Source: Clostridiales bacterium
GTDB taxonomy: Bacteria; Bacillota; Clostridia; Lachnospirales; Lachnospiraceae
Length of the DNA stretch: 64,000 nt
Reading direction: 5' to 3'
Assembly (NCBI GenBank): GCA_020859985.1
Contig: JAJBVD010000034.1
Span: forward strand, 62,001 to 126,000
Shown: positions 1 through 64,000 of the stretch, piece by piece
Position numbering within the stretch: position 1 is the first letter of the stretch
How the letters are laid out: each line of letters begins with the position of its first letter
Notes under the pieces: model-generated
Told to the model about the DNA's origin: nothing
Database searches by the model: none
What the model saw: the letters and a program-made list of their open reading frames with translations, nothing else
Made by a program: the position numbers and the translations under genes

Positions 1-718
1 CCCGTTCATATATCTGTGAAAAATCCACCTTGCAGTCTCCATCATAGATGCCGACAGGCACAGTCTCTTCAAACTCATATTCTCTGGGCGTATCCGATTT
101 TTCAAATTCGTACACCCGGATCTGTCTCCAGTCCGGATCGACGATCCAATATTCTCTCACACCGGCCCGTTTGTATTTTGCCAGCTTCAGCCCCCGATCC
201 TTTTTGGACGTGGACTTTGAGAGAATCTCCACGATCAGATCCGGCGCGCCAAATATCCTGCCCTTCTTTAGCTTCGACGGATCACAGATGATCACCACAT
301 CCGGCTGCACCATTGTCCTGTCGTCGCAGTCCAGCTGCACGTCTATCGGGGAAACAAAGGTATAACAGGAGCCGTGCTTTCTGTCTATGTAATCCCTAAA
401 GGACTGACAAATCCGGGATCCGATATCCTGGTGGATGTAGGTTGGTGCATACATAACAAAAAACACACCGTCGATCAGTTCCACCCGCTGGTCGTCCGGC
501 AGAGCCATATAGTCCTCCACCGTATACTCTCCCTGCCGTTTGCGCACCTGATATTCCGCCAGTGCCTCTGAGACTATGGACGGCGTCTCCGGATCATTCC
601 ACGGCCAGGAATATCCATATTCCGTATTTTCCCATTCGTTTTTCTTTTGTAAAGGTTCTTTTTCTTCATTCATCTTTTGTACTGAGATTCTTTCCTTAAA
701 TTCTTTCCTCTCAGTCAT
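1..718 (-). CDS. Uma2-family (DUF820) endonuclease-like protein, partial
   Basis: The minus strand stays open from an ATG at 718 to the window edge, giving about 239 residues without a stop, so the C-terminus is cut off. The translation shows the Uma2/DUF820 restriction-endonuclease-like core: a YTVEDYMALPDDQRVELIDG start, then VQPDVVIICD, then PDLIVEILSKSTSKKDR and YKRAGVREYWIVDP. These hold the acidic and lysine residues of a PD-(D/E)XK fold. About 60 charged residues precede the domain. An AGGAGG lies at 731-736, 12 bases before the ATG. An in-frame ATG at 751 lies upstream of that site and is less likely. Proteins of this family are common in several copies in Firmicutes and cyanobacteria, and their biological role is not settled. 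The family call is firm; substrate and activity are unknown. Confidence 0.85.
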   Translation of the reverse strand, partial: MTERKEFKERISVQKMNEEKEPLQKKNEWENTEYGYSWPWNDPETPSIVSEALAEYQVRKRQGEYTVEDYMALPDDQRVELIDGVFFVMYAPTYIHQDIGSRICQSFRDYIDRKHGSCYTFVSPIDVQLDCDDRTMVQPDVVIICDPSKLKKGRIFGAPDLIVEILSKSTSKKDRGLKLAKYKRAGVREYWIVDPDWRQIRVYEFEKSDTPREYEFEETVPVGIYDGDCKVDFSQIYER

Positions 719-934
719 TCTTAAAACTTTTCCTCCTTTTCCACGTCTCATTCCCTGAATCAGGCTGAAGATGAACCCTCACCGTGCAGACGCTGTTTTT
801 TTGTTTGCGTCTCATCATAACACGAAGTTCTCATATTTGCAACTGTTTTTCTCTTTTTATTTAAAATTATTTTTGTAACATTTCAATATTAACAGAATAC
901 CTTTTTCTGGTGTTTCATTGCCAATTCCGGCGCA

Positions 935-2662
935 TCACCGATTCTCATACAGCCTGGTATAGACGCCGTTCTTCGCTAACAGTTCCTCGTGCGTTCCCTG
1001 CTCCTCGATACCATTCGGGGTGAGGACAAGAATCTTCTGCGCGTTGCGGATGGTGGAAAGACGATGCGCGATCACGAAGGTCGTGCGGCCCTTTGCCAGT
1101 TTTTCCAAAGACTGCTGTACGATGCGCTCGCTCTCATTGTCGAGGGCGGATGTCGCCTCGTCAAAGATCAGGATCGGCGGGTTTTTCAGGAAAACGCGCG
1201 CGATGGAAAGGCGCTGCTTCTGGCCGCCGGAGAGCTTCACGCCGCGCTGGCCGATGTCCGTGTAATAGCCGTTCGGCAGCTGGGAAATAAATTCATGGGC
1301 GTTTGCCAGCTTTGCCGCCTCGATGACTTCCTCATCAGTCGCGTCCGGCCGGCCGTAGCGGATGTTCTCCATGATGTTTTCTGTAAACAGGTAAACGTCC
1401 TGCTGCACGATGCCGATCTGTCTGCGCAGATCCGCGAGCTTGATTTTGCGGATATCCGTGCCGTCCAGCAGAATCTCACCACTGTCCACATCGTAGAAGC
1501 GGGGAATCAGGCTGCACAGGGTCGTTTTTCCTCCGCCAGACGCCCCGACGATCGCCAGGTAATCCCCGGCCTTCACATTCAGGTCGATGTGGCTTAAGAC
1601 AGTCTCCTGTCCCTCTTCATATTTAAAAGAGACATTTCGAAATGCGATATCGCCCTTTGCCGTATCCATACCAACAGCATCCGGCGCATCCTGAATGTCC
1701 GGCTCGATGTCCATCACTTCAAGGAAGCGCTCGTATCCGGAAAATCCGTTCTGAAACTGCTCGGTCAGGGTGATCAGCTTCTTGATCGGATCGGTAAAAT
1801 TATTAATATAAAGAAGAAACGTCACCAGATCCGCGATCGCCATCAGCCCGGCTGTGATGAGGCCGGTGCCGACCAGCAGGACAACGATAGTCACAAGAGT
1901 CGTCATCGCGCCAAGCCCCGAATTGTACATCGCCATGAATTTGTAGCTCAGCTTTTTCGCCTCGACAAAGCGCTCGTTGCCGCCGTGAAATTTTTTCTCC
2001 TCAATGTGCTCGTTGCCAAAGGATTTCACCACACGAATACCGGAGAGACTGTCCTCGATCTGACCGTTGATGTCCGCCATCCGGCGTCGGTTTTCCTTGA
2101 ACGCAACCTTCATCTTTTTGTTCAGATACAGCGCATAGCAGGCAATGATCGGGATGAACAGGTAAGTCACCAGCGTCAGCTGCCAGTTGATCTGCGCCAG
2201 GATCACGCAGGAACCGATCAGCTTGATCAGGGAGATCACGATGTCCTCCGGGCCATGGTGCAGCAGCTCGCTGATATCGAACAGATCCGCGGTGATGCGG
2301 GAGAGCATCTGCCCGGTTTGATGGTTGTCATAATACGCAAAGGACAGCTTCTGGTAATGCCCGAAAATCTCAGCACGCATATCATGCTCAATCCTCGCGC
2401 CCATATTGTGTCCGTAATACCCGATATAAAAATTACAGAAGCATTCCACTGCCACCATCACGATCATCGCAATGCCAAGCTTCGTGATGATCGGAAGCGC
2501 CTCGTTCGACGGCAGCTGAATGACATTGTAGGTGATATAACGAACCACTAGCGGGATCGCCAGTGTGACCGCGCCTCCCAGAATCGCAAAAAACATATCT
2601 GAGGCAAACAGCCCCAGATATGGCTTATAATAAGAAAGCAGCCGCTTCCATTTGTGTTCCAT
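935..2662 (-). CDS. ABC exporter, fused permease and ATPase (MsbA/LmrA-like half transporter)
   Basis: This 575-residue protein has an N-terminal six-helix export domain (about residues 1-310) followed by a nucleotide-binding domain. Visible motifs are Walker A GASGGGKTT, signature LSGGQKQR, Walker B ILIFDEATSALD and the H-loop in IAHRLST. The start is set at ATG 2662 because GGGAGAG precedes it; a longer reading from 2707 adds a charged stretch without a good ribosome binding site. Such half transporters act as dimers in the membrane and export drugs, lipids or peptides. No second half gene lies beside it, so a homodimer is likely. The substrate cannot be read from sequence. glmM lies 80 bases upstream on the same strand. 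Confidence 0.9.
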   Translation of the reverse strand: MEHKWKRLLSYYKPYLGLFASDMFFAILGGAVTLAIPLVVRYITYNVIQLPSNEALPIITKLGIAMIVMVAVECFCNFYIGYYGHNMGARIEHDMRAEIFGHYQKLSFAYYDNHQTGQMLSRITADLFDISELLHHGPEDIVISLIKLIGSCVILAQINWQLTLVTYLFIPIIACYALYLNKKMKVAFKENRRRMADINGQIEDSLSGIRVVKSFGNEHIEEKKFHGGNERFVEAKKLSYKFMAMYNSGLGAMTTLVTIVVLLVGTGLITAGLMAIADLVTFLLYINNFTDPIKKLITLTEQFQNGFSGYERFLEVMDIEPDIQDAPDAVGMDTAKGDIAFRNVSFKYEEGQETVLSHIDLNVKAGDYLAIVGASGGGKTTLCSLIPRFYDVDSGEILLDGTDIRKIKLADLRRQIGIVQQDVYLFTENIMENIRYGRPDATDEEVIEAAKLANAHEFISQLPNGYYTDIGQRGVKLSGGQKQRLSIARVFLKNPPILIFDEATSALDNESERIVQQSLEKLAKGRTTFVIAHRLSTIRNAQKILVLTPNGIEEQGTHEELLAKNGVYTRLYENR

Positions 2663-2742
2663 ATTCTTCTCTCTCCCATGTCTGATTTCAAACACAGCGG
2701 TACGCAAATTGACTGCCTGCTTCCCACCTTCGTGTCGTTTTT

Positions 2743-4179
2743 TTATTCCTGAACAAGCCCCTGCTCTTTCATCACTTTGATGATCGCATCTACATGCTGT
2801 GCGCAGAGCTCGTCAGTCTTCGCCTCGGCCATCACACGGATCACCGGCTCGGTGCCGCTCTCACGCACAAGGATACGTCCCTCATCACCAAGAGCCTCCC
2901 CTGCAGCTTCGATAGCGGCCTGCACCGCCGCGTTCGCCTTTACAGCCGCCTTATCCGCGACACGCACGTTTTTCAGAAGCTGAGGATAGATCTCCACCTC
3001 GGAAGCCAGCGACGCAAGGCTTCTCTTTTTATCCATCATGACTTCCATCACCATAATAGATGTCAGGATGCCGTCACCAGTCGTCGCATATTTGGAGAAA
3101 ATAATATGTCCGGACTGCTCGCCGCCCAGGCAGTGTCCGTTCTCACACATATTCGCATAAACATATTTGTCGCCGACCGCTGTCTTTTCGTAGCGAATGC
3201 CTTCCCGTTCAAATGCCTTGTAAAGGCCGATGTTGGACATGACCGTCGTGACGACCGTATTATTTTCCAGCTGGCCGTTCTCTTTCAGATACTTTCCGCA
3301 GACATACAAAATCAGATCGCCGTTGATGATGCGCCCGTTCGAGTCGACCGCGATACAGCGATCTGCATCTCCATCGTAGGCAAAGCCGACATCCAGCCCG
3401 TTTTCAAGGACAAACTTCTTCAAAGTCTCAATATGTGTCGAACCGCAGTCGCGGTTGATATTTGTGCCATCCGGCTCATTATGAATGACATACGTTTTCG
3501 CGCCAAGCGCGTCAAAAACGCTCTTTGCGATCGAGGAGGAGCTGCCGTTTGAGCAGTCCAATCCAACCTTCGTATTCTTATAAGAGCGCGTCGCCAGAGA
3601 AATCAGGTGGCCGATGTAGCGATTCCGGCCTGCCTGATGGTCCACCGTGCGGCCGATCTTCACGCCTGTCGCCAGCGGAAGCTCACCAAGCTTCCCGTCG
3701 ATATAAGCTTCGATTTTATCCTCCACCTCTGCCTCAATCTTTTTCCCGCTGCCGCTGATGATCTTCAGGCCATTGTCGTAATAAGGATTATGGCTCGCAG
3801 AAATCATGATGCCGCAGTCAAAATCTTCCGTGCGCACCACATAGGAAACACTCGGCGTCGTCGTCGCATGGAGCAGATATGCGTCCGCGCCCGATGCCGT
3901 CAGTCCCGCAGCCAGCGCATACTCGAACATATAGCTCGAACGGCGCGTGTCCTTGCCGATGACAATACGGGCCTTCCGCCGCGGAAACTCAGAAGTGCCT
4001 CTGTCTCCGGGAGTTGCCCAGTCTGTCGTATCTGCCCCGGCAGCTGCCATTTCCGTCTGCTCGTCAACCAGCTGACCGTAATACCATCCAAGATAGCGTC
4101 CCACTTTAAACGCGTGTTCAACGTTAAGCTTCACATTCGCCTCGCCGCGAAATCCGTCTGTTCCAAAATACTTACCCAT
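2743..4179 (-). CDS. glmM: Phosphoglucosamine mutase
   Basis: GlmM converts glucosamine-6-phosphate to glucosamine-1-phosphate in the cytoplasm, on the route to UDP-GlcNAc and peptidoglycan. The 478-residue product begins GKYFGTDGFRG. It has the phosphoserine loop ISASHNPYYDNG, the metal loop DGDADR, the sugar-binding GGEQSGH and the phosphate-binding RESGTEPVIRVM. It is about 30 residues longer than usual. The excess is a loop at about residues 36-69, between WYYG and RIVIGKDTR, rich in Ala, Thr, Asp and Gly (for example EMAAAGADTTDW). The family normally has a short link there. All catalytic motifs are intact, so the enzyme should work. The insertion resembles loops seen in other proteins of this window. 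Confidence 0.95.
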   Translation of the reverse strand: MGKYFGTDGFRGEANVKLNVEHAFKVGRYLGWYYGQLVDEQTEMAAAGADTTDWATPGDRGTSEFPRRKARIVIGKDTRRSSYMFEYALAAGLTASGADAYLLHATTTPSVSYVVRTEDFDCGIMISASHNPYYDNGLKIISGSGKKIEAEVEDKIEAYIDGKLGELPLATGVKIGRTVDHQAGRNRYIGHLISLATRSYKNTKVGLDCSNGSSSSIAKSVFDALGAKTYVIHNEPDGTNINRDCGSTHIETLKKFVLENGLDVGFAYDGDADRCIAVDSNGRIINGDLILYVCGKYLKENGQLENNTVVTTVMSNIGLYKAFEREGIRYEKTAVGDKYVYANMCENGHCLGGEQSGHIIFSKYATTGDGILTSIMVMEVMMDKKRSLASLASEVEIYPQLLKNVRVADKAAVKANAAVQAAIEAAGEALGDEGRILVRESGTEPVIRVMAEAKTDELCAQHVDAIIKVMKEQGLVQE

Positions 4180-4349
4180 CTTTACTTCCTTCTTTCTGTC
4201 TTACACTTCTTGCACACATTTTCTATTTTTTTAGCAAAACTATATATTATTAAATACAGTTTTCTCCATATATTCTACAATATATTTCTTACAAAAACCC
4301 TTTTTATCCATGTTCCACTGTCCGGTTCACATAAAAAAGAATACTTCTA

Positions 4350-5144
4350 TTATTTTTTACTTCCAAACTGCCTCTGCCGCACGATCTCAAAGCTCAGCAC
4401 CCCGGCCGCGACCGACGCGTTCAGAGAATCGATATCGCCGCGCATCGGGATAGAGACTGCAAAATCGCATTTTTCACGGACGAGACGGCTCACGCCGCTG
4501 CCCTCCGCGCCGATCACCAGTCCGATCGGTCCGGTGAGATTTGCCTCATACATGGGCGGCGCGTCCATGGCGGCGCAGGCAAACCAGATGCCCTCTTTTT
4601 TCAGTTCTTCTATCGTATTTCCAAGATTCGTCACACGTGCAACCGGCGTGTAATTCAGCGCCCCCGCCGAAGCGCGCGCCACCGTCGCCGTCAGCCCTAC
4701 TGCATGCCGCTTCGGAATGATCACACCATGCGCGCCCGCCAAATTGGCGGTACGGACGATCGCCCCGAGGTTGTGCGGATCCTCGATCCCATCCAGCAGG
4801 ATCAGAAACGGAGCCTCGCCTCTTTCTTGCGCCGCCGCCAGAATATCAGCGACCTCTGCATAATCATAGGCCGCCGCACAGGCGATCACGCCCTGATGCC
4901 GGCCGGTCTGGGACATACCGTCCAAACGCTCCTTCGGCACGAAATCCATAATCGTACCGGCCTTGCGCGCCTCTCTTTTGATCGATTGGATCGGGCCGTC
5001 CTGACAACCATCCTGAATCAGCAAACGGTCGATCGTCTTCCCCGAACGGTACGCTTCGAGAACTGCATTACGGCCTTCAATGAGACCGGAATCCGCTGCA
5101 TCCGGCTGCGCATTATGCCTTTCCTGTTTTTCCAGTTTTTTCAT
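4350..5144 (-). CDS. rlmB: 23S rRNA 2'-O-methyltransferase, RlmB/TrmH (SpoU) family
   Basis: The 264-residue product has an N-terminal substrate-binding domain (LIEGRNAVLEAYRSGK) and a C-terminal SPOUT knot domain. The three SpoU motifs are visible: GIEDPHNLGAIVRTANLAGA, LVIGAEGSGVSRLVRE and IPMRGDIDSLNASVAAGV. The family methylates the ribose of G2251 in 23S rRNA. The start at 5144 follows GGGAGA. An upstream extension to 5282 is open but begins with a poor ribosome binding site and a non-family sequence. It follows mrnC on the same strand, an order common in Firmicutes, and is probably part of the cysS-mrnC-rlmB transcript. Specificity for G2251 is inferred from family and context. Confidence 0.88.
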   Translation of the reverse strand: MKKLEKQERHNAQPDAADSGLIEGRNAVLEAYRSGKTIDRLLIQDGCQDGPIQSIKREARKAGTIMDFVPKERLDGMSQTGRHQGVIACAAAYDYAEVADILAAAQERGEAPFLILLDGIEDPHNLGAIVRTANLAGAHGVIIPKRHAVGLTATVARASAGALNYTPVARVTNLGNTIEELKKEGIWFACAAMDAPPMYEANLTGPIGLVIGAEGSGVSRLVREKCDFAVSIPMRGDIDSLNASVAAGVLSFEIVRQRQFGSKK

Positions 5145-5285
5145 ATTGTCTCCCAGTATATTGACTGTGCTTCTCACATCGTTATACGTCACACCCGCGC
5201 GGGTGCCTTGTCCTGGCATCCGCAAGCAGACAGCAAGCAGATTTTTGCTGATTTTTGAGCATAGCTTCCCTTGCTTCGCCATTGT

Positions 5286-5798
5286 TCAAACATCCACAAG
5301 CAGCCCGATGCTCTCCAGCCCCTTCGCTGCCAGCTCCGTCATCCGCTCATATTTTTCTTCCAGATACAGATAGCCCATGAGTGCCTCGAAACCGGTCGCT
5401 TCCAGATATTCCGTCATAGTGGCGTTTTTCGCCTTTGTATAGGGTTTGGAATTGCGCCCCCGGCGATAAATGGCTGTCTCCTCCTCGTCAAGCTCCGGCA
5501 ATAACGCCGCGATCATTTTTGCCTGCGCTTTCGCACTGACGCAGCGCGTCACCAGTCTGTGAAGCTTCTGCGGCTGGATATCATGCCGTTTCACATAAAT
5601 GGTCCGGATGATCAGCTCATAAGCTGCGTCGCCAATGTAAGCAAGTGTCAGCGGGGCGTACTGCTTCCAGTCTCTGGACGGAAGAGCAAATCCGGCGTCA
5701 ATGCATGATACCATATCGTTTCTGATTCCAAAGCCTTTTTCATCTGTCACACCTGTTGCTTCTGCCGCACCTGTTCTCTCTGTCATGCCCGTTTCCAC
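5286..5798 (-). CDS. mrnC: Mini-ribonuclease III
   Basis: MrnC is a small RNase III without a double-stranded-RNA-binding domain that matures the ends of 23S rRNA in Firmicutes. The 170-residue product contains the RNase III signature [18 protein letters not shown], the conserved RRGRNSK stretch and a C-terminal [13 protein letters not shown] helix with catalytic acidic residues. A 40-residue N-terminal extension precedes the domain. The reading starts at GTG 5798 with GAAGG six bases upstream. An ATG at 5786 overlaps the cysS stop (ATGA) and could be used instead. The overlap with cysS implies translational coupling, and the cysS-mrnC-rlmB order supports the call. Confidence 0.9.
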
Positions 5799-7222
5799 TT
5801 TACACCTTCGCGCGTATCCAGAAGCGTAATCCCCTGCTCGGCCAGCTGGTTGCGGATCTCATCCGCCCGCGCGAAATTCTTTGCCTTGCGCGCCGCCTGC
5901 CGCTCTTCAATCAACGCCTCGATATCCGCGTCCAGCAGTTCTTCCTTTTCTTCCACGATCAGGCCAAGGATGCCGCACAGAGCGACCAGCTCCCCGTACA
6001 CTGCCTGCACCAGTTCTTTTGAATTTGCGGAGGTAAGATTGCTGTTCGCGTATTTTACCAGTTCAAAAATCGCCGCGATTGCGTCCGCCGTGTTGAAATC
6101 ATCGTCCATGGCCTCGTCAAACTTTGTTTCATAGGCTTTTGCCCCGGCCAGAATCTCCTGCTCAGCGGCTGTCAGAACGGCTTCTTCCGAATCAGCGTTT
6201 TGTGCAGCGTCTTCGGCGCTGTTATTTTCCATAATATACTTCAGATTCGACACTGCATTGCGGATGCGCTCCAATCCGTTCCCGGCCGCCTCCATCAGAT
6301 CCGCGCTGAAATTCAGCGGGCTGCGGTAATGTGCGCTCAGCATAAAGAAGCGCAGCACCTGCAGGTCGTATTTCTCCGAGATCTCGCGCACGGTAAAGAA
6401 ATTGCCGAGCGACTTGGACATCTTGCGATTGTCAATATTTAAAAACGCGTTGTGCAGCCAATACCTTGCAAACGGCTTGCCATTGCAGCACTCACTCTGC
6501 GCAATCTCATTCTCATGATGCGGGAAGATCAGATCCTCACCGCCCGCATGGATATCGATCTCCTCACCAAGATACTTTTTCGACATTACCGAGCACTCGA
6601 TATGCCATCCCGGACGCCCTTCACTCCACGGCGACGGCCAGAACGGCTCGCCCTCTTTTTTCGGCTTCCAAAGCACAAAGTCCAGCGGATCTTCCTTCTG
6701 ATCTTCGCCAGTCACCAGAAGAGAACGGCCGCCCGAGCGCAGATCGTCCAGATTCTTATGGGAGAGTTTGCCGTATTCTGCAAACTTTCTGGTGCGGAAA
6801 TAGACCGTGCCGTCCACATTGTAGGCATAGCCTTTATCCATCAGCGTCTGGATCATCTCGATCATCCCGTCGATTTCCTGCGTCGCACGCGGATGAGTCG
6901 TCGCCGGGCGCACATTCATCGCTTCCATGTCCTTTTTGCACTCCGCGATGTACCGCTCAGAAATCTCCTGCGCGGAGACACCCTCCTCATTCGCTTTCGC
7001 GATGATCTTGTCATCCACGTCCGTAAAATTGGACACATAATTTACTTCATAGCCCTTGTGCTCCAGATAACGCCGCACCGTATCGAACACGATCATCGGG
7101 CGCGCGTTCCCGATATGGATCAGATTGTAGACCGTCGGCCCGCAGACATACATCGTTACCTTGCCCGGCTCCAGCGGCACAAATTCTTCTTTTCTTTTCG
7201 ACAGTGTATTGTAAACTCTCAT
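5783..7222 (-). CDS. cysS: Cysteinyl-tRNA synthetase
   Basis: CysS charges tRNA-Cys in the cytoplasm. The 479-residue product has the class I HIGH-type motif in [14 protein letters not shown], the zinc-site segments (Cys in [19 protein letters not shown] and [20 protein letters not shown]) and the KMSKS loop [12 protein letters not shown]. It ends in the helical anticodon-binding region. It is slightly longer than usual. A low-complexity Ala/Glu/Asp loop ([17 protein letters not shown]) lies between the catalytic domain and the helical bundle. A promoter with consensus hexamers lies 34-62 bases upstream. It is the first gene of an apparent cysS-mrnC-rlmB operon. No T-box leader is seen. Confidence 0.95.
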
Positions 7223-7255
7223 CCTGTTTCCTCAGCTTTCCTTAATACTTTCCTC

Positions 7256-7284
7256 AGTCTATGCAAAAACCCCGCTTTTGTCAA
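7256..7284 (-). promoter_or_regulatory. Promoter of the cysS-mrnC-rlmB operon
   Basis: Read on the minus strand, TTGACA (7279-7284) and TAGACT (7256-7261) are separated by 17 bases. This is a near-consensus housekeeping sigma promoter. The predicted transcript starts near 7249, about 27 bases before the cysS ATG, leaving no room for a leader riboswitch. Confidence 0.75.
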
Positions 7285-7303
7285 TTCCTTTTCATTTCTC
7301 ATC

Positions 7304-7330
7304 ATAACTGTTTCGTACCTTTACAGTTAT
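7304..7330. repeat. Short intergenic palindrome, GTAACTG family
   Basis: Arms ATAACTG and CAGTTAT are perfect inverted copies around a 13-base centre (TTTCGTACCTTTA). Closely similar units occur at 11890-11916, 23750-23776 and 40604-40630. It lies between cysS and the HEPN gene and overlaps the HEPN stop codon. Confidence 0.65.
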
Positions 7331-7746
7331 CCTTCTTCTTCTATCGCAGTGATATAAGCATTTGCTTTCTCGCGGAACTGGCAGAAGAGAGGAATATATT
7401 CATTTAAAATCTTATCAAAGGCTTCACTCACCAAGGCACCATTATAATCGTGAGCCAGATTATTTCTCAAAGACAGCATATCCATCCACCTGTCATCTGA
7501 GATCAACCCTACCGAATATGCCGTCCGAAGTGTTTCACGGGGTGAACCGGCAGCAAAATCCAGAATTTTATGATACTTAACGATGATATCCTTCATAACT
7601 TTCCATGAAAGGTCAAACGTCAGATTGTACTTCCACGCAGTTCCGCTCAGTACGAATTTATCTTCCGGATCCCGCTGTTTCGCCTGTTCCAAACCACTCA
7701 GACAGTCACAAAAGCTTCTATATCGATTAATAAATTTTCCTTCCAT
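7327..7746 (-). CDS. HEPN-domain protein (nucleotidyltransferase substrate-binding family, HI0074-like)
   Basis: This 139-residue helical protein matches the HI0074-like HEPN family. It has the N-terminal pattern RYRSFCDCLSGLEQA, a central TWDLSWK-like stretch (TFDLSWKVMKDI), and the RX4H motif in MLSLRNNLAHDYN, where R and H are the catalytic pair of RNase-type HEPN domains. In the known two-gene modules a small MNT nucleotidyltransferase lies directly beside it and AMPylates or neutralises the HEPN toxin. Here the upstream gene is ispF, with only an 18-codon reading frame between them, and no GSRARG-type MNT motif was found nearby. It may be a relic, an orphan, or use a distant partner. Fold and motif are seen; toxin activity is inference. 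Confidence 0.75.
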   Translation of the reverse strand: MEGKFINRYRSFCDCLSGLEQAKQRDPEDKFVLSGTAWKYNLTFDLSWKVMKDIIVKYHKILDFAAGSPRETLRTAYSVGLISDDRWMDMLSLRNNLAHDYNGALVSEAFDKILNEYIPLFCQFREKANAYITAIEEEG

Positions 7747-7764
7747 AGCGGTCCATGTCCTCTT

Positions 7765-7821
7765 TCAAATATTGATCCGTTCTACCTGCTCTGTTATTTT
7801 CTCAAATGAAAGAGTTGCCAT
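7765..7821 (-). CDS. Possible 18-residue open reading frame upstream of the HEPN gene
   Basis: A short frame (MATLSFEKITEQVERINI) starts at ATG 7821 behind a good ribosome binding site (CAGGAGAAG) and ends 18 bases before the HEPN start. It could be the N-terminal stub of a lost partner gene, a coupling leader peptide, or chance. Nothing in it identifies a family. Confidence 0.3.
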   Translation of the reverse strand: MATLSFEKITEQVERINI

Positions 7822-7846
7822 AGTCTTCTCCTGTATACGCTCGAAT

Positions 7847-8473
7847 TCAGTTGTTCTGAGCATCTGCCCTCTGACTTTTCCTGCACCCCGGACAGCCCGC
7901 GCATTCGCTTCCCGCAATACCACCGTCAGGTATCGTGTTTCCGGAAATCGCGCAGCCAGACGCACCATCTCCATACATCCTGCCGTCCGCGATGCCGTCC
8001 ATCAGCGGCTGCAGCAGGCAGACAGCATGAGCGGAAATGCCCTCGCCGCTTCCGGTAAACCCGAGTCCTTCCTCCGTGGTTGCTTTCACGTTCACGCGCC
8101 CCAGCTCCAGATGCAGTGCATCCGCGATGTTCTTCTTCATTTGCTCCATATAGGGCAAAAGCTTCGGCCGCTGCGCGATGATCGTCGCATCGATGTTTTC
8201 AATTACCATACATTTTTCATCCAACATCTCCCCGACACGCTTCAGCAGTTCCACGCTGGAGATGCCTCTGTAGCGCTCATCTGTATCCGGAAAATGCTTT
8301 CCGATGTCGCCCAGCGCCGCCGCGCCGAGCAGTGCGTCCATGACCGCGTGCAGCAGCACATCCGCATCTGAATGCCCCAAAAGTCCCTTTTCGTACGGTA
8401 TTTCCACGCCTCCGAGGATCAGTCTGCGATCCTCCACAAGGCGGTGCACATCATATCCCATTCCGATCCGCAT
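7847..8473 (-). CDS. ispF: 2-C-methyl-D-erythritol 2,4-cyclodiphosphate synthase, with unusual C-terminal tail
   Basis: IspF makes the cyclic diphosphate of the non-mevalonate isoprenoid pathway in the cytoplasm. The product opens [14 protein letters not shown] (metal-binding D and H) and contains [29 protein letters not shown] and [22 protein letters not shown], all typical. The family ends about four residues later (near residue 157). Here the frame runs on for about 50 residues, rich in Gly, Ala and Cys ([10 protein letters not shown]), to residue 208. The tail has no recognised domain. A fused remnant, or a lost stop codon after a deletion, is a likely explanation. The catalytic part is complete. 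Confidence 0.92.
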
Positions 8474-8655
8474 TGCCTGCCTCCTGTTATTCCTGTTACC
8501 ACTGTAGTGTCAAGCCGCTCAAATCCTGCCTGATATTCTTCCATGCATTCAAGACAGCGTTTAAATTCTATTTTAAGCTTCTCCCTGTACTTTCTGCCTG
8601 CATGGAAACCTGCACGTTTCTCATTGATTTACAATTCCTATTATGCAGGTATGAT

Positions 8656-10020
8656 TCACTGAACACCGCTTCCACCGCAGCGGGTACAGGTAATTGTTCC
8701 AGTACCGTGGCATTTGTAGCAGGTTTCTTTTGATTCAGAGGATGTATCGCTGTGTCCGGAATAATTGGGAGTCTGAATATACACAATCTTATATCCCAGT
8801 CCGTCACAATTCGTACATGCAATCGTGCCTTCTCCATGACATTTCGTACACTTGATCGTGACGCCGGTATCGTCGTCATCATCGGTGTCATAGCTCGTAG
8901 AATTGTTGGCCGTAGTGCTGCCCGAACCGCTGTAATCTTCAGGCTGAATCTCCGCAACAGTATCCGGTTCTACCAAAGTAAAACCGTTGCTGTAATAAAT
9001 AGTCAGACCTGTTCTGCCGGATCCCGAATAATAATAATTTGCCTGAACGAGAACATCATACGAGCTTCCATATATGTTATCATCCGTCACAGAGGGTACG
9101 TTTTCTGTCCCTGTATAAGAAAACTCATAATATTCAACAAGCAGGGCAGAGGATGAGATATAATCTCCCTCCTTTGTGTTTACCAGTGAAAGCTCATACT
9201 GTGGTTCCTGTAAAAGATCAATGACTTCCGCTACAGCAGCGGAACCGTTATCAAGGTCAAAGCTATAACTGATGAGGCGTCCATAGCTTCCGTATTCCAT
9301 ATCTTCACCGCGTCCACAGTTCAGAAATGCTCCAATATCCGGAAGAACCGCCCCATCCACTTCTTCCTCATCTGATGAGGCCGCCTCTTCTCCTATAATA
9401 TATACTGTTTCTGAACCGCCGGAAGTGTCCTGCGCATAGCTTTCTACGTCCACAATCGTATAATTTGTGCAGTTCAACACGACTGCAGTGGTATTGGTCG
9501 CCCCGACATTATACGCATAACGAATGATTATCTCCCCAGTGTCAGGATCTCCGCCATAGCTCAGCGCTATGTATGCCTCCGTCACAATATTTTCATCCGC
9601 ATCATCGGTATAAATTTCATTCTCTTCTGTCGTAAAGCCGTAATCGGAAACGAGAAGTTCGGCGTATTCCGCCAACATGTCCAGCATATCATATGTCGTG
9701 AGAGCTACATAGGTAAATCCGTCATTCTCCAGGCTGTTTTCCACCGCTTCTTCGTCTACGTTAAAAAATGTCACGGGGTTCGGGATTTCCACATTCTGAA
9801 ATGCCGTCGTCTGGTCTTCTCCGATGATATACACGGACTCATCCGACCCCGCAGTGGAATCCTCCGACACATCAGAGGACGAATCCTCTCCTGCAGCGTC
9901 GAATATGGATATCCCCGACGATGCGGAAGCTACAAGGACAGAATCATCCGACAGCGGAGCCGCACACGCCGTAAAGATCAAACCCATTGCCAGTAATAAT
10001 GCTGTATCTATCTTTCTCAT
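8656..10020 (-). CDS. Secreted lipoprotein with duplicated module and C-terminal DnaJ-like CxxCxGxG cysteine repeats
   Basis: The 454-residue product starts with a signal peptide and a plausible lipobox (LIFTAC, lipid on Cys19), followed by a Ser/Asp-rich linker. Two related modules follow, each opened by the same segment (ESVYIIGE and ETVYIIGE), which suggests internal duplication. The C-terminus holds four CxxCxGxG units: CTKCHGEG, CTNCDGLG, CYKCHGTG and CTRCGGSG. They are arranged in two pairs like the zinc-binding domain of DnaJ. In DnaJ that domain is cytoplasmic and works with DnaK, whereas this protein is predicted to sit outside the membrane. A direct AGGAGG precedes the ATG. It is divergent from another secreted duplicated protein (10367-11734). 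Function is unknown; zinc binding is inference. Confidence 0.7.
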   Translation of the reverse strand: MRKIDTALLLAMGLIFTACAAPLSDDSVLVASASSGISIFDAAGEDSSSDVSEDSTAGSDESVYIIGEDQTTAFQNVEIPNPVTFFNVDEEAVENSLENDGFTYVALTTYDMLDMLAEYAELLVSDYGFTTEENEIYTDDADENIVTEAYIALSYGGDPDTGEIIIRYAYNVGATNTTAVVLNCTNYTIVDVESYAQDTSGGSETVYIIGEEAASSDEEEVDGAVLPDIGAFLNCGRGEDMEYGSYGRLISYSFDLDNGSAAVAEVIDLLQEPQYELSLVNTKEGDYISSSALLVEYYEFSYTGTENVPSVTDDNIYGSSYDVLVQANYYYSGSGRTGLTIYYSNGFTLVEPDTVAEIQPEDYSGSGSTTANNSTSYDTDDDDDTGVTIKCTKCHGEGTIACTNCDGLGYKIVYIQTPNYSGHSDTSSESKETCYKCHGTGTITCTRCGGSGVQ

Positions 10021-10366
10021 TAACAGGACCTCCTTACTCTCATCTTTTTATCGCCTGATTCTTTGATGTTCTGTTTTAGTTTTGTGAACTACCCATTGTC
10101 TAAAGCCAATGGGATTGCGGTCGACTTATTTCAAATATAACGCAAATCTGTTATGATGGCAATCAGAACTTTTTCATTTCTGATGTCACTATCATACTTA
10201 TTTTTCTCCTGTTTTTTTCTACTCTGAGTAGATAAAAGAATAATCTGATCTGGTAAACTGCAATCATCGGAAACAAACTTATGGTTGCCGCTGTGATGTT
10301 TTTACGTTATACTCAATCAAAAGGGAGTGCCTGTGATCCATACAACAGAAAAGGAGGATTTTGAAC
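10021..10366. promoter_or_regulatory. Divergent intergenic region with a promoter for the 10367 gene
   Basis: This 346-base region separates two divergent secreted-protein genes. On the plus strand TTGCCG (10285-10290) and TATACT (10308-10313) are 17 bases apart, followed by AAGGAGG at 10351-10357. A perfect hairpin with arms CCCATTG (10092-10098) and CAATGGG (10107-10113) lies in the probable leader of the leftward gene. No convincing leftward promoter was picked out. Confidence 0.55.
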
Positions 10367-11734
10367 ATGAATAAGAAAAAAACAAACCGATTCACAAAGC
10401 TATGGAGTGTGCTGCTCCTGATCTTCTCAATGGCCGCAGCGATGTCAGTCCCGGCCGCAGCATCTGATTCTTCCTCCTCGGAGGATCAGTCAGACAAGAT
10501 CTTTCTCATCGTCGGAATGGATGCAGAAGACGAAATTGTTTCTTACGGAGGTGGTTTTATCGTGGAAGATACGGACGGATCCGTATTTGTGATCACGGAT
10601 CTCTCTGTCGAAACGGAAGATACAGACTGCTACTCTCTCTGGGATCTTGAGGAAATGATCACCTACGATCTGGAGCTCACAGGCCAGATGACCGATTACT
10701 GCCTCCTCACACTTGATTTTTCCGGCGATTCCCCGTCATCCTCACGTTATGTGACATTGGATTATCCTGTCCAAAATTCTCTGCTGCATTGGGTATATTT
10801 TGACAGTGATATAGAGGCGGCAAGCGACCAGATCCGTCTGACGGATGCCGCGCAGGAGACAGTCGGAAGCACGGAAATCATGGCGCTGAGCGGAGATACG
10901 GTATCAGATGATGCTTTCAGTAACGGCATTGCCTTTTTACTGTCGGGATTGATCGACGATGATGGAAATCTCATTGGGGTATATTCGTCCTCGACCGCAG
11001 AGACATTCTTCAGCCTTATGTCAGACGCAGAAGAATTTCATTCGGAAGATACAGAAGCAGAGTCCGAGGACGCGGCATCGGCCGACATAGCCGAAAACGA
11101 GGCGGATGCAGACAATCTGGCCAAAGGTCTGCTGGATGATCTGATCAACGGAACTGAAACAGAGCCGGAAACCGAAGCAGCAGTGCCTGAATATATTGCT
11201 CTTCTGGCTGGAACCGATGCGGACGATGAGATTGTTGCGTATTCTTCCGCAGTCGTCTTAGACGGCGGGGATGGCTCTCTGGTCGTAATGGCGGATTCCT
11301 CTGTATATACTTCAGAAGCAACGTCTTATCAAGCCTATACCGAGACAGCTTCGATAGAAGTCGCATATGCGGGAGTCCGCGGAGATACCGGGATAGCGTT
11401 GTTCTCCGCAGAGAACTGGAGCGGAGATCCGGATGAGGATTATCTGGTCTATGAAGCGGTACGAGCCAGTATCGGTGAATCGGCGACCATCCTTTATCTT
11501 GATGGAGATATGGAAGTAAAAACATCGAAAATCACCATTTCCGGCTACGTTGAAATCTCAGACGGGTTACATGGGCTGGAATGTGAAAACGCCGAAGTAA
11601 TTGAGGAACTGCTGCTTGAAGACAATTCGTTCCTGCCGGCCGCGATCATAAACGCAGACGGAGACTGCATCGGCGTCTGGATGCCGGAGAGCGTTGACGG
11701 TATATACATCGAAGCCTTCGCAGAGGCATCATAA
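10367..11734 (+). CDS. Secreted protein with two tandem degenerate trypsin-like domains
   Basis: The 455-residue product has an N-terminal signal peptide (residues 1-33, cut near VPAAAS). Two domains of about 190 residues follow, joined by an acidic linker. Their openings are clear duplicates: FLIVGMDAEDEIVSYGGGF and ALLAGTDADDEIVAYSSAV. Each has a strand pattern like the first barrel of S1C trypsin-like proteases, where the catalytic His is expected near VFVITDLSV and VVMADSSV. Each later has a DDDGNLIGVY or NADGDCIGVW stretch that resembles the strand after the catalytic Ser loop. His and Ser are absent in both, so they are probably binding modules rather than enzymes. The fold assignment is my inference from pattern. 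ATG 10367 is preferred to TTG 10361 because GGAGG is nine bases upstream. Confidence 0.65.
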   Translation: MNKKKTNRFTKLWSVLLLIFSMAAAMSVPAAASDSSSSEDQSDKIFLIVGMDAEDEIVSYGGGFIVEDTDGSVFVITDLSVETEDTDCYSLWDLEEMITYDLELTGQMTDYCLLTLDFSGDSPSSSRYVTLDYPVQNSLLHWVYFDSDIEAASDQIRLTDAAQETVGSTEIMALSGDTVSDDAFSNGIAFLLSGLIDDDGNLIGVYSSSTAETFFSLMSDAEEFHSEDTEAESEDAASADIAENEADADNLAKGLLDDLINGTETEPETEAAVPEYIALLAGTDADDEIVAYSSAVVLDGGDGSLVVMADSSVYTSEATSYQAYTETASIEVAYAGVRGDTGIALFSAENWSGDPDEDYLVYEAVRASIGESATILYLDGDMEVKTSKITISGYVEISDGLHGLECENAEVIEELLLEDNSFLPAAIINADGDCIGVWMPESVDGIYIEAFAEAS

Positions 11735-11743
11735 AAAAATCAG

Positions 11744-11917
11744 TAACTATTCACTTCAGTACCTCGCACTCGCTGCGAGGTACGTATGAAACGTAAATGT
11801 TGCAAGGGAAAACTCTTCGCCAGGACGGCATCCCGCACTTCGTACGGGATATGTCCCATCGTGAAGCGATTTTAAATGGATTTTCCCTCATAACTGTGAA
11901 GGTACTGAACAGTTACG
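11744..11917. repeat. Intergenic palindromic element with GTAACT ends and internal hairpins
   Basis: The element starts GTAACTATTCAC and ends with the inverse (GGTACTGAACAGTTAC). Inside are two perfect hairpins: arms TACCTCGCA/TGCGAGGTA near 11760-11783 and ATCCCG/CGGGAT near 11830-11850. The outer stem pairs AGGGAAAA with TTTTCCCT. It fills the gap between two convergent genes and may act as a two-way terminator. The core GGCATCC...CGGGATA...GAAGC recurs at 33824-33867. Confidence 0.6.
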
Positions 11918-11926
11918 TTTGTTCTA

Positions 11927-13087
11927 TTAGAAAACGCCGAGCTCCATGAGCCCCGCTTCCAGCCTCCGCAGACCATCCAGCACCTGCTTACGCGGGCAGG
12001 CGACATTCATGCGCAGGAACTGCGAGCCATTTCCGCCATAGGCGCTGCCGGAGGAGACATACAGGCCGGTCTTCTCACGGATGAATTTTGCGAGATCGAC
12101 ATTCACCCACGCCCCGCAGTCCAGCCACATCAGATAGGTTGCTTTTGACGGCACTACATGCAGCTGCGGAATGTGCTCCGCGGCATACTCTGCTACTGTC
12201 TCTTTATTCTTTTCAATATAGACCCGCAGCTCATCCAGCCACGGAGCGCCTTTGGTAAAAGCCGCGACCGCCGCATCCACAGCAAAGGCGTTCGGCTCCG
12301 CCACTTCATCGGTGTTCAGGCCTCGCCAGACCTTATGGCGCAAAGCCGCGTCCGGCACAGAGACGGCCGCCGTCTGCAGACCGGCCAGATTGAAGGTCTT
12401 GGTCGGTGCCAGACAGGTCACACTGATCTCCCGGCAGGTATCTGACACAGAAGCAAATGGAACATACTCACAGCCGGGTGCCGTAAGATCACAATGAATC
12501 TCATCTGAGATCATCGTCACATGATATTTTTTGCAGAGATCGCCGATACGTGCAAGCGTATCACGATCCCATAGGTTCCCCGCAGGATTCTGCGGATTGC
12601 AGAGGATCATCAGCGACGTCTGTGGGTCGGCAAGCTTTTCCTCCAGATCCGCAAAGTCCATGTGATAAGTTTCCCCGTCATACACCAATGGGCTTTCCAG
12701 CACCTGCCGCCCGTTATTTCGAATTGAGTTAAAAAAAATATTATAAACCGGCGTCTGCACCAGCACCTTTTCCGCGGGAGTCGTCAGCTTGCGCACCATG
12801 CTGGAAATAGCCGGTACAATACCCGTGCAGAAGATCAGCCAGTCTTTCTCCATCCGAAAACCGTGGCGGCTCTCCCACCAGCCAATATAAGCCTCATACC
12901 AGGCATCCGGAATCTCCGTATAGCCGAACACACCGTGCGCGGCACGCGCCTGAATGACATCCAAAATCTCCGGGGCTGCCTTGAAATCCATATCCGCCAC
13001 CCACATGGGAAGTTCATTTTCTTTCACATTCCATTTCAGGGAGTTGGTGTCTCTCCGGTCCACCGGAGTGTCAAAATCATAAATCAT
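11927..13087 (-). CDS. patB: MalY/PatB-type PLP aminotransferase (C-S lyase)
   Basis: The 386-residue protein belongs to fold-type I PLP enzymes. It begins with the MalY/PatB signature YDFDTPVDRRDTNSLKWN and ELPMWVADMDF. It contains NPQNPAGNLWDRDTL, the aspartate contact in ISDEIHCDLTAPG, and the PLP-binding lysine in APTKTFNLAGLQ. Members cleave cystathionine or cysteine conjugates to release a thiol, pyruvate and ammonia, and some also act in regulation. No methionine genes lie beside it. A TATAAT on the minus strand at 13126-13131 is a likely -10 element, but its -35 is weak. Family call firm, exact substrate open. Confidence 0.88.
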   Translation of the reverse strand: MIYDFDTPVDRRDTNSLKWNVKENELPMWVADMDFKAAPEILDVIQARAAHGVFGYTEIPDAWYEAYIGWWESRHGFRMEKDWLIFCTGIVPAISSMVRKLTTPAEKVLVQTPVYNIFFNSIRNNGRQVLESPLVYDGETYHMDFADLEEKLADPQTSLMILCNPQNPAGNLWDRDTLARIGDLCKKYHVTMISDEIHCDLTAPGCEYVPFASVSDTCREISVTCLAPTKTFNLAGLQTAAVSVPDAALRHKVWRGLNTDEVAEPNAFAVDAAVAAFTKGAPWLDELRVYIEKNKETVAEYAAEHIPQLHVVPSKATYLMWLDCGAWVNVDLAKFIREKTGLYVSSGSAYGGNGSQFLRMNVACPRKQVLDGLRRLEAGLMELGVF

Positions 13088-13169
13088 AACGCGATTCCTT
13101 TCCGTGTTCTTACCATTCCAGTGTCATTATAAGCCTCGTTCCGGTTAATTTTCTCTGGCGATCCATTTC

Positions 13170-14018
13170 TCATCTCCGGCAAATAATCACCGTCTTCGCC
13201 GGGTCAACCTTATCCTTCTCCAGAATCAGTTCACCGATAGACTCGGCGCAGATGCTTCCGCCGGACGGGTTCATCACACTGTCGATATGGCTGTCAATCT
13301 CTGCGTCCACCGTAGAATACTCGAACGCCAGCGTCGTATTCAGCAGCCTGCAGTTCTTCATCACCAGATTGTCGATGTAGCACATGCCCTGCAGGCTCTC
13401 GACCGTGCAGTTGATCAGCGTCAGGTTCTTCGCGTTCCATCCCAGATACTCCCCGGAGATAAACGAATCATACACCGTCACATTCTCGCTGTTCCAGAAG
13501 GAATCCTTTGATAACAGCCGGGAATTCCGGATCTCCACATTCTTCGCGCCGTCAAACGAATAATTTCCGTAAAGCGTAAAATCCTGCACGGTCATGTTTT
13601 CGCAGTTCATGGCAAAATAATCGCCCTTTGCGGTCACCCGTTCCATCTGCACGTCCCGACAGCTCCAGAGTGTTTCGGCCGCATTCGGAAACGAGACATT
13701 CCGGAGCGTAAGATCCGTACAGCGGCGAAAATTCTTCGGCGCCTCGATTGCACAATCCTCCACCGTCATGTGCTCCGTATACCACACTCCGGCCCGCCCC
13801 ATCTCAAACCAGGTGCTGTTCTTCACCGAGATATTTTTTGCGTACCAGAGCGGATATTTCCATTTGAACATGCAGCCGTCCAGCTCAATATTCTGGCTCT
13901 CCTTCAGCGGAGATTCTCCGTCGTCAAAAATTGTATCCGTTATCATCAGGTCATGTCCTTGAAAGAGCGCCCGCTCTCCGGTCAGGAATTTCTGATGGAT
14001 CTTTGTTTTCTCACACAT
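13170..14018 (-). CDS. DUF3737 family protein, right-handed beta-helix type
   Basis: The 282-residue protein is made of short repeating strands with regularly spaced Asn and polar turns (KNISVKNSTWF, ENMTVQDFTLYGNYSF, KNLTLINCTVES), as in a pectate-lyase-like beta-helix. It matches the DUF3737 pattern, including FLTGERALF near the start and SICAESIGELI near the end. There is no signal peptide, so it should be cytoplasmic. DUF3737 proteins are widespread in gut Firmicutes and Bacteroidetes and have no established function. It is a single gene on the minus strand after a 256-base gap. Confidence 0.8.
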   Translation of the reverse strand: MCEKTKIHQKFLTGERALFQGHDLMITDTIFDDGESPLKESQNIELDGCMFKWKYPLWYAKNISVKNSTWFEMGRAGVWYTEHMTVEDCAIEAPKNFRRCTDLTLRNVSFPNAAETLWSCRDVQMERVTAKGDYFAMNCENMTVQDFTLYGNYSFDGAKNVEIRNSRLLSKDSFWNSENVTVYDSFISGEYLGWNAKNLTLINCTVESLQGMCYIDNLVMKNCRLLNTTLAFEYSTVDAEIDSHIDSVMNPSGGSICAESIGELILEKDKVDPAKTVIICRR

Positions 14019-14193
14019 TCAGCTAACCTCCTAAATGCAGTCTGTGCCATTTTACGCAAAATGTTTCCGATAAGTCGCTGTCCGCAGCCCACGCAAGTGT
14101 CTGTTCTGATCTGTCACAGTATTAATAGTATACTCCGCCCCGGTAATAAAAACAAATGCTTTATTATAAAAAGAATGCACCCCTGCACATCAT

Positions 14194-14226
14194 AAAAACC
14201 GCAGAGCACTCTGCCCCGCGGTTTTT
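14194..14226. terminator. Bidirectional intrinsic terminator after the amino-acid ABC operon
   Basis: Arms AAAACCGC and GCGGTTTT, with an inner AGAG/CTCT pairing, are flanked by A and T tracts on both sides. It lies 50 bases downstream of the stop of the leftward ATPase gene (14276), where that operon should end. The rest of 14019-14275 shows no gene. Confidence 0.75.
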
Positions 14227-14275
14227 CATTCTTGATTTAGCCTCATCTGTGTTTCTTAACAGATCCTTCTTACTC

Positions 14276-15034
14276 CTACAGCACACTCCTCAAGAACTGC
14301 TGTGCCTGCGGCGACTTCGGATTCGAGAATACCTCCTCCGGCTTTCCCTCCTCCAGAATCTGTCCGTCCGCCATGAAAATCACCTTGTCCGCCACCTCTC
14401 TGGCAAATCCCATCTCATGGGTAACACAGAGCATGGTCATACCCTGGTTAGCCAGATCCTTCATCACGTTCAGCACCTCGCCGACCAGCTCAGGGTCAAG
14501 AGCCGAGGTCGGCTCGTCAAAGAGCATTACCTTTGGTTCCATGGCGAGAGCCCGCGCAATTGCCACTCGCTGCTGCTGCCCGCCGGAAAGCCTGGACGGA
14601 TAAACATCCGCCTTGTCGCTTAAGCCCACCTTTTCCAGAAGCTCCCGGGCCGTCTTCTCCGCATCCGCTTTATCGCGCTTGCGCACGTTCACAGGCGCCA
14701 GCATGACATTCTCCAGTACAGTCAGATGCGGGAACAGGTTGAACTGCTGAAACACCATACCCATCTCCAGCAGCATATTCGCAAATTTTTCTTTCTCCAT
14801 CTTGCTGACCGTAGTGTCATTCTCACGATGGTAAAACAGCTCGTCCTCGATATAGATTTTGCCGCTGGTGATCTTCTCCAACGTATTCAGGGAGCGCAGA
14901 AACGTAGATTTCCCGGCTCCGGACGGACCGATGATAACTACCACCTCACCCTGCTCTACGGTAAGATTGACGTTTTTCAGAACCTTCAGGTCGCCAAAGT
15001 TCTTGCAGACATTTTCAGTACGAATCATTGACAT
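14276..15034 (-). CDS. Polar amino-acid ABC transporter ATP-binding protein
   Basis: The 252-residue ATPase has Walker [10 protein letters not shown], the Q-loop in [18 protein letters not shown], signature [13 protein letters not shown], Walker [15 protein letters not shown] and the H-loop in [15 protein letters not shown]. The [15 protein letters not shown] and [14 protein letters not shown] patterns are typical of the GlnQ/HisP/ArtP group for polar amino acids. It is the last gene of a binding protein-permease-ATPase set read leftward. GGGGGAG precedes the ATG. The transported amino acid cannot be told from sequence. Confidence 0.9.
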
Positions 15035-15049
15035 GAGCTTGCTCCCCCT

Positions 15050-15703
15050 TTATTGATATACTGAATATTTATTCTCCAGCTTATTGAAAATAAAGGTGAA
15101 GAACGCTGTAATAATCAGGTACAGGATCATGGCCGGTATGTACACCAGTGCAGTCGCGGACGAGGAAGAGATGGCTCTCGTCACCTTCGTCAGGTCGGTC
15201 AGACCGATGATCGCCACGAGGGAAACATCTTTAAGTACCATGATGAATTCGTTGCCCACCGGCGGGATCAGCCGCCGCACTGTCTGCGGAATGATGACCA
15301 GCCGCATGGTCTGTCCATAGGTAAGCCCCAGTGCCTTTGACGCCTCAAACTGCCCCTTGTCAATCGACTGGATACCCGCACGGATATTTTCCGCCAGATA
15401 AGCCGCCGTATTCAGCACATAGGCAATCAATGCCGCCACGAAAGCACTCTGGATCGTCAGTGCCGGACTCAGCTGCGGCAGACCAAAATAAATAAAATAA
15501 ATCTGCATCAGCAGCGGCGTCCCGCGGAAGAAAAAGATGTACGCACTGCACGGCGCGCTTAAGATTTTGTGTTTTGACATCTTGCCCAGAGCAAGAAAGA
15601 CGGCCAGCACCAACCCGATGCTGACAGAAATCAATGTGATAATGATCGTGGTCCTTGCACCTTTTAAAAGCTGCGGCATCCACAATATGATTCGATTTAA
15701 CAT
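15050..15703 (-). CDS. Polar amino-acid ABC transporter permease
   Basis: The 217-residue membrane protein shows the HisMQ-type permease pattern: LLKGARTTIIITLISVSIGL at the start, YIFFFRGTPLLMQIYFIYFG, and the coupling loop EASKALGLTYGQTMRLVIIP QTVRRLIPP, which docks on the ATPase. ATG 15703 is chosen because AAGGA lies upstream and the domain begins there. A reading from 15808 would translate through a palindromic repeat (15730-15783). It lies 15 bases upstream of the ATPase gene. Only one permease gene is present, so a homodimer is expected. Confidence 0.88.
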   Translation of the reverse strand: MLNRIILWMPQLLKGARTTIIITLISVSIGLVLAVFLALGKMSKHKILSAPCSAYIFFFRGTPLLMQIYFIYFGLPQLSPALTIQSAFVAALIAYVLNTAAYLAENIRAGIQSIDKGQFEASKALGLTYGQTMRLVIIPQTVRRLIPPVGNEFIMVLKDVSLVAIIGLTDLTKVTRAISSSSATALVYIPAMILYLIITAFFTFIFNKLENKYSVYQ

Positions 15704-15729
15704 ATCCAGACCATCCTTATTTTCTGATG

Positions 15730-15783
15730 ACAATTCAGAACAACAGGCCACAGCCGGACTGTCAGTCGGCTGTTCTGAACTGT
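15730..15783. repeat. Cruciform-type palindrome between binding-protein and permease genes
   Basis: Outer arms ACAATTCAGAACA and TGTTCTGAACTGT pair at 12 of 13 positions, and the centre pairs CAGCCG with CGGCTG. The TTCAGAACA arm is shared with the element at 37421-37548. Confidence 0.65.
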
Positions 15784-15822
15784 CACCTGAATTCAATTCA
15801 CGTAACACACAGTTTTACGAGC

Positions 15823-15862
15823 GCGGGCGCGGGATTGCTTAAGCAATAGTTCCCGCGCCCGC
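15823..15862. other. Strong GC hairpin downstream of the amino-acid binding-protein gene
   Basis: A perfect 12-base stem (GCGGGCGCGGGA with TCCCGCGCCCGC) encloses a loop that itself pairs TTGC with GCAA. There is no T tract, so it is better seen as a 3'-end stabiliser or partial terminator between the binding-protein gene (stop at 15944) and the permease gene. Equivalent hairpins occupy the same place in the other three ABC loci here. Confidence 0.7.
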
Positions 15863-15943
15863 ATGCGTCTGTGCTTTAATCACGCGCAGATTTCATTTCT
15901 GCACGATCTTTTCCTTCACACGCGCGGCGTTTTTCCGCGTATC

Positions 15944-17047
15944 TTACTCTGCACCAAAGCCCTCAGCCAGGCCATCGATGACATCCTCGGTACCGAAGTA
16001 CTTCACAGCCAGCTCCGCCATGGTGCCATTCTCAAACAGCTCCGCCATACCCTCGTTGATCATCTCAGCCAGAGCATCGTTGCCCTGCTTCATGCAGATA
16101 ACGATCGGCTCTTTCTCATCAGACTGCCATACGGTCTTGTAGTCGCTGGCATCATCGCCCAGATAGTAGGACGCTACTACAGAGTCTGTGCAGACTGCGT
16201 CAACACGGCCAGCCTTGATCTCGTCAAATGCGTTGATGACTTTCTCATACTGTCTCAGATCGGTGTCCAGACCATCCTCAATGTACTCCTGAATCAGATA
16301 ATCCGCGGTCGTCTCCATCTGTACCGCAACAGACATGCCTTCCAGATCCATGATGTCCGCAATCTCAGAGTCGTTCGGAACCACGATTACCGGTGCGTTT
16401 GCCACATATGCGGAAGAAAGAAGATAGGTATCATTTCTGTCCTCTGTGTAAGAAACACTGGAAATGATGCAGTCATACTTGTCCGTCGTCACACCTGCGA
16501 AAATGCCGTCCCAGGCAGTGTCTACAAGCTCAAGCTCCAGTCCGAGCACATCCGCCAGAGCAGTCGCTACTTCCACATCAAAGCCGATCGGTGTCGCACC
16601 GTCCTCATCAAAGTACTCCATCGGCGGGTATCCGATCTCCATACCTACCATCAGGACGCCCTCTTTCAGGGTGTAATCGGTGACTTCCTCAGCCGCTTCT
16701 GTTTCAGCTGCCTCAGTTTCCTCTTCCGTCTCCTCAGCTGCTTCCGTCACTGCCTCAGTTTCCTCTTCTGTCTCCTCAGCTGCTTCCGTCACTTCCTCAG
16801 TTTCCTCTTCCGTCTCCTCAGCTGCTTCCGTCACTTCCTCAGTCTCAGCTTCGGTTGCCGCTTCCGTTACTTCCTCAGTCTCAGCTTCAGTCGCCGCTTC
16901 CGTTACTTCTTCGGTCGCTGCCTCAGTCACCGCTTCGGTCGCTGCTTCTGTCACTGCCTCGGTCTCTTTGGTATTGGAACCACATCCGCTAAGCGTAGCA
17001 GCAACCATCATACCCGCCAGAACAACTGACAATAATTTCTTCTTCAT
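15944..17047 (-). CDS. Polar amino-acid ABC transporter substrate-binding lipoprotein with a 94-residue E/T/A repeat linker
   Basis: The 367-residue product has a signal peptide and lipobox (ATLSGCGSN), then about 94 residues made only of Glu, Thr, Ala and Val in repeats such as EVTEAATEAETE and EVTEAAEETEEETE. A normal SBP family 3 domain follows: GVLMVGMEIGYPPMEYFDEDG, PIGFDVEVATALAD and DKYDCIISSVSYTEDRNDTY. The linker probably spans the cell wall. ATG 17047 follows AAGGAGGAG; an upstream frame to 17098 has no such site. It is the first gene of the importer and is followed by two hairpins before the permease. Confidence 0.92.
   Translation of the reverse strand: MKKKLLSVVLAGMMVAATLSGCGSNTKETEAVTEAATEAVTEAATEEVTEAATEAETEEVTEAATEAETEEVTEAAEETEEETEEVTEAAEETEEETEAVTEAAEETEEETEAAETEAAEEVTDYTLKEGVLMVGMEIGYPPMEYFDEDGATPIGFDVEVATALADVLGLELELVDTAWDGIFAGVTTDKYDCIISSVSYTEDRNDTYLLSSAYVANAPVIVVPNDSEIADIMDLEGMSVAVQMETTADYLIQEYIEDGLDTDLRQYEKVINAFDEIKAGRVDAVCTDSVVASYYLGDDASDYKTVWQSDEKEPIVICMKQGNDALAEMINEGMAELFENGTMAELAVKYFGTEDVIDGLAEGFGAE
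16683..16975. repeat. Coding tandem repeat in the binding-protein linker
   Basis: The DNA consists of three 42-base units (14 residues), then two 36-base units (12 residues), then shorter 24-base units, with near-identical codons inside each class. Such runs expand and contract by slippage, so linker length probably varies between strains. Confidence 0.8.
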
Positions 17048-17103
17048 GTTGTTTTCTCCTCCTTGTTTTCTCATACTTACGATAATGCCGCAGTTCATAA
17101 AGT

Positions 17104-17194
17104 CATGAATGGAAGCGATAACGCTCCATTCCCGTCTTCTGACTGTGTCCTTATCATAAAAGAAGGCAGACTGACCGCACGATCAGACCGCCTT
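17104..17194 (-). promoter_or_regulatory. Two hairpins in the leader of the amino-acid ABC operon
   Basis: On the minus strand the leader holds a stem pairing AAGGCGGTCTGA with TCAGTCTGCCTT (10 of 12 positions, 17163-17194), followed by CTTCTTTT. A second stem joins AATGGAGCG and CGCTTCCATT (17104-17128). The first resembles an intrinsic terminator, so attenuation is possible. No T-box or known amino-acid riboswitch motif is visible. Confidence 0.4.
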
Positions 17195-17207
17195 GTCTCA
17201 TTCACTA

Positions 17208-17236
17208 CTTATATCACGATATTCGACGTTATGCAA
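17208..17236 (-). promoter_or_regulatory. Promoter of the amino-acid ABC operon
   Basis: TTGCAT (17231-17236) and TATAAG (17208-17213), read on the minus strand, are 17 bases apart. This gives a leader of about 155 bases. Confidence 0.6.
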
Positions 17237-17414
17237 GCGTCTTTCCCAAATTTTTCATCTTTTCTTTGTGTTCCTGCGGTAAACAGAACCCATCTCCGTC
17301 CATAAAGCAGGAAATATCCGCCGCAGCGGCAGACAAAGGACGCCTGCAACCTCCGTCATATATTCGTCATTCACTACAGGCAAAAATCAGCTTCGAGATA
17401 TGCAAATATTTTGC

Positions 17415-17443
17415 TTGAAAACAACAGAACAGCCATGTATAAT
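17415..17443 (+). promoter_or_regulatory. Promoter of the first alpha-galactosidase gene
   Basis: TTGAAA (17415-17420) and TATAAT (17438-17443) are 17 bases apart, and GGGAGGA lies just before the ATG at 17476. No clear CcpA cre site was found beside it. Confidence 0.75.
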
Positions 17444-17475
17444 CCGTACGAAAATAATTTTCGGGAGGATCTGTT

Positions 17476-19788
17476 ATGCCAATATTCATCGATGAGGCAC
17501 GCAAGCTTTTTACCATTCACACAAAGCATACCACCTACCAGATGACAGTGGGGAAATATGGGCACCTTCTGCACCTTTACTATGGGAAGAAACTCGCTTT
17601 CCATGATGCACCGGACTCTTGCGATTCTACTGATGAAGCCAATGAAAATGCCCCGGATCTGCGCTATCTGCTGACCTTTTATGACCGCGGCTTTTCCGGT
17701 AATCCGTATGACGCCGGGTCAGACCGCACATACTCAATGGATGCGCTGCCGCAGGAATACCCCTGCTTTGGCACCGGCGATTACCGCAGTACTGCGCTGC
17801 AGATCCGAAATGCAGATGGTACTGTCAGCTGCGACCTGCGCTATAAATCCGCACGCGTACAGAATGAAAAATACAGCATTCCCGGGATGCCGGCGGTCTA
17901 TAACGACGTTCCACATGAAGCAGCGGCACAAACTCTGGCAATCATTCTGGAGGATAAGGCCTCCGGCGTCGAAGTGACCCTGCTCTACGGGGTACTTTCC
18001 GACAGCGATGTGATCACGCGCGCAGCCCGGATTCGGAATAAAGGGGCTGACACCGTATACGTGGAGAAAGCGGCCAGCTGCTGCCTTGATTTTCTGTATG
18101 GGGAATTTGACCTGATCCACTTTCACGGAAGACATGGGATGGAGCGGCAGTTTTCACGCACGCCTCTTTCGCACGCCGAGCAGATCCTGCAGAGCCGCCG
18201 CGGAGCGTCCGGCCATCAGCAGAATCCATTCTTTATCCTGGCGTCCAAAGATGCCGGGGAAACAAACGGAGACTGCTATGGATTCCAGCTTTTGTACAGC
18301 GGCAATTTTAAGGGAGAAGCTTCTGTCGATCAGTATAAGCAGACGCGTGTGCTGCTCGGTATTTCGGATGAGCTGTTTTCCTGGAAGCTTATGCCGGGGG
18401 AGACCTTTGACACGCCGGAAGCGGCACTTTGCTGCAGCAATGCCGGTTTTGGGCCGCTCTCAGAAGAATACCATCGTCTGATCCGCCGCCACGTGTGCCG
18501 CGGATACTGGAGAGACCGCAGGCGTCCGGTGCTGATCAACAGCTGGGAAGCGGCATATTTTGATTTTGATGCGGACAAGCTGGTGCGGATCGCGAAACAG
18601 GCGTCGGAGCTGGGCGTGGAAATGCTCGTGCTGGATGACGGCTGGTTCGGAAAACGCGACTCGGATAACAGCGGACTCGGCGACTGGTATGTGAATGAAG
18701 AAAAGCTGGGTTCTACTCTGAAAGCAGTCTCAGAGCAGGTGAATGCGCTGGGCATGAAATTCGGCCTCTGGATTGAGCCGGAGATGGTATCGGAGGACAG
18801 CGACCTGTACCGCGCGCACCCGGACTGGGCTTTTGTCATTCCCGGAAGAAAGCCGGTGCGCGGCAGAAATCAACTCGTGCTTGATTTTTCCAGAAGAGAA
18901 GTTGTTGACCATATTCTGGAACAGATCTGCGCGGTTATTTCTGCGGCAAATGTTTCTTATATAAAGATGGACATGAACCGCCATCTCTCCGATATCTATT
19001 CGCTGACAGCCCGCGAACAGAATCAGGGTGCGACCCTGCATCGCTATGTGCTGGGCGTCTATGATTTTCTGGAACGGCTGCAGACGCGTTTCCCGGAGCT
19101 TCTGATCGAAGGCTGCGCCGGAGGCGGCGGACGCTTTGACGCGGGAATGCTGTATTACACGCCGCAGATCTGGTGCAGCGACAATTCGGACGCTATCGAA
19201 CGGCTGCGCATCCAGTACGGGACTTCCTTCGGCTACCCGATCTCTGCGGTCGGTTCCCACGTATCCGCAGTGCCGAATCACCAGACAGGCCGGCGCACGG
19301 ACATTGTGACGCGCGGCGTCGTGGCGATGGCCGGTACCTTCGGTTATGAGCTTGACCTGAATCTGATTTCAGAAGAAGAAAAAGAAATCGTCCGCCGTCA
19401 GATCCGGGATTATATAAAATACAGTGATCTGATCCGTGAAGGACGTTACTTCAGGTTGTCAAGCCCGATGGAAAATGAGGAATATACCGCCTGGGAATTT
19501 TCTTCTGAGGACGGTGCGGAGGCGCTTCTGAATCTGATCAAAACCGGTGCGCACTGCAATTCACCGGTCGAATACGTAAAGCTGCGCGGGCTGGATCCGG
19601 ATGGCTGGTACCGCCTCACCGAAACGATGAGTACCCGCAATGGGCGCGGCGAACGAAGTGCCGGAAACAAGGTGCTTGAAGATGAACAGACGCTGTACCC
19701 GGGAAGCGCTCTGATGGCCGCCGGGTTGCCGGTTCCATGGATGAACGGTGAGTATCAGGCATGGCAGGTATATCTCTCGCGTATGTAA
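17476..19788 (+). CDS. Alpha-galactosidase, glycoside hydrolase family 36
   Basis: The 770-residue enzyme should release galactose from melibiose, raffinose or stachyose. GH36 landmarks are the DDGWFGKRDSD loop, the nucleophile aspartate in YIKMDMNRHLSD, and the acid/base region GGGRFDAGMLYYTPQIWCSD followed by NSDAIERL. There is no signal peptide, so it acts inside the cell on imported sugar. It stands alone on the plus strand behind its own promoter and faces the leftward sucrose cluster. A second GH36 gene is at 53976. The two share the same fold order, but this copy lacks the two loop insertions seen in the other. Confidence 0.93.
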   Translation: MPIFIDEARKLFTIHTKHTTYQMTVGKYGHLLHLYYGKKLAFHDAPDSCDSTDEANENAPDLRYLLTFYDRGFSGNPYDAGSDRTYSMDALPQEYPCFGTGDYRSTALQIRNADGTVSCDLRYKSARVQNEKYSIPGMPAVYNDVPHEAAAQTLAIILEDKASGVEVTLLYGVLSDSDVITRAARIRNKGADTVYVEKAASCCLDFLYGEFDLIHFHGRHGMERQFSRTPLSHAEQILQSRRGASGHQQNPFFILASKDAGETNGDCYGFQLLYSGNFKGEASVDQYKQTRVLLGISDELFSWKLMPGETFDTPEAALCCSNAGFGPLSEEYHRLIRRHVCRGYWRDRRRPVLINSWEAAYFDFDADKLVRIAKQASELGVEMLVLDDGWFGKRDSDNSGLGDWYVNEEKLGSTLKAVSEQVNALGMKFGLWIEPEMVSEDSDLYRAHPDWAFVIPGRKPVRGRNQLVLDFSRREVVDHILEQICAVISAANVSYIKMDMNRHLSDIYSLTAREQNQGATLHRYVLGVYDFLERLQTRFPELLIEGCAGGGGRFDAGMLYYTPQIWCSDNSDAIERLRIQYGTSFGYPISAVGSHVSAVPNHQTGRRTDIVTRGVVAMAGTFGYELDLNLISEEEKEIVRRQIRDYIKYSDLIREGRYFRLSSPMENEEYTAWEFSSEDGAEALLNLIKTGAHCNSPVEYVKLRGLDPDGWYRLTETMSTRNGRGERSAGNKVLEDEQTLYPGSALMAAGLPVPWMNGEYQAWQVYLSRM

Positions 19789-19896
19789 TTTTCGCATTGC
19801 GTCATGATTCGGTACTTTCGTCAGTACGGCATATCTCTGACGAAAAAGCATATTACAGTAAGACACATTTTATCATACGTTTTTCGGAACGAATAC

Positions 19897-19943
19897 AAGG
19901 CTCCCGAAGGGATTCAGTCCCTCTGAGAGCCTTCCTTCATTTT
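19897..19943 (+). terminator. Intrinsic terminator between convergent alpha-galactosidase and GH13 genes
   Basis: Arms AAGGCTC/GAGCCTT and inner AGGGA/TCCCT form a two-part stem, followed by a T-rich tail ending in TTTTT near 19942. Confidence 0.7.
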
Positions 19944-20009
19944 TCGCTTTAGCTCAGATTTCCAATACGTTAATTATCCGCTTCTATGATCCAAATGAAA
20001 AAACGTTTT

Positions 20010-21548
20010 TTATTTCAATACCAGAAAAGACTGCGGTTCCAGCGTAATCGTTCCATTTTCCGCCTTTCCTTTTCCGATGGAAAAACGGACGGATCTGCTT
20101 CCCGCCTCGACTGCAGCGGTTGTCGTCTCCGCAGATGGATTCAGTGCGATCAGGATGTCGCCTCTGCGATATACAAAAGGCAGTCTTTTGCTCTCCGCAT
20201 AAATCACCTCAAATCCGGCATCCGCCTGCAGGTCTTCCTCCTCCCGTCGAAGCTTCAACAGAGCTTTTACAGTATTTAAAAGTGAATTCTCATCCATCTC
20301 CTGAGCCGCCACATTGGGAGCATCCGCTGTCGGATCCACCGGGAGATACAGAGCATCTGCAGAACCGGTGGAGAAGCCTGCATTTATTTCCGCACTCCAC
20401 TGCATCGGCGTGCGCGATCCGGTGCGATGATACCCGCCTTCCTTTGTCGGCAGCTTCTGATAGCGCATCCCAATCTCATCGCCGTAGTAGAGATACGGAA
20501 CTCCAGGCATGGTAAACAGGAATGCATAGGCGAGCTTCAGCTCTTCATCATCCAGATTGTATTTTGGCCGGAGTGTATCATGATTGCAGGTCAGCATGCA
20601 ATAATATCCATGCTCCTTCGTGGCAGTATAGTCTGGCAGGTATTCCTCCAGAAAACGAGTAATATCCCCTCTTCCGTCCTTTTTGAAAAAGCTGTTGTCC
20701 TCCCCGGTCTCATAATCCCGCATCAGCGTATTATACCCGTTGCCTGGTCTGTTGAGATAAAAATCCATGTGAAATCCGGCCGAGTTCAGCGCCTTTACTG
20801 GATCTCCCCACTCAGAAACCATCGCTGCCTCCGGATATTCCTCATCCAGCATTTCCCGGATATTTCTCCAGAGAGCACAGGTGCCGGACTTTACCTCATC
20901 GTCATTTTTCACGAGGGACGCAGCCATATCCACACGGAATCCGTCGCACCCGTGATCCAGCCAGAAACGCATCACATCCTTCATGGCCTCTCTGGTAGCA
21001 ATGCAGTCCGGATGGTCCGGCGGGAGCTGCCACTTTTCCTCGCAATTTAAAAAGCCGTAGTTTAAAGCCGGCTGGCACTTAAAAAAGTTCAACAAATATA
21101 CCCCAGCTCTCTCGCACTCTCCTCCGATATACGGATAACCTTTAATCGGAGCAAAAGGATGGTCGGTCCATACATAACGATTTGTATATTCGTTGCATTC
21201 CGCTTTCTGGCTCTCTTTAAACCACGGATGTTCTTCCGAGGTATGCCCCGGCACCAGATCCAACAGTACATGAATCCCTTTTTTGTGTGCTTCCTCAAAA
21301 AGGCGGTACAAATCGCTGTTCGTTCCATATCTCGGAGCCACTTTTTTATAATCGCGCACATCATATCCCGCATCCTTGAACGGAGAATCAAAACAGGGAT
21401 TGATCCACAGAGCATTGCAGCCCAGATCCCGAATATAATCCAGCTTTTCGATAATTCCTGTAAAATCACCTATTCCGTCTCCGTTGGTGTCATAAAATGA
21501 CTGTGGATAAATCTCATAAAACACTGCGTTTTTTAACCACTTTGGCAT
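20010..21548 (-). CDS. Glycoside hydrolase family 13 enzyme (alpha-glucosidase/alpha-amylase type)
   Basis: The 512-residue cytoplasmic enzyme opens with AVFYEIYPQSFYDTNGDGIGDF. It shows the GH13 regions: LLDLVPGHTSEEHPWF, the nucleophile Asp in DGFRVDMAASL, the acid/base Glu in VSEWGDPVKALN and the stabiliser in LTCNHDTLRP. It ends with a short beta domain. The set fits an oligo-alpha-glucosidase or related enzyme rather than a secreted amylase, as there is no signal peptide. It is the last gene of the leftward cluster GH32, amylosucrase-like, GH13. Exact substrate unknown. Confidence 0.85.
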   Translation of the reverse strand: MPKWLKNAVFYEIYPQSFYDTNGDGIGDFTGIIEKLDYIRDLGCNALWINPCFDSPFKDAGYDVRDYKKVAPRYGTNSDLYRLFEEAHKKGIHVLLDLVPGHTSEEHPWFKESQKAECNEYTNRYVWTDHPFAPIKGYPYIGGECERAGVYLLNFFKCQPALNYGFLNCEEKWQLPPDHPDCIATREAMKDVMRFWLDHGCDGFRVDMAASLVKNDDEVKSGTCALWRNIREMLDEEYPEAAMVSEWGDPVKALNSAGFHMDFYLNRPGNGYNTLMRDYETGEDNSFFKKDGRGDITRFLEEYLPDYTATKEHGYYCMLTCNHDTLRPKYNLDDEELKLAYAFLFTMPGVPYLYYGDEIGMRYQKLPTKEGGYHRTGSRTPMQWSAEINAGFSTGSADALYLPVDPTADAPNVAAQEMDENSLLNTVKALLKLRREEEDLQADAGFEVIYAESKRLPFVYRRGDILIALNPSAETTTAAVEAGSRSVRFSIGKGKAENGTITLEPQSFLVLK

Positions 21549-21688
21549 TCTCCCATCCTCCTGTTTTAATAAGGTGTTTCGTTATGCGTTTTGACTGTTC
21601 GCCCGGCAAACACGAAAGTCTATAAAGATAGTATATAACCCTTTGAAGAAAAGAATCCGCTGGTTCTTTGCTTAAAACCATATTTCGC

Positions 21689-23698
21689 TTAGATTTTCTT
21701 CAGATAGAAAAACCCATACGCCGGAATATCCACTCCCGCGGCTTTCATGGCACGCCCGCTCAGCAGGTCCCGGTACAGACCGTCTGTCTCGTTAATCCAG
21801 GCGGTCTTGTCGTACTCGCTGAAATTAAAGAGTCCCAGCAGCTTGTCGCCGTCGTAGTACCTGCCGATGCAGAGAACACTGTTTTCCCACGTTTCCACTG
21901 TCCAGGTATCTGCATTGGATACAAATACTTTCTCTTGTTTTCGGATGTCCTCCAGTTCTTTCAATCGGCGAAACACTCTTCCCTCTACGGAATCCGGATC
22001 GCTGATCCGCTCCGCCAGATCCCAGCGCATCATGCCGCGGTGGATGTAGCGGGAATCCGGCGCTTTTTCCGGATTTTCTTTGTAGGTATAGTCATTCACC
22101 TGTCCAATCTCGTCGCCGCCGTACAGGACCGGAATTCCCGACTGCATGAACATATAGGCATGGAGCATGATATCCAGCTGAATTGCTTTTTCCATCGCTG
22201 CCTCATCCTGCTCGAATCCGGCCTTTTCGATGCCGCACATGGAAGCGGTCGTCCCGCAAAAACGCGCATCGCCCGTCACAGGGTCAGCGTTGTACAGCTC
22301 GCCGCGGCTGTTGCTCGCGCCGGTCTTTCCCTCAAAATAGTCGTTCAGATACTGCTTATGAGTGCGCTCATCAAAGCCCTGCTGCGCGAGGAAGCCGTAG
22401 TCCAGTCCCCAGCCGATATCATCATGGCAGCGCAGATAATTCAAAAAGGTATAGTCTTTCGGAAGCGAGCTCACAATATCCAGCTGCTTTTTCAAAAGGC
22501 TCACATCCCGCGTCGCCACCGTGTGCCAGGTGGTCGCCATCGTCGTCACATTATAAAGCATATGGCACTCCGGCTTTTCCACGGTGCCAAAGTAAGGCAC
22601 CACCTTTTCCGGCTCCATCACCACCTCGCCCAGAAGCAGTACGCCCGGGCAGACGATCTCGGAGATCATACGCATCATGCGCACGATCGTATGTACCTGG
22701 TGGAGATTCCGGCAGCTGGTCCCCAGTTCTTTCCATATATAAGGCACGGCGTCAATGCGGATGATATCAATGCCCTGGTTGGCCAGATACAGGAAATTGT
22801 ACATCATCTCATTAAACACCCGCGGATTCCGGTAATTCAAATCCCACTGGTACGGATAAAAGGTCGTCATCACATAGTGTCCGATGTCGGAAAGCCAGGT
22901 AAAATTCCCCGGAGCAGTCGTCGGAAAGACCTGCGGCACCGTCTTTTCAAAAAGCGATGGAATCGCGGCATTATCAAAGAAAAAGTACCGGCTCATGTAC
23001 TCTCCCTCGCCCGCGCGGGCCCGCTTTGCCCATTCGTGATCCTCCGAGGTATGGTTCATGACAAAATCCATGCAGATATTGATGCCCCGCCTGTGGCAGT
23101 CGTCCGTCAGCGCATCCAGATCTTCCATCGTCCCCAGCTTCTCCTGCACCTTCCGAAAATCCGACACCGCGTACCCGCCGTCGCTGCGTCCCTTCGGCGT
23201 ATCCAGAAACGGCATCAGGTGAATATAATTCACTCCGCAGTTCTCGATATAGTCCAGCTTTTTCTCTACTCCCTGCATATCGCCCGCGAAATTGTCGATA
23301 TAAAACATCATGCCCAGCATATCATTCTGCCGATACCAGTTCGGATCGCTCTCACGCTTCTCATCCAGCTTTTTCAGCGGTGTTCTTCGCTCCTCATAAA
23401 AACGGTGCATCTGCTCACACAGTTCTGCGAACATGGAACCATTATTGTACAGCTCCATATATAACCAGCGAAATTCGTCAAGATGGCGGAAAAGACGCTG
23501 CTGCCAAAGCTCTTCTTTGCTGGCAGTTTTAACCTTTAGAGCTTTTACGCCCGGCTGTTTTCGCGTTCTCATTGATGCGCCCGGCTGTTTCGGTCTCCTG
23601 CGCGGGTCGTTAGAACCAGCTGTGGGCATTCTCTCCGTTATCGTCCTCGTCCTTGTCGCGACTTCCGCAGCTTTCGTTTTATTTTCTCCATTTTTCAT
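21689..23698 (-). CDS. Amylosucrase-like GH13 subfamily 4 enzyme (sucrose-active)
   Basis: The 669-residue enzyme has the large N-terminal helical region of GH13_4 (LWQQRLFRHLDEFRWLYMEL). The catalytic regions are GGYAVSDFRKVQEKLG, CMDFVMNHTSEDHEWA, the nucleophile Asp in DIIRIDAVPYIWKELGTSC, the acid/base Glu in LLGEVVMEP and NYLRCHDDIGWGLD. Family members either polymerise the glucose of sucrose or simply hydrolyse it. The first 60 residues form a basic, low-complexity extension with a repeated KQPG motif (KQPGASMRT, KQPGVKALK), not typical of the family. The neighbouring GH32 gene and sugar importer support sucrose use. Confidence 0.87.
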   Translation of the reverse strand: MKNGENKTKAAEVATRTRTITERMPTAGSNDPRRRPKQPGASMRTRKQPGVKALKVKTASKEELWQQRLFRHLDEFRWLYMELYNNGSMFAELCEQMHRFYEERRTPLKKLDEKRESDPNWYRQNDMLGMMFYIDNFAGDMQGVEKKLDYIENCGVNYIHLMPFLDTPKGRSDGGYAVSDFRKVQEKLGTMEDLDALTDDCHRRGINICMDFVMNHTSEDHEWAKRARAGEGEYMSRYFFFDNAAIPSLFEKTVPQVFPTTAPGNFTWLSDIGHYVMTTFYPYQWDLNYRNPRVFNEMMYNFLYLANQGIDIIRIDAVPYIWKELGTSCRNLHQVHTIVRMMRMISEIVCPGVLLLGEVVMEPEKVVPYFGTVEKPECHMLYNVTTMATTWHTVATRDVSLLKKQLDIVSSLPKDYTFLNYLRCHDDIGWGLDYGFLAQQGFDERTHKQYLNDYFEGKTGASNSRGELYNADPVTGDARFCGTTASMCGIEKAGFEQDEAAMEKAIQLDIMLHAYMFMQSGIPVLYGGDEIGQVNDYTYKENPEKAPDSRYIHRGMMRWDLAERISDPDSVEGRVFRRLKELEDIRKQEKVFVSNADTWTVETWENSVLCIGRYYDGDKLLGLFNFSEYDKTAWINETDGLYRDLLSGRAMKAAGVDIPAYGFFYLKKI

Positions 23699-23749
23699 TG
23701 CCTTTCTCCCTGAGTACCATTACATTCTTCGTGCTTATTATCTCGCATT

Positions 23750-23776
23750 GCAACTGTTCAGTACCTTCACAGTTAC
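23750..23776. repeat. Short intergenic palindrome, GTAACTG family
   Basis: Arms GCAACTG and CAGTTAC flank the centre TTCAGTACCTTCA. On the opposite strand the unit at 11890-11916 has exactly the same centre. Confidence 0.7.
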
Positions 23777-23798
23777 GAGTTACCGCTTAAAGGCACTG

Positions 23799-25400
23799 TT
23801 ATTTCCACTGATACACATCCAGAGTCCCGGAAAATCCGCTTACGGCAATCTTCCCCGTCAGGATATCCGAGCCTGTCTCATAGTAAGCAGTCAGCGTACC
23901 ATCATTTCCATAAACTTCAATAACCTGCCGGTCTATCAGGATGTGCAGTTCTGCAAATGCTTCCGGCAGTACCGTCTGTTCCCCGATGCCGTCCAGGCAC
24001 AGTCTGTCCTCTTCCACCGTCAGGGTCTGCCCGAAGAAGTCTATCCGCAGCTTCCCTTCTTTTCCAGGCATCAGCACGAGCTCCGTCACAGCCTCTTCTG
24101 TTATTTCAAAAGAAATCCGATCTGACTTTGCTTCAAATGGAAACTTTCCCTCCGGTGCTGTCAAAAATATTTTGTCATGGATCACCGCGAAGGATGCCAG
24201 CTTCTTTTTTGCTTTCTCGTATTCCCGCACCGGAAGCATCTTAAGAAGCAGTTCTCCATTTTTTCGAAGCAGGCCCAGCTCCCGCGGCAGCCCCATTGTT
24301 CCCGTATAAAGCCTGCCTTCGTTCCTCGTACGAAGCCAGGGGATCAACACCTTACGATCCGATATTCCGTTATAAATCTGTGCGGCATAAGGCAGCTCAT
24401 TCAGATATGCTTTCCGCCGCACGCCATCTGAGACAAACCGATATCCGTCAAAATCCCCGAAATAATAGGAACCGTCCGCCGCGAGCAAAATCCACTGCAT
24501 TCCGGATATCTCCGACAGCTTTGCCGACAGATTTCCGTCAGAGGATGTTCCATCGTCTTCCCCCGGCACCGGCAGGCAGAACAAGTTCGGGCACTCAAAG
24601 GCTCCTGGCAATGTAAACCGGTCCGTCATCTCCCAATTCTGCAGGTCGTCCGAGCGCAAAACAGCCATCTCCTCGCCCTCGATCCAGAGCACCATCACGT
24701 ACGCGCCGGAAGCCTCATGCCAGAACACCTGCGGATCTCTCGATTCCGGACGGATGACGCCCAAAGCCTCCTTTGGCAGCTTATTCAGCGTCCGTCCGCC
24801 GTCCGTACTTACCGCAATCCGCTGTGTAAACGTCGATTTTCCAGCGGCTGTATAAAAGAAAACCAGCGCGTCTTTGGGAAGTCCCAACAGTCCACGCTCA
24901 TTCACAAGACCGCTTCCCGAAAAAGCCGGTCCGTTTTCGTCCGGCAGCAGGACCGTATCTGCCTGCCGAAAATGCAGAAGGTCTGTGCTTTCGGCGTGAC
25001 CCCAGGACATATTTCCCCATTCGGAGTCTGCCGGATTGTACTGAAAATAAAGGTGGTACACGCCATCCTGATAAACCATGCCATTCGGGTCATTCAGCCA
25101 ACCTCTCTCGGCAGTGAAATGCAGCAGCGGGCGCGTAAGCGGCTCATAATCATAGTGCTCCGTCTGCTGTACCAGCGCAAAAAAGGCATCTGACAGCTCC
25201 CCTTCCAGCGTGAGCGTCTTCCCGATACATTCCGGAAGCCGCAACCAGCAGTAATAGTCGCAGAAATCTCCCTGCAGATCCGCAATCTCCAGTTCCAGTA
25301 TTTTTTCATTATCCGCAAAAATTTCAAGAGTTGTTTTCTTCTGTCCCGTCTTTACCGGAAGCCCCAGATACGGAACACGCAGGTCTGTCGAATAAGTCAT
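23799..25400 (-). CDS. Sucrose-6-phosphate hydrolase or beta-fructosidase, GH32
   Basis: The 533-residue enzyme has the GH32 nucleophile motif in RGWLNDPNGMVYQDG, the WGHAESTDLLHF loop, the RDP transition-state motif in ESRDPQVFW and the EC acid/base motif in GAFECPNLF. A C-terminal beta-sandwich follows (LHILIDRQVIEVYGNDG). No signal peptide is present, so it splits imported sucrose or short fructans. An N-terminal segment of about 75 residues (MTYSTDLRVPYLGLPVKTGQ) precedes the propeller, as in some Clostridia members. It is downstream of the importer genes and in their direction. An ABC importer brings in unphosphorylated sugar, so hydrolysis of free sucrose or fructo-oligosaccharide is more likely than of the 6-phosphate. 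Confidence 0.88.
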   Translation of the reverse strand: MTYSTDLRVPYLGLPVKTGQKKTTLEIFADNEKILELEIADLQGDFCDYYCWLRLPECIGKTLTLEGELSDAFFALVQQTEHYDYEPLTRPLLHFTAERGWLNDPNGMVYQDGVYHLYFQYNPADSEWGNMSWGHAESTDLLHFRQADTVLLPDENGPAFSGSGLVNERGLLGLPKDALVFFYTAAGKSTFTQRIAVSTDGGRTLNKLPKEALGVIRPESRDPQVFWHEASGAYVMVLWIEGEEMAVLRSDDLQNWEMTDRFTLPGAFECPNLFCLPVPGEDDGTSSDGNLSAKLSEISGMQWILLAADGSYYFGDFDGYRFVSDGVRRKAYLNELPYAAQIYNGISDRKVLIPWLRTRNEGRLYTGTMGLPRELGLLRKNGELLLKMLPVREYEKAKKKLASFAVIHDKIFLTAPEGKFPFEAKSDRISFEITEEAVTELVLMPGKEGKLRIDFFGQTLTVEEDRLCLDGIGEQTVLPEAFAELHILIDRQVIEVYGNDGTLTAYYETGSDILTGKIAVSGFSGTLDVYQWK

Positions 25401-25469
25401 AAACGATCTCCATCAATTTTTATTATTTTTGCCCGCCAGGGAAGTTCGGAGAACTTTCCTATTGGAAAG

Positions 25470-25517
25470 AAAATGGCGCAGTGAGGACATATGAATGGTC
25501 CCACCGCGCCACATTTT
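25470..25517 (-). terminator. Intrinsic terminator after the sugar ABC permease genes
   Basis: On the minus strand a long stem pairs AAAATG(T)GGCGC with GCGCCATTTT and continues inward with GTGGGAC/GTCCTCAC. It is followed by CTTTCC. It lies just after the stop of the second permease gene, so the downstream GH32 and GH13 genes may be reached only by partial read-through or from their own promoter. Confidence 0.65.
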
Positions 25518-25528
25518 GCAGTCATTTA

Positions 25529-26389
25529 TCAGCCTTTCACTGCACCGGATGTAACACCCTCGACGATGTAGCGCTGAAGGAACAGATATAAGATCAGGAT
25601 CGGCAGCATTGCCAGCAGCAGAGCCGCCATCACCATGCCGATATCCGTGGAATAGGTTCCGTAGAATACCTGAGTTGCGATCGGTATGGTATATAACTCC
25701 TTGCGGCCAAGCACCAGGCTCGGAAGCAGGTAGTCATTCCAGAACGCCATCGCGTCAATGATCGCTACGGTTGCGACCGTTGGTTTCAGCAGCGGAAATA
25801 CGATTTTCCAGAATGTCTGCCATCTTGTACAGCCATCCATCAGAGCTGCTTCTTCCAGTTCCAGCGGAATGTTCGTGTGAATTGCGCCGTGGAACATAAA
25901 GGTCGCCATGGATACGGAGAAGCCGGTGTGCATCAATATTAATGTGACACGGCTGTTCAGGACTCCGAAGATGCCGCCGTAGAGAGATACGAGCGGAATC
26001 ATCAGCACTTGGAACGGGATGACCATGGAAGCGACCATGCCGGTAAACAGCAGGCTGCATACTTTCCATTTATTCCGGACGATGACAAACGCCGCCATCG
26101 CGGAACACAGGATAGTCAGGACCGTTGCGCTGCAGGTAATGATCAGCGAGTTCCTAAACGCTACCCAGAAGTTCATCTTCTTCATGGCGTTCGGGAAGTT
26201 CTCCAGCGTAAAGCCATGCGAACCGATCAAAGCGAGCGGCGACATCGTGATATCCGCCTTTGTCTTAAATACGTTGATCAAAACCAGCAGGAACGGAAAG
26301 ATAAATGCGATAAAAAGAAGCAGAAGCACGATCCAGAGGATCACGTTCGTTACTTTTTTCTTGCGCGCTGCTTTTGCATTTGCGTCCAT
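25529..26389 (-). CDS. Carbohydrate ABC transporter permease, MalG-type
   Basis: The 286-residue protein has six predicted membrane helices and the MalG-type coupling loop in EEAALMDGCTRWQTFWKIVFP followed by LLKP. The N-terminus NVILWIVLLLLFIAFIFPFLL is the first helix. Its ATG overlaps the stop of the upstream permease by one base (TAATG), implying coupled translation. No ATPase gene is in the locus. As in many Firmicutes, a shared MsmX-type ATPase elsewhere probably drives it. Confidence 0.9.
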   Translation of the reverse strand: MDANAKAARKKKVTNVILWIVLLLLFIAFIFPFLLVLINVFKTKADITMSPLALIGSHGFTLENFPNAMKKMNFWVAFRNSLIITCSATVLTILCSAMAAFVIVRNKWKVCSLLFTGMVASMVIPFQVLMIPLVSLYGGIFGVLNSRVTLILMHTGFSVSMATFMFHGAIHTNIPLELEEAALMDGCTRWQTFWKIVFPLLKPTVATVAIIDAMAFWNDYLLPSLVLGRKELYTIPIATQVFYGTYSTDIGMVMAALLLAMLPILILYLFLQRYIVEGVTSGAVKG

Positions 26390-27270
26390 TATGCTTCCAC
26401 CTCCCCTTTCTTACCGATATATACCTGCGTCACGCCTACGACTGCACAGATTACGAACAGGATCAGTGCCTCCGCCTGGCCGGTACCATAGTTTTTATAG
26501 GTAAATGCCTGATTGTATACGTGCATTGCCGCGAGTACGGAGCTGTTGAACGGTTCGCCGTTGGTCAGGGAAAGGTTCACGTCGTATACCATAAAGCACC
26601 GTGTCAGTGTCAGGAAAATGCACTGTACAAATGAAGAGCGCATCAGCGGGATCGTGACGTTTTTCATTGCCTGAGACTTGGTGCAGCCATCGATCTCGGC
26701 CGCCTCCATCAGGCTTTTTGACACACTCATAAATCCTGCCACATAGATCAGCATCATATAGCCGGCATACTGCCATACGGATACGATGATCAGGCAGAGC
26801 ATCGCACCCCCGGTGGTCGCCAGCCAGCTGGTGGAAAGCGCACCGATGGAAAGGGATTTCCCAAGCGCTACCAGCGCACGGTTAAATACGAATTTCCATA
26901 CATAACCAAGTACGATACCGCCGATCAGGTTCGGGATGAAAAATCCGGCGCGGAAGAAATTCTGTCCTTTGATGCCGCTCGTCACCAGATAAGCGAGAAG
27001 GAACGCCACGACATTGACCAGCACGACCGCGATGACCGTGTATACCGCGGTTCTACCGAGAGCCGCCCAGTATGCGGAATCGCTGAACGCCTTGATATAG
27101 TTTTCCAGCCCCACAAAAGGCTTTGTTTTCGATACACCGTCCCAGCTTGTAAAGGTCAGATACAGACCATAGACAAACGGGAGAAGTACTACTGCTGCAA
27201 AAAGTATCGTTGCCGGTCCGGCAAACATGAGAAACTGCGATACTTTATATGAGGTAGTATTTTTTTTCAT
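26389..27270 (-). CDS. Carbohydrate ABC transporter permease, MalF-type
   Basis: The 293-residue protein shows the MalF/UgpA pattern: an N-terminal helix (FLMFAGPATILFAAVVLLPF), YLTFTSWDGVSKTKPFVGLENY, and the coupling loop MEAAEIDGCTKSQAMKNVTIP. It partners the adjacent MalG-type protein. It lies between the binding-protein gene and the second permease, and the cluster carries sucrose-splitting enzymes. Sucrose or raffinose-type sugar is the inferred cargo. Confidence 0.9.
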   Translation of the reverse strand: MKKNTTSYKVSQFLMFAGPATILFAAVVLLPFVYGLYLTFTSWDGVSKTKPFVGLENYIKAFSDSAYWAALGRTAVYTVIAVVLVNVVAFLLAYLVTSGIKGQNFFRAGFFIPNLIGGIVLGYVWKFVFNRALVALGKSLSIGALSTSWLATTGGAMLCLIIVSVWQYAGYMMLIYVAGFMSVSKSLMEAAEIDGCTKSQAMKNVTIPLMRSSFVQCIFLTLTRCFMVYDVNLSLTNGEPFNSSVLAAMHVYNQAFTYKNYGTGQAEALILFVICAVVGVTQVYIGKKGEVEA

Positions 27271-27345
27271 TTCTGTCTACCCTCCTGACTTGTAACTGTC
27301 TGCCATAGTGGTTTCAGTTTCATCTCTTTCCTGAGTTTTCACAAC

Positions 27346-27369
27346 CGGACAGGGATACTTCCCTGCCCG
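27346..27369. other. Hairpin between sugar-binding-protein and permease genes
   Basis: Arms CGGACAGGGA and TCCCTGCCCG pair except for one position around the loop TACT. It sits between the binding-protein stop (27484) and the permease start (27270). The same arrangement is found in the other three importers here. Confidence 0.65.
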
Positions 27370-27483
27370 ATGTTTTCAGGCTCTTACAGCTTCAGACCGC
27401 TTCCCAGCATCGTCATCTGTGTCTTATCTGTTCTGCGTCTTATCTGCTCTGCGTCCTGCTCAAATAGTTACTCTGTCTTAAGA

Positions 27484-28749
27484 TCAGTGCTCTGCCACCT
27501 CTGCGGTAAGCCAGTAGCTCTCGATCTCTGCCGCAAATCCTTCACGGTCGATCTGGCCGGCCAGATACTTCTGGAAGGAAGCGCCGAGGAGTGAATAGTG
27601 GTCATCCGGAAGATAATTGTAGTTGTCGATCAGCATGCCCGCATCCGCGTATTCCTTCACAGACTGTCCAAGCGGATCCGATACGTCAAGTGTGATGTTG
27701 CTGTAAGCCGGAACCAGCGCACAATCGTTCACGAGGAAAGACTGTCCGTCCTCATCGTATACCAGCCAGTTCAGAAAATCCTTCGCCGCCTGCACCTGCT
27801 CCTCAGAGGTATTATCAGAGGAATCGATGAAGAAATACTTGGAACCGCCGCCTACAAGCTTCTCATTTGTCCCGTCGTCCGTGTTCTGCGGAACTGCCAT
27901 GATACCCATATTCTCCGTGTAATCATACGCATTGATCACGGACCAGTCCCAGTTGCCGCCGAACATAAACGCAATCTCGCCGTCTGCCAGCATCATCTCT
28001 GTCACCTCACGCTCTGCCGCGATCGCGGAACCTGCCGCGTAATTGTACTGCATCAGCACATCAAAGGTGTCCATCAGAGAATTGAATTTTTCATTGTTGA
28101 TCAGATCCGCCGTCCCTTCCTGGAGAGCGGAAATGAATGCCTCCACGTCCTCCTGCTGCTCATATACCTCAGATAGATAATGTGCGCCAAGGGACCAGTC
28201 TTCCTTCATAATGCCAACCGGTGTCTCCATGCCGCCTGCGACCAGCGTCTCCAGCAGCTCTGTGAACGCGTCCAGGGTCGTATATGCGGACGGGTCAAAG
28301 GTCTCGCCTGTGATGGCCTCGATCGCATCTGCGTTGTAGATGATGCCGCGAGCTTCTACACAGACCGGGAAGCCGTATACCACTCCGTCAATCGCGATTT
28401 CATACTCCGTGTCGTTCACCCAGTCCTCATCGCTTAAATCTACTGCATACTCTTCAGCCAGTGAGTAGACATCCTTTGCGTCTACCATGGAAATCGTATA
28501 CGGGTCGCCGGACGCGTATCTGGTCGCCAGATGAGCGGAAACAGTGTCGCTGGAATAGTAAACCTCAATTTCTACGCCTGTCTCCGCAGAATACTCAGCC
28601 GCCTTTTCCTCAAGCTGACTCTGGATCTCAGACTTCGAATTGAAAATAGTAATGGATACTGTGTCATCCGCCAGTACCGGAAGTGCTCCCGTTGTCAGGG
28701 ACAGGATCATTGATGCCGCCAGTGCCATAGAAGTTTTTCTTTTATTCAT
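27484..28749 (-). CDS. Extracellular sugar-binding protein of ABC importer (sucrose-type, inferred)
   Basis: The 421-residue family 1 solute-binding protein starts with a signal peptide (MNKRKTSMALAASMILSLTT), apparently cleaved at VLADD. It has no lipobox cysteine, which is unusual for a Gram-positive binding protein. The body has the usual pattern: EEKAAEYSAETGVEIEVYY, DAKDVYSLAEEYAVDLSDED, YGFPVCVEARGIIYNADAIE, and IAFMFGGNWDWSVINAY. It is the first gene after the divergent AraC regulator and the start of the importer operon. Without a lipid anchor, retention could rely on the permease or another mechanism. Confidence 0.88.
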   Translation of the reverse strand: MNKRKTSMALAASMILSLTTGALPVLADDTVSITIFNSKSEIQSQLEEKAAEYSAETGVEIEVYYSSDTVSAHLATRYASGDPYTISMVDAKDVYSLAEEYAVDLSDEDWVNDTEYEIAIDGVVYGFPVCVEARGIIYNADAIEAITGETFDPSAYTTLDAFTELLETLVAGGMETPVGIMKEDWSLGAHYLSEVYEQQEDVEAFISALQEGTADLINNEKFNSLMDTFDVLMQYNYAAGSAIAAEREVTEMMLADGEIAFMFGGNWDWSVINAYDYTENMGIMAVPQNTDDGTNEKLVGGGSKYFFIDSSDNTSEEQVQAAKDFLNWLVYDEDGQSFLVNDCALVPAYSNITLDVSDPLGQSVKEYADAGMLIDNYNYLPDDHYSLLGASFQKYLAGQIDREGFAAEIESYWLTAEVAEH

Positions 28750-29119
28750 GATAGCTCTCCTTCTGATTGAATTACTGTTCTTTTTCGTGTATAATCATAA
28801 GACAAAAGCAGTGAAGTATTTCCACATTTTCATATGTCCGAATGCCGGAATTCCGTTCTGCAGTGCATCGTTCATATTTTATAAAAAATGTCGGTATTTC
28901 ATATGTATTACGTGTTTTTTAACTTTTTAAGTTAAATATTACCATTTTTCAGGTATTTTTCTCGGAATTTCTGCGATAATCCCTTGAAATCGCGTAATTT
29001 CTTTTGTTCCATCACTGTTTTTCGCTCATGATCTTATGGTGACATCATACCAGAGAAAAGTACAGATTTCTTGTTTTATATACAGAAAAAATAACACAAA
29101 ATCCAGAAAGGAGAACACT
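28750..29119. promoter_or_regulatory. Divergent control region of the sugar importer and its AraC regulator
   Basis: These 370 AT-rich bases separate the leftward binding-protein gene from the rightward AraC gene, and both starts have good ribosome binding sites. A TATAAT-like sequence appears near 28787-28792, but no pair of hexamers was convincing in either direction. AraC sites are expected here, though no clear direct repeat was identified. Confidence 0.4.
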
Positions 29120-30076
29120 ATGGCGACGAATCTGGAGGAAAAGAAAAGCCACGGCACGGATTATTTCCCCTTTGAATGCTATGGCGCGCAGGCGGAATCT
29201 AACCGATTTGTAGTGTATTATCACTGGCATCGGCAGCTTGAGATCATCTGTGTGAATCAGGGCGAACTGGTGCTTATGGTGGAGGGAGAAACGCACGTCG
29301 GACACGCCGGAGATGTATTCTTTATCAATCCAAAGCAGGTGCATCAGCTCGTTCTTGAGCAGCAAAACAGCTCGTATTTTTCCTTTGTATTTGATCCGGA
29401 ATGGCTGGATTTCAAACAGACCGACTATGTCCAGCACACGATTCTGAATCCTCTGAAAGATAAACTGGGATTCCCGCTGAAAGTCTCCTCCGAGCAGAGC
29501 TGCCACAAAATTCTGCTGCGGGATCTGCTTACCATCAAGCAGATTTACGTGATGCAGCCGGACAGCTACCGCCTGATGATCAAGATCCAGCTGTACAAAA
29601 TCCTGCTCCTGCTGGAGTCGAACCAGCTCTTCGTCCCCGTAAATTCAGCCATCCCGGTCAACCATACGCAGACCACCATCCGTATCCGGGAGCTGACGGA
29701 CTACATCTCCGCCCATTACCAGGAACACATTTCTCTGGAGCAGGGCGCGGATATCATGCATATGTCCCCAAAGTATTTCAGCTCTTTTTTTGCCAAAACG
29801 TTCCTCGTAAGTTTCACGCAGTATATCAACCATTACCGGATCGACCAGGCATGCATCCTTTTGAAGACCACCGATCTGCCTGTGATGGACGTCGCATTCG
29901 AGACGGGCTTTGAAAATTTCAGCTATTTTATCCGTAAATTCAAAGAGATTAAGGGCTGCACGCCCAAAGAATACCGCAAAGAAAAAGCCCCCGTCGCCGG
30001 AGAGGACTCTCAGGCGATCGTCGGGGGCACTGGTGAAGAATTCCGTAAAATCCAGGCGGTGCTGGAGGAACTCTAA
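29120..30076 (+). CDS. AraC-family transcriptional regulator of the sugar locus
   Basis: The 318-residue regulator has an N-terminal cupin sensor (YYHWHRQLEIICVNQGELVL, then AGDVFFINPKQVHQL). The C-terminal AraC domain has two helix-turn-helix units (ISLEQGADIMHMSPKYFSSF and LPVMDVAFETGFENFSYFIR, then KFKEIKGCTPKEYRKE). ATG 29120 follows AAAGGAGA; an upstream frame from 29036 lacks a site. A 30-residue tail after KEYRKE is longer than usual. Its divergence from the sugar importer suggests it activates that operon in response to the sugar. Confidence 0.9.
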   Translation: MATNLEEKKSHGTDYFPFECYGAQAESNRFVVYYHWHRQLEIICVNQGELVLMVEGETHVGHAGDVFFINPKQVHQLVLEQQNSSYFSFVFDPEWLDFKQTDYVQHTILNPLKDKLGFPLKVSSEQSCHKILLRDLLTIKQIYVMQPDSYRLMIKIQLYKILLLLESNQLFVPVNSAIPVNHTQTTIRIRELTDYISAHYQEHISLEQGADIMHMSPKYFSSFFAKTFLVSFTQYINHYRIDQACILLKTTDLPVMDVAFETGFENFSYFIRKFKEIKGCTPKEYRKEKAPVAGEDSQAIVGGTGEEFRKIQAVLEEL

Positions 30077-30088
30077 TATTTCATTTAA

Positions 30089-30173
30089 TGATACCTGCGG
30101 ATTTCTCCGTACTTCGGTCTGCGCTGCCGCTTCGGTCCGCGCTAAACGAGCGCCTCCCGAAATCCTGGTATCA
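30089..30173. repeat. Inverted repeat between convergent AraC and livF genes
   Basis: Outer arms TGATACC and GGTATCA, then inner GGATTTC and GAAATCC, pair around a GC-rich centre. The right arm abuts the livF stop codon. It probably works as a two-way terminator or belongs to the dispersed palindromes of this genome. Confidence 0.6.
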
Positions 30174-30872
30174 TCACTTCCCAAGATATGCTGCGCGCAC
30201 CTTCTCATCCGCCAGCAGCTCGGCTCCGCTTCCGGTCATGGTGATGCGGCCGGTCTCCAGAACATAACCGACGTCCGCGGTGCGAAGCGCCATGTTCGCG
30301 TTCTGCTCAATCAGCAGAATGGTCACGCCGTCCTTGTGTATCTCGCGGATGATATTGAAGATCTCCTGCACGATCAGCGGCGCCAGTCCGAGGGACGGCT
30401 CGTCCATCATCAGCAGCTTCGGGCGGCTCATCAGTGCGCGCGCCACGGCCAGCATCTGCTGCTCGCCGCCGGAGAGCGTGCCGCCATACTGCCAGCTGCG
30501 CTCTTTCAGGCGCGGGAACAGGCTGTAGACCCATTCCAGATCATCCGAGAGGTCATCCTTTCGCATATAGGCGCCAATCTTCAGGTTTTCCAGCACCGTG
30601 AGATCCGGGAAGATCTTGCGGCCTTCCGGCACCAGCGTGATGCCTTTGGATACGATGACGTTGGTGTCCAGCCCGGTGATGTTCTCCCCGTTGAAGGTGA
30701 TCGTACCGGAGGCCGGCTTCTCCAGCGATACGATAGAACGCAGGGTCGTGGATTTACCAGCGCCGTTTGCTCCGATCAGCGTGACGATGCTGTTTTCGGG
30801 CACTTCAAAGCTGATGCCCTTCACGGCCTCGATCCCGCCGTAATTGACTTTCAGATTGTCTACTTTAAGCAT
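30174..30872 (-). CDS. livF: Branched-chain amino-acid ABC transporter ATP-binding protein LivF
   Basis: The 232-residue ATPase has LKVNYGGIEAVKGISFEV, Walker A GANGAGKSTT, LVPEGRKIFPDLTVLENL (the LivF hallmark), signature LSGGEQQMLAVARALM and Walker B LLMMDEPSLGLAP. ATG 30872 follows GGGGGTG and overlaps the end of livG by eight bases, so translation is probably coupled. It is the last gene of livJ-H-M-G-F. Confidence 0.93.
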   Translation of the reverse strand: MLKVDNLKVNYGGIEAVKGISFEVPENSIVTLIGANGAGKSTTLRSIVSLEKPASGTITFNGENITGLDTNVIVSKGITLVPEGRKIFPDLTVLENLKIGAYMRKDDLSDDLEWVYSLFPRLKERSWQYGGTLSGGEQQMLAVARALMSRPKLLMMDEPSLGLAPLIVQEIFNIIREIHKDGVTILLIEQNANMALRTADVGYVLETGRITMTGSGAELLADEKVRAAYLGK

Positions 30873-31707
30873 CTTCACTCACCCCCAGATATGCCTCGAT
30901 GACGCGCGGATCGTTCTGTACCACTTCCGGCGTTCCTTCCATGATCAGTTTTCCGAAATCCAGCACATACACGCGGTCGGAAATCTGCATGACAAGATCC
31001 ATATGGTGCTCGATCATGAAGATCGTCATATCATACTGGTCGCGGATCTGGCTGATAAACTCCGCCAGCTCCTGTGTCTCCTGCGGGTTCATGCCCGCCG
31101 CAGGCTCATCGAGCAGCAGAAGCTTCGGCTCGGTCGCCAGCGCACGTGCGATCTCCAGACGGCGCTGGATACCGTAAGGCAACGATCCGGCGATCTCATC
31201 CTTTAAATGCGCCAGATTCTGCATTTCCAGAAGCTCCAGCGCTTCCTTTCTCATCCGCTGCTCCTCCGCGTGATTCAGCCGGAAGGTCGCGGTGAACAGG
31301 TTCTGCTTCGCGCGCATATGCTTCGCGATCAACACGTTCTCAAATACAGTCATGGAGCTGAACAGACGGATATTCTGGAACGTACGCGCGATCCCGGCAT
31401 GGGTAATCTTATCCGGCGTCAGTACCACGCGCTTCGAATATTTCCCGGCGTTCTCTCCTTTGTAGGTCTTTTTCATTTTGCCGCGCGGGTAGCTCTCCAC
31501 GATCTCTTTTCCGCAGAATTCCACACGGCCGTTGGTCGGCTCATACACGCCGGTGATGCAGTTGAACGCGGTCGTCTTTCCGGCGCCGTTCGGTCCGATC
31601 AGAGCGACGATCTCGTGTTCATTTACCTCTAAAGAAAGGTTGTCGACCGCCACCACGCCGCCAAACTGCATGGTGATGTCTTCCGCCCGAAGGATGTTCG
31701 TACTCAT
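30865..31707 (-). CDS. livG: Branched-chain amino-acid ABC transporter ATP-binding protein LivG
   Basis: The 280-residue ATPase has the LivG pattern ITMQFGGVVAVDNLSLEV, Walker A GPNGAGKTTAFNCITGVYEP, ITHAGIARTFQNIRLFSSMT, signature LPYGIQRRLEIARALA and Walker B LLLLDEPAAGMNP. An insertion of about 20 basic residues (KMKKTYKGENAGKYSK) separates the first strand region from IARTFQN. Related Firmicute proteins have shorter links there. ATG 31707 overlaps the livM stop (ATGA) and follows AAGGAGG. Confidence 0.93.
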   Translation of the reverse strand: MSTNILRAEDITMQFGGVVAVDNLSLEVNEHEIVALIGPNGAGKTTAFNCITGVYEPTNGRVEFCGKEIVESYPRGKMKKTYKGENAGKYSKRVVLTPDKITHAGIARTFQNIRLFSSMTVFENVLIAKHMRAKQNLFTATFRLNHAEEQRMRKEALELLEMQNLAHLKDEIAGSLPYGIQRRLEIARALATEPKLLLLDEPAAGMNPQETQELAEFISQIRDQYDMTIFMIEHHMDLVMQISDRVYVLDFGKLIMEGTPEVVQNDPRVIEAYLGVSEDA

Positions 31708-32783
31708 TGTGCGGCCTCCTTCCCGGCGTTCTTTTTCGCCTTTTTCTTCTGCCACCAGTCATACACGCGGGCCGGCGAAAACTCCTTATCACCCATGATA
31801 CCCTTGCGGTAAAACAGCACGACTACCATCACGATGACCGCAAAAACAACCTTACGGAATCCGCTTCGCAGAAGCGGCACCTTGAAGCTTCCAATATAAG
31901 TCTCCGTATCCAGAAAACGCAGCCACCACTCAGAGCATGCGATATAGAGGAACGAAGCCAGACAGCTGCCGGTCACGGATCCGAGACCGCCGATCACGAC
32001 GATCAGCAGAATCTCATAGGTCATGGCTGACTTGAACGTCGATGCCTGAATGGACGTCTGGTACATTGCCAGCAGGCCGCCGCCCACTCCCGCGAAAAAC
32101 GAGGAGATGCAGAACGACATTCTCTTATGCTTGGCGAGGTTGATACCCATGGCTTCCGCAGCGATCTCATCATCGCGGATAGCGCGGAACGCACGCCCGT
32201 AGGAGGAATTGATCACCAGCACGATCACTGCTATGCAGACGCCGCAGACGATCAGCGGGAACAACACCGATTTAAAGGTCGGGAATTTTCGCAGCAGGTT
32301 CGAACCATTCGTGATCATACCCAGCTTGTCCCACTGGAAGATTGCACGGATAATCTCAGCAAAGCCAAGCGTCGCAATTGCGAGATAATCGCTCTTTAAC
32401 CGAAGTGCAGGAAGTCCGATCAGCCACGCGAAGATTGCCGCAACGATTCCTGCCGCAATCAATCCTACAAACACGGGCGCAGCAAACTGGATCAGGCCGC
32501 CGTCATAATACTGGTAAACCGAAGCACGATCTGCCACCGGGATGGTCAGAACGCCATAGGTGTACGCACCGATCAGCATAAAGCCCGCCTGTCCCAGGGA
32601 AAACAGTCCGGTAAAGCCGTTCAACAGGTTCATGGACACCGCTACCAGCGCGTAAATGCAGCTCTTTTTCAGAACTGTCAGCGCGATATGTGTCGACGGG
32701 AGAATCTGCTCCAGAACAACTACAAACCCGCACAGTGCCACGAGGAGCACGGCAGAAATAATTGCATTTGTTTTCTTACTCAT
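31704..32783 (-). CDS. livM: Branched-chain amino-acid ABC transporter permease LivM
   Basis: The 359-residue membrane protein has about ten helices and the LivM signatures LNLLNGFTGLFSLGQAGFML, LIGLPALRLKSDYLAIATLG, FRAIRDDEIAAEAMGINLAK and VIGGLGSVTGSCLASFLY. A basic C-terminal tail ends in KKKAKKNAGK. It partners LivH. Confidence 0.93.
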   Translation of the reverse strand: MSKKTNAIISAVLLVALCGFVVVLEQILPSTHIALTVLKKSCIYALVAVSMNLLNGFTGLFSLGQAGFMLIGAYTYGVLTIPVADRASVYQYYDGGLIQFAAPVFVGLIAAGIVAAIFAWLIGLPALRLKSDYLAIATLGFAEIIRAIFQWDKLGMITNGSNLLRKFPTFKSVLFPLIVCGVCIAVIVLVINSSYGRAFRAIRDDEIAAEAMGINLAKHKRMSFCISSFFAGVGGGLLAMYQTSIQASTFKSAMTYEILLIVVIGGLGSVTGSCLASFLYIACSEWWLRFLDTETYIGSFKVPLLRSGFRKVVFAVIVMVVVLFYRKGIMGDKEFSPARVYDWWQKKKAKKNAGKEAAQ

Positions 32784-32798
32784 CTCATCGCCCTCCTC

Positions 32799-33683
32799 TC
32801 AGACCTTATCTGTGGCTTTTTCGCCAAACAGACCGGTCGGTTTTACAAGAAGGACAACGATCAGCAGGGCAAACGTAAACGCGTCAGAAAACGTTGTCCA
32901 GCCGAGTCCCTTGATAATGTTTTCGCAGATGCCAATAATAAACGCCCCGATCACCGCACCCGGAATCGAGCCGATACCGCCGAACACAGCCGCCACAAAC
33001 GCTTTCAGGCCCGGCATCGCACCGGAGGTCGGCACAACAGACGGATAATTTGTAAAATACAAAAGCGCGCCAACCGCCGCCAGAAATGAGCCGATGACAA
33101 AGGTCGTACTGATGACGGAATTGATCTTAATCCCCATCAGCCGACTCGTCTCAAAATCATTCGCCACAGCACGCATCGCCATACCGATCTTGGTATGATT
33201 GATCAGCTGCATCAACACGAGCACCAGAACAATCGTCAGAATCGGCGTCACAATTGTCACGACCTTGGTCGTCGCACTGCCAATCTTGATTGAATCTGAA
33301 ATCACCGGAATTGAAGGCACGATCTGCGCCAGACCGCCGGTCACATACAATGCCAGATTCTGCAGCAGATAGGAAACACCGATCGCCGAGATCATGACCG
33401 ACATACGCGGAGCGCTCCGCAGCGGCTTATATGCCACACGCTCCACCGCAAAGCCCAAAATTACCGTCGCTATGATCGTCAACGGAATCGATACATACAG
33501 CGGAAAAGACGCCGACGCATATACAAACACCAGCGCAGCCACCATAAAGATATCGCCGTGGGCAAAGTTGATCAGCCTTAAGATGCCGTACACCATCGTG
33601 TAACCGATGGCGATCAGGGCATACTGTCCGCCGACCGAGATGCCGGCCAACAGGTAAGGCAGGTTTTTGTTGATAAAATCCAT
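32799..33683 (-). CDS. livH: Branched-chain amino-acid ABC transporter permease LivH
   Basis: The 294-residue membrane protein shows the LivH landmarks GGQYALIAIGYTMVYGILRL, INFAHGDIFMVAAL, TKIGMAMRAVANDFETSRLM and AVFGGIGSIPGAVIGAFIIG. It is the second gene of the liv operon. The livM start is 15 bases downstream. Confidence 0.93.
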   Translation of the reverse strand: MDFINKNLPYLLAGISVGGQYALIAIGYTMVYGILRLINFAHGDIFMVAALVFVYASASFPLYVSIPLTIIATVILGFAVERVAYKPLRSAPRMSVMISAIGVSYLLQNLALYVTGGLAQIVPSIPVISDSIKIGSATTKVVTIVTPILTIVLVLVLMQLINHTKIGMAMRAVANDFETSRLMGIKINSVISTTFVIGSFLAAVGALLYFTNYPSVVPTSGAMPGLKAFVAAVFGGIGSIPGAVIGAFIIGICENIIKGLGWTTFSDAFTFALLIVVLLVKPTGLFGEKATDKV

Positions 33684-33707
33684 GGAAAATATCCCCTTTA
33701 CATATAA

Positions 33708-33732
33708 GGAGGCTGCAGCCTGTGCAGCCTCC
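33708..33732. other. Perfect hairpin between livJ-type and livH genes
   Basis: Arms GGAGGCTGCA and TGCAGCCTCC are perfect inverted copies around GCCTG. There is no strong T tract. It sits just before livH and after the binding-protein stop (33902), matching the position of hairpins in the other importers. Confidence 0.7.
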
Positions 33733-33776
33733 CTGCGATGTTAAAATGAAATCAATCGATTGTAAATACTATTTCT

Positions 33777-33883
33777 GCCTCCAATCAGGACTGCGCATTC
33801 CGCAGATGCGTCCTCGCCGGATGGCATCCTCGTCCTGCGGACGGGATAAACCATGCGAAGCATATGTGCAGCCGCCGGAGGCA
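33777..33883. repeat. Intergenic repeat element between livJ-type and livH genes
   Basis: Ends TGCCTCC and GGAGGCA are inverted copies, and an inner hairpin pairs CGCAT with ATGCG. The core GGCATCC...CGGGATA...GAAGC resembles the core of the element at 11744-11917. Confidence 0.5.
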
Positions 33884-33901
33884 AGAATAAATCCGCAAGG
33901 A

Positions 33902-35059
33902 TTACTCTACGCCCTGCTCCGCTACGAAATCCCACGCGATGGTCTCATGATTCGCAATTTTTACATATGCGGTGTCACGGTTCGCGTCGCCGTTCTCAGA
34001 GTCAAAAGAAATCTCGCCGGTCACACCTGTGTAGGTGGTATCCCAGAGTGCCTCATTCACTGCCGCTGCATCTGTAGAGCCAGCATTCTTAAGAGCCTCC
34101 AGTGCCACATAATATGCGTCATAGCCCATGGCCGTCACAGCTGCTACCGTGTCGTCGCCGCCGTTGTTTGCCAGATTCGTGCTGTCGGAATTGATCCACT
34201 CTTTGATATTGGCATCAAACTCCTCGTTCGCACCTTCCTGGTAGAACGTCGTTACATAAACGCTCATGCTTGTGCTTGCCGTCGCGTTCAGGATTACGTT
34301 GGAATCCCAGGTATCGCCAGCCAGAAGCGGAACCTCTACGCCCTGTGAATCAGCCGTCGCGATGATCAGCTGCGCCGCCTCTGTAGATGTCGGAGCAAAG
34401 ATAACATCTACGCCTTCATTGATAGCCGTTGTAATATAAGAAGTAAAGTCCGCAGTTCCATCCGGGAATGTATCAGAAATCACCTCGCCGCCAAGGTCCT
34501 CAAATGCCTGAGTGAAATATGTACCAAGTCCTACTGAGTAGTCATCGCCAAGCTTGGTCAGCACATACGCCTTTTTCGCCTCAAAGCTTTCAGAAGCGAA
34601 GTTCGCCAGAACCGTGCCCTGGAACGGATCCAGGAAGCAGATGCGGAAGTAATGCGTGTTGCCCTCAGTCACCTGCGGGTTCGTACAGGTAACACCGATC
34701 ACCGGGATTCCTGCCTCAGCGAAGATATCAGAAGCCGCGATCGATACGCCGGAACCATAGGAGCCAAGCACTACAGATACGCCCTGGCTTACCAGTTCAG
34801 AAGCCGCCGTCGGAGCCTTCTCTGTCGAGGACTCGTTATCCACGATCACCAGTTCTACATCATACTCTACACCATCGATCTCCACGGTCGGAGTCTCTTC
34901 ATTTGCATACTGGATACCAAGAGTCTCCTGCTTGCCGCCTGCACCGTTATCTCCGGATGCCGGCTCAAACACACCGATCTTCACGGTCTCCGCAGATGCC
35001 GTCGCCACGCAGGACAGGCACATCGTCGCACAGATCAGAGCTGCTGCTAATTTTTTCAT
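33902..35059 (-). CDS. livJ: Branched-chain amino-acid ABC transporter substrate-binding protein
   Basis: The 385-residue protein starts with a signal peptide (MKKLAAALICATMCLSCVAT) that is either cut at ASAET or lipid-modified at LSC17. The family 6 binding domain follows: VKIGVFEPASGDNGAGGKQE, LVSQGVSVVLGSYGSGVSIA, YFRICFLDPFQGTVLANFA and VIFAPTSTEAAQLI. It is the first gene of livJ-H-M-G-F and the only binding protein beside the operon. The cargo is inferred to be Leu, Ile or Val, although family members also carry other amino acids or amides. Confidence 0.9.
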   Translation of the reverse strand: MKKLAAALICATMCLSCVATASAETVKIGVFEPASGDNGAGGKQETLGIQYANEETPTVEIDGVEYDVELVIVDNESSTEKAPTAASELVSQGVSVVLGSYGSGVSIAASDIFAEAGIPVIGVTCTNPQVTEGNTHYFRICFLDPFQGTVLANFASESFEAKKAYVLTKLGDDYSVGLGTYFTQAFEDLGGEVISDTFPDGTADFTSYITTAINEGVDVIFAPTSTEAAQLIIATADSQGVEVPLLAGDTWDSNVILNATASTSMSVYVTTFYQEGANEEFDANIKEWINSDSTNLANNGGDDTVAAVTAMGYDAYYVALEALKNAGSTDAAAVNEALWDTTYTGVTGEISFDSENGDANRDTAYVKIANHETIAWDFVAEQGVE

Positions 35060-35133
35060 AGTTCATTTCCTCCTCTTTCTTTATTTAATTATCATTGGCT
35101 TCACCTTTCCGGCAAAGACCAAATCTGTTCCCT

Positions 35134-35162
35134 ATTTTATACCTTTTATGTCCGTATGGCAA
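35134..35162 (-). promoter_or_regulatory. Promoter of the liv operon
   Basis: On the minus strand TTGCCA (35157-35162) and TAAAAT (35134-35139) are 17 bases apart; TATAAA overlaps the second with 15-base spacing. The leader is about 70 bases. No CodY-type box was picked out by eye. Confidence 0.55.
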
Positions 35163-35235
35163 GGACTTTTGTCTTTTTTTGAAGAATATTTGAGCATTTA
35201 TAATTATGTTTCTGAAATATTATTATTCAGTTTGA

Positions 35236-36054
35236 ATGTTCTATAACTTTTATGTTGACTTTATTATATATTTATGTTATATTCTTGATGCCATTTATTC
35301 TCAGTTCGCAGATATTTCCAGTAACTACATGTGTTTTCTGACAGATACCAAAGATAAATCCGGAATACATAGCATTGCTTCTCCCATTGGCCGGATTTTT
35401 CAAAAATACAATCTCATCGAATACAAGGGGCCCGGCGATTCATTTGGTATCCAGAACTATTATAAATCACTTTCATACATTTACAGTTTTCCAACACACT
35501 TTCATTCAGATAAAATTCTTGAAAATACATCCCTGACACTGATTTCACATTCTTTTCCGCAAAAGCTATGGAATCATTTAAAAAGGAAAAATTTGCATCC
35601 GGCGCATAAAAGTTCCCAAAATACTCTTGAAAAAATGCTTCCGGGGCTGTATTATATCAATACAGAAATGATACCCGTGCAACTTATAATCACTTCACAA
35701 TTGACAGGAGAAGAATATCTGTGGCTGCAATCCCTAACAAACGCTCTGCCCACAAATTCTCTTCAACGGGTTGCTGCCGCTTACAGGCAGCATGAAAATG
35801 AACCGGATTACCAGACATATATGAATACCCTTATTCGGGCAAATAAATTATCGAGAGGAGAGGATGGACGTATGTTATGTGAAGCATTAGAAGAACTTTT
35901 TGCTGATGAAATGCACAAGCAGGAAAAAAACGGAATGAACAAAGTGAACCAGTTATATAAAAAACTACTAAGCAACAACAGACTTGATGACTGGCAAAAA
36001 TCTGTAACTGACGAATCTTACCAACAGAAGCTGTTAAAAGAATACGGTATCTAA
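35236..36054 (+). pseudogene. Rpn/PD-(D/E)XK nuclease-transposase family protein, probably N-terminally degraded
   Basis: The 272-codon frame resembles Rpn-type proteins common in Clostridia, with SPIGRIFQKYNLIEYKGPGD (the E-x-K part of a PD-(D/E)XK site), SFGIQNYYKSLSYIYSF, and a helical C-terminal half that includes MLCEALEELFADEM. The family normally has about 60 more N-terminal residues with the first acidic residue. Here the start is a hydrophobic, low-quality stretch with no ribosome binding site, so the gene is probably truncated. It is visibly AT-richer than its neighbours, which suggests transfer. A hairpin terminator follows at 36087. If expressed, it would lack part of the active site. 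Confidence 0.55.
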
Positions 36055-36086
36055 GCGCAAACGATTTGCATAGATGCTTTCACAAA

Positions 36087-36118
36087 GCGGGCGTTCCTCC
36101 TTCCGGAAGAACGCCCGC
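36087..36118. terminator. Hairpin between convergent Rpn-like and SGNH genes
   Basis: Perfect 10-base arms GCGGGCGTTC (36087-36096) and GAACGCCCGC (36109-36118) are followed by short T-rich sequence on each strand. It can end both transcripts. Confidence 0.7.
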
Positions 36119-36156
36119 CTTTCATTTCCATTCTCATTCTATTATAGCAGCTTTCC

Positions 36157-37386
36157 TTAATCCGCCATAATAATCGCATTCAGGTAAAATGGCACCACCG
36201 TATCCTGTGCTTCCACCAGCCGCACTTCCACCCGGTGAATTCCTTTAGGCATATGCTCGGTAACTGTCAAAAGCTCCAACTTATCTCCCCAGGTCTCATC
36301 AAAGTTTGCGTCCAGAAGCTTCCGGGTCGCAGGATCTCCATCCACGATGATCTCCGCGACCGGAGCAAAACGAGACGTGCCTTCCGCCGCAGATGGTCTT
36401 ACCGAGCGACGGAACTGCACGGCCACACCGGTCCCTTCCAGTTCGAATGTCATATGCGCGTCCTGTAAAGAAGATTCCCAGCCGTTTTTAAAATTGTCTG
36501 TAATATCGCTCTGCGGACGCAGGTCAGCCGCGAAGCCTTCCGCTTCTGCCGGTGTGTAATTCCTGTTGCTGTAACGAACGCTGTGCTCATATGTGTTCGC
36601 TGTCAAAGGAGCAGGCTGTACATCTGCTGCAGGAACCATGCTTTTGCTGCCATTCTGGCTCTGCTCAACACAATTCGAACCGTTTCCCGCATAATCAATA
36701 TGGCTTCCCGTCAGCTTTTCCTCACCTGCCTTTGTGAATGCTTCCGCTCGCACCGTTTCCAGATAGTACGTGATCACTGACGCCACCAGCTCGTGTCCGG
36801 CATCGTTCGGGTGCAGGTCGTCCGGAGTGATTTCACGGTTCGGAATACGCCCGGCGAGCAGCTCCGGATAGATCGAGCTCTGCATGCTCACACTCGGCAG
36901 GCCGTAATGACGTCCCACCTTTGCGTGCTGCAGCTGCGCGCTCGCACCATTGTCATAGCAGACATTATGAATCAGGATTACGGCCGGAGCACATTCACTG
37001 AAAAGGACTCGTCTGACCAGGCCCTCATAGGTTTCAAGAAAATGCTCCGTACTCTCATCATTGACTGAGAATTCAATGAATACAACATCCGGCTTATACT
37101 GCAGCAGGTCTGCCTCTACTCTCGCCGCACCATACTGTGAATCTGTCGCTCCGATGCCGGCATTCACATACGTGAAATCTGCTTTCGGGAACGTCTCTTT
37201 CCACCAGGAATACACGAGATACGCGTAACATGTCTGCGGCGTACTCGAAAGCGAACCATTGGTAATGGAACCCCCGATAAAGCCGACCGTCAGCTTCTCT
37301 CCTGCGGCTGCGCGCCGCATCACCGCCTTAAGGCGTTCCTCATTTCCACGGTTTACGATTCCTGCTTCTCTGTTGATGTCGTACAT
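36157..37386 (-). CDS. SGNH/GDSL-type esterase, probable carbohydrate esterase
   Basis: The 409-residue protein has the SGNH block I serine in VGFIGGSITNGS, a block II glycine in AGIGATDSQYG, block III in FIEFSVNDES and the Asp-His pair in TPDDLHPNDAGH. Between residues about 215 and 290 there is a low-complexity stretch, then a C-terminal beta domain (MTFELEGTGVAVQFRRSVR). No signal peptide is seen. It lies downstream of a second SGNH esterase and a sugar ABC importer on the same strand. Removal of acetyl groups from imported oligosaccharide is the inferred role. Confidence 0.8.
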   Translation of the reverse strand: MYDINREAGIVNRGNEERLKAVMRRAAAGEKLTVGFIGGSITNGSLSSTPQTCYAYLVYSWWKETFPKADFTYVNAGIGATDSQYGAARVEADLLQYKPDVVFIEFSVNDESTEHFLETYEGLVRRVLFSECAPAVILIHNVCYDNGASAQLQHAKVGRHYGLPSVSMQSSIYPELLAGRIPNREITPDDLHPNDAGHELVASVITYYLETVRAEAFTKAGEEKLTGSHIDYAGNGSNCVEQSQNGSKSMVPAADVQPAPLTANTYEHSVRYSNRNYTPAEAEGFAADLRPQSDITDNFKNGWESSLQDAHMTFELEGTGVAVQFRRSVRPSAAEGTSRFAPVAEIIVDGDPATRKLLDANFDETWGDKLELLTVTEHMPKGIHRVEVRLVEAQDTVVPFYLNAIIMAD

Positions 37387-37420
37387 AATTCTTCTCCCTG
37401 TCTGCTTTGTGTCAATTATT

Positions 37421-37548
37421 TTGTGTAACAGTTCAGAACAGCATCGAAAAGAAAAGACAATTGTTGAATGTCCAGTGGACGTCTACACGTCATTTCAGTC
37501 GGCGCTAAGCGGAGCGTAGACCTGTGGCCTGCTGTTCTGAATAATTAC
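37421..37548. repeat. Intergenic palindromic element with TTCAGAACAGCA arms
   Basis: The left end (TAACAGTTCAGAACAGCA) and the inverse right end (TGCTGTTCTGAATAATTAC) pair over about 16 bases. An inner stem joins GTCTAC and GTAGAC. The TTCAGAACA arm is shared with 15730-15783. It fills the gap between two esterase genes. Confidence 0.6.
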
Positions 37549-37563
37549 TGTTTTTCAAACAAA

Positions 37564-38613
37564 TCACCACGGAATCTTCAGCGAATCAATATAACCCGCC
37601 AGTTCCTCCGCCATCTCTTCCGCTTCCGGAATCCGGATATGTCCCGGCGTCCCGGCGCCGTTCCTCTTATATAAGAAATGATGAACCTTCGGGTCATTCA
37701 AGGCTTTGCATACCGCGTCAATCGCGCAGTCCCAGCTTTTGTCATGCTCCAGAATCGTCGTCGCGAGTATGATCTCCGCATCCGGGTAAATCTCTCTGAT
37801 ATGGCGTACAAATGCACCATAGCGTTCCCGCCAGTGTGCAGCCTGTGCGCCCTCATACTCTTCTTTCATAAAATCACAGGGATGACTGTCATTCTGTCCG
37901 ACCGCGATGACCACGACCTGCGGTGTCCAGAGGGAAAAATCCCAGGGCTTCATCACGCCCAGCGCCGGACTGTACCGCAGCTTGTCGTACACGCTCTCCA
38001 TCCCAACATAATCCGGATCATTGTAATAGCCAATGCCGTCATAAAGCGCCACACCGCCCTGTGCAATGTCATGAATCTCCGCATTCAGCTTTCGCGCCGT
38101 AATCCACGAATACGAATACCAGCTATTAGAAAATTCACCATTGTGCCATTCCGGATCCGGTTTGCCTACATAGTCCACAGCCTCAGCTACCTCACCGGCT
38201 GAAACGCTGTCGCCATAGACCTCGATTCTCCGCCCCGGCTTCGGCGGGCACGGCAGCAGTTCAACCGCGCCCTGAATTTCTATTCCGTGCAGAGTAAACG
38301 TATGGCAGGAATCCATACGTTTGAACAGCAGCAGGCTGTGCTCGCCCGGCGCAAGCTTTTCTGCGACCGTGTAGGTCTGCTGTTCCGTATTTTCAATCCG
38401 GAACTTTCCCTGCTCTCCATCGAGAATGTAACCCAGATAGTTGTCACAGTATGCGTTTTTGTTCGTCACGGTCACAAGCACGGCAGCGCTGCCCTGTACG
38501 GTAAAACGCAGAGCAACACTACTGCACGGAAAGACAAACACCGGAGCTTTTGGCTCCTCAAAATCGATTCTGCCGCTGTACTGCAGCAGCTCATGGTCCG
38601 GTGAAATATACAT
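37564..38613 (-). CDS. SGNH esterase with N-terminal jelly-roll domain, CE2-like
   Basis: The 349-residue product has an N-terminal beta domain (about residues 1-120) and a C-terminal SGNH domain. The nucleophile is in RRIEVYGDSVSAGEV, the oxyanion Asn in VVVIAVGQNDSHP and the catalytic His in GTPGHIRIPEAEEMAEEL. The order matches carbohydrate esterase family 2 acetylesterases acting on xylan and mannan side groups. There is no signal peptide. It lies 46 bases downstream of the MalG-type permease of the importer, so it is probably co-transcribed. Confidence 0.82.
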   Translation of the reverse strand: MYISPDHELLQYSGRIDFEEPKAPVFVFPCSSVALRFTVQGSAAVLVTVTNKNAYCDNYLGYILDGEQGKFRIENTEQQTYTVAEKLAPGEHSLLLFKRMDSCHTFTLHGIEIQGAVELLPCPPKPGRRIEVYGDSVSAGEVAEAVDYVGKPDPEWHNGEFSNSWYSYSWITARKLNAEIHDIAQGGVALYDGIGYYNDPDYVGMESVYDKLRYSPALGVMKPWDFSLWTPQVVVIAVGQNDSHPCDFMKEEYEGAQAAHWRERYGAFVRHIREIYPDAEIILATTILEHDKSWDCAIDAVCKALNDPKVHHFLYKRNGAGTPGHIRIPEAEEMAEELAGYIDSLKIPW

Positions 38614-38659
38614 GATGTTTTTCCTTCTCTTTCCTTCGTTTTCGATTGCTCCGGCTTCA

Positions 38660-39505
38660 TCAGCCCTTCACCGATCCGGCGGTCAGGCCGCTGTAAATCT
38701 GATCCTGACAGAAGATAAACAGGATCAGGGCCGGCAGAAGCGAGATGATCACGCCCGCGCAGATCAGATTGTACTGGCTTCCCAACGGACCTACGAATGT
38801 GTAGAGCGAGGTCGCCATCGTCCCCAGCCTCGTCTTATCCTGCAGGTACAGGTTTGCCGAATAGTATTCGTTGTAGGTGCCCACGCCTTTTAAGATGCAG
38901 GCAGTCACGATTGCCGGCTTTAAAAGCGGCAGATGGATTTTATAAAAAATCGTAAAGAGCGAAGCTCCATCCACGATCGCCGATTCGTCCAGCGAGATAT
39001 CGATGTTCTCGAAAAACTGAATGTAGATATAAATCGAGATGACATCGGTACCGCACATCATGATGATATATCCGTAAAGCTTATTAATAAATCCTAAATT
39101 ATTCATGATCTGATACAGGGAGACCTGCATCGCCACGCCCGGAAGCAGGGAGGCAAACAGGAACAGGTTCCGGATCAGATTGTTGAACGGGAATTTAAAC
39201 CGGTTCAGCACGTACGCCAGCTGTGTACCGATAAATACGGAAGCAAACAGTACACATACCAGAATGAGCACGGAGTTGAAAAACGCCCGCCCCATATTCG
39301 CTTTCTGGAATGCTTCTATAAAGTTGCCAAAATACAGCCCTTCCGGCAGTGTCATAACATTCGTCTGCTGGTATTCCGTCTCGGTCTTAAACGCGGTGAT
39401 CACGCAGGAGACGACCGGCAGAAGCGCAACAAACGAGAAAAACACCAGTGAAAAATATTTCAGGAAGGTCAAAACAGCCCTTTCCACTTTTTTTGCAGCA
39501 GTCAT
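38660..39505 (-). CDS. Carbohydrate ABC transporter permease, MalG-type (LplC-like)
   Basis: The 281-residue protein has six predicted helices, a conserved PEGLYFGNFIEAFQKANMG loop and the coupling loop DESAIVDGASLFTIFYKIHLP followed by LLKPAIVT. It pairs with the upstream MalF-type permease, whose gene ends 15 bases before. No ATPase gene is present, so a shared one is expected. Confidence 0.9.
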   Translation of the reverse strand: MTAAKKVERAVLTFLKYFSLVFFSFVALLPVVSCVITAFKTETEYQQTNVMTLPEGLYFGNFIEAFQKANMGRAFFNSVLILVCVLFASVFIGTQLAYVLNRFKFPFNNLIRNLFLFASLLPGVAMQVSLYQIMNNLGFINKLYGYIIMMCGTDVISIYIYIQFFENIDISLDESAIVDGASLFTIFYKIHLPLLKPAIVTACILKGVGTYNEYYSANLYLQDKTRLGTMATSLYTFVGPLGSQYNLICAGVIISLLPALILFIFCQDQIYSGLTAGSVKG

Positions 39506-39520
39506 TTTCCGTCGCCTCCT

Positions 39521-40570
39521 TTACCTGTTCTGTTCCGGCAGCGCAGAACCGCCGCTTTTGCTTTCCATTGCCTTCGCCCTGTGCTTTGCAGCACGCGCCG
39601 CCTGTTTGTCGCGTTTCTTGGCAGCGTTCGGATCTTCATCATCGCTGCTTCGGAACACATACTTAAAGAACAGGTTCTGCAGCAGAGTCGCGAACAGGAT
39701 GATCACCAGAAGAACCACTGCCATCGCGCTCGCCAGACCGACCTTCTGCTGTGTATGCGCGATCTCATGCATGACCACAAAGTAGGTTGCTGTACCATTC
39801 GCACCGCTCGTGATAACATAGGACGGCTCAAACGCACTTAAGGAACCAGTGATGGAAAGGATCACGTTCAGTGTGACGATCGTGCTGATGCTCGGAAGAA
39901 TCACATAGCGGAACTGCTGAAATTTATTCGCACCATCCAGCTGTGCTGCCTCGTAGAGCGTATTGTCCACAGACATGATCGCACCGATGAACAGCACCAT
40001 GTTCTGTCCAAAGTAACGCCACACGGAGGTCGCCACCAGAGAGATGTTATTGATCCTCTGGTCGCGCAGCCAGTACGGGAGGTTTTCCAGGTCAAATCCG
40101 CACCACTGAAGCACTGTATCAAAAACGTAGCCTCTGGTGTAGAAAAATTTGAAAATAAAACCTATCGCAATACCATTGATCAGATAAGGGAAGAACATAC
40201 ATCCTTTAAAAAGCTTTCCGCCCTTTACTTTAAAACTCAGTATCGTTGCCAGATAGAGCGCAAGAGCCAGCTGCACAATAGATCCGGCCATATAATAAAG
40301 GCTGAGCTTCAGCGCGCCGAAGCAGTCGTCTCTCTGGAACACGCGGATATAGTTCTTCAATCCGACCCAGGTCCGCTCACCTACATATTTCATATTGTAA
40401 AAGCTAAACTGAAACATCTCGCCAAACGGCAGATATGTAAACACAAATAAGAGCAGAAGCGGAATCGTCATAAAAGCGATCATCACCTGCACCTGCTGGC
40501 CGTCCCTGCTTTTCATCCATTCTTTAAATGTGCGCTTTTTCTTTTTCTTCACAGCAACTGTCCCCGCCAC
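39521..40570 (-). CDS. Carbohydrate ABC transporter permease, MalF-type (LplB-like)
   Basis: The 349-residue protein starts with a basic segment (VKKKKKRTFKEWMKSRD), then helices including MIAFMTIPLLLLFVFTYLPF. It has the coupling loop YEAAQLDGANKFQQFRYVILP. The C-terminus is a charged Lys/Arg/Ala tail after the last helix (DPNAAKKRDKQAARAAKHR), longer than in most members. It follows the binding-protein gene after a 300-base gap containing hairpins. Confidence 0.88.
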   Translation of the reverse strand: MAGTVAVKKKKKRTFKEWMKSRDGQQVQVMIAFMTIPLLLLFVFTYLPFGEMFQFSFYNMKYVGERTWVGLKNYIRVFQRDDCFGALKLSLYYMAGSIVQLALALYLATILSFKVKGGKLFKGCMFFPYLINGIAIGFIFKFFYTRGYVFDTVLQWCGFDLENLPYWLRDQRINNISLVATSVWRYFGQNMVLFIGAIMSVDNTLYEAAQLDGANKFQQFRYVILPSISTIVTLNVILSITGSLSAFEPSYVITSGANGTATYFVVMHEIAHTQQKVGLASAMAVVLLVIILFATLLQNLFFKYVFRSSDDEDPNAAKKRDKQAARAAKHRAKAMESKSGGSALPEQNR

Positions 40571-40603
40571 AGAAATCCTCCTTTCTGAATCATCAGTTCA
40601 TCT

Positions 40604-40630
40604 GTAACTGTTCCGAACCTTACCGGTTAC
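40604..40630. repeat. Short intergenic palindrome, GTAACTG family
   Basis: Arms GTAACTG and CGGTTAC flank TTCCGAACCTTAC. A half copy (GTAACTGTTCAGTGCC) follows at about 40655-40670. Both lie in the gap between the binding-protein gene and the first permease. Confidence 0.6.
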
Positions 40631-40741
40631 GTCCATCACAAACTGTCTTCCTTCGTAACTGTTCAGTGCCTTTCTGCTAAATACAGCCGGGTACGACATC
40701 AACTGCCAAAGTGCACTGCCCGACCCTGCGTATCAGTAAAG

Positions 40742-40769
40742 GAGCCAGAGAAGAAATCCCCTCTGGCTC
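40742..40769. other. Hairpin between glycan-binding-protein and permease genes
   Basis: Perfect nine-base arms GAGCCAGAG and CTCTGGCTC flank a ten-base loop. It lies 102 bases after the binding-protein stop, the fourth case of this layout in the window. The remaining gap 40571-40870 contains no gene. Confidence 0.7.
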
Positions 40770-40870
40770 ACTTTTCTCATCGAAACTGTCCGAAGCCGGA
40801 GCAAACCAGGCGGTTATGAACTGCACCTCCTGTATGCAGCAGCAATCATCCGAACAAGTCTTTCTTCATT

Positions 40871-42229
40871 TTAGTATGTAGTCGTCTCGATTCCGAGATA
40901 ATCCTGCGCGTCATTCCATGCCGCGGTCCAGTCTGCCATGATCTCGTCGAAGGTCTCAGCGCCCGTGAACGCGGACTCTACGATTCTCTGAATCTTGGAG
41001 TTGCCGCCTGCGTTGAAGGACAGTTCAGACTCAGCGTTGATATCGTCAAGGAGCGTCTCCTCGCCTTCCACTGCAGCAACATCGGTCAGCAGTACGCAGC
41101 CGTCAAATGCGGAGAATACCTCCGGCATCTCTCCGGTCTTATCAACCGGGTAGCCGCCTTCCAGCTCGCACCATCCGGACTCCTCGGTCATCCATTTTAC
41201 GAAGATCAGAGAAGCGGTGATGTTTGTGTCAGAGCTGTTCACATTGATCGCGTAGTTGTAATCTCCGCCTGCGCTCGCATACTGAGTACCGTCTACCGTG
41301 ATCGGGAACGGCATGTAGCCGATGTCGTCGCCGTTGTCGCCGGCTTCTACCATCTGGATATAAGCCCAGGAGCCGAGTACCATGCAGCCGATCTCGCCGT
41401 TGTTGATCATGCTCTTGCAGCCTTCCCAGTCGGTCGTGGTGTAGTCGTCCTCGATGAGGCCTGCAGCAACTGCGTCATAGAGAATCTTGTAAACATTGTA
41501 AGCGCCTGTGCCGTCGCCCGGATCTGAGAACGGATCCGCGTCATGCGCGAACTTCTGATTCATGTAGGTGTCGTCGCCGTCTGATACGATGCCGACGTAA
41601 GCATCCCATGCACCCATTGTCCAGCCTGCAGCGTAGTTCGTGTAAAGCGGGATTGCGTCGGTGTTGTCCGCGATCGCCTGCAGAGCTGCGATAAACTCAT
41701 CCGGAGTCGTCGGAGTCTCTGTGATACCGGCCGCCTCGAACACTGCCTTGTTGTAAACGATGCCCTGTGCATTGCCCATGTACGGAATACCATAGCTCAG
41801 ACCGTTATAAGAATATGCGTCCGCGAAATTGATCAGCTCGCTCATCTCCTCGGTCGTGCCGTAAGAATAGAAATAGGTCGGCAGCTCGTCCGCGTCGATC
41901 GCCGGAATGAACATGATGTCGCCCCAGTCGCCTGTGGACAGACGAAGAAGGGAATCCTCCGCGTAATCCGTAACGCCCTCTGTGGTAACGGTGATGTTCG
42001 GATATACTTCATTGAATGCAGCGATCAGCTCTGCCATCGTGCCGTCTTCCTCACGGTCAGTCTTGTGATGGATGAACTTGATGGAAGCTTCCAGATCCGT
42101 ATAGTCCTCGCCAAGTACGATGTCCGCATATGCCGGAATACTGCTCTCTTCATCAGCAGATGCAACCATGGACAGAGAAGCTGCCATGGATACCGCCATA
42201 ACAACGGCAAGTGCCTTCTTTAATTTCAT
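40871..42229 (-). CDS. Extracellular carbohydrate-binding protein of ABC importer
   Basis: The 452-residue family 1 binding protein has a signal peptide (MKLKKALAVVMAVSMAASLS) apparently cut at VASADEE, with no lipobox cysteine. The body shows LIAAFNEVYPNITVTTEGVT, GDIMFIPAIDADELPTYFYS, YGIPYMGNAQGIVYNKAVFE and EIGCMVLGSWAYIQMVEAG. ATG 42229 follows AAGGAGGAC; an upstream frame to 42310 has no site. It is the first gene of an operon with two permeases and two SGNH esterases, which points to an acetylated oligosaccharide. That cargo is inference. Confidence 0.9.
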   Translation of the reverse strand: MKLKKALAVVMAVSMAASLSMVASADEESSIPAYADIVLGEDYTDLEASIKFIHHKTDREEDGTMAELIAAFNEVYPNITVTTEGVTDYAEDSLLRLSTGDWGDIMFIPAIDADELPTYFYSYGTTEEMSELINFADAYSYNGLSYGIPYMGNAQGIVYNKAVFEAAGITETPTTPDEFIAALQAIADNTDAIPLYTNYAAGWTMGAWDAYVGIVSDGDDTYMNQKFAHDADPFSDPGDGTGAYNVYKILYDAVAAGLIEDDYTTTDWEGCKSMINNGEIGCMVLGSWAYIQMVEAGDNGDDIGYMPFPITVDGTQYASAGGDYNYAINVNSSDTNITASLIFVKWMTEESGWCELEGGYPVDKTGEMPEVFSAFDGCVLLTDVAAVEGEETLLDDINAESELSFNAGGNSKIQRIVESAFTGAETFDEIMADWTAAWNDAQDYLGIETTTY

Positions 42230-42579
42230 AGTGTTGTCCTCCTTATTATTATGAAATCTGTTTCGATAACATAGCCACATTATAGGAATTTCTTCTATTT
42301 TGTACATCATTCATTTTTGGCTTTTTATCATTCATTTTTGTTTTCAACGTCATTTTATATGTTTTTTACAAAATCTGATTTAAAATTTTGTTCATGTTTG
42401 CCTGTGTTTTTCTTTGCTAGAGATTAAATTAATTCATTTTAGTTAATTTAATTACTTAAAATTACTCCTTCTTGTTTTCCTGTGGAAACAGTTGTATAAT
42501 TGTCACACGAAGGAACGAAGTTCCGATAGTGTGACCTATCAGAAGAAAAATGTGCTTGCATACAAGGAGAACCGCGCAG
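42230..42579. promoter_or_regulatory. Divergent control region between glycan importer and AraC gene
   Basis: The AraC promoter is TTGTTT (42472-42477) and TATAAT (42495-42500), 17 bases apart. Just after it, GTCACAC (42502-42508) and GTGTGAC (42529-42535) flank an inner GGAAC/GTTCC stem, a strong hairpin or operator at the transcript start. An AT-rich palindrome pairs TTAAATTAA (42424-42432) with TTAATTTAA (42443-42451). On the leftward side TATAAT (42279-42284, minus) is followed by the palindrome TGTTTCGATAACA (42259-42271), a LacI-type operator candidate. Confidence 0.55.
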
Positions 42580-43523
42580 ATGGATACAGGTAACCAAATG
42601 ATAAACTCACCGGAAGATGCTCCGGAAATGTTTTTTCACCATGAATCAGTCCTGTCATATTTTGAGAAAGAACACTGGCTTCTGAATGATCATATGCCCG
42701 GAATGTATTACGGGGGAAGGTTCCGTCTGAGTTCTACAACACAGCTCCGTTCAGATTCTTTTCCCTGCTTTCTGCTTCTCTATGTTTTTTCCGGAAGCGG
42801 TACGCTGCTTAGGCAGGGCAGCGCTCTGTTTCTGTCGGAAAGATCTGTTCTGTTGCTCAACTGTGAGAGTGAGGAGTCCCTTCAGCTTCGAATCGCGCCG
42901 CCGGAGATGGACTGTGCCATGTTTTTTCTGCGGTCAGACGAGGCGGCAGCATATTATGACCTTCTGAACGCACAGGCTCCCCCCTGCTTTCCCTGCCTCT
43001 TTCTTCTGATATCGAGTACTCCATCCGTCAGCTTCTGAAGATCGTTCCGATCCGCTCCGTTCCGGCATCTGTCAGTGCCTCGAAATGGATTGTCAGCATA
43101 CTTTCCGAACTCTGCAGCCTGATCCTGACGGACAACCGTTCCGCAGAGTTTATCCCGGACTACATCAGGGAAATGAAAGAGACCTTCGACCAGTCCTATC
43201 ACGTTCCTCTTCATCTGGAGGAGTTTGAGATCCGGTTTTCCATCCGAAAGGAACGGCTTTGCCGGGAATTCTCCCATTATTACGGAATGCCGCCGCTTCG
43301 CTACCTGAATGCCCGCCGCATGGAAGCCGCCAAAGATCTGCTGCTTTCCACCAATATGCGGGTATACGAGGTCGGCAACGCAGTGGGAATTGAGAACACA
43401 AACCACTTTATCAATCTGTTCAAAAAAAGCACCGGAGTGACTCCCATGCTTTTTAAAAAGAATGCTCCGGCAACGGTATGCGGGCTGCACTCTCCCCATA
43501 AACCAGATGCCCGTCCGCAGTAA
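42580..43523 (+). pseudogene. AraC-family regulator broken by a -1 frameshift in a C6 run
   Basis: Reading from ATG 42580 (after AAGGAGA) gives the N-terminal sensor half (FFHHESVLSYFEKEHWLLND, then FSGSGTLLRQGSALF) and then runs out of frame at 43038. The other frame is open from the C run at 42979-42984 through to 43523. It supplies the missing linker (DIEYSIRQLLKIVPIRSVPA) and the AraC helix-turn-helix pair (LEEFEIRFSIRKERLCREF, MRVYEVGNAVGIENTNHFIN, LFKKSTGVTPM). One extra C in the run restores a single 315-codon gene. Sequencing error, phase variation by slippage or real loss are all possible. It is divergent from the glycan importer and overlaps the LacI gene end by 71 bases. Confidence 0.8.
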
Positions 43524-44493
43524 AGACTCCGGGCTGATAGCCGGCATCTTCAATTTTATGTATCAGCTTTTCGAGAGCCTTTGCAACCATCGCTTTACTG
43601 TTTGGCTCATAGGTCGTGATTGCAGTCCGGCAAAGCCAGGGATAAAGAAAATTGTCAAAGCCGACAACGGAAATATCCTGAGGGACATGCAGGCCGCGTT
43701 CCTCCAGAATGCGGATCATGGTGGCCGCCGTCAGATCGCAGTTGCATACCAGCGCAGTCGGCATCTCCTTCGGAAAGCGCTGCATCTGTTCCTCATCCAT
43801 ATTGCCTGTCTTCGGATCCCGGTCTCCGATCAGCCAGTCCGGCTCCATCTCCACACCATGCTCAAGCAGGGCATGCCGATACCCGAAATAGCGGTCGGTG
43901 ATGCTCTGTGTGGCAAGCAGATTCCCGACAAACGCAATGCGGCGATGCCCCAGATCAAATAAATGATTGGTCAGCGCATACATGCCATGATACCCGTTCG
44001 AGATCACTGCGTCGCAGTCCGGCGTCCCATCATAGAAATCCAGATAGACCACCGGCACTTCGCATTCTTTTTTCAGGTGTTCCAGATATCCCTTCTTAAG
44101 TTCCCCAATGATAATAATGCCATTCACGCGTTTCTCCACGGAAAGCTTAGGAAGATCCATCTGCTCCTCCGCCTCCGCGGAAACGAGCTCCAACAACGTG
44201 AAGCTGCCTTCCGCGACCGCCTTCGTCGTCACATCCTGGTACATCTGCCAGTAAAAGGAGTCATATTTTCCGAGAAAATGCTCCGCGATCAGGATCCCGA
44301 ATATATAGCTGCGCATCTGGTTCTTCTTTTTCACGGCAGACGGAGTCTGATAGCCCATCTCTTCCGCGATGGTCTTAATCCTCGTCCGCATTTCCCGGCT
44401 GACGCCCTTTTTATCGGAAAGCGCCTTTGACACGGTGACCGTGCTGACGCCGACCCGTGCGGCAATATCAGAAAGCTTTACTGTTTTCGGCAT
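43453..44493 (-). CDS. LacI-family transcriptional regulator
   Basis: The 346-residue repressor has the N-terminal helix-turn-helix KLSDIAARVGVSTVTVSKAL, the hinge region RIKTIAEEMGYQTPS and a periplasmic-binding-like sensor (GIIIIGELKKGYLEHLK, NHLFDLGHRRIAFVGNLLAT, ISVVGFDNFLYPWLCRTAIT). ATG 44493 follows GGGGTG. It lies beside the glycan importer and its AraC gene, so it probably controls that locus. A palindrome at 42259-42271 inside the importer promoter is a candidate operator. Its 3' end overlaps the AraC gene tail. Confidence 0.88.
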   Translation of the reverse strand: MPKTVKLSDIAARVGVSTVTVSKALSDKKGVSREMRTRIKTIAEEMGYQTPSAVKKKNQMRSYIFGILIAEHFLGKYDSFYWQMYQDVTTKAVAEGSFTLLELVSAEAEEQMDLPKLSVEKRVNGIIIIGELKKGYLEHLKKECEVPVVYLDFYDGTPDCDAVISNGYHGMYALTNHLFDLGHRRIAFVGNLLATQSITDRYFGYRHALLEHGVEMEPDWLIGDRDPKTGNMDEEQMQRFPKEMPTALVCNCDLTAATMIRILEERGLHVPQDISVVGFDNFLYPWLCRTAITTYEPNSKAMVAKALEKLIHKIEDAGYQPGVFTADGHLVYGESAARIPLPEHSF

Positions 44494-44588
44494 ATTTTCA
44501 CCCCGATTCTCCGCCGGGTCACAGCGAAAACGCCGGCCGAAGCGGAGCAGAAAGCGCTCCCCCGACGTCAGCTGTACCTCCCCGCGGC

Positions 44589-45392
44589 TCATTCCCCATA
44601 AGACAAGATTTCCCTGAACATTGCAAGAGCGAGATCCTCGTTTTTAACGGAAAGCGGAATCCCGATGATCACATCAAATCCATCCGGATACCAGTTCATC
44701 TCCTTAAGCCACCCTTCCTCCTGGGAAAGACGGATCCCGGCCAGAATCGTTTCGCCGGCATTGGAGTCCGGATCCTCCTCCATCTCATACTCATCGTCGC
44801 TTTCCTGCACTGTCACATAGACCAGATCGTCCTCATCCAGAGCCGCAATTTCTTCCTCGCTCAGACAATCTTCCAGATTTTCCATATAATCCAACGCCGC
44901 CATAGAAAGGAAATAATCATTGTCTGCGAAAAACAGATCGACCTCCTGTGCCGTAAAAAGGGTTACGATCGTCTCCACACTGCTTGTATTAAAAGAGTCT
45001 TCCGAGTTCGCATCCACATTGACCGAGCGGTTTGCGCTGACCACGTATCGGGAAGAATCGACCCCGTTCTGTTCCAGAAAATCTGAAAAATACGTCTCCT
45101 CATATTCCTCATTTCCTTCCTCCGACGCGTTTACTGCAAGGATGTTGAGTGCAGTTTCCGGAGTTGTCACATAATTATAGATAAAATAGAGTCCCACAGC
45201 TGCAATCACCACTGCAGCCAGCAGTTTTTTCCCGTAATACTCTCTGAAAAATTCTCTTTTTTCTTTTCCGTGCAGCGCAGCCATCTGCTCCCGGCCGCTC
45301 TTTACTTCCCGCTGCTGATAAATGCTGGCATTCTCATCAAGCACGCCTTTGAATTTTTCCGCATTTTCCGTGTGATTGTGTAATTCTTCCAT
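44589..45392 (-). CDS. Membrane-anchored protein of unknown function with binding-protein-like outer part
   Basis: The 267-residue product has a charged cytoplasmic part (about 50 residues, MEELHNHTENAEKFKGVLDE), one membrane helix (LLAAVVIAAVGLYFIYNYVT) and an acidic outer domain. That domain has segments such as TLFTAQEVDLFFADNDYFLS and DYMENLEDCLSEEEIAALDE. These resemble the way family 1 binding proteins handle inner residues, but no family is recognised. ATG 45392 follows AAGGGG; a longer frame to 45551 overlaps the upstream gene. It lies 95 bases upstream of lacI on the same strand. Function unknown. Confidence 0.6.
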   Translation of the reverse strand: MEELHNHTENAEKFKGVLDENASIYQQREVKSGREQMAALHGKEKREFFREYYGKKLLAAVVIAAVGLYFIYNYVTTPETALNILAVNASEEGNEEYEETYFSDFLEQNGVDSSRYVVSANRSVNVDANSEDSFNTSSVETIVTLFTAQEVDLFFADNDYFLSMAALDYMENLEDCLSEEEIAALDEDDLVYVTVQESDDEYEMEEDPDSNAGETILAGIRLSQEEGWLKEMNWYPDGFDVIIGIPLSVKNEDLALAMFREILSYGE

Positions 45393-45435
45393 GAACCATC
45401 TGTTCCCCTTTCTGATGGAATGTCCCACACGAATG

Positions 45436-46608
45436 TTATGATACTCCTGTCCCGTCAAATGCCGGGATAAAGCTCTCGGCCGCAGTGCCGCCCTCCTGAA
45501 AAAATCCCTGCGTGACGCCAATCTGTACCGCATAATCCAGAAGCCGCTCATATTCCCGCTTGGTGACCGGGCGTCTTAAAAGCTCCAGAGCAGCACTCAG
45601 CCGCGCAGCGTTTTCTGCATGAGCAGCATTTTCTGCCTTACCAGTGCTGCCTGTTTTCGGATAAGTTTTCGAAAAAATATCCGCTGGCGGCGTATACTGG
45701 TTCATCAGACTGATATATATCTGATCCCCGTACGTATCATGAAGATAGGATACCACATGCTTCGCCTCCCGCACATGCCCCGGGAGAAGCAGGTGGCGTA
45801 CGATCACCCCGGCCTCCATCATGCACTCACCATCTTCGGCATCATCCATACCTTTCGCGTCATCTGTGATATTCGTATCATTTGAAATTTTTGTCTGGTT
45901 TGCAGTCTTCCTATCTTCCGAAGCTTCCGCAGCCTCAATGTTGTCCCTTACAAACCGCGGCCGCGGCTGCTGGCGCACCATCTCGCGGATTGCCGCTTTC
46001 GCGACCTCCGGGTAATCCTCTGCATGAGAATATGTTTTCGCCAGCGCCGGATCCAGATATTTCAGATCCGGCAGATAAATATCCACCAGCCCCTCTAGCA
46101 TACGAAGCGTTTCCACCGTCTCATAGCCGCTGCTGTTCCAGACGACCGGCAGGGACAGTCCCTGATCTTTGGCCAGCCGCAGCGCCATACAGACCTGCGG
46201 CGCATAATGTCCTGCCGTCACCAGATTGATGTTGAGCGCTCGCTGCGCTTCCAGCTCCAGAAAAATCTCCGCAAGGCGTTCCACGGATATCTCCTTTCCC
46301 GCCTGTCCTCGGGAGATTGCACGGTTCTGACAGTAAACGCAGCCCAATGGGCAGCCGGAAAAGAACACCGCCCCAGAGCCGCCCAAACGCGCAGCGTTTT
46401 TATCATGGGCGGCTCGACCTGCCGCCGAGCTCTGGCGAGGGGGCGCTTCCCCAGAACCGCCAGATTCTTTCCCCGATATACACAGTTCTTCCCAGAAATG
46501 CAGTGCCGCGCGCGCCACCCGCATTTTATCGTCCGCGTGACAGCGTCCCTTTTGCCCGCTCTCGCGGTCCGCGCCGCATCTGCGCGGACAGAGTGTGCAG
46601 CCGCCCAT
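45436..46608 (-). CDS. Radical SAM protein, PflA/PflX-like (AmmeMemoRadiSam-type), with two in-frame repeat insertions
   Basis: The 390-residue protein has an N-terminal cysteine cluster (GCTLCPRRCGADRESGQKGR then C) and the radical SAM CX3CX2C motif in FFSGCPLGCVYCQNRAIS. Further family stretches are LVTAGHYAPQVCMALRLAKD, VVWNSSGYETVETLRML, DIYLPDLKYLDPALAKTYSH and MNQYTPPADI. Family members run near 300 residues. The surplus is two copies of a palindromic coding repeat: one before the SAM motif (46378-46450, SSAAGRAAHDKNAARLGG) and one near the end (45590-45634, ENAAHAENAARLSA). A linker of mixed Asp/Asn/Thr (NQTKISNDTNITDDAK) adds more. The cluster is intact, so it may be functional. Substrate unknown. 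Confidence 0.82.
   Translation of the reverse strand: MGGCTLCPRRCGADRESGQKGRCHADDKMRVARAALHFWEELCISGKESGGSGEAPPRQSSAAGRAAHDKNAARLGGSGAVFFSGCPLGCVYCQNRAISRGQAGKEISVERLAEIFLELEAQRALNINLVTAGHYAPQVCMALRLAKDQGLSLPVVWNSSGYETVETLRMLEGLVDIYLPDLKYLDPALAKTYSHAEDYPEVAKAAIREMVRQQPRPRFVRDNIEAAEASEDRKTANQTKISNDTNITDDAKGMDDAEDGECMMEAGVIVRHLLLPGHVREAKHVVSYLHDTYGDQIYISLMNQYTPPADIFSKTYPKTGSTGKAENAAHAENAARLSAALELLRRPVTKREYERLLDYAVQIGVTQGFFQEGGTAAESFIPAFDGTGVS
45590..45634 (-). repeat. In-frame palindromic coding repeat, copy in radical SAM gene (3' part)
   Basis: The DNA GCGCAGCGTTTTCTGCATGA, read in the minus frame, gives AAHAENAARLSA. It matches the core of the copies at 47752, 48521 and 56588. Confidence 0.7.
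46378..46450 (-). repeat. In-frame palindromic coding repeat, long copy in radical SAM gene (5' part)
   Basis: This 73-base unit aligns over its whole length, by eye at about three quarters of positions, with 56588-56660. The palindromic half pairs GCCGCCCA with TGGGCGGC. The other half shares CCTGCCGCCGA and GAGGGGGCG. It encodes SSAAGRAAHDKNAARLGG in the minus frame. Confidence 0.75.
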
Positions 46609-46705
46609 GCCATGTCAATCCTTTCTTTATATCTTTTCTTTCATATCCATCTTTCTGTCTGTCTTTGTTTCCGCTGTCAGCTTTCTGCCCTCAGTCATCC
46701 TTCTG

Positions 46706-47623
46706 TCAGTCTTTTTCCGGCGCCGCCAGCACAAACACCGTCGCTATGATCAGCACAAATCCCAGCAGGTCAATCGCCACAAACGTCTCTTTCATCCAGA
46801 TAACAGAAAATACAGTCGCCGCCACCGGCTCTATACAGGCGTACAGTCCCGCCTGCACCGGCCCGATCAGACTAACGCTGTGCAGATAAAGGGAAAAACT
46901 TGTCATCGTGCCCAGACAGATAATCACAAGCAGTACACCGATCAGTTCCGCGTCAATCTGCGGCATATGATTCCAGGGACGCATGACCGCTGACAGCACA
47001 ACCCCGCCGATCAGCATTCCCCACGCCAGAATAAGCGGAGACGGAAATTGCGTAAGCAGCCGCCTCGGTTTTACCGTATAGATTACAAGCCCCACAGCGG
47101 ATAACAATCCCATGCCCAGTGCCCGTCCGGAAAGAGCCAGAGAGCCCGGCTTCCCGTGCGTCGCAATCAGAAAAATACCGCAAAGAGCGAACAGCACCGC
47201 GATAACTTCTTTTTTCTTCGGACGCTGCCGCTCGGAAATGCAGATATACACAACCGTCATCGCAGGACCCAGATACTGGATCACTGTAGCAGTCCCTGCG
47301 TTCGACCACTCAATAGTCTGAAAATACGAATACTGGCAAAGCATCATGCCCGCGATCGCATACACCAGAATGTCTTTCGCATTGCGCTTCTCCTTCCAGA
47401 CAGACAATGCTCTTTCATGGTCGCGGAGCAAAAAATACAACAGTAAAAGCAATCCGGCGCTGGTGAGCCGAATCGGCACCAGCCACGTCGCCGTCACACC
47501 CTTATTCTGAAACAGGTACTGGCCGCACACGCCGGAGATGCCCCAGAGCATGCCGCCTGCTAACGCGCACAGGATTCCCCTCGTTTTCTTTGATCCCTCT
47601 TTTGTATTCTTTTTTGTGTCCAT
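46706..47623 (-). CDS. EamA-family (DMT) transporter, first copy
   Basis: The 305-residue membrane protein has ten predicted helices in two EamA halves, for example ILCALAGGMLWGISGVCGQY, YAIAGMMLCQYSYFQTIEWS NAGTATVIQYLGP and the second-half SFSLYLHSVSLIGPVQAGLY followed by ACIEPVAATVF. ATG 47623 follows AAGGGGA; a TTG at 47647 is less likely. EamA proteins export metabolites or amino acids. A second EamA gene lies directly upstream, but the two differ greatly in sequence. Confidence 0.88.
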   Translation of the reverse strand: MDTKKNTKEGSKKTRGILCALAGGMLWGISGVCGQYLFQNKGVTATWLVPIRLTSAGLLLLLYFLLRDHERALSVWKEKRNAKDILVYAIAGMMLCQYSYFQTIEWSNAGTATVIQYLGPAMTVVYICISERQRPKKKEVIAVLFALCGIFLIATHGKPGSLALSGRALGMGLLSAVGLVIYTVKPRRLLTQFPSPLILAWGMLIGGVVLSAVMRPWNHMPQIDAELIGVLLVIICLGTMTSFSLYLHSVSLIGPVQAGLYACIEPVAATVFSVIWMKETFVAIDLLGFVLIIATVFVLAAPEKD

Positions 47624-47751
47624 GTTGGGATTTCCCCTTTCCGTCAAGTTTCTTCGCTGTTAATTTCGTGTTCCGGTCTGCGCTTCATAACCGACCCTCC
47701 ACGGTTATTTCATGAAAATTATGCCGTTACTCTATCATCATTTTCATGAAC

Positions 47752-47789
47752 GCTGCTCAAACGCGCAGCGTTTTCGGCATAAGCAGAGC
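47752..47789. repeat. Intergenic copy of the palindromic coding repeat
   Basis: The sequence CTCAAACGCGCAGCGTTTTC followed by GGCATAAGCAGAGC lies just after the stop of the second EamA gene (47797). Read in one minus frame it still gives SAYAENAARLSS, the same peptide motif as the coding copies, although it is not in a gene. Confidence 0.65.
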
Positions 47790-47796
47790 AACAAAC

Positions 47797-48777
47797 TCAT
47801 TGCTCTACATGTTTTGCCTTCTGCGGCAGCTGCACCAGGATGATCGCCAGGAACATCAGCAGACAGCCCAGAAGCTCTTTTCTGCTCAGGCTCTGGTGCA
47901 GGATCAGCCAGCCGGACAGCACGGAAACCACCGACTCCAGGCTGAGAATCAGAGAAGCGACGGTCGGGTCGGTCCCTTTTTGACCGATAATCTGAAGCGT
48001 ATACGCCACACCGCACGAGAAAATACCGGCATAGCCGATGGGCAGCCAGGCCTGTATGATTGCGCCGACAGAAGGCGTCTCGAAAATCAGCATCATTATC
48101 CCGGAAAGAATCCCGCAGACGAAAAACTGAATACACGACATGCGTACTCCGTCCACCTTCGGCGAAAAATAGTCAATGATCAGAATATGTACGGAAAAAG
48201 CGAGCGCGCACAGAAGAATCAGAATATCGCCTGTGCCAATCGAAAAATTCTCCGTGATACAAAGCAAATATAAGCCCGCCACCGCGATCACAACGCTGAT
48301 CCAGGTTTTGACGCCTGATTTTTTCCCAAAAAAAATCTCAATCACCGGCACCAAAACAATATACAATGCCGTGATAAAACCGGCCTTTCCTACCGTCGTG
48401 TACTGAATCCCGATCTGTTGCAGATTGGACGCCACACAGAGGGCGATGCCGCAGCAGATACCACCAACCAGAAGTGTGCGGCGCTCCGCTTTGCCTTTCC
48501 TGTTCTTCTCCTGCTCCGCAGCACCGCTCAAACGCGCAGCATCCTCCGCATTCACGGAGCCGTCCGTCTTCTCCCGGCCGGACTCCTGCCGTATCTTCTG
48601 CCGGTCCATCAACGCAATACACGGGATCAGCACCAAGCCGCCCAGAATGCAGCGCGTAAAATTAAACGTAAACGGTTCCACATAATCCATCCCGACGCTC
48701 TGCGCCACAAACGCCACGCCCCAGATTACCGCTGTCAATAATAATGTCAAAGAACTGCGCATCGATGTCTTTTTCAT
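47797..48777 (-). CDS. EamA-family (DMT) transporter, second copy, with repeat insertion
   Basis: The 326-residue membrane protein shows LTLLLTAVIWGVAFVAQSVG, SNLQQIGIQYTTVGKAGFIT and the second half FSCGVAYTLQIIGQKGTDPT with LILSLESVVSVLSGWLIL. After the second helix there is a loop of about 40 hydrophilic residues that contains NAEDAARLSGAAEQEKN, a copy of the dispersed coding repeat (48521-48556). Family members have a short loop there. ATG 48777 follows GAGGAG. The gene follows cca after 14 bases. Confidence 0.88.
   Translation of the reverse strand: MKKTSMRSSLTLLLTAVIWGVAFVAQSVGMDYVEPFTFNFTRCILGGLVLIPCIALMDRQKIRQESGREKTDGSVNAEDAARLSGAAEQEKNRKGKAERRTLLVGGICCGIALCVASNLQQIGIQYTTVGKAGFITALYIVLVPVIEIFFGKKSGVKTWISVVIAVAGLYLLCITENFSIGTGDILILLCALAFSVHILIIDYFSPKVDGVRMSCIQFFVCGILSGIMMLIFETPSVGAIIQAWLPIGYAGIFSCGVAYTLQIIGQKGTDPTVASLILSLESVVSVLSGWLILHQSLSRKELLGCLLMFLAIILVQLPQKAKHVEQ
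48521..48556 (-). repeat. In-frame palindromic coding repeat, copy in EamA gene
   Basis: GCTCAAACGCGCAGCATCCT followed by CCGCATTC encodes NAEDAARLSGA in the minus frame. It keeps the left arm exactly, while the right arm has drifted. Confidence 0.7.
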
Positions 48778-48791
48778 GTTGTCTCCTCTTT

Positions 48792-50123
48792 TCACATCTC
48801 CCTGCTCATCGCCAGCAGATATTCCTTTGTATTTCGTTCCGGATACTGAAGCACTTCCATCAGAAGCGTCTGCAAAAGTTTCCCAAGCTCCGGTCCCGGC
48901 TTTTTCCCATCTGCGATCAGGTCATTGCCTGATATCGCCAGTTCGCCAAGGGACAGGCAGTCCTTATGTGCTTTCACATCCTGCCAGATATGCTCCACTT
49001 CCTTTAAATAATCCAGCTTCTGCCCGATCACGTCCGGATGCTGTGCCAAAATATCTGCCCGCTTTACCAGAAGGAAGCGGTCAAACAGCTCCTGCCCACC
49101 GATCTCATACGCATTCAGACGCACGTCATGCGCACTGAGCTTCGGATAACGCGAATGGCAGCGCACCAGTGCACAGACCTGTCTTGTCGTCTCATTGTCA
49201 AACTTCAGGCGGTGCAAAATTTCTCTGGCGATAACCTCGCTGTGCGCCGCGTGCCCGTGAAAATGATCAATCCCCGCTTCGTCCGTCTCAAATACCTCCG
49301 GCTTGCCCATATCATGAAACAGCATGGTAAGCCGCAGAACCTTGTCCGCCGGAATATTCTGCATCGCGACAAGAGTATGCTCTCCGGTCGAATACGCATG
49401 ATGCGGATTGTTCTGCCGCTGCAGCATGATCCGGTCAAATTCCGGCAGAACCACCGCCGTAATCCCGCACTCATATGCCAGCCGCAGCCAGTGCGGTCTG
49501 GGAGAAACAATCAGCTTGACAAGCTCCGTCTGAATCCGCTCCGCGCTCACCAGGCGCAGGTTGCCCGCCATCTCATGAATCGCGCCTTTGACGCCGTCCG
49601 CCAGTTCAAATCCCAGCTGTGCTGCGAAGCGCACGGCCCTGAGCATCCGCAGCGCATCCTCCCCGAACCGTTCCTGAGGACTGCCCACGCACCGAATCAT
49701 CCGCTCTTTTAGGTCCTTCATCCCGCCGAACTCATCCACCAGTCCGGTCTCAGGCGAATACGCCATCGCATTGATCGTAAAATCGCGGCGTTTCAGATCC
49801 TCTGTCAGGCTGGCCGTAAACGTGACCTGTTTCGGATGCCGCCCATCCTCATAATCACCGTCAATCCGGTAGGTCGTGACCTCAAAGCCCTCATGCTCCT
49901 CAAGAACAGTCACCGTACCGTGCTGAATTCCTGTATCTACCGTATGAGCAAACAGCCGCTTGACCTGAGCAGGCGATGCGGATGTCGTAATATCCCAGTC
50001 CTCCGGCCTTCTTCCGAGCAGGGAATCCCGCACACAGCCGCCAACCACATATGCTTCATATCCATTTTCATGTAAAATCCGCAGAATCCGCCCCGCTTTT
50101 GGGGGAATCTCAATAAAAGCCAT
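48792..50123 (-). CDS. cca: CCA tRNA nucleotidyltransferase
   Basis: The 443-residue class II enzyme adds or repairs the CCA end of tRNA. The head has YVVGGCVRDSLLGRRPEDWD (catalytic DxD in DWDIT), the RRDFTINAMAY motif, the nucleotide-selecting ERFGEDALRMLRAVRFAAQL, and an HD-type domain (TMLFHDMGKPEVFETDEAG, DHFHGHAAHSEV). The HD region marks the bacterial type with possible phosphohydrolase activity. AGGAGG precedes ATG 50123. It begins an apparent cca-EamA unit. Confidence 0.92.
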   Translation of the reverse strand: MAFIEIPPKAGRILRILHENGYEAYVVGGCVRDSLLGRRPEDWDITTSASPAQVKRLFAHTVDTGIQHGTVTVLEEHEGFEVTTYRIDGDYEDGRHPKQVTFTASLTEDLKRRDFTINAMAYSPETGLVDEFGGMKDLKERMIRCVGSPQERFGEDALRMLRAVRFAAQLGFELADGVKGAIHEMAGNLRLVSAERIQTELVKLIVSPRPHWLRLAYECGITAVVLPEFDRIMLQRQNNPHHAYSTGEHTLVAMQNIPADKVLRLTMLFHDMGKPEVFETDEAGIDHFHGHAAHSEVIAREILHRLKFDNETTRQVCALVRCHSRYPKLSAHDVRLNAYEIGGQELFDRFLLVKRADILAQHPDVIGQKLDYLKEVEHIWQDVKAHKDCLSLGELAISGNDLIADGKKPGPELGKLLQTLLMEVLQYPERNTKEYLLAMSREM

Positions 50124-50245
50124 GCTGCCTCCTGTTACTGCCGTCCATTTTATAGTAAACGACGCAAGTTCTTTCCTATCTTATCACAACCCTTTTTTTC
50201 TGAAAAGCAAAAAGTGAAAAAACTGTGTCCCTGTCAGAAATGTTG

Positions 50246-50274
50246 TTTACTTTGTCGAATTTCAATGTTATAGT
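50246..50274 (+). promoter_or_regulatory. Promoter of the trigger-factor-like lipoprotein gene
   Basis: TTTACT (50246-50251) and TATAGT (50269-50274) are 17 bases apart. The leader to ATG 50418 is about 135 bases, with no structure noticed. Confidence 0.55.
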
Positions 50275-50417
50275 TACACTAAATATTGTATCATACAGGT
50301 TTCGGCAGCAGAACATTCTGGAAGGCCGCTTTGTTCCTCTGGTTTTCCATATCAGCTCTGTCCGGGACTGTGTCTGCAGACAACACATATACATAAAGAA
50401 AAGGGGACCTTAAAAAT

Positions 50418-51692
50418 ATGAAACGAAGATCCGTTCTGATTCTTACCGGACTGACCGCCGCGCTGATGCTCACCGCATGCGGCAGCGACAATTCTGAAAC
50501 CACCGAGACGGAGGCTGCCGCCGTGACGGAAGCTGAAACAGAAGCAGAGGAAGGATTGGAAGCGATCACTCCATCCGATTATCTGGTTGAAAATGCCTCA
50601 GACTACATCACCGTAGGCGATCTGGAGGGTCTGGAAGTGACACAGTACACTTATGAGATCACAGACGAAACCGTTCAGGAAGAGATTGAATATGAACTCG
50701 ATTTGTACAGTGAAGAGACCACTGTCGACCGGGCGGCCGAATCCGGCGATGTAATTTATCTGACGTTGATTTCTACCGTTGAAGGCTCTGACGAATCCTA
50801 TTCAGAAGATACCTATTTTTATCTCGGCGATGAGGAATATGGGGAAGCATTTGATGATGCCCTGATCGGTGCCTCTGCTGCTGATGTACTGGAATTCAAC
50901 ATAACCTTTAGCGAAGATGCCGCAGAGGAGCTGCTGATCGACGAGACCTGGGCTGGTGAGACAGTCAATTTTGAAGCCTACATTGACAGCGTCTGCGAGA
51001 TATCCGCACCGGAATACGATGACGATTTTGTCGCAGAAAATACCGATTATTCTACCACCGAAGAATACGAGGAAGCGTTGAGAGCGCAGCTGGAAGAGGA
51101 ATACGAAGAGTACAGCTACGCAGATGTTCTGGAAGCGCTGATCACAGCCGCTCTGGATGAGTGTGAGATTTCTGAAATTCCGGATGACCTGTACGAGTCC
51201 TGCTACGAGGAAAACGTTGAGAGTTATGCTTTCTTCCTTGACACTACGGATGAAGAGGAAATGCTTGAAGAGCTTGAAATGACTCAGGAAGAGTTCGACG
51301 CGGAAGTCGAAGATCTGGCAGCTCGCCGTCTGCTGATCAGCTACATCTGTGAGGCCAACGACATTGAAGTTACCGAAGAAGATTACGTCGCTTATGTAGA
51401 AGAATACGCGGAATACTATGGCTACGAGAGCGCTGCTGATTTCGAGGCCGACATGCTTCGCTCCTATCTGGTATGGAGTTTGTATGAATCTCAGGCCACA
51501 GAGATCCTTTATAACTCTGCCGACATCACCACCGAATCCTACGACGAAATGGTCCTGACCGATGAGGAAGCTGAATTCCTGGACGAGGAGGAACTGGACG
51601 AAGAGGAGCTGGATGAAGAGGAGCTGGATGAAGAGACAGAAGAAGAGCTTACGGAAGAGGACGACACGGCCAATGAGGACGAGACAGAATAA
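50418..51692 (+). CDS. Secreted acidic trigger-factor-like lipoprotein (FKBP-type domain plus chaperone arms)
   Basis: The 424-residue product has a signal peptide and lipobox (ALMLTACGSD), then an E/T/A linker. A domain follows that resembles the middle FKBP domain of trigger factor (SGDVIYLTLISTVEGSDESY, YFYLGDEEYGEAFDDALIG, WAGETVNFEAYIDSV). The helical C-terminal part resembles the arms (RLLISYICEANDIEVTEEDY, VAYVEEYAEYYGYESAADFE). The ribosome-binding N-domain of true trigger factor is missing. The protein is extremely acidic and ends in four LDEEE repeats. It is likely an extracytoplasmic folding factor, like PrsA in place though not in sequence. That role is inference. Confidence 0.72.
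   Translation: MKRRSVLILTGLTAALMLTACGSDNSETTETEAAAVTEAETEAEEGLEAITPSDYLVENASDYITVGDLEGLEVTQYTYEITDETVQEEIEYELDLYSEETTVDRAAESGDVIYLTLISTVEGSDESYSEDTYFYLGDEEYGEAFDDALIGASAADVLEFNITFSEDAAEELLIDETWAGETVNFEAYIDSVCEISAPEYDDDFVAENTDYSTTEEYEEALRAQLEEEYEEYSYADVLEALITAALDECEISEIPDDLYESCYEENVESYAFFLDTTDEEEMLEELEMTQEEFDAEVEDLAARRLLISYICEANDIEVTEEDYVAYVEEYAEYYGYESAADFEADMLRSYLVWSLYESQATEILYNSADITTESYDEMVLTDEEAEFLDEEELDEEELDEEELDEETEEELTEEDDTANEDETE
51579..51638 (+). repeat. Four 15-base coding tandem repeats (LDEEE)
   Basis: Units CTGGACGAGGAGGAA and CTGGATGAAGAGGAG follow one another four times at the end of the lipoprotein gene. Copy number may vary by slippage. Confidence 0.75.
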
Positions 51693-51737
51693 AGTTTTCT
51701 GTCAATTTTGGCAGAATAAAATTTTCCGTCTTTTTGC

Positions 51738-51765
51738 TTGACAGTACCCCATATTGTGCTATAAT
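51738..51765 (+). promoter_or_regulatory. Consensus promoter of the cold shock gene
   Basis: TTGACA (51738-51743) and TATAAT (51760-51765) are exact consensus hexamers 16 bases apart, the strongest promoter seen in the window. The transcript should start near 51772, leaving about 133 bases of leader. Confidence 0.85.
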
Positions 51766-51791
51766 GGGCTGTGCTAAAGGATTGACAGGAT

Positions 51792-51863
51792 AAAATTTCA
51801 CTAACTCTTATAGATTATGAAATGAAACCCCTTGTAGTCTATAACAGTTAGTGAAATTTTTTT
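51792..51863 (+). terminator. Terminator-like long hairpin with T7 tract in the cold shock gene leader
   Basis: Perfect 15-base arms AAAATTTCACTAACT (51792-51806) and AGTTAGTGAAATTTT (51846-51860) enclose a partly paired centre (TATAGA/TCTATA) and are followed by seven Ts. It lies between the promoter and the csp ribosome binding site. It could be a temperature-sensitive attenuator, or it could end a separate small RNA of about 90 bases. Confidence 0.75.
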
Positions 51864-51904
51864 CCGGTTATATGTTCAAAGCAATATTTTTAGGAGGTAC
51901 CATC

Positions 51905-52105
51905 ATGAATAAGGGTACAGTAAAATGGTTCAACGCAGAAAAAGGTTATGGCTTTATTACCGGTGAGAACGGTTCTGATGTATTCGTACATTTTTCTGCA
52001 ATCCAGGGCGAAGGCTTTAAGACCCTCGAAGAAGGCCAGGCAGTTTCTTATGATTTGACAGAAGGCGCTCGCGGAATGCAGGCTGCTAACGTGGTAAAGC
52101 TTTAA
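51905..52105 (+). CDS. Cold shock protein, CspA family
   Basis: The 66-residue single cold shock domain has RNP1 in KGYGFITG and RNP2 in VFVHFSAI, with [17 protein letters not shown] at the start and AANVVKL at the end. It binds single-stranded RNA and DNA and melts RNA structure. ATG 51905 follows TAGGAGG; the longer frame from 51851 is leader sequence. A consensus promoter and a structured leader with a terminator-like hairpin precede it, and a strong terminator follows at 52124. Confidence 0.95.
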
Positions 52106-52123
52106 GAATATGTGTGCCAGACG

Positions 52124-52156
52124 AAAATACGCTGTCCATCCGGACAGCGTATTTTT
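52124..52156 (+). terminator. Intrinsic terminator of the cold shock gene
   Basis: Perfect 14-base arms AAAATACGCTGTCC and GGACAGCGTATTTT, with a four-base loop, run into T5. The A tract on the left makes it usable from both sides, so it can also end the leftward flavodoxin transcript. Confidence 0.9.
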
Positions 52157-52157
52157 A

Positions 52158-52280
52158 TGCGCAGGGCTGCGCAAGGAATTTTTCCGACTGACGTCGGACG
52201 CAGCTCGCGCGGCGGGCAGGAGCCGGCAAGCCGTCTCTTGCCCGATTTCAGTGCGCAGGGCTGCGTACCGAATATTTCCG
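52158..52280. repeat. Direct repeat pair flanking a GC-rich hairpin, between csp and flavodoxin genes
   Basis: Two 29-base units (52158-52186 and 52252-52280) begin with TGCGCAGGGCTGCG and end with TTTCCG; they agree at 25 of 29 positions. Between them CGGGCA pairs with TTGCCCG. Nothing in the 176-base gap looks coding. Confidence 0.6.
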
Positions 52281-52282
52281 GT

Positions 52283-52705
52283 TTACAGCAGCTGCGACAG
52301 CTTTTCGCCCAGTGCGGCAAGAGCCTGCTCTGCCTCATCGTCCGGAGCGTCTGCGCAGATCACGCCCTCCCCGTCTACTACCGCAGCGCCGGCTTTCTGC
52401 ATACGCTCTACCCAGAGACGCATCCACTCTCCGTCTCCCCAGCCATATGAACCGAAAAGTCCGATGGTCTTTCCTTCCACATTCTTTTCCAGTTCCGCCA
52501 CAAACGGTTCAACGATCGTCTCTTCCAGTTCCTCATCGCCCATAGCCGGACAGCCAAGCGCAAATACCTTTTCATCTGCAAGCTCCGCCGGAGTGATATC
52601 TTCCATAGAAATCACTTTTGCTTCCTTAGCCCCCTTTGCGATGGCCTCCGCCATAGACTCCGTATTTCCTGAACCACTCCAGAACACTACCTTTAACTCC
52701 GCCAT
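52283..52705 (-). CDS. Flavodoxin, short-chain
   Basis: The 140-residue product has the FMN phosphate loop VVFWSGSGNTESMAEAIAKG, the second loop LGCPAMGDEELEE, GLFGSYGWGDGEWMRLWVER (the W and G/Y residues contact the flavin) and an acidic C-terminal half. It is an electron carrier that can replace ferredoxin when iron is scarce. ATG 52705 follows AGGAGG. It is the last gene of a three-gene unit with DUF2325 and DUF3793, whose promoter carries a probable metal-repressor site. Confidence 0.92.
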   Translation of the reverse strand: MAELKVVFWSGSGNTESMAEAIAKGAKEAKVISMEDITPAELADEKVFALGCPAMGDEELEETIVEPFVAELEKNVEGKTIGLFGSYGWGDGEWMRLWVERMQKAGAAVVDGEGVICADAPDDEAEQALAALGEKLSQLL

Positions 52706-52801
52706 TTTTTCTATCCTCCTGATAAAATAAATATTTTTATAGTCCAAACAGTTCCGTAAAACGTTCGAACCATGAACTGCCAGATTCAAATAACGTGCCT
52801 C

Positions 52802-53392
52802 TCAGGCCAGATCCGGTTTCCACTGAAGCTCTGAAGCACGAAAACATTTCCAGATATCGGCAATACGCCATCCCTGACCGCACAGCTTCAGAGCCATCCG
52901 TCTTGCAGATTCATACAAGGCAAAAATCCGATCCGCATAAGCCACATCATCATATACTTTCCAGTAACCGGACCGTTTAAAATTTTTCCCGCTATTTTCG
53001 ATAAATCCCTTCACATCATTCAGCGGATAGCCGAAGAGAACACCCATTTCATGCGGAAAGTCAGAGACTTTTTGCTTATACTCCCGAAAGCGTTCCGCCA
53101 GTCTTTCCAGTACCGCTTCCATGTCTTCGTTCTCATACCCGCATTCCCGAAGAAATTCACTCTTCTGCTGCTCCTTCAGGAGCTGTTGAAATGCATCCGG
53201 GTCAACCAGAAACCAGTAATCCTTTTCCGGCGAAGAATATAGCAAATGCGCACGGAGTCCTGTCCCTTTCAGGACATGCCGCAATCCATTCTGATTGCCC
53301 TTTTCCACGATCAGAAGATTGGACGGCTTGACTCCGGCGATCACCGGCGCACATTGCTGCCCCAGCACATAACCGATTGCTTCTGTTCCCAT
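52802..53392 (-). CDS. DUF3793 family protein
   Basis: The 196-residue cytoplasmic protein has the DUF3793 hallmark FPHEMGVLFGYPLNDVKGFI ENSGKNFKRSGYWKVY, with an N-terminal APVIAGVKPSNLLIV stretch and a C-terminal helical end. The family is confined to Firmicutes and is commonly beside flavodoxin and iron-uptake genes; its biochemical role is not known. It lies between the DUF2325 and flavodoxin genes, read in the same direction. The near-invariant H, Y and K residues of the hallmark suggest a binding or catalytic site. Confidence 0.85.
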   Translation of the reverse strand: MGTEAIGYVLGQQCAPVIAGVKPSNLLIVEKGNQNGLRHVLKGTGLRAHLLYSSPEKDYWFLVDPDAFQQLLKEQQKSEFLRECGYENEDMEAVLERLAERFREYKQKVSDFPHEMGVLFGYPLNDVKGFIENSGKNFKRSGYWKVYDDVAYADRIFALYESARRMALKLCGQGWRIADIWKCFRASELQWKPDLA

Positions 53393-53525
53393 CCTCCTAT
53401 GCCTCCATCTGCCAAAAATGATGATTATATCGTCTGCGAATTTCAGAACCTTTATCCATCCAGATATTTACATTTTTCTGCATGCAAAATTTGCTTTCAG
53501 CGAATGGCGTTCTCTGCTTTTCCGA

Positions 53526-53807
53526 TTACGCGATATGCTCACTCAGAAGATCCTCCAGTGCCGAAGCACTGCTGGAATGGCAGCGAACCACCGGGATCTT
53601 ATTTCTCTTTGCTTCCTGAAGTGTACTCTTTACCATTTTGTGAGACACTGTGTTTACAAAAAGGATAAACATATCGGGATTGCCGAGCTTTTTGCGGATC
53701 GCACCGTTTTCTTTTGCGAAAACCTTTGCCTTGCAGCCATAATTCCTGCAGATACCCTCGTACTGACACACCATTCCCTCATTGCCGCCTATAATTACTA
53801 CACTCAT
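53526..53807 (-). CDS. DUF2325 family small protein
   Basis: The 93-residue protein opens with MSVVIIGGNEGMVCQYEGIC and continues with a Rossmann-like alternation (DMFILFVNTVSHKMVKSTLQ) and the end RNKIPVVRCHSSSASALEDL. This is the DUF2325 pattern, with conserved G-G-N, Cys and H residues. The function is unknown, and a redox or nucleotide-binding role is only guessed. GGGAGG precedes ATG 53807. It is the first gene of the operon and lies behind a leader terminator and two palindromic boxes. Confidence 0.83.
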   Translation of the reverse strand: MSVVIIGGNEGMVCQYEGICRNYGCKAKVFAKENGAIRKKLGNPDMFILFVNTVSHKMVKSTLQEAKRNKIPVVRCHSSSASALEDLLSEHIA

Positions 53808-53818
53808 CTGAGCCTCCC

Positions 53819-53836
53819 GGTTAGAATAGTCTAACC
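53819..53836. promoter_or_regulatory. Palindrome GGTTAGA...TCTAACC overlapping the DUF2325 ribosome binding region
   Basis: Arms GGTTAGA and TCTAACC are perfect inverted copies around ATAG. The sequence resembles DtxR/IdeR-type iron boxes (TTAGGTTAG-CTAACCTAA). Its position just before the GGGAGG would also let the RNA hairpin hide the ribosome site. Which of the two applies is open. Confidence 0.5.
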
Positions 53837-53846
53837 TTTTCCCCTT

Positions 53847-53869
53847 AAAAAGGCGCTCATTTGAGCGCC
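53847..53869 (-). terminator. Terminator between the DUF2325 promoter and gene
   Basis: On the minus strand a perfect eight-base stem (GGCGCTCA/TGAGCGCC, two-base loop) runs into five Ts. It lies 40 bases before the DUF2325 start and about 60 bases after the promoter. It may be the end of the upstream alpha-galactosidase transcript or an attenuator in the leader. Confidence 0.7.
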
Positions 53870-53920
53870 AGTGAACATTTGCGCATTGTTTTGCGATAAA
53901 GTTAGTTTTATCTTTTATTT

Positions 53921-53966
53921 GTTAGCTTACGCTAACTACTATAACAATACTTCCTGCCTTTGTCAA
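53921..53966 (-). promoter_or_regulatory. Promoter and operator of the DUF2325-DUF3793-flavodoxin operon
   Basis: Read on the minus strand, TTGACA (53961-53966) and TATAGT (53938-53943) are 17 bases apart. The palindrome GTTAGC-TTAC-GCTAAC (53921-53936) covers the predicted transcription start, the usual place for a repressor. Its shape matches DtxR/MntR-type metal boxes. No such repressor gene is in the window. Confidence 0.7.
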
Positions 53967-53975
53967 GGGAATTAT

Positions 53976-56378
53976 TCAGATTTTCCTTATATGAAGCAGC
54001 CGGGTCTGAAAATCTCCCATCACCCGCGGCATCAGAATCCCTGCATACATCAAAGCCGCACCCTGATAGCACTTCTTAGCAGCAGCACTCCCACAGTCTG
54101 CTGCAGCAATGTCCCCACCGTCTCTCTCTGTACTATCTCCACCGCCTGCTGCGGCCTCATTTCCAGCGGTCTGTCCCTGAATTTCCGCACAGGTCTCCGC
54201 AAGGGATACCTCCGTCACGCTGTAATACGCATCCGGATCAAGCCCCAGCAGGCGGATTCGGCGGCTCTTATAATTGATCTGTGAGAGCACCTGAACATAG
54301 GTACACAGTGCCTCCGTCCGATCCTCCGAGACCACCATAAAGCAGTCGTACAAGTGATTTTCCCGCCAGGAAGCAATGCGGTAATATTCGCCGTTTCGGA
54401 TCAGATGACTGAATTGCTTATAATGCGCCACCTGTCCGGGAATCTGATCTTTTTCCTCATCCGGAAGCCTTGTAATATCCAGTTCATAACCAAATGTACC
54501 GGAGAGCGCCACCACTCCTCTGGTCTCAAACGGCGTCACGCGGCCCGTACCGTGGTTCGGACAGATCGACACATGCGCACCAATACAGGAGAGCGGATAG
54601 AGCAGCTGCGTGCCCTCCTGAATCGACAGACGCTCGATGGCGTCCGTGTCGTCTGAGCACCAGATCTGCGGGCTGTAATAGAGCATGCCCGGATCGAATC
54701 TGCCGCCGCCGGAGCAGCAGTTTTCCAGAAGCAGCTGCGGAAAGTCCTTCGTCAGGCGATCCTGCAGACCGTAGACCGCCAGCATATAGCGATGCATAAT
54801 CTCTCCCTGCCGGTCAGCAGGCAGCGTCAGATTGCCCACGTCCGAGAGCAGACGGTTCATGTCCCATTTTACGTACTCGATATTTGCAGAGGAAAGGACA
54901 TCACGGATCATCCCATAGACATACTCCGCAACCTCCGGGCGGCTTAAGTCCAGCACATACTGTGCGCGGGCCTGCCCCAGCTCCCGGCCGTTCATCTGCA
55001 GCGCCCAATCCGGATGCTCACGATAGAGGTTGGAATCCTCTGAAACCATCTCCGGCTCCAGCCAGATGCCCAGCTTCATCCCCAGCTTATTGACTTCCTG
55101 CGCCAGATAAGTAAACCCGCCCGGAAGCTTTTTCTCATTCACCTGCCAGTCGCCAAGGCTGCTGTCGTCATTGCTCCTGTATCCAAACCAGCCGTCGTCC
55201 ACGACCAGCATCTCAATCCCGCGCTCTGCCGCCTCGCGCGCGATAGCCAACAGCTTTTCCGTGTCAAAATTAAAATACGTCGCTTCCCAGTTGTTGATCA
55301 GCACCGGACGCCGCCGGTCTTTCCAGTATCCACGGATCAGGTGATTGCGGTACAGGCGGTGAAAAGCTCTCGTCATCTTCCCAAGTCCCTCATCCGAGTA
55401 TACCAGCACCGCCTCCGGCGCCTGAAAGCTTTCTCCCGGCTCCAGCTTCCAGCAAAAACGATCCGGATGAATTCCCATCACCATACGGGTCTGGTCAAAC
55501 TGATCCCGCATCGCCTTCGCAAGAAAATTCCCCGAATAGACAAAATTCATCGCATAAACGTCGCCTGTCGTCTGTGTACAATTCTCCGTGACGAGTGCCA
55601 TAAACGGGTGATCCTGATGGCTGGAAATACCACGGATCGATTCGGTCACAACACTGCCATAGCCCAGCTTCTGCCGCTGTATCTGCCGCTCTCTGGACCA
55701 GGACCCCGGCAGAGTAAGTACCTCCAGATTCTCCTGCTCCACATGCAGGCAGGCGGACAGCACTTTTGTCAGATACACGCTCCGCTCTCCGCCGTTCTCA
55801 ACCCGGACGCTCCTCGTGATCGCGTCTACATCCTCAAACGCCGTGTAAGAAAGGACCACCTGAAGACCGGTCACCTCATCCTCCATCGTCACTTCAAGTG
55901 TGCTGCAGCTGCAGGACGCTGTCTGCGCCGTCTGTACCGCTTCTTTGTCCTTTTGTCCGGTTGTGTGCACATCGTCGGAAGAGGCGTCCGAGTGCGCAGC
56001 AGAAGCCGCATCCCAGGTTGCAGGAAGCCCTTCCAGAGGTCTTTTGCCGGCATAGATCCGATGAGAACGGTAGCGAAGCTCCAATCCTTCCTGCCCATCC
56101 ATTGTGCGGATACCGATACAGCTCTCTCTGGCATCCCCGATCCCGACGGACGGGTACTCCATCGGATAAAAGTCAAAATATCCCGCTTTTTCGCGCCGCA
56201 GTATGGACGGCGGCTGAGGCCGCTCATCTTCCCGCAGCAGGTAGCCAAGATCTGTATCCTTTATCTTCTTTCCATAATAAATCTGACCCGGATAGCTTTC
56301 ATCCGTCAGACCGAACACGTAGCTGGTATTCGGTGTATCCAGCTTAAAAATGTGGTGCGCTTCGTCGTAGCAAATCAT
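53976..56378 (-). CDS. Alpha-galactosidase GH36, with two loop insertions
   Basis: The 800-residue enzyme has the GH36 loop VDDGWFGYRSNDDSS, the nucleophile in EYVKWDMNRLLSDVGN, and the acid/base region CCSGGGRFDPGMLYYSPQIW followed by SDDTDAIERL. Compared with the other GH36 protein of the window (17476), it has two extra hydrophilic stretches. One of about 33 residues lies near residue 150 (DAASAAHSDASSDDVH). One of about 25 lies near residue 755 (GNEAAAGGGDSTERDGG). Both fall in loops outside the barrel. ATG 56378 follows AGAGGAG and lies 11 bases after the epimerase stop. No signal peptide. It should release galactose from oligosaccharides in the cytoplasm. Confidence 0.9.
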   Translation of the reverse strand: MICYDEAHHIFKLDTPNTSYVFGLTDESYPGQIYYGKKIKDTDLGYLLREDERPQPPSILRREKAGYFDFYPMEYPSVGIGDARESCIGIRTMDGQEGLELRYRSHRIYAGKRPLEGLPATWDAASAAHSDASSDDVHTTGQKDKEAVQTAQTASCSCSTLEVTMEDEVTGLQVVLSYTAFEDVDAITRSVRVENGGERSVYLTKVLSACLHVEQENLEVLTLPGSWSRERQIQRQKLGYGSVVTESIRGISSHQDHPFMALVTENCTQTTGDVYAMNFVYSGNFLAKAMRDQFDQTRMVMGIHPDRFCWKLEPGESFQAPEAVLVYSDEGLGKMTRAFHRLYRNHLIRGYWKDRRRPVLINNWEATYFNFDTEKLLAIAREAAERGIEMLVVDDGWFGYRSNDDSSLGDWQVNEKKLPGGFTYLAQEVNKLGMKLGIWLEPEMVSEDSNLYREHPDWALQMNGRELGQARAQYVLDLSRPEVAEYVYGMIRDVLSSANIEYVKWDMNRLLSDVGNLTLPADRQGEIMHRYMLAVYGLQDRLTKDFPQLLLENCCSGGGRFDPGMLYYSPQIWCSDDTDAIERLSIQEGTQLLYPLSCIGAHVSICPNHGTGRVTPFETRGVVALSGTFGYELDITRLPDEEKDQIPGQVAHYKQFSHLIRNGEYYRIASWRENHLYDCFMVVSEDRTEALCTYVQVLSQINYKSRRIRLLGLDPDAYYSVTEVSLAETCAEIQGQTAGNEAAAGGGDSTERDGGDIAAADCGSAAAKKCYQGAALMYAGILMPRVMGDFQTRLLHIRKI

Positions 56379-56389
56379 AGCTGCTCCTC

Positions 56390-57646
56390 TCATCCAAGTC
56401 TGCGGATCACTTCCATGCACATCCGGCCGTTGTGGTACGGACATTTCCACGGCTGCACGATTGGCAGCTCCATCGGCGTATGGTCGGCGTTCACATTTTC
56501 AAACCACTCCGACCCTTCGCGCGGGTCTACAAAATAAGAGCAGATGTAGTCCCAGATATCTTTCGCAGCAGTGAGATATTTTTCCGCGCCGCTCAAACGC
56601 TCTGCGTTTTCTGCATGAGCGGCGCAACCTGCCGCCGAACGCAAGTGAGGGGGCGTTTCTTTGTCCGCGCCGCTTTCTTTCTGCCAGGCGTTGATAAAGC
56701 CCACGATGGCTTCAGCCTGAATCCACCAGACACGCTTCGTATCGTCCACGCCGTTCTCCGCCTCGTTCAGCACAGAATGGTCACGGTACGCGCGCTCATA
56801 AATATTTTCCGCAATCTCCGCTGTGATCGGCGCGACTGACTCCGTATAGAATGGATTGTCCAGCACCTCAAGACCTCGATCCAGCAACCAGGAGGTCTCA
56901 ATATCGTGCCCATAAGAATACAGGTCGATCAGCGTATTCCAGGTGCGGTCAAAGAACACCTCCTGTCTGCCCTTTTCCGGATTGTATACCTTCTGTGAGA
57001 ACAGATCGAGCATAAACTCCAGCCGCTCCGCCGTAAAACTGTGATGTGTCACACGGTAAAGCTCCGTATACGCTTCGAACACATGCAGCAGCGTATTCAT
57101 CGTCTTTTCCGCCATCACACCGTTCTCCGAAAGCTTTTCATTCGACACCGGTCGGAAATAACGGTCAAACGCTTCCAGATAACCATATTCATCCGTGCAT
57201 TTTTCCTCGATCACATCCTGCAGGCCAAAGGCGATATCCAGCGCCTCCTGATCCTTCGACGCGTCATAATAAGAAGACAGCGCGTAGATTGCAAACGCCT
57301 GATTATAAGTATGCTTCGTATCGTCGTTCGGCTTCCCATCATAGGTCACCGACCAGTATACGCCGCCCTGTTCCTTATCCAGACAGTGATCCCGCAGAAA
57401 ACGGTACGCATGAGCAGCGTTCTCCAACAGTGTATCCTCTTTTAAAAGCAGATACGCGTTCGAGAAAAACCATAAAATCCGGCTGTTCAGAATACAGCCT
57501 TTCTCATAGGTCGGATCGCGCTGCAGGTCATACCCCATATAACCGCAGAAACCGCCATTTTCCTCGTCCTTCAGTCCCGACCAGAACGGGATCAGTTTTT
57601 CTGTCAGATGCTGCTTTACTTCCTTTGCAAAATCCTTCGTCTCCAT
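56390..57646 (-). CDS. N-acylglucosamine/cellobiose 2-epimerase family enzyme, with repeat insertion
   Basis: The 418-residue protein belongs to the AGE family (alpha6/alpha6 barrel). It has IPFWSGLKDEENGGFCGYMG, the catalytic-type His residues in VYWSVTYDGKPNDDTKHTYN and SYGHDIETSWLLDRGLEVLD, and RVWWIQAEAIVGFINAWQ. The pattern fits cellobiose 2-epimerase, which changes a reducing-end glucose to mannose. Near residue 335 there is an insertion ending AAHAENAERLSGAEK (56588-56660), a copy of the palindromic coding repeat. Without it the length would be about 392, as usual. ATG 57646 follows GGGGA; ATG 57652 is an alternative. It is upstream of, and coupled to, the GH36 gene. Confidence 0.87.
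   Translation of the reverse strand: METKDFAKEVKQHLTEKLIPFWSGLKDEENGGFCGYMGYDLQRDPTYEKGCILNSRILWFFSNAYLLLKEDTLLENAAHAYRFLRDHCLDKEQGGVYWSVTYDGKPNDDTKHTYNQAFAIYALSSYYDASKDQEALDIAFGLQDVIEEKCTDEYGYLEAFDRYFRPVSNEKLSENGVMAEKTMNTLLHVFEAYTELYRVTHHSFTAERLEFMLDLFSQKVYNPEKGRQEVFFDRTWNTLIDLYSYGHDIETSWLLDRGLEVLDNPFYTESVAPITAEIAENIYERAYRDHSVLNEAENGVDDTKRVWWIQAEAIVGFINAWQKESGADKETPPHLRSAAGCAAHAENAERLSGAEKYLTAAKDIWDYICSYFVDPREGSEWFENVNADHTPMELPIVQPWKCPYHNGRMCMEVIRRLG
56588..56660 (-). repeat. In-frame palindromic coding repeat, long copy in epimerase gene
   Basis: GCCGCTCAAACGC at the left pairs with the inverse of GCAGAAAACGC and GCCGCTCATG at the right, forming a bulged hairpin. The adjoining half shares CCTGCCGCCGA and GAGGGGGCG with 46378-46450. 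It encodes RSAAGCAAHAENAERLSG in the minus frame. Confidence 0.8.
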
Positions 57647-57878
57647 GTTCATTCCCCAATCTTTCCATAATTTATCCGGCATGCTTGTTATGCCGGACGC
57701 AGGCAATCCACATTTTGTCCGCATAGCAAATAATAGCCATGTTCGATTATACACGCTGCAATATGAATCCACAAGCGGAATCTGCTTATTTTTCGTAACC
57801 GGAACGTACTTTCCTGCCTATGATTTTCTACATGGCAGAGCTTACGAAGGCAGGATTCTTCGCACCCATGTTCGCATG

Positions 57879-57912
57879 AAATGAGCCCATGCAGCACGTG
57901 CATGAGCCCATT
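57879..57912. terminator. Imperfect hairpin downstream of the MacB-like gene
   Basis: ATGAGCCCATGCA and TGCATGAGCCCAT pair at 11 of 13 positions around GCACG. It lies 100 bases after the stop of the leftward ABC gene. It lacks a strong T tract, so it is a weak terminator at best. The rest of 57647-58012 has no gene. Confidence 0.4.
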
Positions 57913-58012
57913 ATAATTTATCCTATATCCATAACAATCAGATGTTTTCAGAGTACACAGTACGTAAAAGCCCACTTATTGAAATCATGCTTTCGCGTGA
58001 ATCGTACTTCAA

Positions 58013-61000
58013 TTACTCTGTCCGCAGCGCGACCACCGGATCCTTCTTCGCCGCGCTCCGCGACGGGATAATGCCCGCGATCAGGGTCAGCAGTACGCTG
58101 ATGATGACCAGTATCACTCCCGCTTCAACCGGCAGATAAGCACTTAATCCGCTAAGACCGGTCGCGCTGTGAATAAGCGAATTGATCGGGAAGCACAGCA
58201 GCACGGTCACGGCCACGCCCAGAATGCCGGAGCAGAAACCGATGATCACAGTCTCCGCGTTGAACATACTGGACACATCGCGTTTCGACGCGCCGATCGC
58301 ACGCAGGATACCAATCTCTTTCGTGCGTTCCTGTACGGAGATCAACGTGATCACAGCAATCATAATAGAAGATACAATCAATGAAATCGCCACAAAGCCG
58401 ATCAGCACGTAGGTGATGGCGTTGATGATGGTCGTGATCGACGACATCATGATGCCGACATAATCCGTGTACTGGATCTGTTCCAGATCGTCTCTGCCTT
58501 CATTGTACTCTGCAATCGCATCCTCTACCACATCCTTATTTTCAAACGAGGACGCGTACAGATTGATGGAAGACGGATCATCCAGATCCAGATAGCCCAG
58601 CTTAAGCAGATTGTCCTCATAGGTGCTGTCGGAGAATTCCATCACATCCTCGTAAAACTCTGCGCACTCTTCCGCCGTGTAAGAATCCACGGTTGCGTCC
58701 AGAGCCGCCGCGAGCTCCTCCGTAGTCATGGTGCCAAGCTGCTCCGCCACCTGCGCCGCATACTGCTCTGTGATCTGCGTGGTCAGTGCCTGCGAGAACA
58801 TTGCAGTAATGTTCTCATCACTCATACTTTCCACATATTCCGCCGCGGTCTCCTCATCCAGGCTCATCTCCGATTCCAAAGACTGGACGAGCGACTCACG
58901 CATCTCCTCAACCGTATAAGCCGCCATCGCCTCCTCAAGCGACGCATTCAGCTGTTCATCCGACGGAGTGCTCATGATCTCCATATAGACTTCTGCCTTT
59001 TCCTCATCGGAAATCTCCGTCACCCACGCAAGGAAATCCGCCTGTTTTTCCTCGTCTGTCAGGCTGTCAGCCCCCTCTGCAAACGGCAGGCCGGTCAGCA
59101 CATCCGTGGCCGGATTTTCCAGCTGTGCCTGAGCCACATCCGACTCCCGGGACGCTTCGATCACATACTCGGTCAGCGCACTCGTATAGGCGATCCCGTT
59201 GTCCAGCATGGCAGTGGTCGCATCCTCATTCGTCCGGATGACGCCGACTACCTTCAGGGAAAGAGCATTGTCATAGAGATACTGCAGACCGCTTTCGGTC
59301 TCACGAAGGTCAATGTATGTGCCGGCCGCGCTGTCATAAGAATATGCGTCACAATCCAGTATCACGCGGTATTCCCGGTCGCAGATCTCCTCGTAGGTCC
59401 AGGATGTATCGTCAATTTGTGCCTCGGTCCCGTCATTCGCCGCATCCGCGATCTCCATGATCGTATCCTCGGAAATCAGTCCCAGCGCGTAGAGGGTCAT
59501 GTCGTCGATCTCATTATTTTCATCCAGCACCAGCACGACCTCATTGTAGTCGTTCGGCCAGGATCCGTAGACCAGATCATACTGCCTTTTTAGCAGGTCA
59601 TTGACATAAGAGCCGTCGTTGCCGGAAAGCATCTCCTGCCAGATGGAACTGGACATCGTGCTCATCGCCGAGTACGAGTACATCGAAGAGCTTTCCGTAT
59701 CTCCCATCAGGGAGGACATCGTCTCAGAATCCAGATTCATATAGCTGGCCATGATTTCCATCAGAAGATTGGTCACATCTGACTCTTCAATCTCACCGTC
59801 CACATTCTCTGTATAAACGGACAGATCCAGATCATAAGTATACTGCACGCCGCTTAACGCTTCATAAAGATCCGAGTCCTCATCCGCCATCTTATTTTCC
59901 AGATATTCCTTAAAGGAGGCCAGGTCGTTCTCGCTCTCCTCCATGTTGTTGATCGCGTTCAGCATCTCCTGCAGGGCAGCCTTCTGATACACCGCATCGG
60001 TATCGTGCTCCACCTCACTGCTCTGCACGTTCATAAAAGTCTCCAGCACAGAGCTGATATCAATACTCTCAGCCTCCAGCGTCAGCGGATAGGAGGAAAG
60101 CGTATCCTCCTCGACTTCATCAATGTACGTCGTCAGTCCCTGTGAAATAGAGAGGATCAGAGCGATGCCGATGATGCCGATGCTCCCGGCAAACGCGGTC
60201 AGAAGCGTTCGCCCGCTCTTCGTCGTCAGGTTCTTCAGCGACAGACCGAACGAAGTAAACAGCGACATGGATGGCTTTTTCGACTTGCCGCTCCGGATCC
60301 GCGCCTGACGGTCTGTCTGCTTCTCTTTTTCCACTTCTTCTGCCGTAAGCGGCATGGAATCGGAGATGATTTCGCCGTCCAGCATCCGGATCGTCCGGGA
60401 GGAATAGCGTTCCGCCAGATCCGGGTTGTGCGTCACCATGATGATCAGGCGGTCGTGGGAAATCTTTTTGAGAATCTCCATCACCTGCACGCTCGTCTCC
60501 GTATCCAGCGCACCTGTCGGCTCATCCGCGAGGATGATGTCCGGATTGTTCACCAGCGCACGCGCGATAGCCACACGCTGCATCTGCCCGCCGGACATCT
60601 CATTCGGCAGCTTGTGCAGCTGATTGCCCAGCCCCACTTCCTCCAGCGCCGCCTTCGCCCGCTCGCGCCGCTCCGCCTTGGACACTCCGGCCAGCGTCAG
60701 CGCCAGCTCCACATTGCGCAGCACCGTCTGATGCGGGATCAGGTTGTATGTCTGAAATACAAAACCGATCGAATGGTTCCGATAGGTATCCCAGTCCCGA
60801 TCCTTATACTTCTTCGTGGAAACGCCGTTGATGATCAGATCCCCCTCGGTATACTGATCCAGCCCGCCGATGATATTCAGCATCGTCGTCTTGCCGCAGC
60901 CGGACGGTCCCAGGATCGCGACAAACTCACTGCTGCGAAACTGCAGGTCGATTCCTTTCAGCGCGTGAACCGTGTTCTCTCCCGCGAGGTAATCCTTCTT

Positions 61001-61021
61001 AATTGATTTCAGTTCCAGCAT
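58013..61021 (-). CDS. MacB-like ABC transporter, fused ATPase and FtsX-type permease with large extracellular domain
   Basis: The 1002-residue protein has an N-terminal ATPase of the LolD/MacB group with Walker A GPSGCGKTT, the Q-loop GFVFQTYNLIPHQTVLRNVE, signature [16 protein letters not shown] and Walker B IILADEPTGALD. A linker and first membrane helix near residue 280 follow (LLTAFAGSIGIIGIALILSI). A very large, mostly helical acidic domain of about 550 residues lies outside. Three helices close the FtsX part (ITYVLIGFVAISLIVSSIMI, VQERTKEIGILRAIGASKRD, IISVLLTLIAGIIPSRSAAK). Type VII ABC proteins transmit force across the membrane and can act in peptide export or cell-wall control. ATG 61021 follows AAGGG. 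It is divergent from nrdD. Confidence 0.85.
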   Translation of the reverse strand: MLELKSIKKDYLAGENTVHALKGIDLQFRSSEFVAILGPSGCGKTTMLNIIGGLDQYTEGDLIINGVSTKKYKDRDWDTYRNHSIGFVFQTYNLIPHQTVLRNVELALTLAGVSKAERRERAKAALEEVGLGNQLHKLPNEMSGGQMQRVAIARALVNNPDIILADEPTGALDTETSVQVMEILKKISHDRLIIMVTHNPDLAERYSSRTIRMLDGEIISDSMPLTAEEVEKEKQTDRQARIRSGKSKKPSMSLFTSFGLSLKNLTTKSGRTLLTAFAGSIGIIGIALILSISQGLTTYIDEVEEDTLSSYPLTLEAESIDISSVLETFMNVQSSEVEHDTDAVYQKAALQEMLNAINNMEESENDLASFKEYLENKMADEDSDLYEALSGVQYTYDLDLSVYTENVDGEIEESDVTNLLMEIMASYMNLDSETMSSLMGDTESSSMYSYSAMSTMSSSIWQEMLSGNDGSYVNDLLKRQYDLVYGSWPNDYNEVVLVLDENNEIDDMTLYALGLISEDTIMEIADAANDGTEAQIDDTSWTYEEICDREYRVILDCDAYSYDSAAGTYIDLRETESGLQYLYDNALSLKVVGVIRTNEDATTAMLDNGIAYTSALTEYVIEASRESDVAQAQLENPATDVLTGLPFAEGADSLTDEEKQADFLAWVTEISDEEKAEVYMEIMSTPSDEQLNASLEEAMAAYTVEEMRESLVQSLESEMSLDEETAAEYVESMSDENITAMFSQALTTQITEQYAAQVAEQLGTMTTEELAAALDATVDSYTAEECAEFYEDVMEFSDSTYEDNLLKLGYLDLDDPSSINLYASSFENKDVVEDAIAEYNEGRDDLEQIQYTDYVGIMMSSITTIINAITYVLIGFVAISLIVSSIMIAVITLISVQERTKEIGILRAIGASKRDVSSMFNAETVIIGFCSGILGVAVTVLLCFPINSLIHSATGLSGLSAYLPVEAGVILVIISVLLTLIAGIIPSRSAAKKDPVVALRTE

Positions 61022-61345
61022 CCTTTTCCCTTCTTTCTCATGCTCATTTTGTGCCTCACAGCTGTTCCGTTTCTTCACAGTTGCTGCGTTTCTACGCTTT
61101 CCGAAGATTCAGCAATTCTTACGAAAAAAGGCACATTGTCCTGATTTCATTTCAGTGCAGCCATGATCATTTCACCGCACATTACCGCCTTGCATTATGG
61201 CAAAAGAAGGGGTGTTTGTCAACCAGACCTATGAAAACTTCATTGTTTTTATGAAAATTTAATGACCTTTTCTCTTTTGTATCCTTACATCATTTTCCAC
61301 AAATTTTCATTTTCTTTTTCTACACCCGTTTTCTTCGATTGTGTC
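61022..61345. promoter_or_regulatory. Divergent region upstream of the MacB-like gene
   Basis: This part of the 557-base gap between the MacB-like gene and nrdD contains no gene. A weak copy of the GTAACTG-type palindrome (ACAGCTG...CAGTTGC) lies at 61058-61084. No clear leftward promoter pair was found. Confidence 0.35.
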
Positions 61346-61373
61346 TTGACTTTTTCTGAAAACCCTGTATCAT
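61346..61373 (+). promoter_or_regulatory. Promoter of nrdD
   Basis: TTGACT (61346-61351) and TATCAT (61368-61373) are 16 bases apart. The start would be near 61380, giving a leader of about 200 bases. Confidence 0.65.
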
Positions 61374-61380
61374 GGAACAT

Positions 61381-61428
61381 GCGCAATATCTGGTGCGATT
61401 CATTCACATGTCACACCATATGATGTGT
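61381..61428 (+). promoter_or_regulatory. Two NrdR-like boxes at the nrdD promoter
   Basis: GCGCAATATCTGGTGC (61381-61396) and ACACCATATGATGTGT (61413-61428) both fit the 16-base NrdR pattern (ACAC-ATAT-GTGT). They lie exactly 32 bases apart, about three helical turns, the spacing usual for paired NrdR sites. They sit at and just after the predicted start, where NrdR would repress ribonucleotide reductase. The second box fits better than the first. Confidence 0.6.
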
Positions 61429-61578
61429 CATATTTCCCATAGTATAAGCTTACAACCGATTGTGCAGCTGCCCCGGGAAAAGAGCCCTTTGTGCCTGTCC
61501 GGCCGGCTTTTGCGCCCTTTGCAGGACTGGACAGCCACAGGCTGCGCAGATCGATACCGACGGAATGGAGAGAGTAAA

Positions 61579-63768
61579 ATGAGCGAAGCTACAAGAGCAA
61601 ATGTTATCAAGCGCAGCGGCGAAGAAGTGGTCTTTGACAAAACAAAGATTGAAAATGCGGTGCGCAAGGCGAATAACAGTGTGGAAAAGATTCACCGGCT
61701 GAACGACTATCAGATCGCAGCTGTGGCAGACACGATCGCGAAGCAGGCGGTCGAGTCCTCCCATGCACTGAATGTTGAGGACATTCAGGATCTAGTCGAG
61801 ACGGGCATCATGGAGATGCGCGGCTATGAGGTGGCGCAGAAATACGTGCGCTACCGCTATAAGCGCGAGCTCTCCCGCAAGACCAACACCACGGATAACA
61901 GCATTCTCTCGCTGCTGGATCAGATCAATGAGAACGCAAAGCAGGAGAATTCCAATAAAAACCCGACCATCAATTCGACACAGCGCGATTACATGGCAGG
62001 CGAGGTCAGCAAAGACCTGACGATGCGTGTGCTGCTACCGGAAGAGATCGTGCAGGCGCACGACGAGGGCATCATCCACTTCCACGATGCGGATTATTAC
62101 GCGCAGCGGGAGCACAACTGCGACCTGATCAATCTGGAAGACATGCTGCAGAACGGCACAGTGATCAGCGAGACGATGATTGAGAAGCCGCACAGCTTTT
62201 TTACTGCCTGCAACGTGACAACGCAGATTGTCGCGCAGGTGGCGAGCAACCAGTATGGCGGCCAGTCGTTTTCTCTGGCGCATCTGGCTCCGTTCGTGGA
62301 TATCAGCCGTCAGAAGCTGCGCAGCAAGGTGATCGAGGAACGCGAGGCCTGCGGCGAGCCTCTGGATGAAGGCATCATTTCCATGGTAACAGAACGCCGC
62401 CTGAAAGACGAGATTACCAGCGGCATCCAGACTATCCAGTACCAGCTTATTACTCTGATGACCTGCAACGGACAGGCTCCTTTTGTGACCATGTTTATGT
62501 ATCTCGACGAGGTTCCCGAGGGACGGACGCGCGACGACCTCGCGATGATCATCGAGGAAGTGATGCGCCAGCGGATGCAGGGTGTAAAAAATGAAAGCGG
62601 CGCGTGGATCACGCCCGCGTTTCCGAAGCTGATCTATGTACTTGACGAGGACAACATCACTGAAGATTCCAAATACTGGTACCTGACCGAGCTTGCAGCC
62701 GAATGCACGGCAAAACGCATGGTACCGGACTACATCTCCGCGAAGATGATGAAAAAGCTGAAACGCGGCAACGTCTACACCTGCATGGGCTGCCGTTCCT
62801 TCCTTACAGTGGAAGACAGCCAGCGGAACCCGGACGGAAGCCACAAGTTCTACGGCCGTTTCAATCAGGGCGTCGTCACCATCAATCTGGTGGACGTGGC
62901 CTGCTCCTCCGAGGGCGATATGGATAAATTCTGGGAAATCCTCGATGAGCGTCTGGAGCTCTGCCACCGCGCTCTGCGCTGCCGCCACGAACGCCTTCTC
63001 GGCACCGTGTCCGACGTGGCGCCGATTCTCTGGCAGTACGGTGCGCTTGCGCGCCTGAAAAAGGGCGAGAAAATTGACAAGCTTCTTTATAACGGGTATT
63101 CAACGATTTCCCTGGGCTACGCGGGACTCTATGAGATGTGCGTGCGCATGCTCGGCAAATCCCACACCGACCCAGAGGCACGCCCGTTCGCGATGGCAGT
63201 CATGCAGCGCCTGAACGACAAATGTGCCGAATGGAAGGCTGCGGAAAACATCAGCTACTCCGTCTACGGCACGCCGATGGAGTCCACGACCTACCGTTTC
63301 GCGAAGCTTCTGAAAAAGCGCTTCGGCATCATCCCGGGCGTGACCGATAAAAACTACATCACCAACAGCTACCACGTCCATGTGACCGAAGAGATCGACG
63401 CATTCAGCAAGCTGAGCTTCGAAGCTCCGTTCCAGGAGCTCTCTCCGGGCGGCGCAATCAGCTACGTGGAAGTGCCGAATATGCAGAACAACATCCCGGC
63501 CGTGCTCTCCGTGATGAAGTTCATCTACGACAACATCATGTACGCCGAGCTGAACACCAAGAGCGACTACTGCAGCTGCTGCGGTTACAACGGCGAGATC
63601 CAGATCGTCGAGGATGAAGCTGGCAAGCTCGTCTGGGAGTGCCCGAACTGCGGCAACCGCGACCAGGACAAGATGAGCGTTGCCCGCCGTACCTGCGGCT
63701 ACATCGGCACCCAGTTCTGGAATCAGGGGCGCACGCAGGAGATCAAAGACCGCGTGCTGCATCTGTAA
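61579..63768 (+). CDS. nrdD: Anaerobic ribonucleoside-triphosphate reductase, class III
   Basis: The 729-residue enzyme reduces ribonucleotides under anaerobic conditions with a glycyl radical. It has an N-terminal ATP-cone (VIKRSGEEVVFDKTKIENAV), the class III core (EGIIHFHDADYYAQREHNCD, NVTTQIVAQVASNQYGGQSF) and the C-terminal zinc site (CSCCGYNG and CPNCGNRD). The radical loop is RRTCGYIGTQFWNQGRTQEI. ATG 61579 follows GGAGAG. The in-frame upstream part to 61372 lies over the promoter and leader and is not translated. The activase gene nrdG is usually next, but it is not in the last 230 bases. Confidence 0.95.
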   Translation: MSEATRANVIKRSGEEVVFDKTKIENAVRKANNSVEKIHRLNDYQIAAVADTIAKQAVESSHALNVEDIQDLVETGIMEMRGYEVAQKYVRYRYKRELSRKTNTTDNSILSLLDQINENAKQENSNKNPTINSTQRDYMAGEVSKDLTMRVLLPEEIVQAHDEGIIHFHDADYYAQREHNCDLINLEDMLQNGTVISETMIEKPHSFFTACNVTTQIVAQVASNQYGGQSFSLAHLAPFVDISRQKLRSKVIEEREACGEPLDEGIISMVTERRLKDEITSGIQTIQYQLITLMTCNGQAPFVTMFMYLDEVPEGRTRDDLAMIIEEVMRQRMQGVKNESGAWITPAFPKLIYVLDEDNITEDSKYWYLTELAAECTAKRMVPDYISAKMMKKLKRGNVYTCMGCRSFLTVEDSQRNPDGSHKFYGRFNQGVVTINLVDVACSSEGDMDKFWEILDERLELCHRALRCRHERLLGTVSDVAPILWQYGALARLKKGEKIDKLLYNGYSTISLGYAGLYEMCVRMLGKSHTDPEARPFAMAVMQRLNDKCAEWKAAENISYSVYGTPMESTTYRFAKLLKKRFGIIPGVTDKNYITNSYHVHVTEEIDAFSKLSFEAPFQELSPGGAISYVEVPNMQNNIPAVLSVMKFIYDNIMYAELNTKSDYCSCCGYNGEIQIVEDEAGKLVWECPNCGNRDQDKMSVARRTCGYIGTQFWNQGRTQEIKDRVLHL

Positions 63769-63854
63769 AGCCTGTCATTCCAATTGAAAAATTACATCGC
63801 AACAGTCGGTACAGTATCGCAACAGTCGGCAAGAAATACATAAAGTACAATAAA

Positions 63855-63879
63855 ACAGGCAGCCATAACCGCTGCCTGT
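63855..63879 (+). terminator. Hairpin after nrdD
   Basis: Perfect arms ACAGGCAGC (63855-63863) and GCTGCCTGT (63871-63879) follow the nrdD stop by 86 bases, with only a short AATTCT tail. Between them and the stop a direct repeat TCGCAACAGTCGG occurs twice (near 63796 and 63818). Confidence 0.5.
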
Positions 63880-63900
63880 AATTCTAACTATTCATGCACT

Positions 63901-63935
63901 AAAACCGGCCCTTCGTGAAACAGGAGGGTCGTTTT
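63901..63935. terminator. Second terminator-like hairpin near the window end
   Basis: AAAACCGGCCCTTC pairs with GGAGGGTCGTTTT, allowing G-U pairs and one bulge, with A and T tracts on both sides. It may end a leftward gene that begins beyond the window, or nrdD. Nothing coding is seen from 63769 to 64000. Confidence 0.5.
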
Positions 63936-64000
63936 AACGTTTTACGTATTCTGGGCAATCTCAATCCTGCAGTGATGAACCTTTTTCTTTCTGTCGTATC

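Follow-up and report, generated by a model that had tools for sequence, protein, structure and literature searches.

Selfish palindromes that keep the reading frame are known above all from Rickettsia and Wolbachia. The repeats termed RPE (Rickettsia palindromic element) and WPE (Wolbachia palindromic element) are described in excerpts as palindromic sequences inserted in frame into numerous genes that are unrelated to one another and often conserved (PMC2229807, PMC10969869, PMC3767692). The same excerpts give a length of 105-146 bp for RPE (PMC2229807) and place RPE-1 to RPE-3 at similar sites in orthologues (PMC3767692), and WPE-like in-frame inserts are described in Wolbachia priA (PMC4224334, in part). 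GTAG- and CGTC-tagged REPs, according to the sections available, are short palindromes, some of them intragenic in several species, with many of the intragenic ones in replication and repair genes; CGTC REPs, including RPE-4 and RPE-6, lack a dedicated transposase, and five phyla are named for the CGTC repeats, the word Firmicutes being absent from the main text (PMC3733652). Intragenic REPs and other short repeats were also reported in some free-living bacteria (PMC3733652, PMC2229807; partial texts).

A further family, RF02987 "GA-cis", is filed in Rfam under the type 'Gene; sRNA'. GA-cis is expected in an intergenic, cis-regulatory position. The literature passage in which it is named, as far as that passage extends, holds no mention of mobility.

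The window analyzed here (the whole stretch of DNA, 64 kb) had been annotated initially with five copies of a palindromic repeat, one between genes and the others inside several unrelated genes, where all were said to be read in one frame and strand. All five were found and are real, and constitute one repeat family (D1) comprising two full units and three half units (3' hairpin only), as follows.

46372..46454, + (Rfam strand): full GA-cis unit, read on the minus strand in the radical SAM gene as ..SGEAPPRQSSAAGRAAHDKNAARLGGSG..; RF02987, 46.2 bits
56581..56664, + (Rfam strand): full GA-cis unit, read on the minus strand in the epimerase as ..KETPPHLRSAAGCAAHAENAERLSGAE..; RF02987, 41.5 bits
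45590..45634, -: half unit (3' hairpin only) in the radical SAM gene; family D1
47752..47789, -: half unit between the two EamA genes; core with 0 mismatches
48521..48556, -: half unit in the EamA transporter gene; core with 3 mismatches
45436..46608, -: host gene, radical SAM protein, 390 aa (ORF, PF04055)
47797..48795, -: host gene, EamA transporter, 332 aa (ORF, PF00892)
56390..57772, -: host gene, cellobiose 2-epimerase-like, 460 aa as listed (ORF, PF07221)

The 18-nt core, allowing up to 3 mismatches, occurred 6 times in the window against 0.10 expected, and the sixth match (15916-15933, L016) had no unit in the flanks shown. Full units were assigned to GA-cis by a covariance-model score at or above the Rfam gathering score of 34.7 bits, which both full units of the window and 36 of 46 matches in the home genome exceeded; for the three half units no GA-cis match was reported at E values up to 10. 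The unit is about 75-78 nt long with two hairpins, and the block CUGCCGCCGA..GAGGGGGCG is conserved between the window units and GA-cis. The initial annotation knew of no described equivalent in Lachnospiraceae, which does not hold for the sequence because it is that of RF02987.

Comparison of the window genes with relatives located the extra length. The radical SAM gene was 84 nt longer than those of five relatives at unit 46372..46454, a site also filled in G008 and G013 and represented in G063 by a hairpin only; half unit 45590..45634 had a diverged counterpart in G063 and none recognizable in G008 or G013, and half unit 47752..47789 was absent from G063. The epimerase unit was absent in G008, G063 and G013, and the protein was 28 aa longer at the insert than in G063 and G013 and 22 aa longer than in G008; an excess of about 26 residues over its family had been proposed initially. 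The insert was also missing from two cellobiose 2-epimerase chains among the alignments listed, the nearest solved chain being 3vw5_A, and the true start of the protein is probably further in than that of the listed 460-aa ORF. Over most of its length the epimerase shared 95% protein and 90% DNA identity with G008, which suggests, from the sequence comparison, purifying selection. In G062 and G026 this epimerase loop is occupied by other, unrelated inserts. That other hosts are also longer than usual, as proposed initially, held for the radical SAM gene; for the EamA gene no clean empty site was found (G008 carried a diverged version and G013 a gap), so that its extra length is at most a putative insertion.

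The home genome yielded 46 GA-cis matches at E<=1, whereas none passed the GA-cis cut-off in 14 control genomes, so the copies exceed chance. Three matches that are not the GA-cis element (L073, L075 and L076; 23.7, 19.8 and 18.2 bits) were removed to give 43 credible copies; alignment A2 leaves out L061, L072 and L074, and one further analysis leaves out L072 and L074. With 'inside a gene' defined by an open frame and a Pfam match, not by annotation, 38/43 copies lay inside ORFs of at least 200 aa, compared with 277/338 control windows, which is at odds with an intergenic cis-regulatory position. At E<=1e-6 the share was 18/19, and 11/11 in a separate search at that stringency. The host genes include mutS, mutL, priA (one insertion lies within the PriA zinc-ribbon region) and thymidine kinase, and a Pfam family was matched above its curated cut-off by 35 of the 40 proteins scanned (host ORFs, 37; window genes, 3). 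Intergenic and tandem copies were also found. The single frame and strand reported for the repeat held for the four coding copies of the window and not genome-wide, where 21 of the 38 intragenic copies used that frame and 17 were spread over the five others, so that all six frames and both orientations were represented. Elements had on average 4.49 open frames of six, slightly above the 4.03 of same-composition shuffles; selection for openness in all six frames was considered weak as a candidate, since 64% G+C mostly explains it.

A protein search covering 35 of the 43 copies, in which only length differences of 60-90 nt were counted, gave empty sites in relatives for at least 23/43 copies, so that identical residues at identical sites are not the rule among relatives. 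Inserts at empty sites measured 66-84 nt, most often 75 or 78, and in 22 of the 23 copies only multiples of three were observed. Among copy-relative pairs, the counts of which include some places fetched twice, 64/67 in the 60-90 nt range were multiples of three (58/59 with anchors within 40 nt), and of all 115 pairs 10 differed by non-multiples of three, most of them outside that range. Against weight on this regularity, any indel that survives in a coding gene is expected to have such a length. Insertion points were precise to a few bases; the genes hit are conserved and unrelated to one another, and neither orientation nor frame is fixed. Copy presence varied between close species: orthologues in sister species were without a copy, with a copy, or with a copy elsewhere in the same gene, and at L063 the home genome and G063 carried copies in the same gene at two different, mutually empty sites. 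Of the copies shared with relatives, L049, L057 and L058 had lost stem pairs, and L069 showed a compensatory double change.

The outer stem was represented by 37 distinct 9-mers among 43 copies, and 32/43 paired perfectly, compared with 2% in cross-paired controls; 7/20 stem pairs had double-sided changes among 12 copies. Because pairing is kept although the sequence varies from copy to copy, the hairpin is suggested to be needed for movement. No consistent target-site duplication was seen in 27 junction comparisons of 25 copies, where flank divergence limits resolution; within the same limit, a short duplication was permitted at L031, L039 and L062. In 10/43 copies the upstream flank matched either the 3' arm or the flank downstream over at least 7 nt (mean 3.8 and maximum 10 in 200 permutations), and the idea that the variable arm is itself a target-site duplication was rejected. 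The strongest of these matches (L032, L041, L061, L067) resemble tandem or partial units; the epimerase copy (L048), outside those cases, has an 11-nt flank match.

As to a mobilizing enzyme, PF01797 (Y1) was somewhat commoner in copy-rich genomes (8/11 genus genomes with at least 20 copies, 9/20 without GA-cis), but a Y1/RAYT transposase as the driver was unsupported, PF01797 being absent from copy-rich G013, G030 and G035 (26, 48 and 37 copies). The gene enclosed by a pair of copies in G242 (L258), considered as transposon ends, resembled a flavoprotein oxidoreductase in a translation read by eye, and nothing transposase-like was seen by eye at the multi-copy locus L264. As to carriage by phages, viral contigs held no match to either of two exact patterns.

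GA-cis was patchy in the genus (16/36 genomes positive, up to 54 copies), and 24 genomes drawn from other families of the order had none; 34 named stretches were all from Lachnospiraceae or Clostridiales MAGs. In 18 other genera, where 68 of 98 matches at E<=1e-6 from 18 of 20 genomes were examined, 14/68 copies lay in ORFs of at least 200 aa compared with 439/523 control windows (Fisher p = 6e-26; p = 8.5e-13 for home versus other genera). Since the home share is 38/43, a mostly intergenic repeat looks to have become gene-tolerant in one lineage. Among 40 high-scoring copies of 372 matches in ten clade relatives, 24 were in long ORFs, slightly below the control of 178/237 (p = 0.055), with 0/4 in G030 and 1/4 in G010. 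In the second family 18 distinct copies were examined (L333 and L326 are the same copy).

The repeat is best explained as a small, non-autonomous, mobile palindromic element of the GA-cis family that is compatible with genes in this lineage, a reading to which we give a probability of roughly 0.86 on sequence evidence. The element is compatible with genes in that, being GC-rich, it holds few stop codons and that insertions found in genes add a multiple of three bases. Translation of an insert would yield a peptide of about 25 residues, mostly hydrophilic, and selection may retain those insertions that land where the protein tolerates them, for instance in linkers between domains, in N-terminal tails or in turns. 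Movement would require the outer stem and a putative enzyme acting in trans. Intragenic tolerance looks derived in this lineage, because GA-cis is mostly intergenic in other Lachnospiraceae genera.

A structured cis-regulatory or small RNA, as Rfam suggests, with the genic location incidental or marking antisense or intragenic regulators, agrees with the strong pairing and covariation, the Rfam type and the mostly intergenic copies of other genera, but is improbable given that home copies occupy long frames of unrelated genes in both orientations and six frames and vary in presence between close species. We regard as about equally improbable, if not slightly more so, a loss of the insert ahead of translation or in its course, as a mini-intron, by intein-like excision or by ribosome bypassing over the hairpin: RNA-level removal or bypassing needs neither frame nor stop-free sequence, yet 22/23 copies add only multiples of three and 38/43 are crossed by an open frame of at least 200 aa, although stable conserved hairpins do lie inside conserved genes and one insertion falls in the PriA zinc-ribbon region. 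An immobile, ancestral low-complexity or conserved peptide module, whose copies are alike through drift and composition, is very improbable; conservation of the nucleotides whatever the reading frame, copies between genes and in tandem, and precise empty sites oppose it, and it is hard to hold for the at least 23 copies that have such sites, while some diverged half units shared with relatives and the unrelated inserts in the epimerase loop would fit it.

Beyond the mobile-element reading, it is a tentative and rather doubtful proposal that a formerly intergenic repeat became a still-moving, frame-neutral, 'translatable' element in one Lachnospiraceae lineage, seeding peptides of about 25 residues into dozens of conserved proteins (MutS, MutL and PriA among them) and spreading by hairpin recognition in trans, with GA-cis, CGTC-tagged REPs and some RPEs branching from a single old hairpin superfamily. 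The family allows mostly intergenic copies (other genera) to be set beside mostly intragenic ones (home genome), and empty beside filled sites between species at about 90% identity; how selfish DNA comes to be tolerated in proteins is therefore testable, as are whether such inserts provide new protein sequence and whether GA-cis should stay filed as an RNA. For annotation, a length outlier in these genomes can owe its size to an inserted repeat.

The element shares with GA-cis the two-hairpin architecture and the conserved block, but differs from GA-cis as filed (an RNA) in being, in the home genome, a dispersed insertion in coding genes that is polymorphic between close species, whereas other-genus copies are mostly intergenic. 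CGTC stands near the hairpin foot in 36/54 readable other-genus copies (of 68) and in 5/43 home copies, a 4-nt tag being weak evidence; the unit here is longer than the GTAG- and CGTC-tagged REPs of the sections available and has two hairpins. In length the RPE, at 105-146 bp in the excerpt cited, exceeds the unit here (about 75-78 nt, 66-84 nt at empty sites), and many home-genome sites are polymorphic, in contrast to the similar orthologue sites of RPE-1 to RPE-3 in the available text (PMC3767692). RPE and WPE hosts are Rickettsiales, and the hosts here Lachnospiraceae. Shared with RPE is a palindromic unit lying in frame in protein genes, and an insertion in priA is common to the home genome and, in the portion available, Wolbachia (PMC4224334). 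The likeness to Rickettsia palindromic elements proposed initially is supported by empty sites and in-frame inserts in unrelated genes, and by analogy the element would work like an RPE, a likeness of behaviour.

The window was scanned against Rfam, and matches to the palindromic repeat GA-cis (RF02987), which was reportedly defined by Weinberg and others in 2017, were obtained at two places.
46372-46454, + strand, GA-cis (radical SAM gene)
56581-56664, + strand, GA-cis (epimerase gene)
For the remaining three window copies, which are half units consisting of the 3' hairpin only, no GA-cis match was reported. All five copies claimed in the initial annotation were present as described, and the repeat core was matched six times in the window against 0.10 expected by chance. 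Read on the coding-like strand, a full unit consists of GGAAACGCCCCCTCGCTnnGCnTCGGCGGCAGnTCG, followed by a nine-base arm, a spacer (e.g. ATGCAGA), a small inner hairpin whose loop is three bases long, the complementary arm and, in most cases, T.

The GA-cis search of the home genome (GCA_020859985.1) gave 46 matches at E<=1, 36 of them exceeding the gathering score; three weak matches were discarded as unrelated, and 43 copies were counted (L-numbers designate single copies or loci and G-numbers the genomes compared). A stop-to-stop frame of at least 200 aa ran across 38 of the 43 copies and 277 of 338 nearby control windows. The single frame and strand originally read from the window copies were seen there, and genome-wide proved to be a preference and not a rule, 28 of the 38 intragenic copies being in sense (p = 0.005; frame +1, 21; +2, 5; +0, 2) and 10 in antisense. 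In ten relatives, 24 intragenic copies were divided equally (12 sense, 12 antisense) and spread over all six frames.

Host ORFs were scanned with Pfam, and a family above the curated cut-off was found for 32 of 37 in the home genome and for 3/3 window genes; the L049 host matched below the cut-off only, and those of L050, L051, L067 and L068 had no Pfam match. The hosts include MutS, MutL, PriA, thymidine kinase, Mur ligase, polyprenyl synthase, a RelA/SpoT-domain protein, a two-domain response regulator, a UPF0004/radical SAM/TRAM protein, ketopantoate reductase, a GalT-type transferase and a DnaB_2-domain protein. By eye, going by the domain ranges given, some of the inserts were placed in linkers (MutS I/II, ahead of MutL_C, receiver/DNA-binding domain, ApbA/ApbA_C) or in N-terminal tails, and others inside a domain (PriA zinc ribbon, macro domain, glycosyltransferase, Mur ligase). 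In the home genome, an in-frame unit is present in mutL as well as in mutS (L032 and L034), and an influence on mutation rate is conceivable.

All 43 home copies were compared with DNA fetched from relatives; three close relatives were searched for the flanks of 33 host genes and 40 genus genomes for those of two more hosts, and an empty site was defined by a length difference of 60-90 nt. The possibility that relatives carry the same residues at the same sites was not borne out for 23 of the 43 copies, for which an empty site was found (usable relative, 30/43); in the best relative per copy, the lower flank identity was 77-97%, and at least 85% in 19/23. The insertions are dispersed, precise and polymorphic and keep the host frame: with close anchors, all but one of 59 locus pairs differed by 66-84 nt in multiples of three; for the exception, L067 against G008, the difference was 89 nt, and stops appear there as well. 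Two more pairs at L040, from distant anchors, differed by 80 nt. A predicted AAA-ATPase gene (L035) holds a 75-nt insert relative to G008, with flanks 97-98% identical, and an ABC-class ATPase gene has a 75-nt insert at a site that is empty in G063, whose own unit lies about 160 nt upstream. The home copy L046 and the copy in PriA are common to G063 and missing from G008 and G013, L069 is common to G013 and missing from G008 and G063, and L049 is common to G008 and missing from G013. No consistent target-site duplication was found in 27 junction comparisons.

The epimerase insert separates VGFINAWQK from EKYLTAAKDIW; in cellobiose 2-epimerase 3vw5 these two stretches directly adjoin (chain residues 319 and 320). 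This place is tolerant, since G062 and G026 hold unrelated, longer inserts there (L078, L080); the G008 epimerase keeps six other residues at this point.

Among the 43 home copies, 37 different 9-nt 5' arms were found, which paired with their own 3' arms perfectly in 32 and at 8 or 9 positions in 41 (printed count), against 2% and 16%, respectively, when arms were paired with the tails of other copies. Copies common to several species showed one double compensatory change (L069 vs G013) and, in three cases (L049, L057, L058), a stem pair that is intact in only one of the copies compared. The own-arm pairing and the fate of pairs in shared copies would fit selection on the stem chiefly during movement of the element.

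GA-cis was detected in 16 of 36 genus genomes (up to 54 copies), and in 21 of 299 genomes of the wider family at E<=1e-6 (21/298 genera, home genome counted); 24 genomes representing other families of the order had none. An exact core pattern occurred in 34 stretches of named genomes, all of them MAGs whose titles read Lachnospiraceae or Clostridiales bacterium. Tandem arrays of period 78 are present in G020 and G010. In the window's clade, 24 of 40 high-scoring copies (control, 178/237) were in ORFs of at least 200 aa, unevenly spread (G008, 4/4; G010, 1/4; G030, 0/4). From other genera, 68 of 98 matches were examined (model-aligned length 82-105, G+C 52%, on average 2.19 open frames); 14/68 were in such ORFs, against 439/523 control windows and 18/19 home copies at the matched stringency of E<=1e-6, the main home search being laxer. 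The intergenic ones (L254-L313) often have, by eye, an AT-rich, TATAAT-like stretch in front of them that ends in ATG, as though they had been inserted beside promoter -10 boxes.

Other features of the window were as follows.
30130-30147, diverged copy of a second repeat family
33819-33838, third short repeat
51763-52156, cspA thermoregulator match (Rfam, 81.7 bits, narrowly above the cut-off, 78)
51792-51860, 26-nt inverted repeat inside the cspA thermoregulator match
The cspA match is probably upstream of a cold-shock gene. In the home genome, the pattern of the second family (CTCCGCTTCGGTCGGCGCTAAACG..hairpin..CAGCGCC) was matched 19 times (L318-L336), in 18 distinct copies, L333 re-reading the copy of L326; it is mostly intergenic (6/19 rows in ORFs of at least 200 aa), and the four loci scanned had no Rfam match over the gathering score. 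In three separate insertions (L053, L071 and the G008 radical SAM site, L315), the second family occupies one and the same position within GA-cis, an arrangement that looks as if a composite had moved as one unit. The third repeat (about 39 nt, ..GAAGGGCGAGGATGCCACCC..) is nested within some GA-cis units (L072, L074, L340, L202), and in one shared insertion the G008 copy has it and the home copy does not.

GA-cis may move non-autonomously via hairpin recognition. A dedicated RAYT is unlikely, because the Y1 transposase, present in 8 of 11 copy-rich genomes, was not found in three, including G013, which is rated 100% complete, absence from a draft being no proof, and was present in nine genus genomes without GA-cis copies. 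In the open-access literature covered, GA-cis is named in one paper, the Rfam 15 report, in its table of structure improvements, and among the papers listed for in-frame palindromic elements with Lachnospiraceae or Firmicutes none describes this repeat by title or abstract start. Precedents for in-frame or palindromic repeats are those of Rickettsia and Wolbachia and REP (PMC2229807, PMC10969869, PMC3767692, PMC4224334, PMC3733652). The CGTC-tagged REPs, among them RPE-4 and RPE-6, likewise lack a dedicated transposase (PMC3733652). A tie of GA-cis to them is a lead only: CGTC stands near the hairpin foot in 36 of 54 readable other-genus copies, but in only 5 of 43 home-genome copies.
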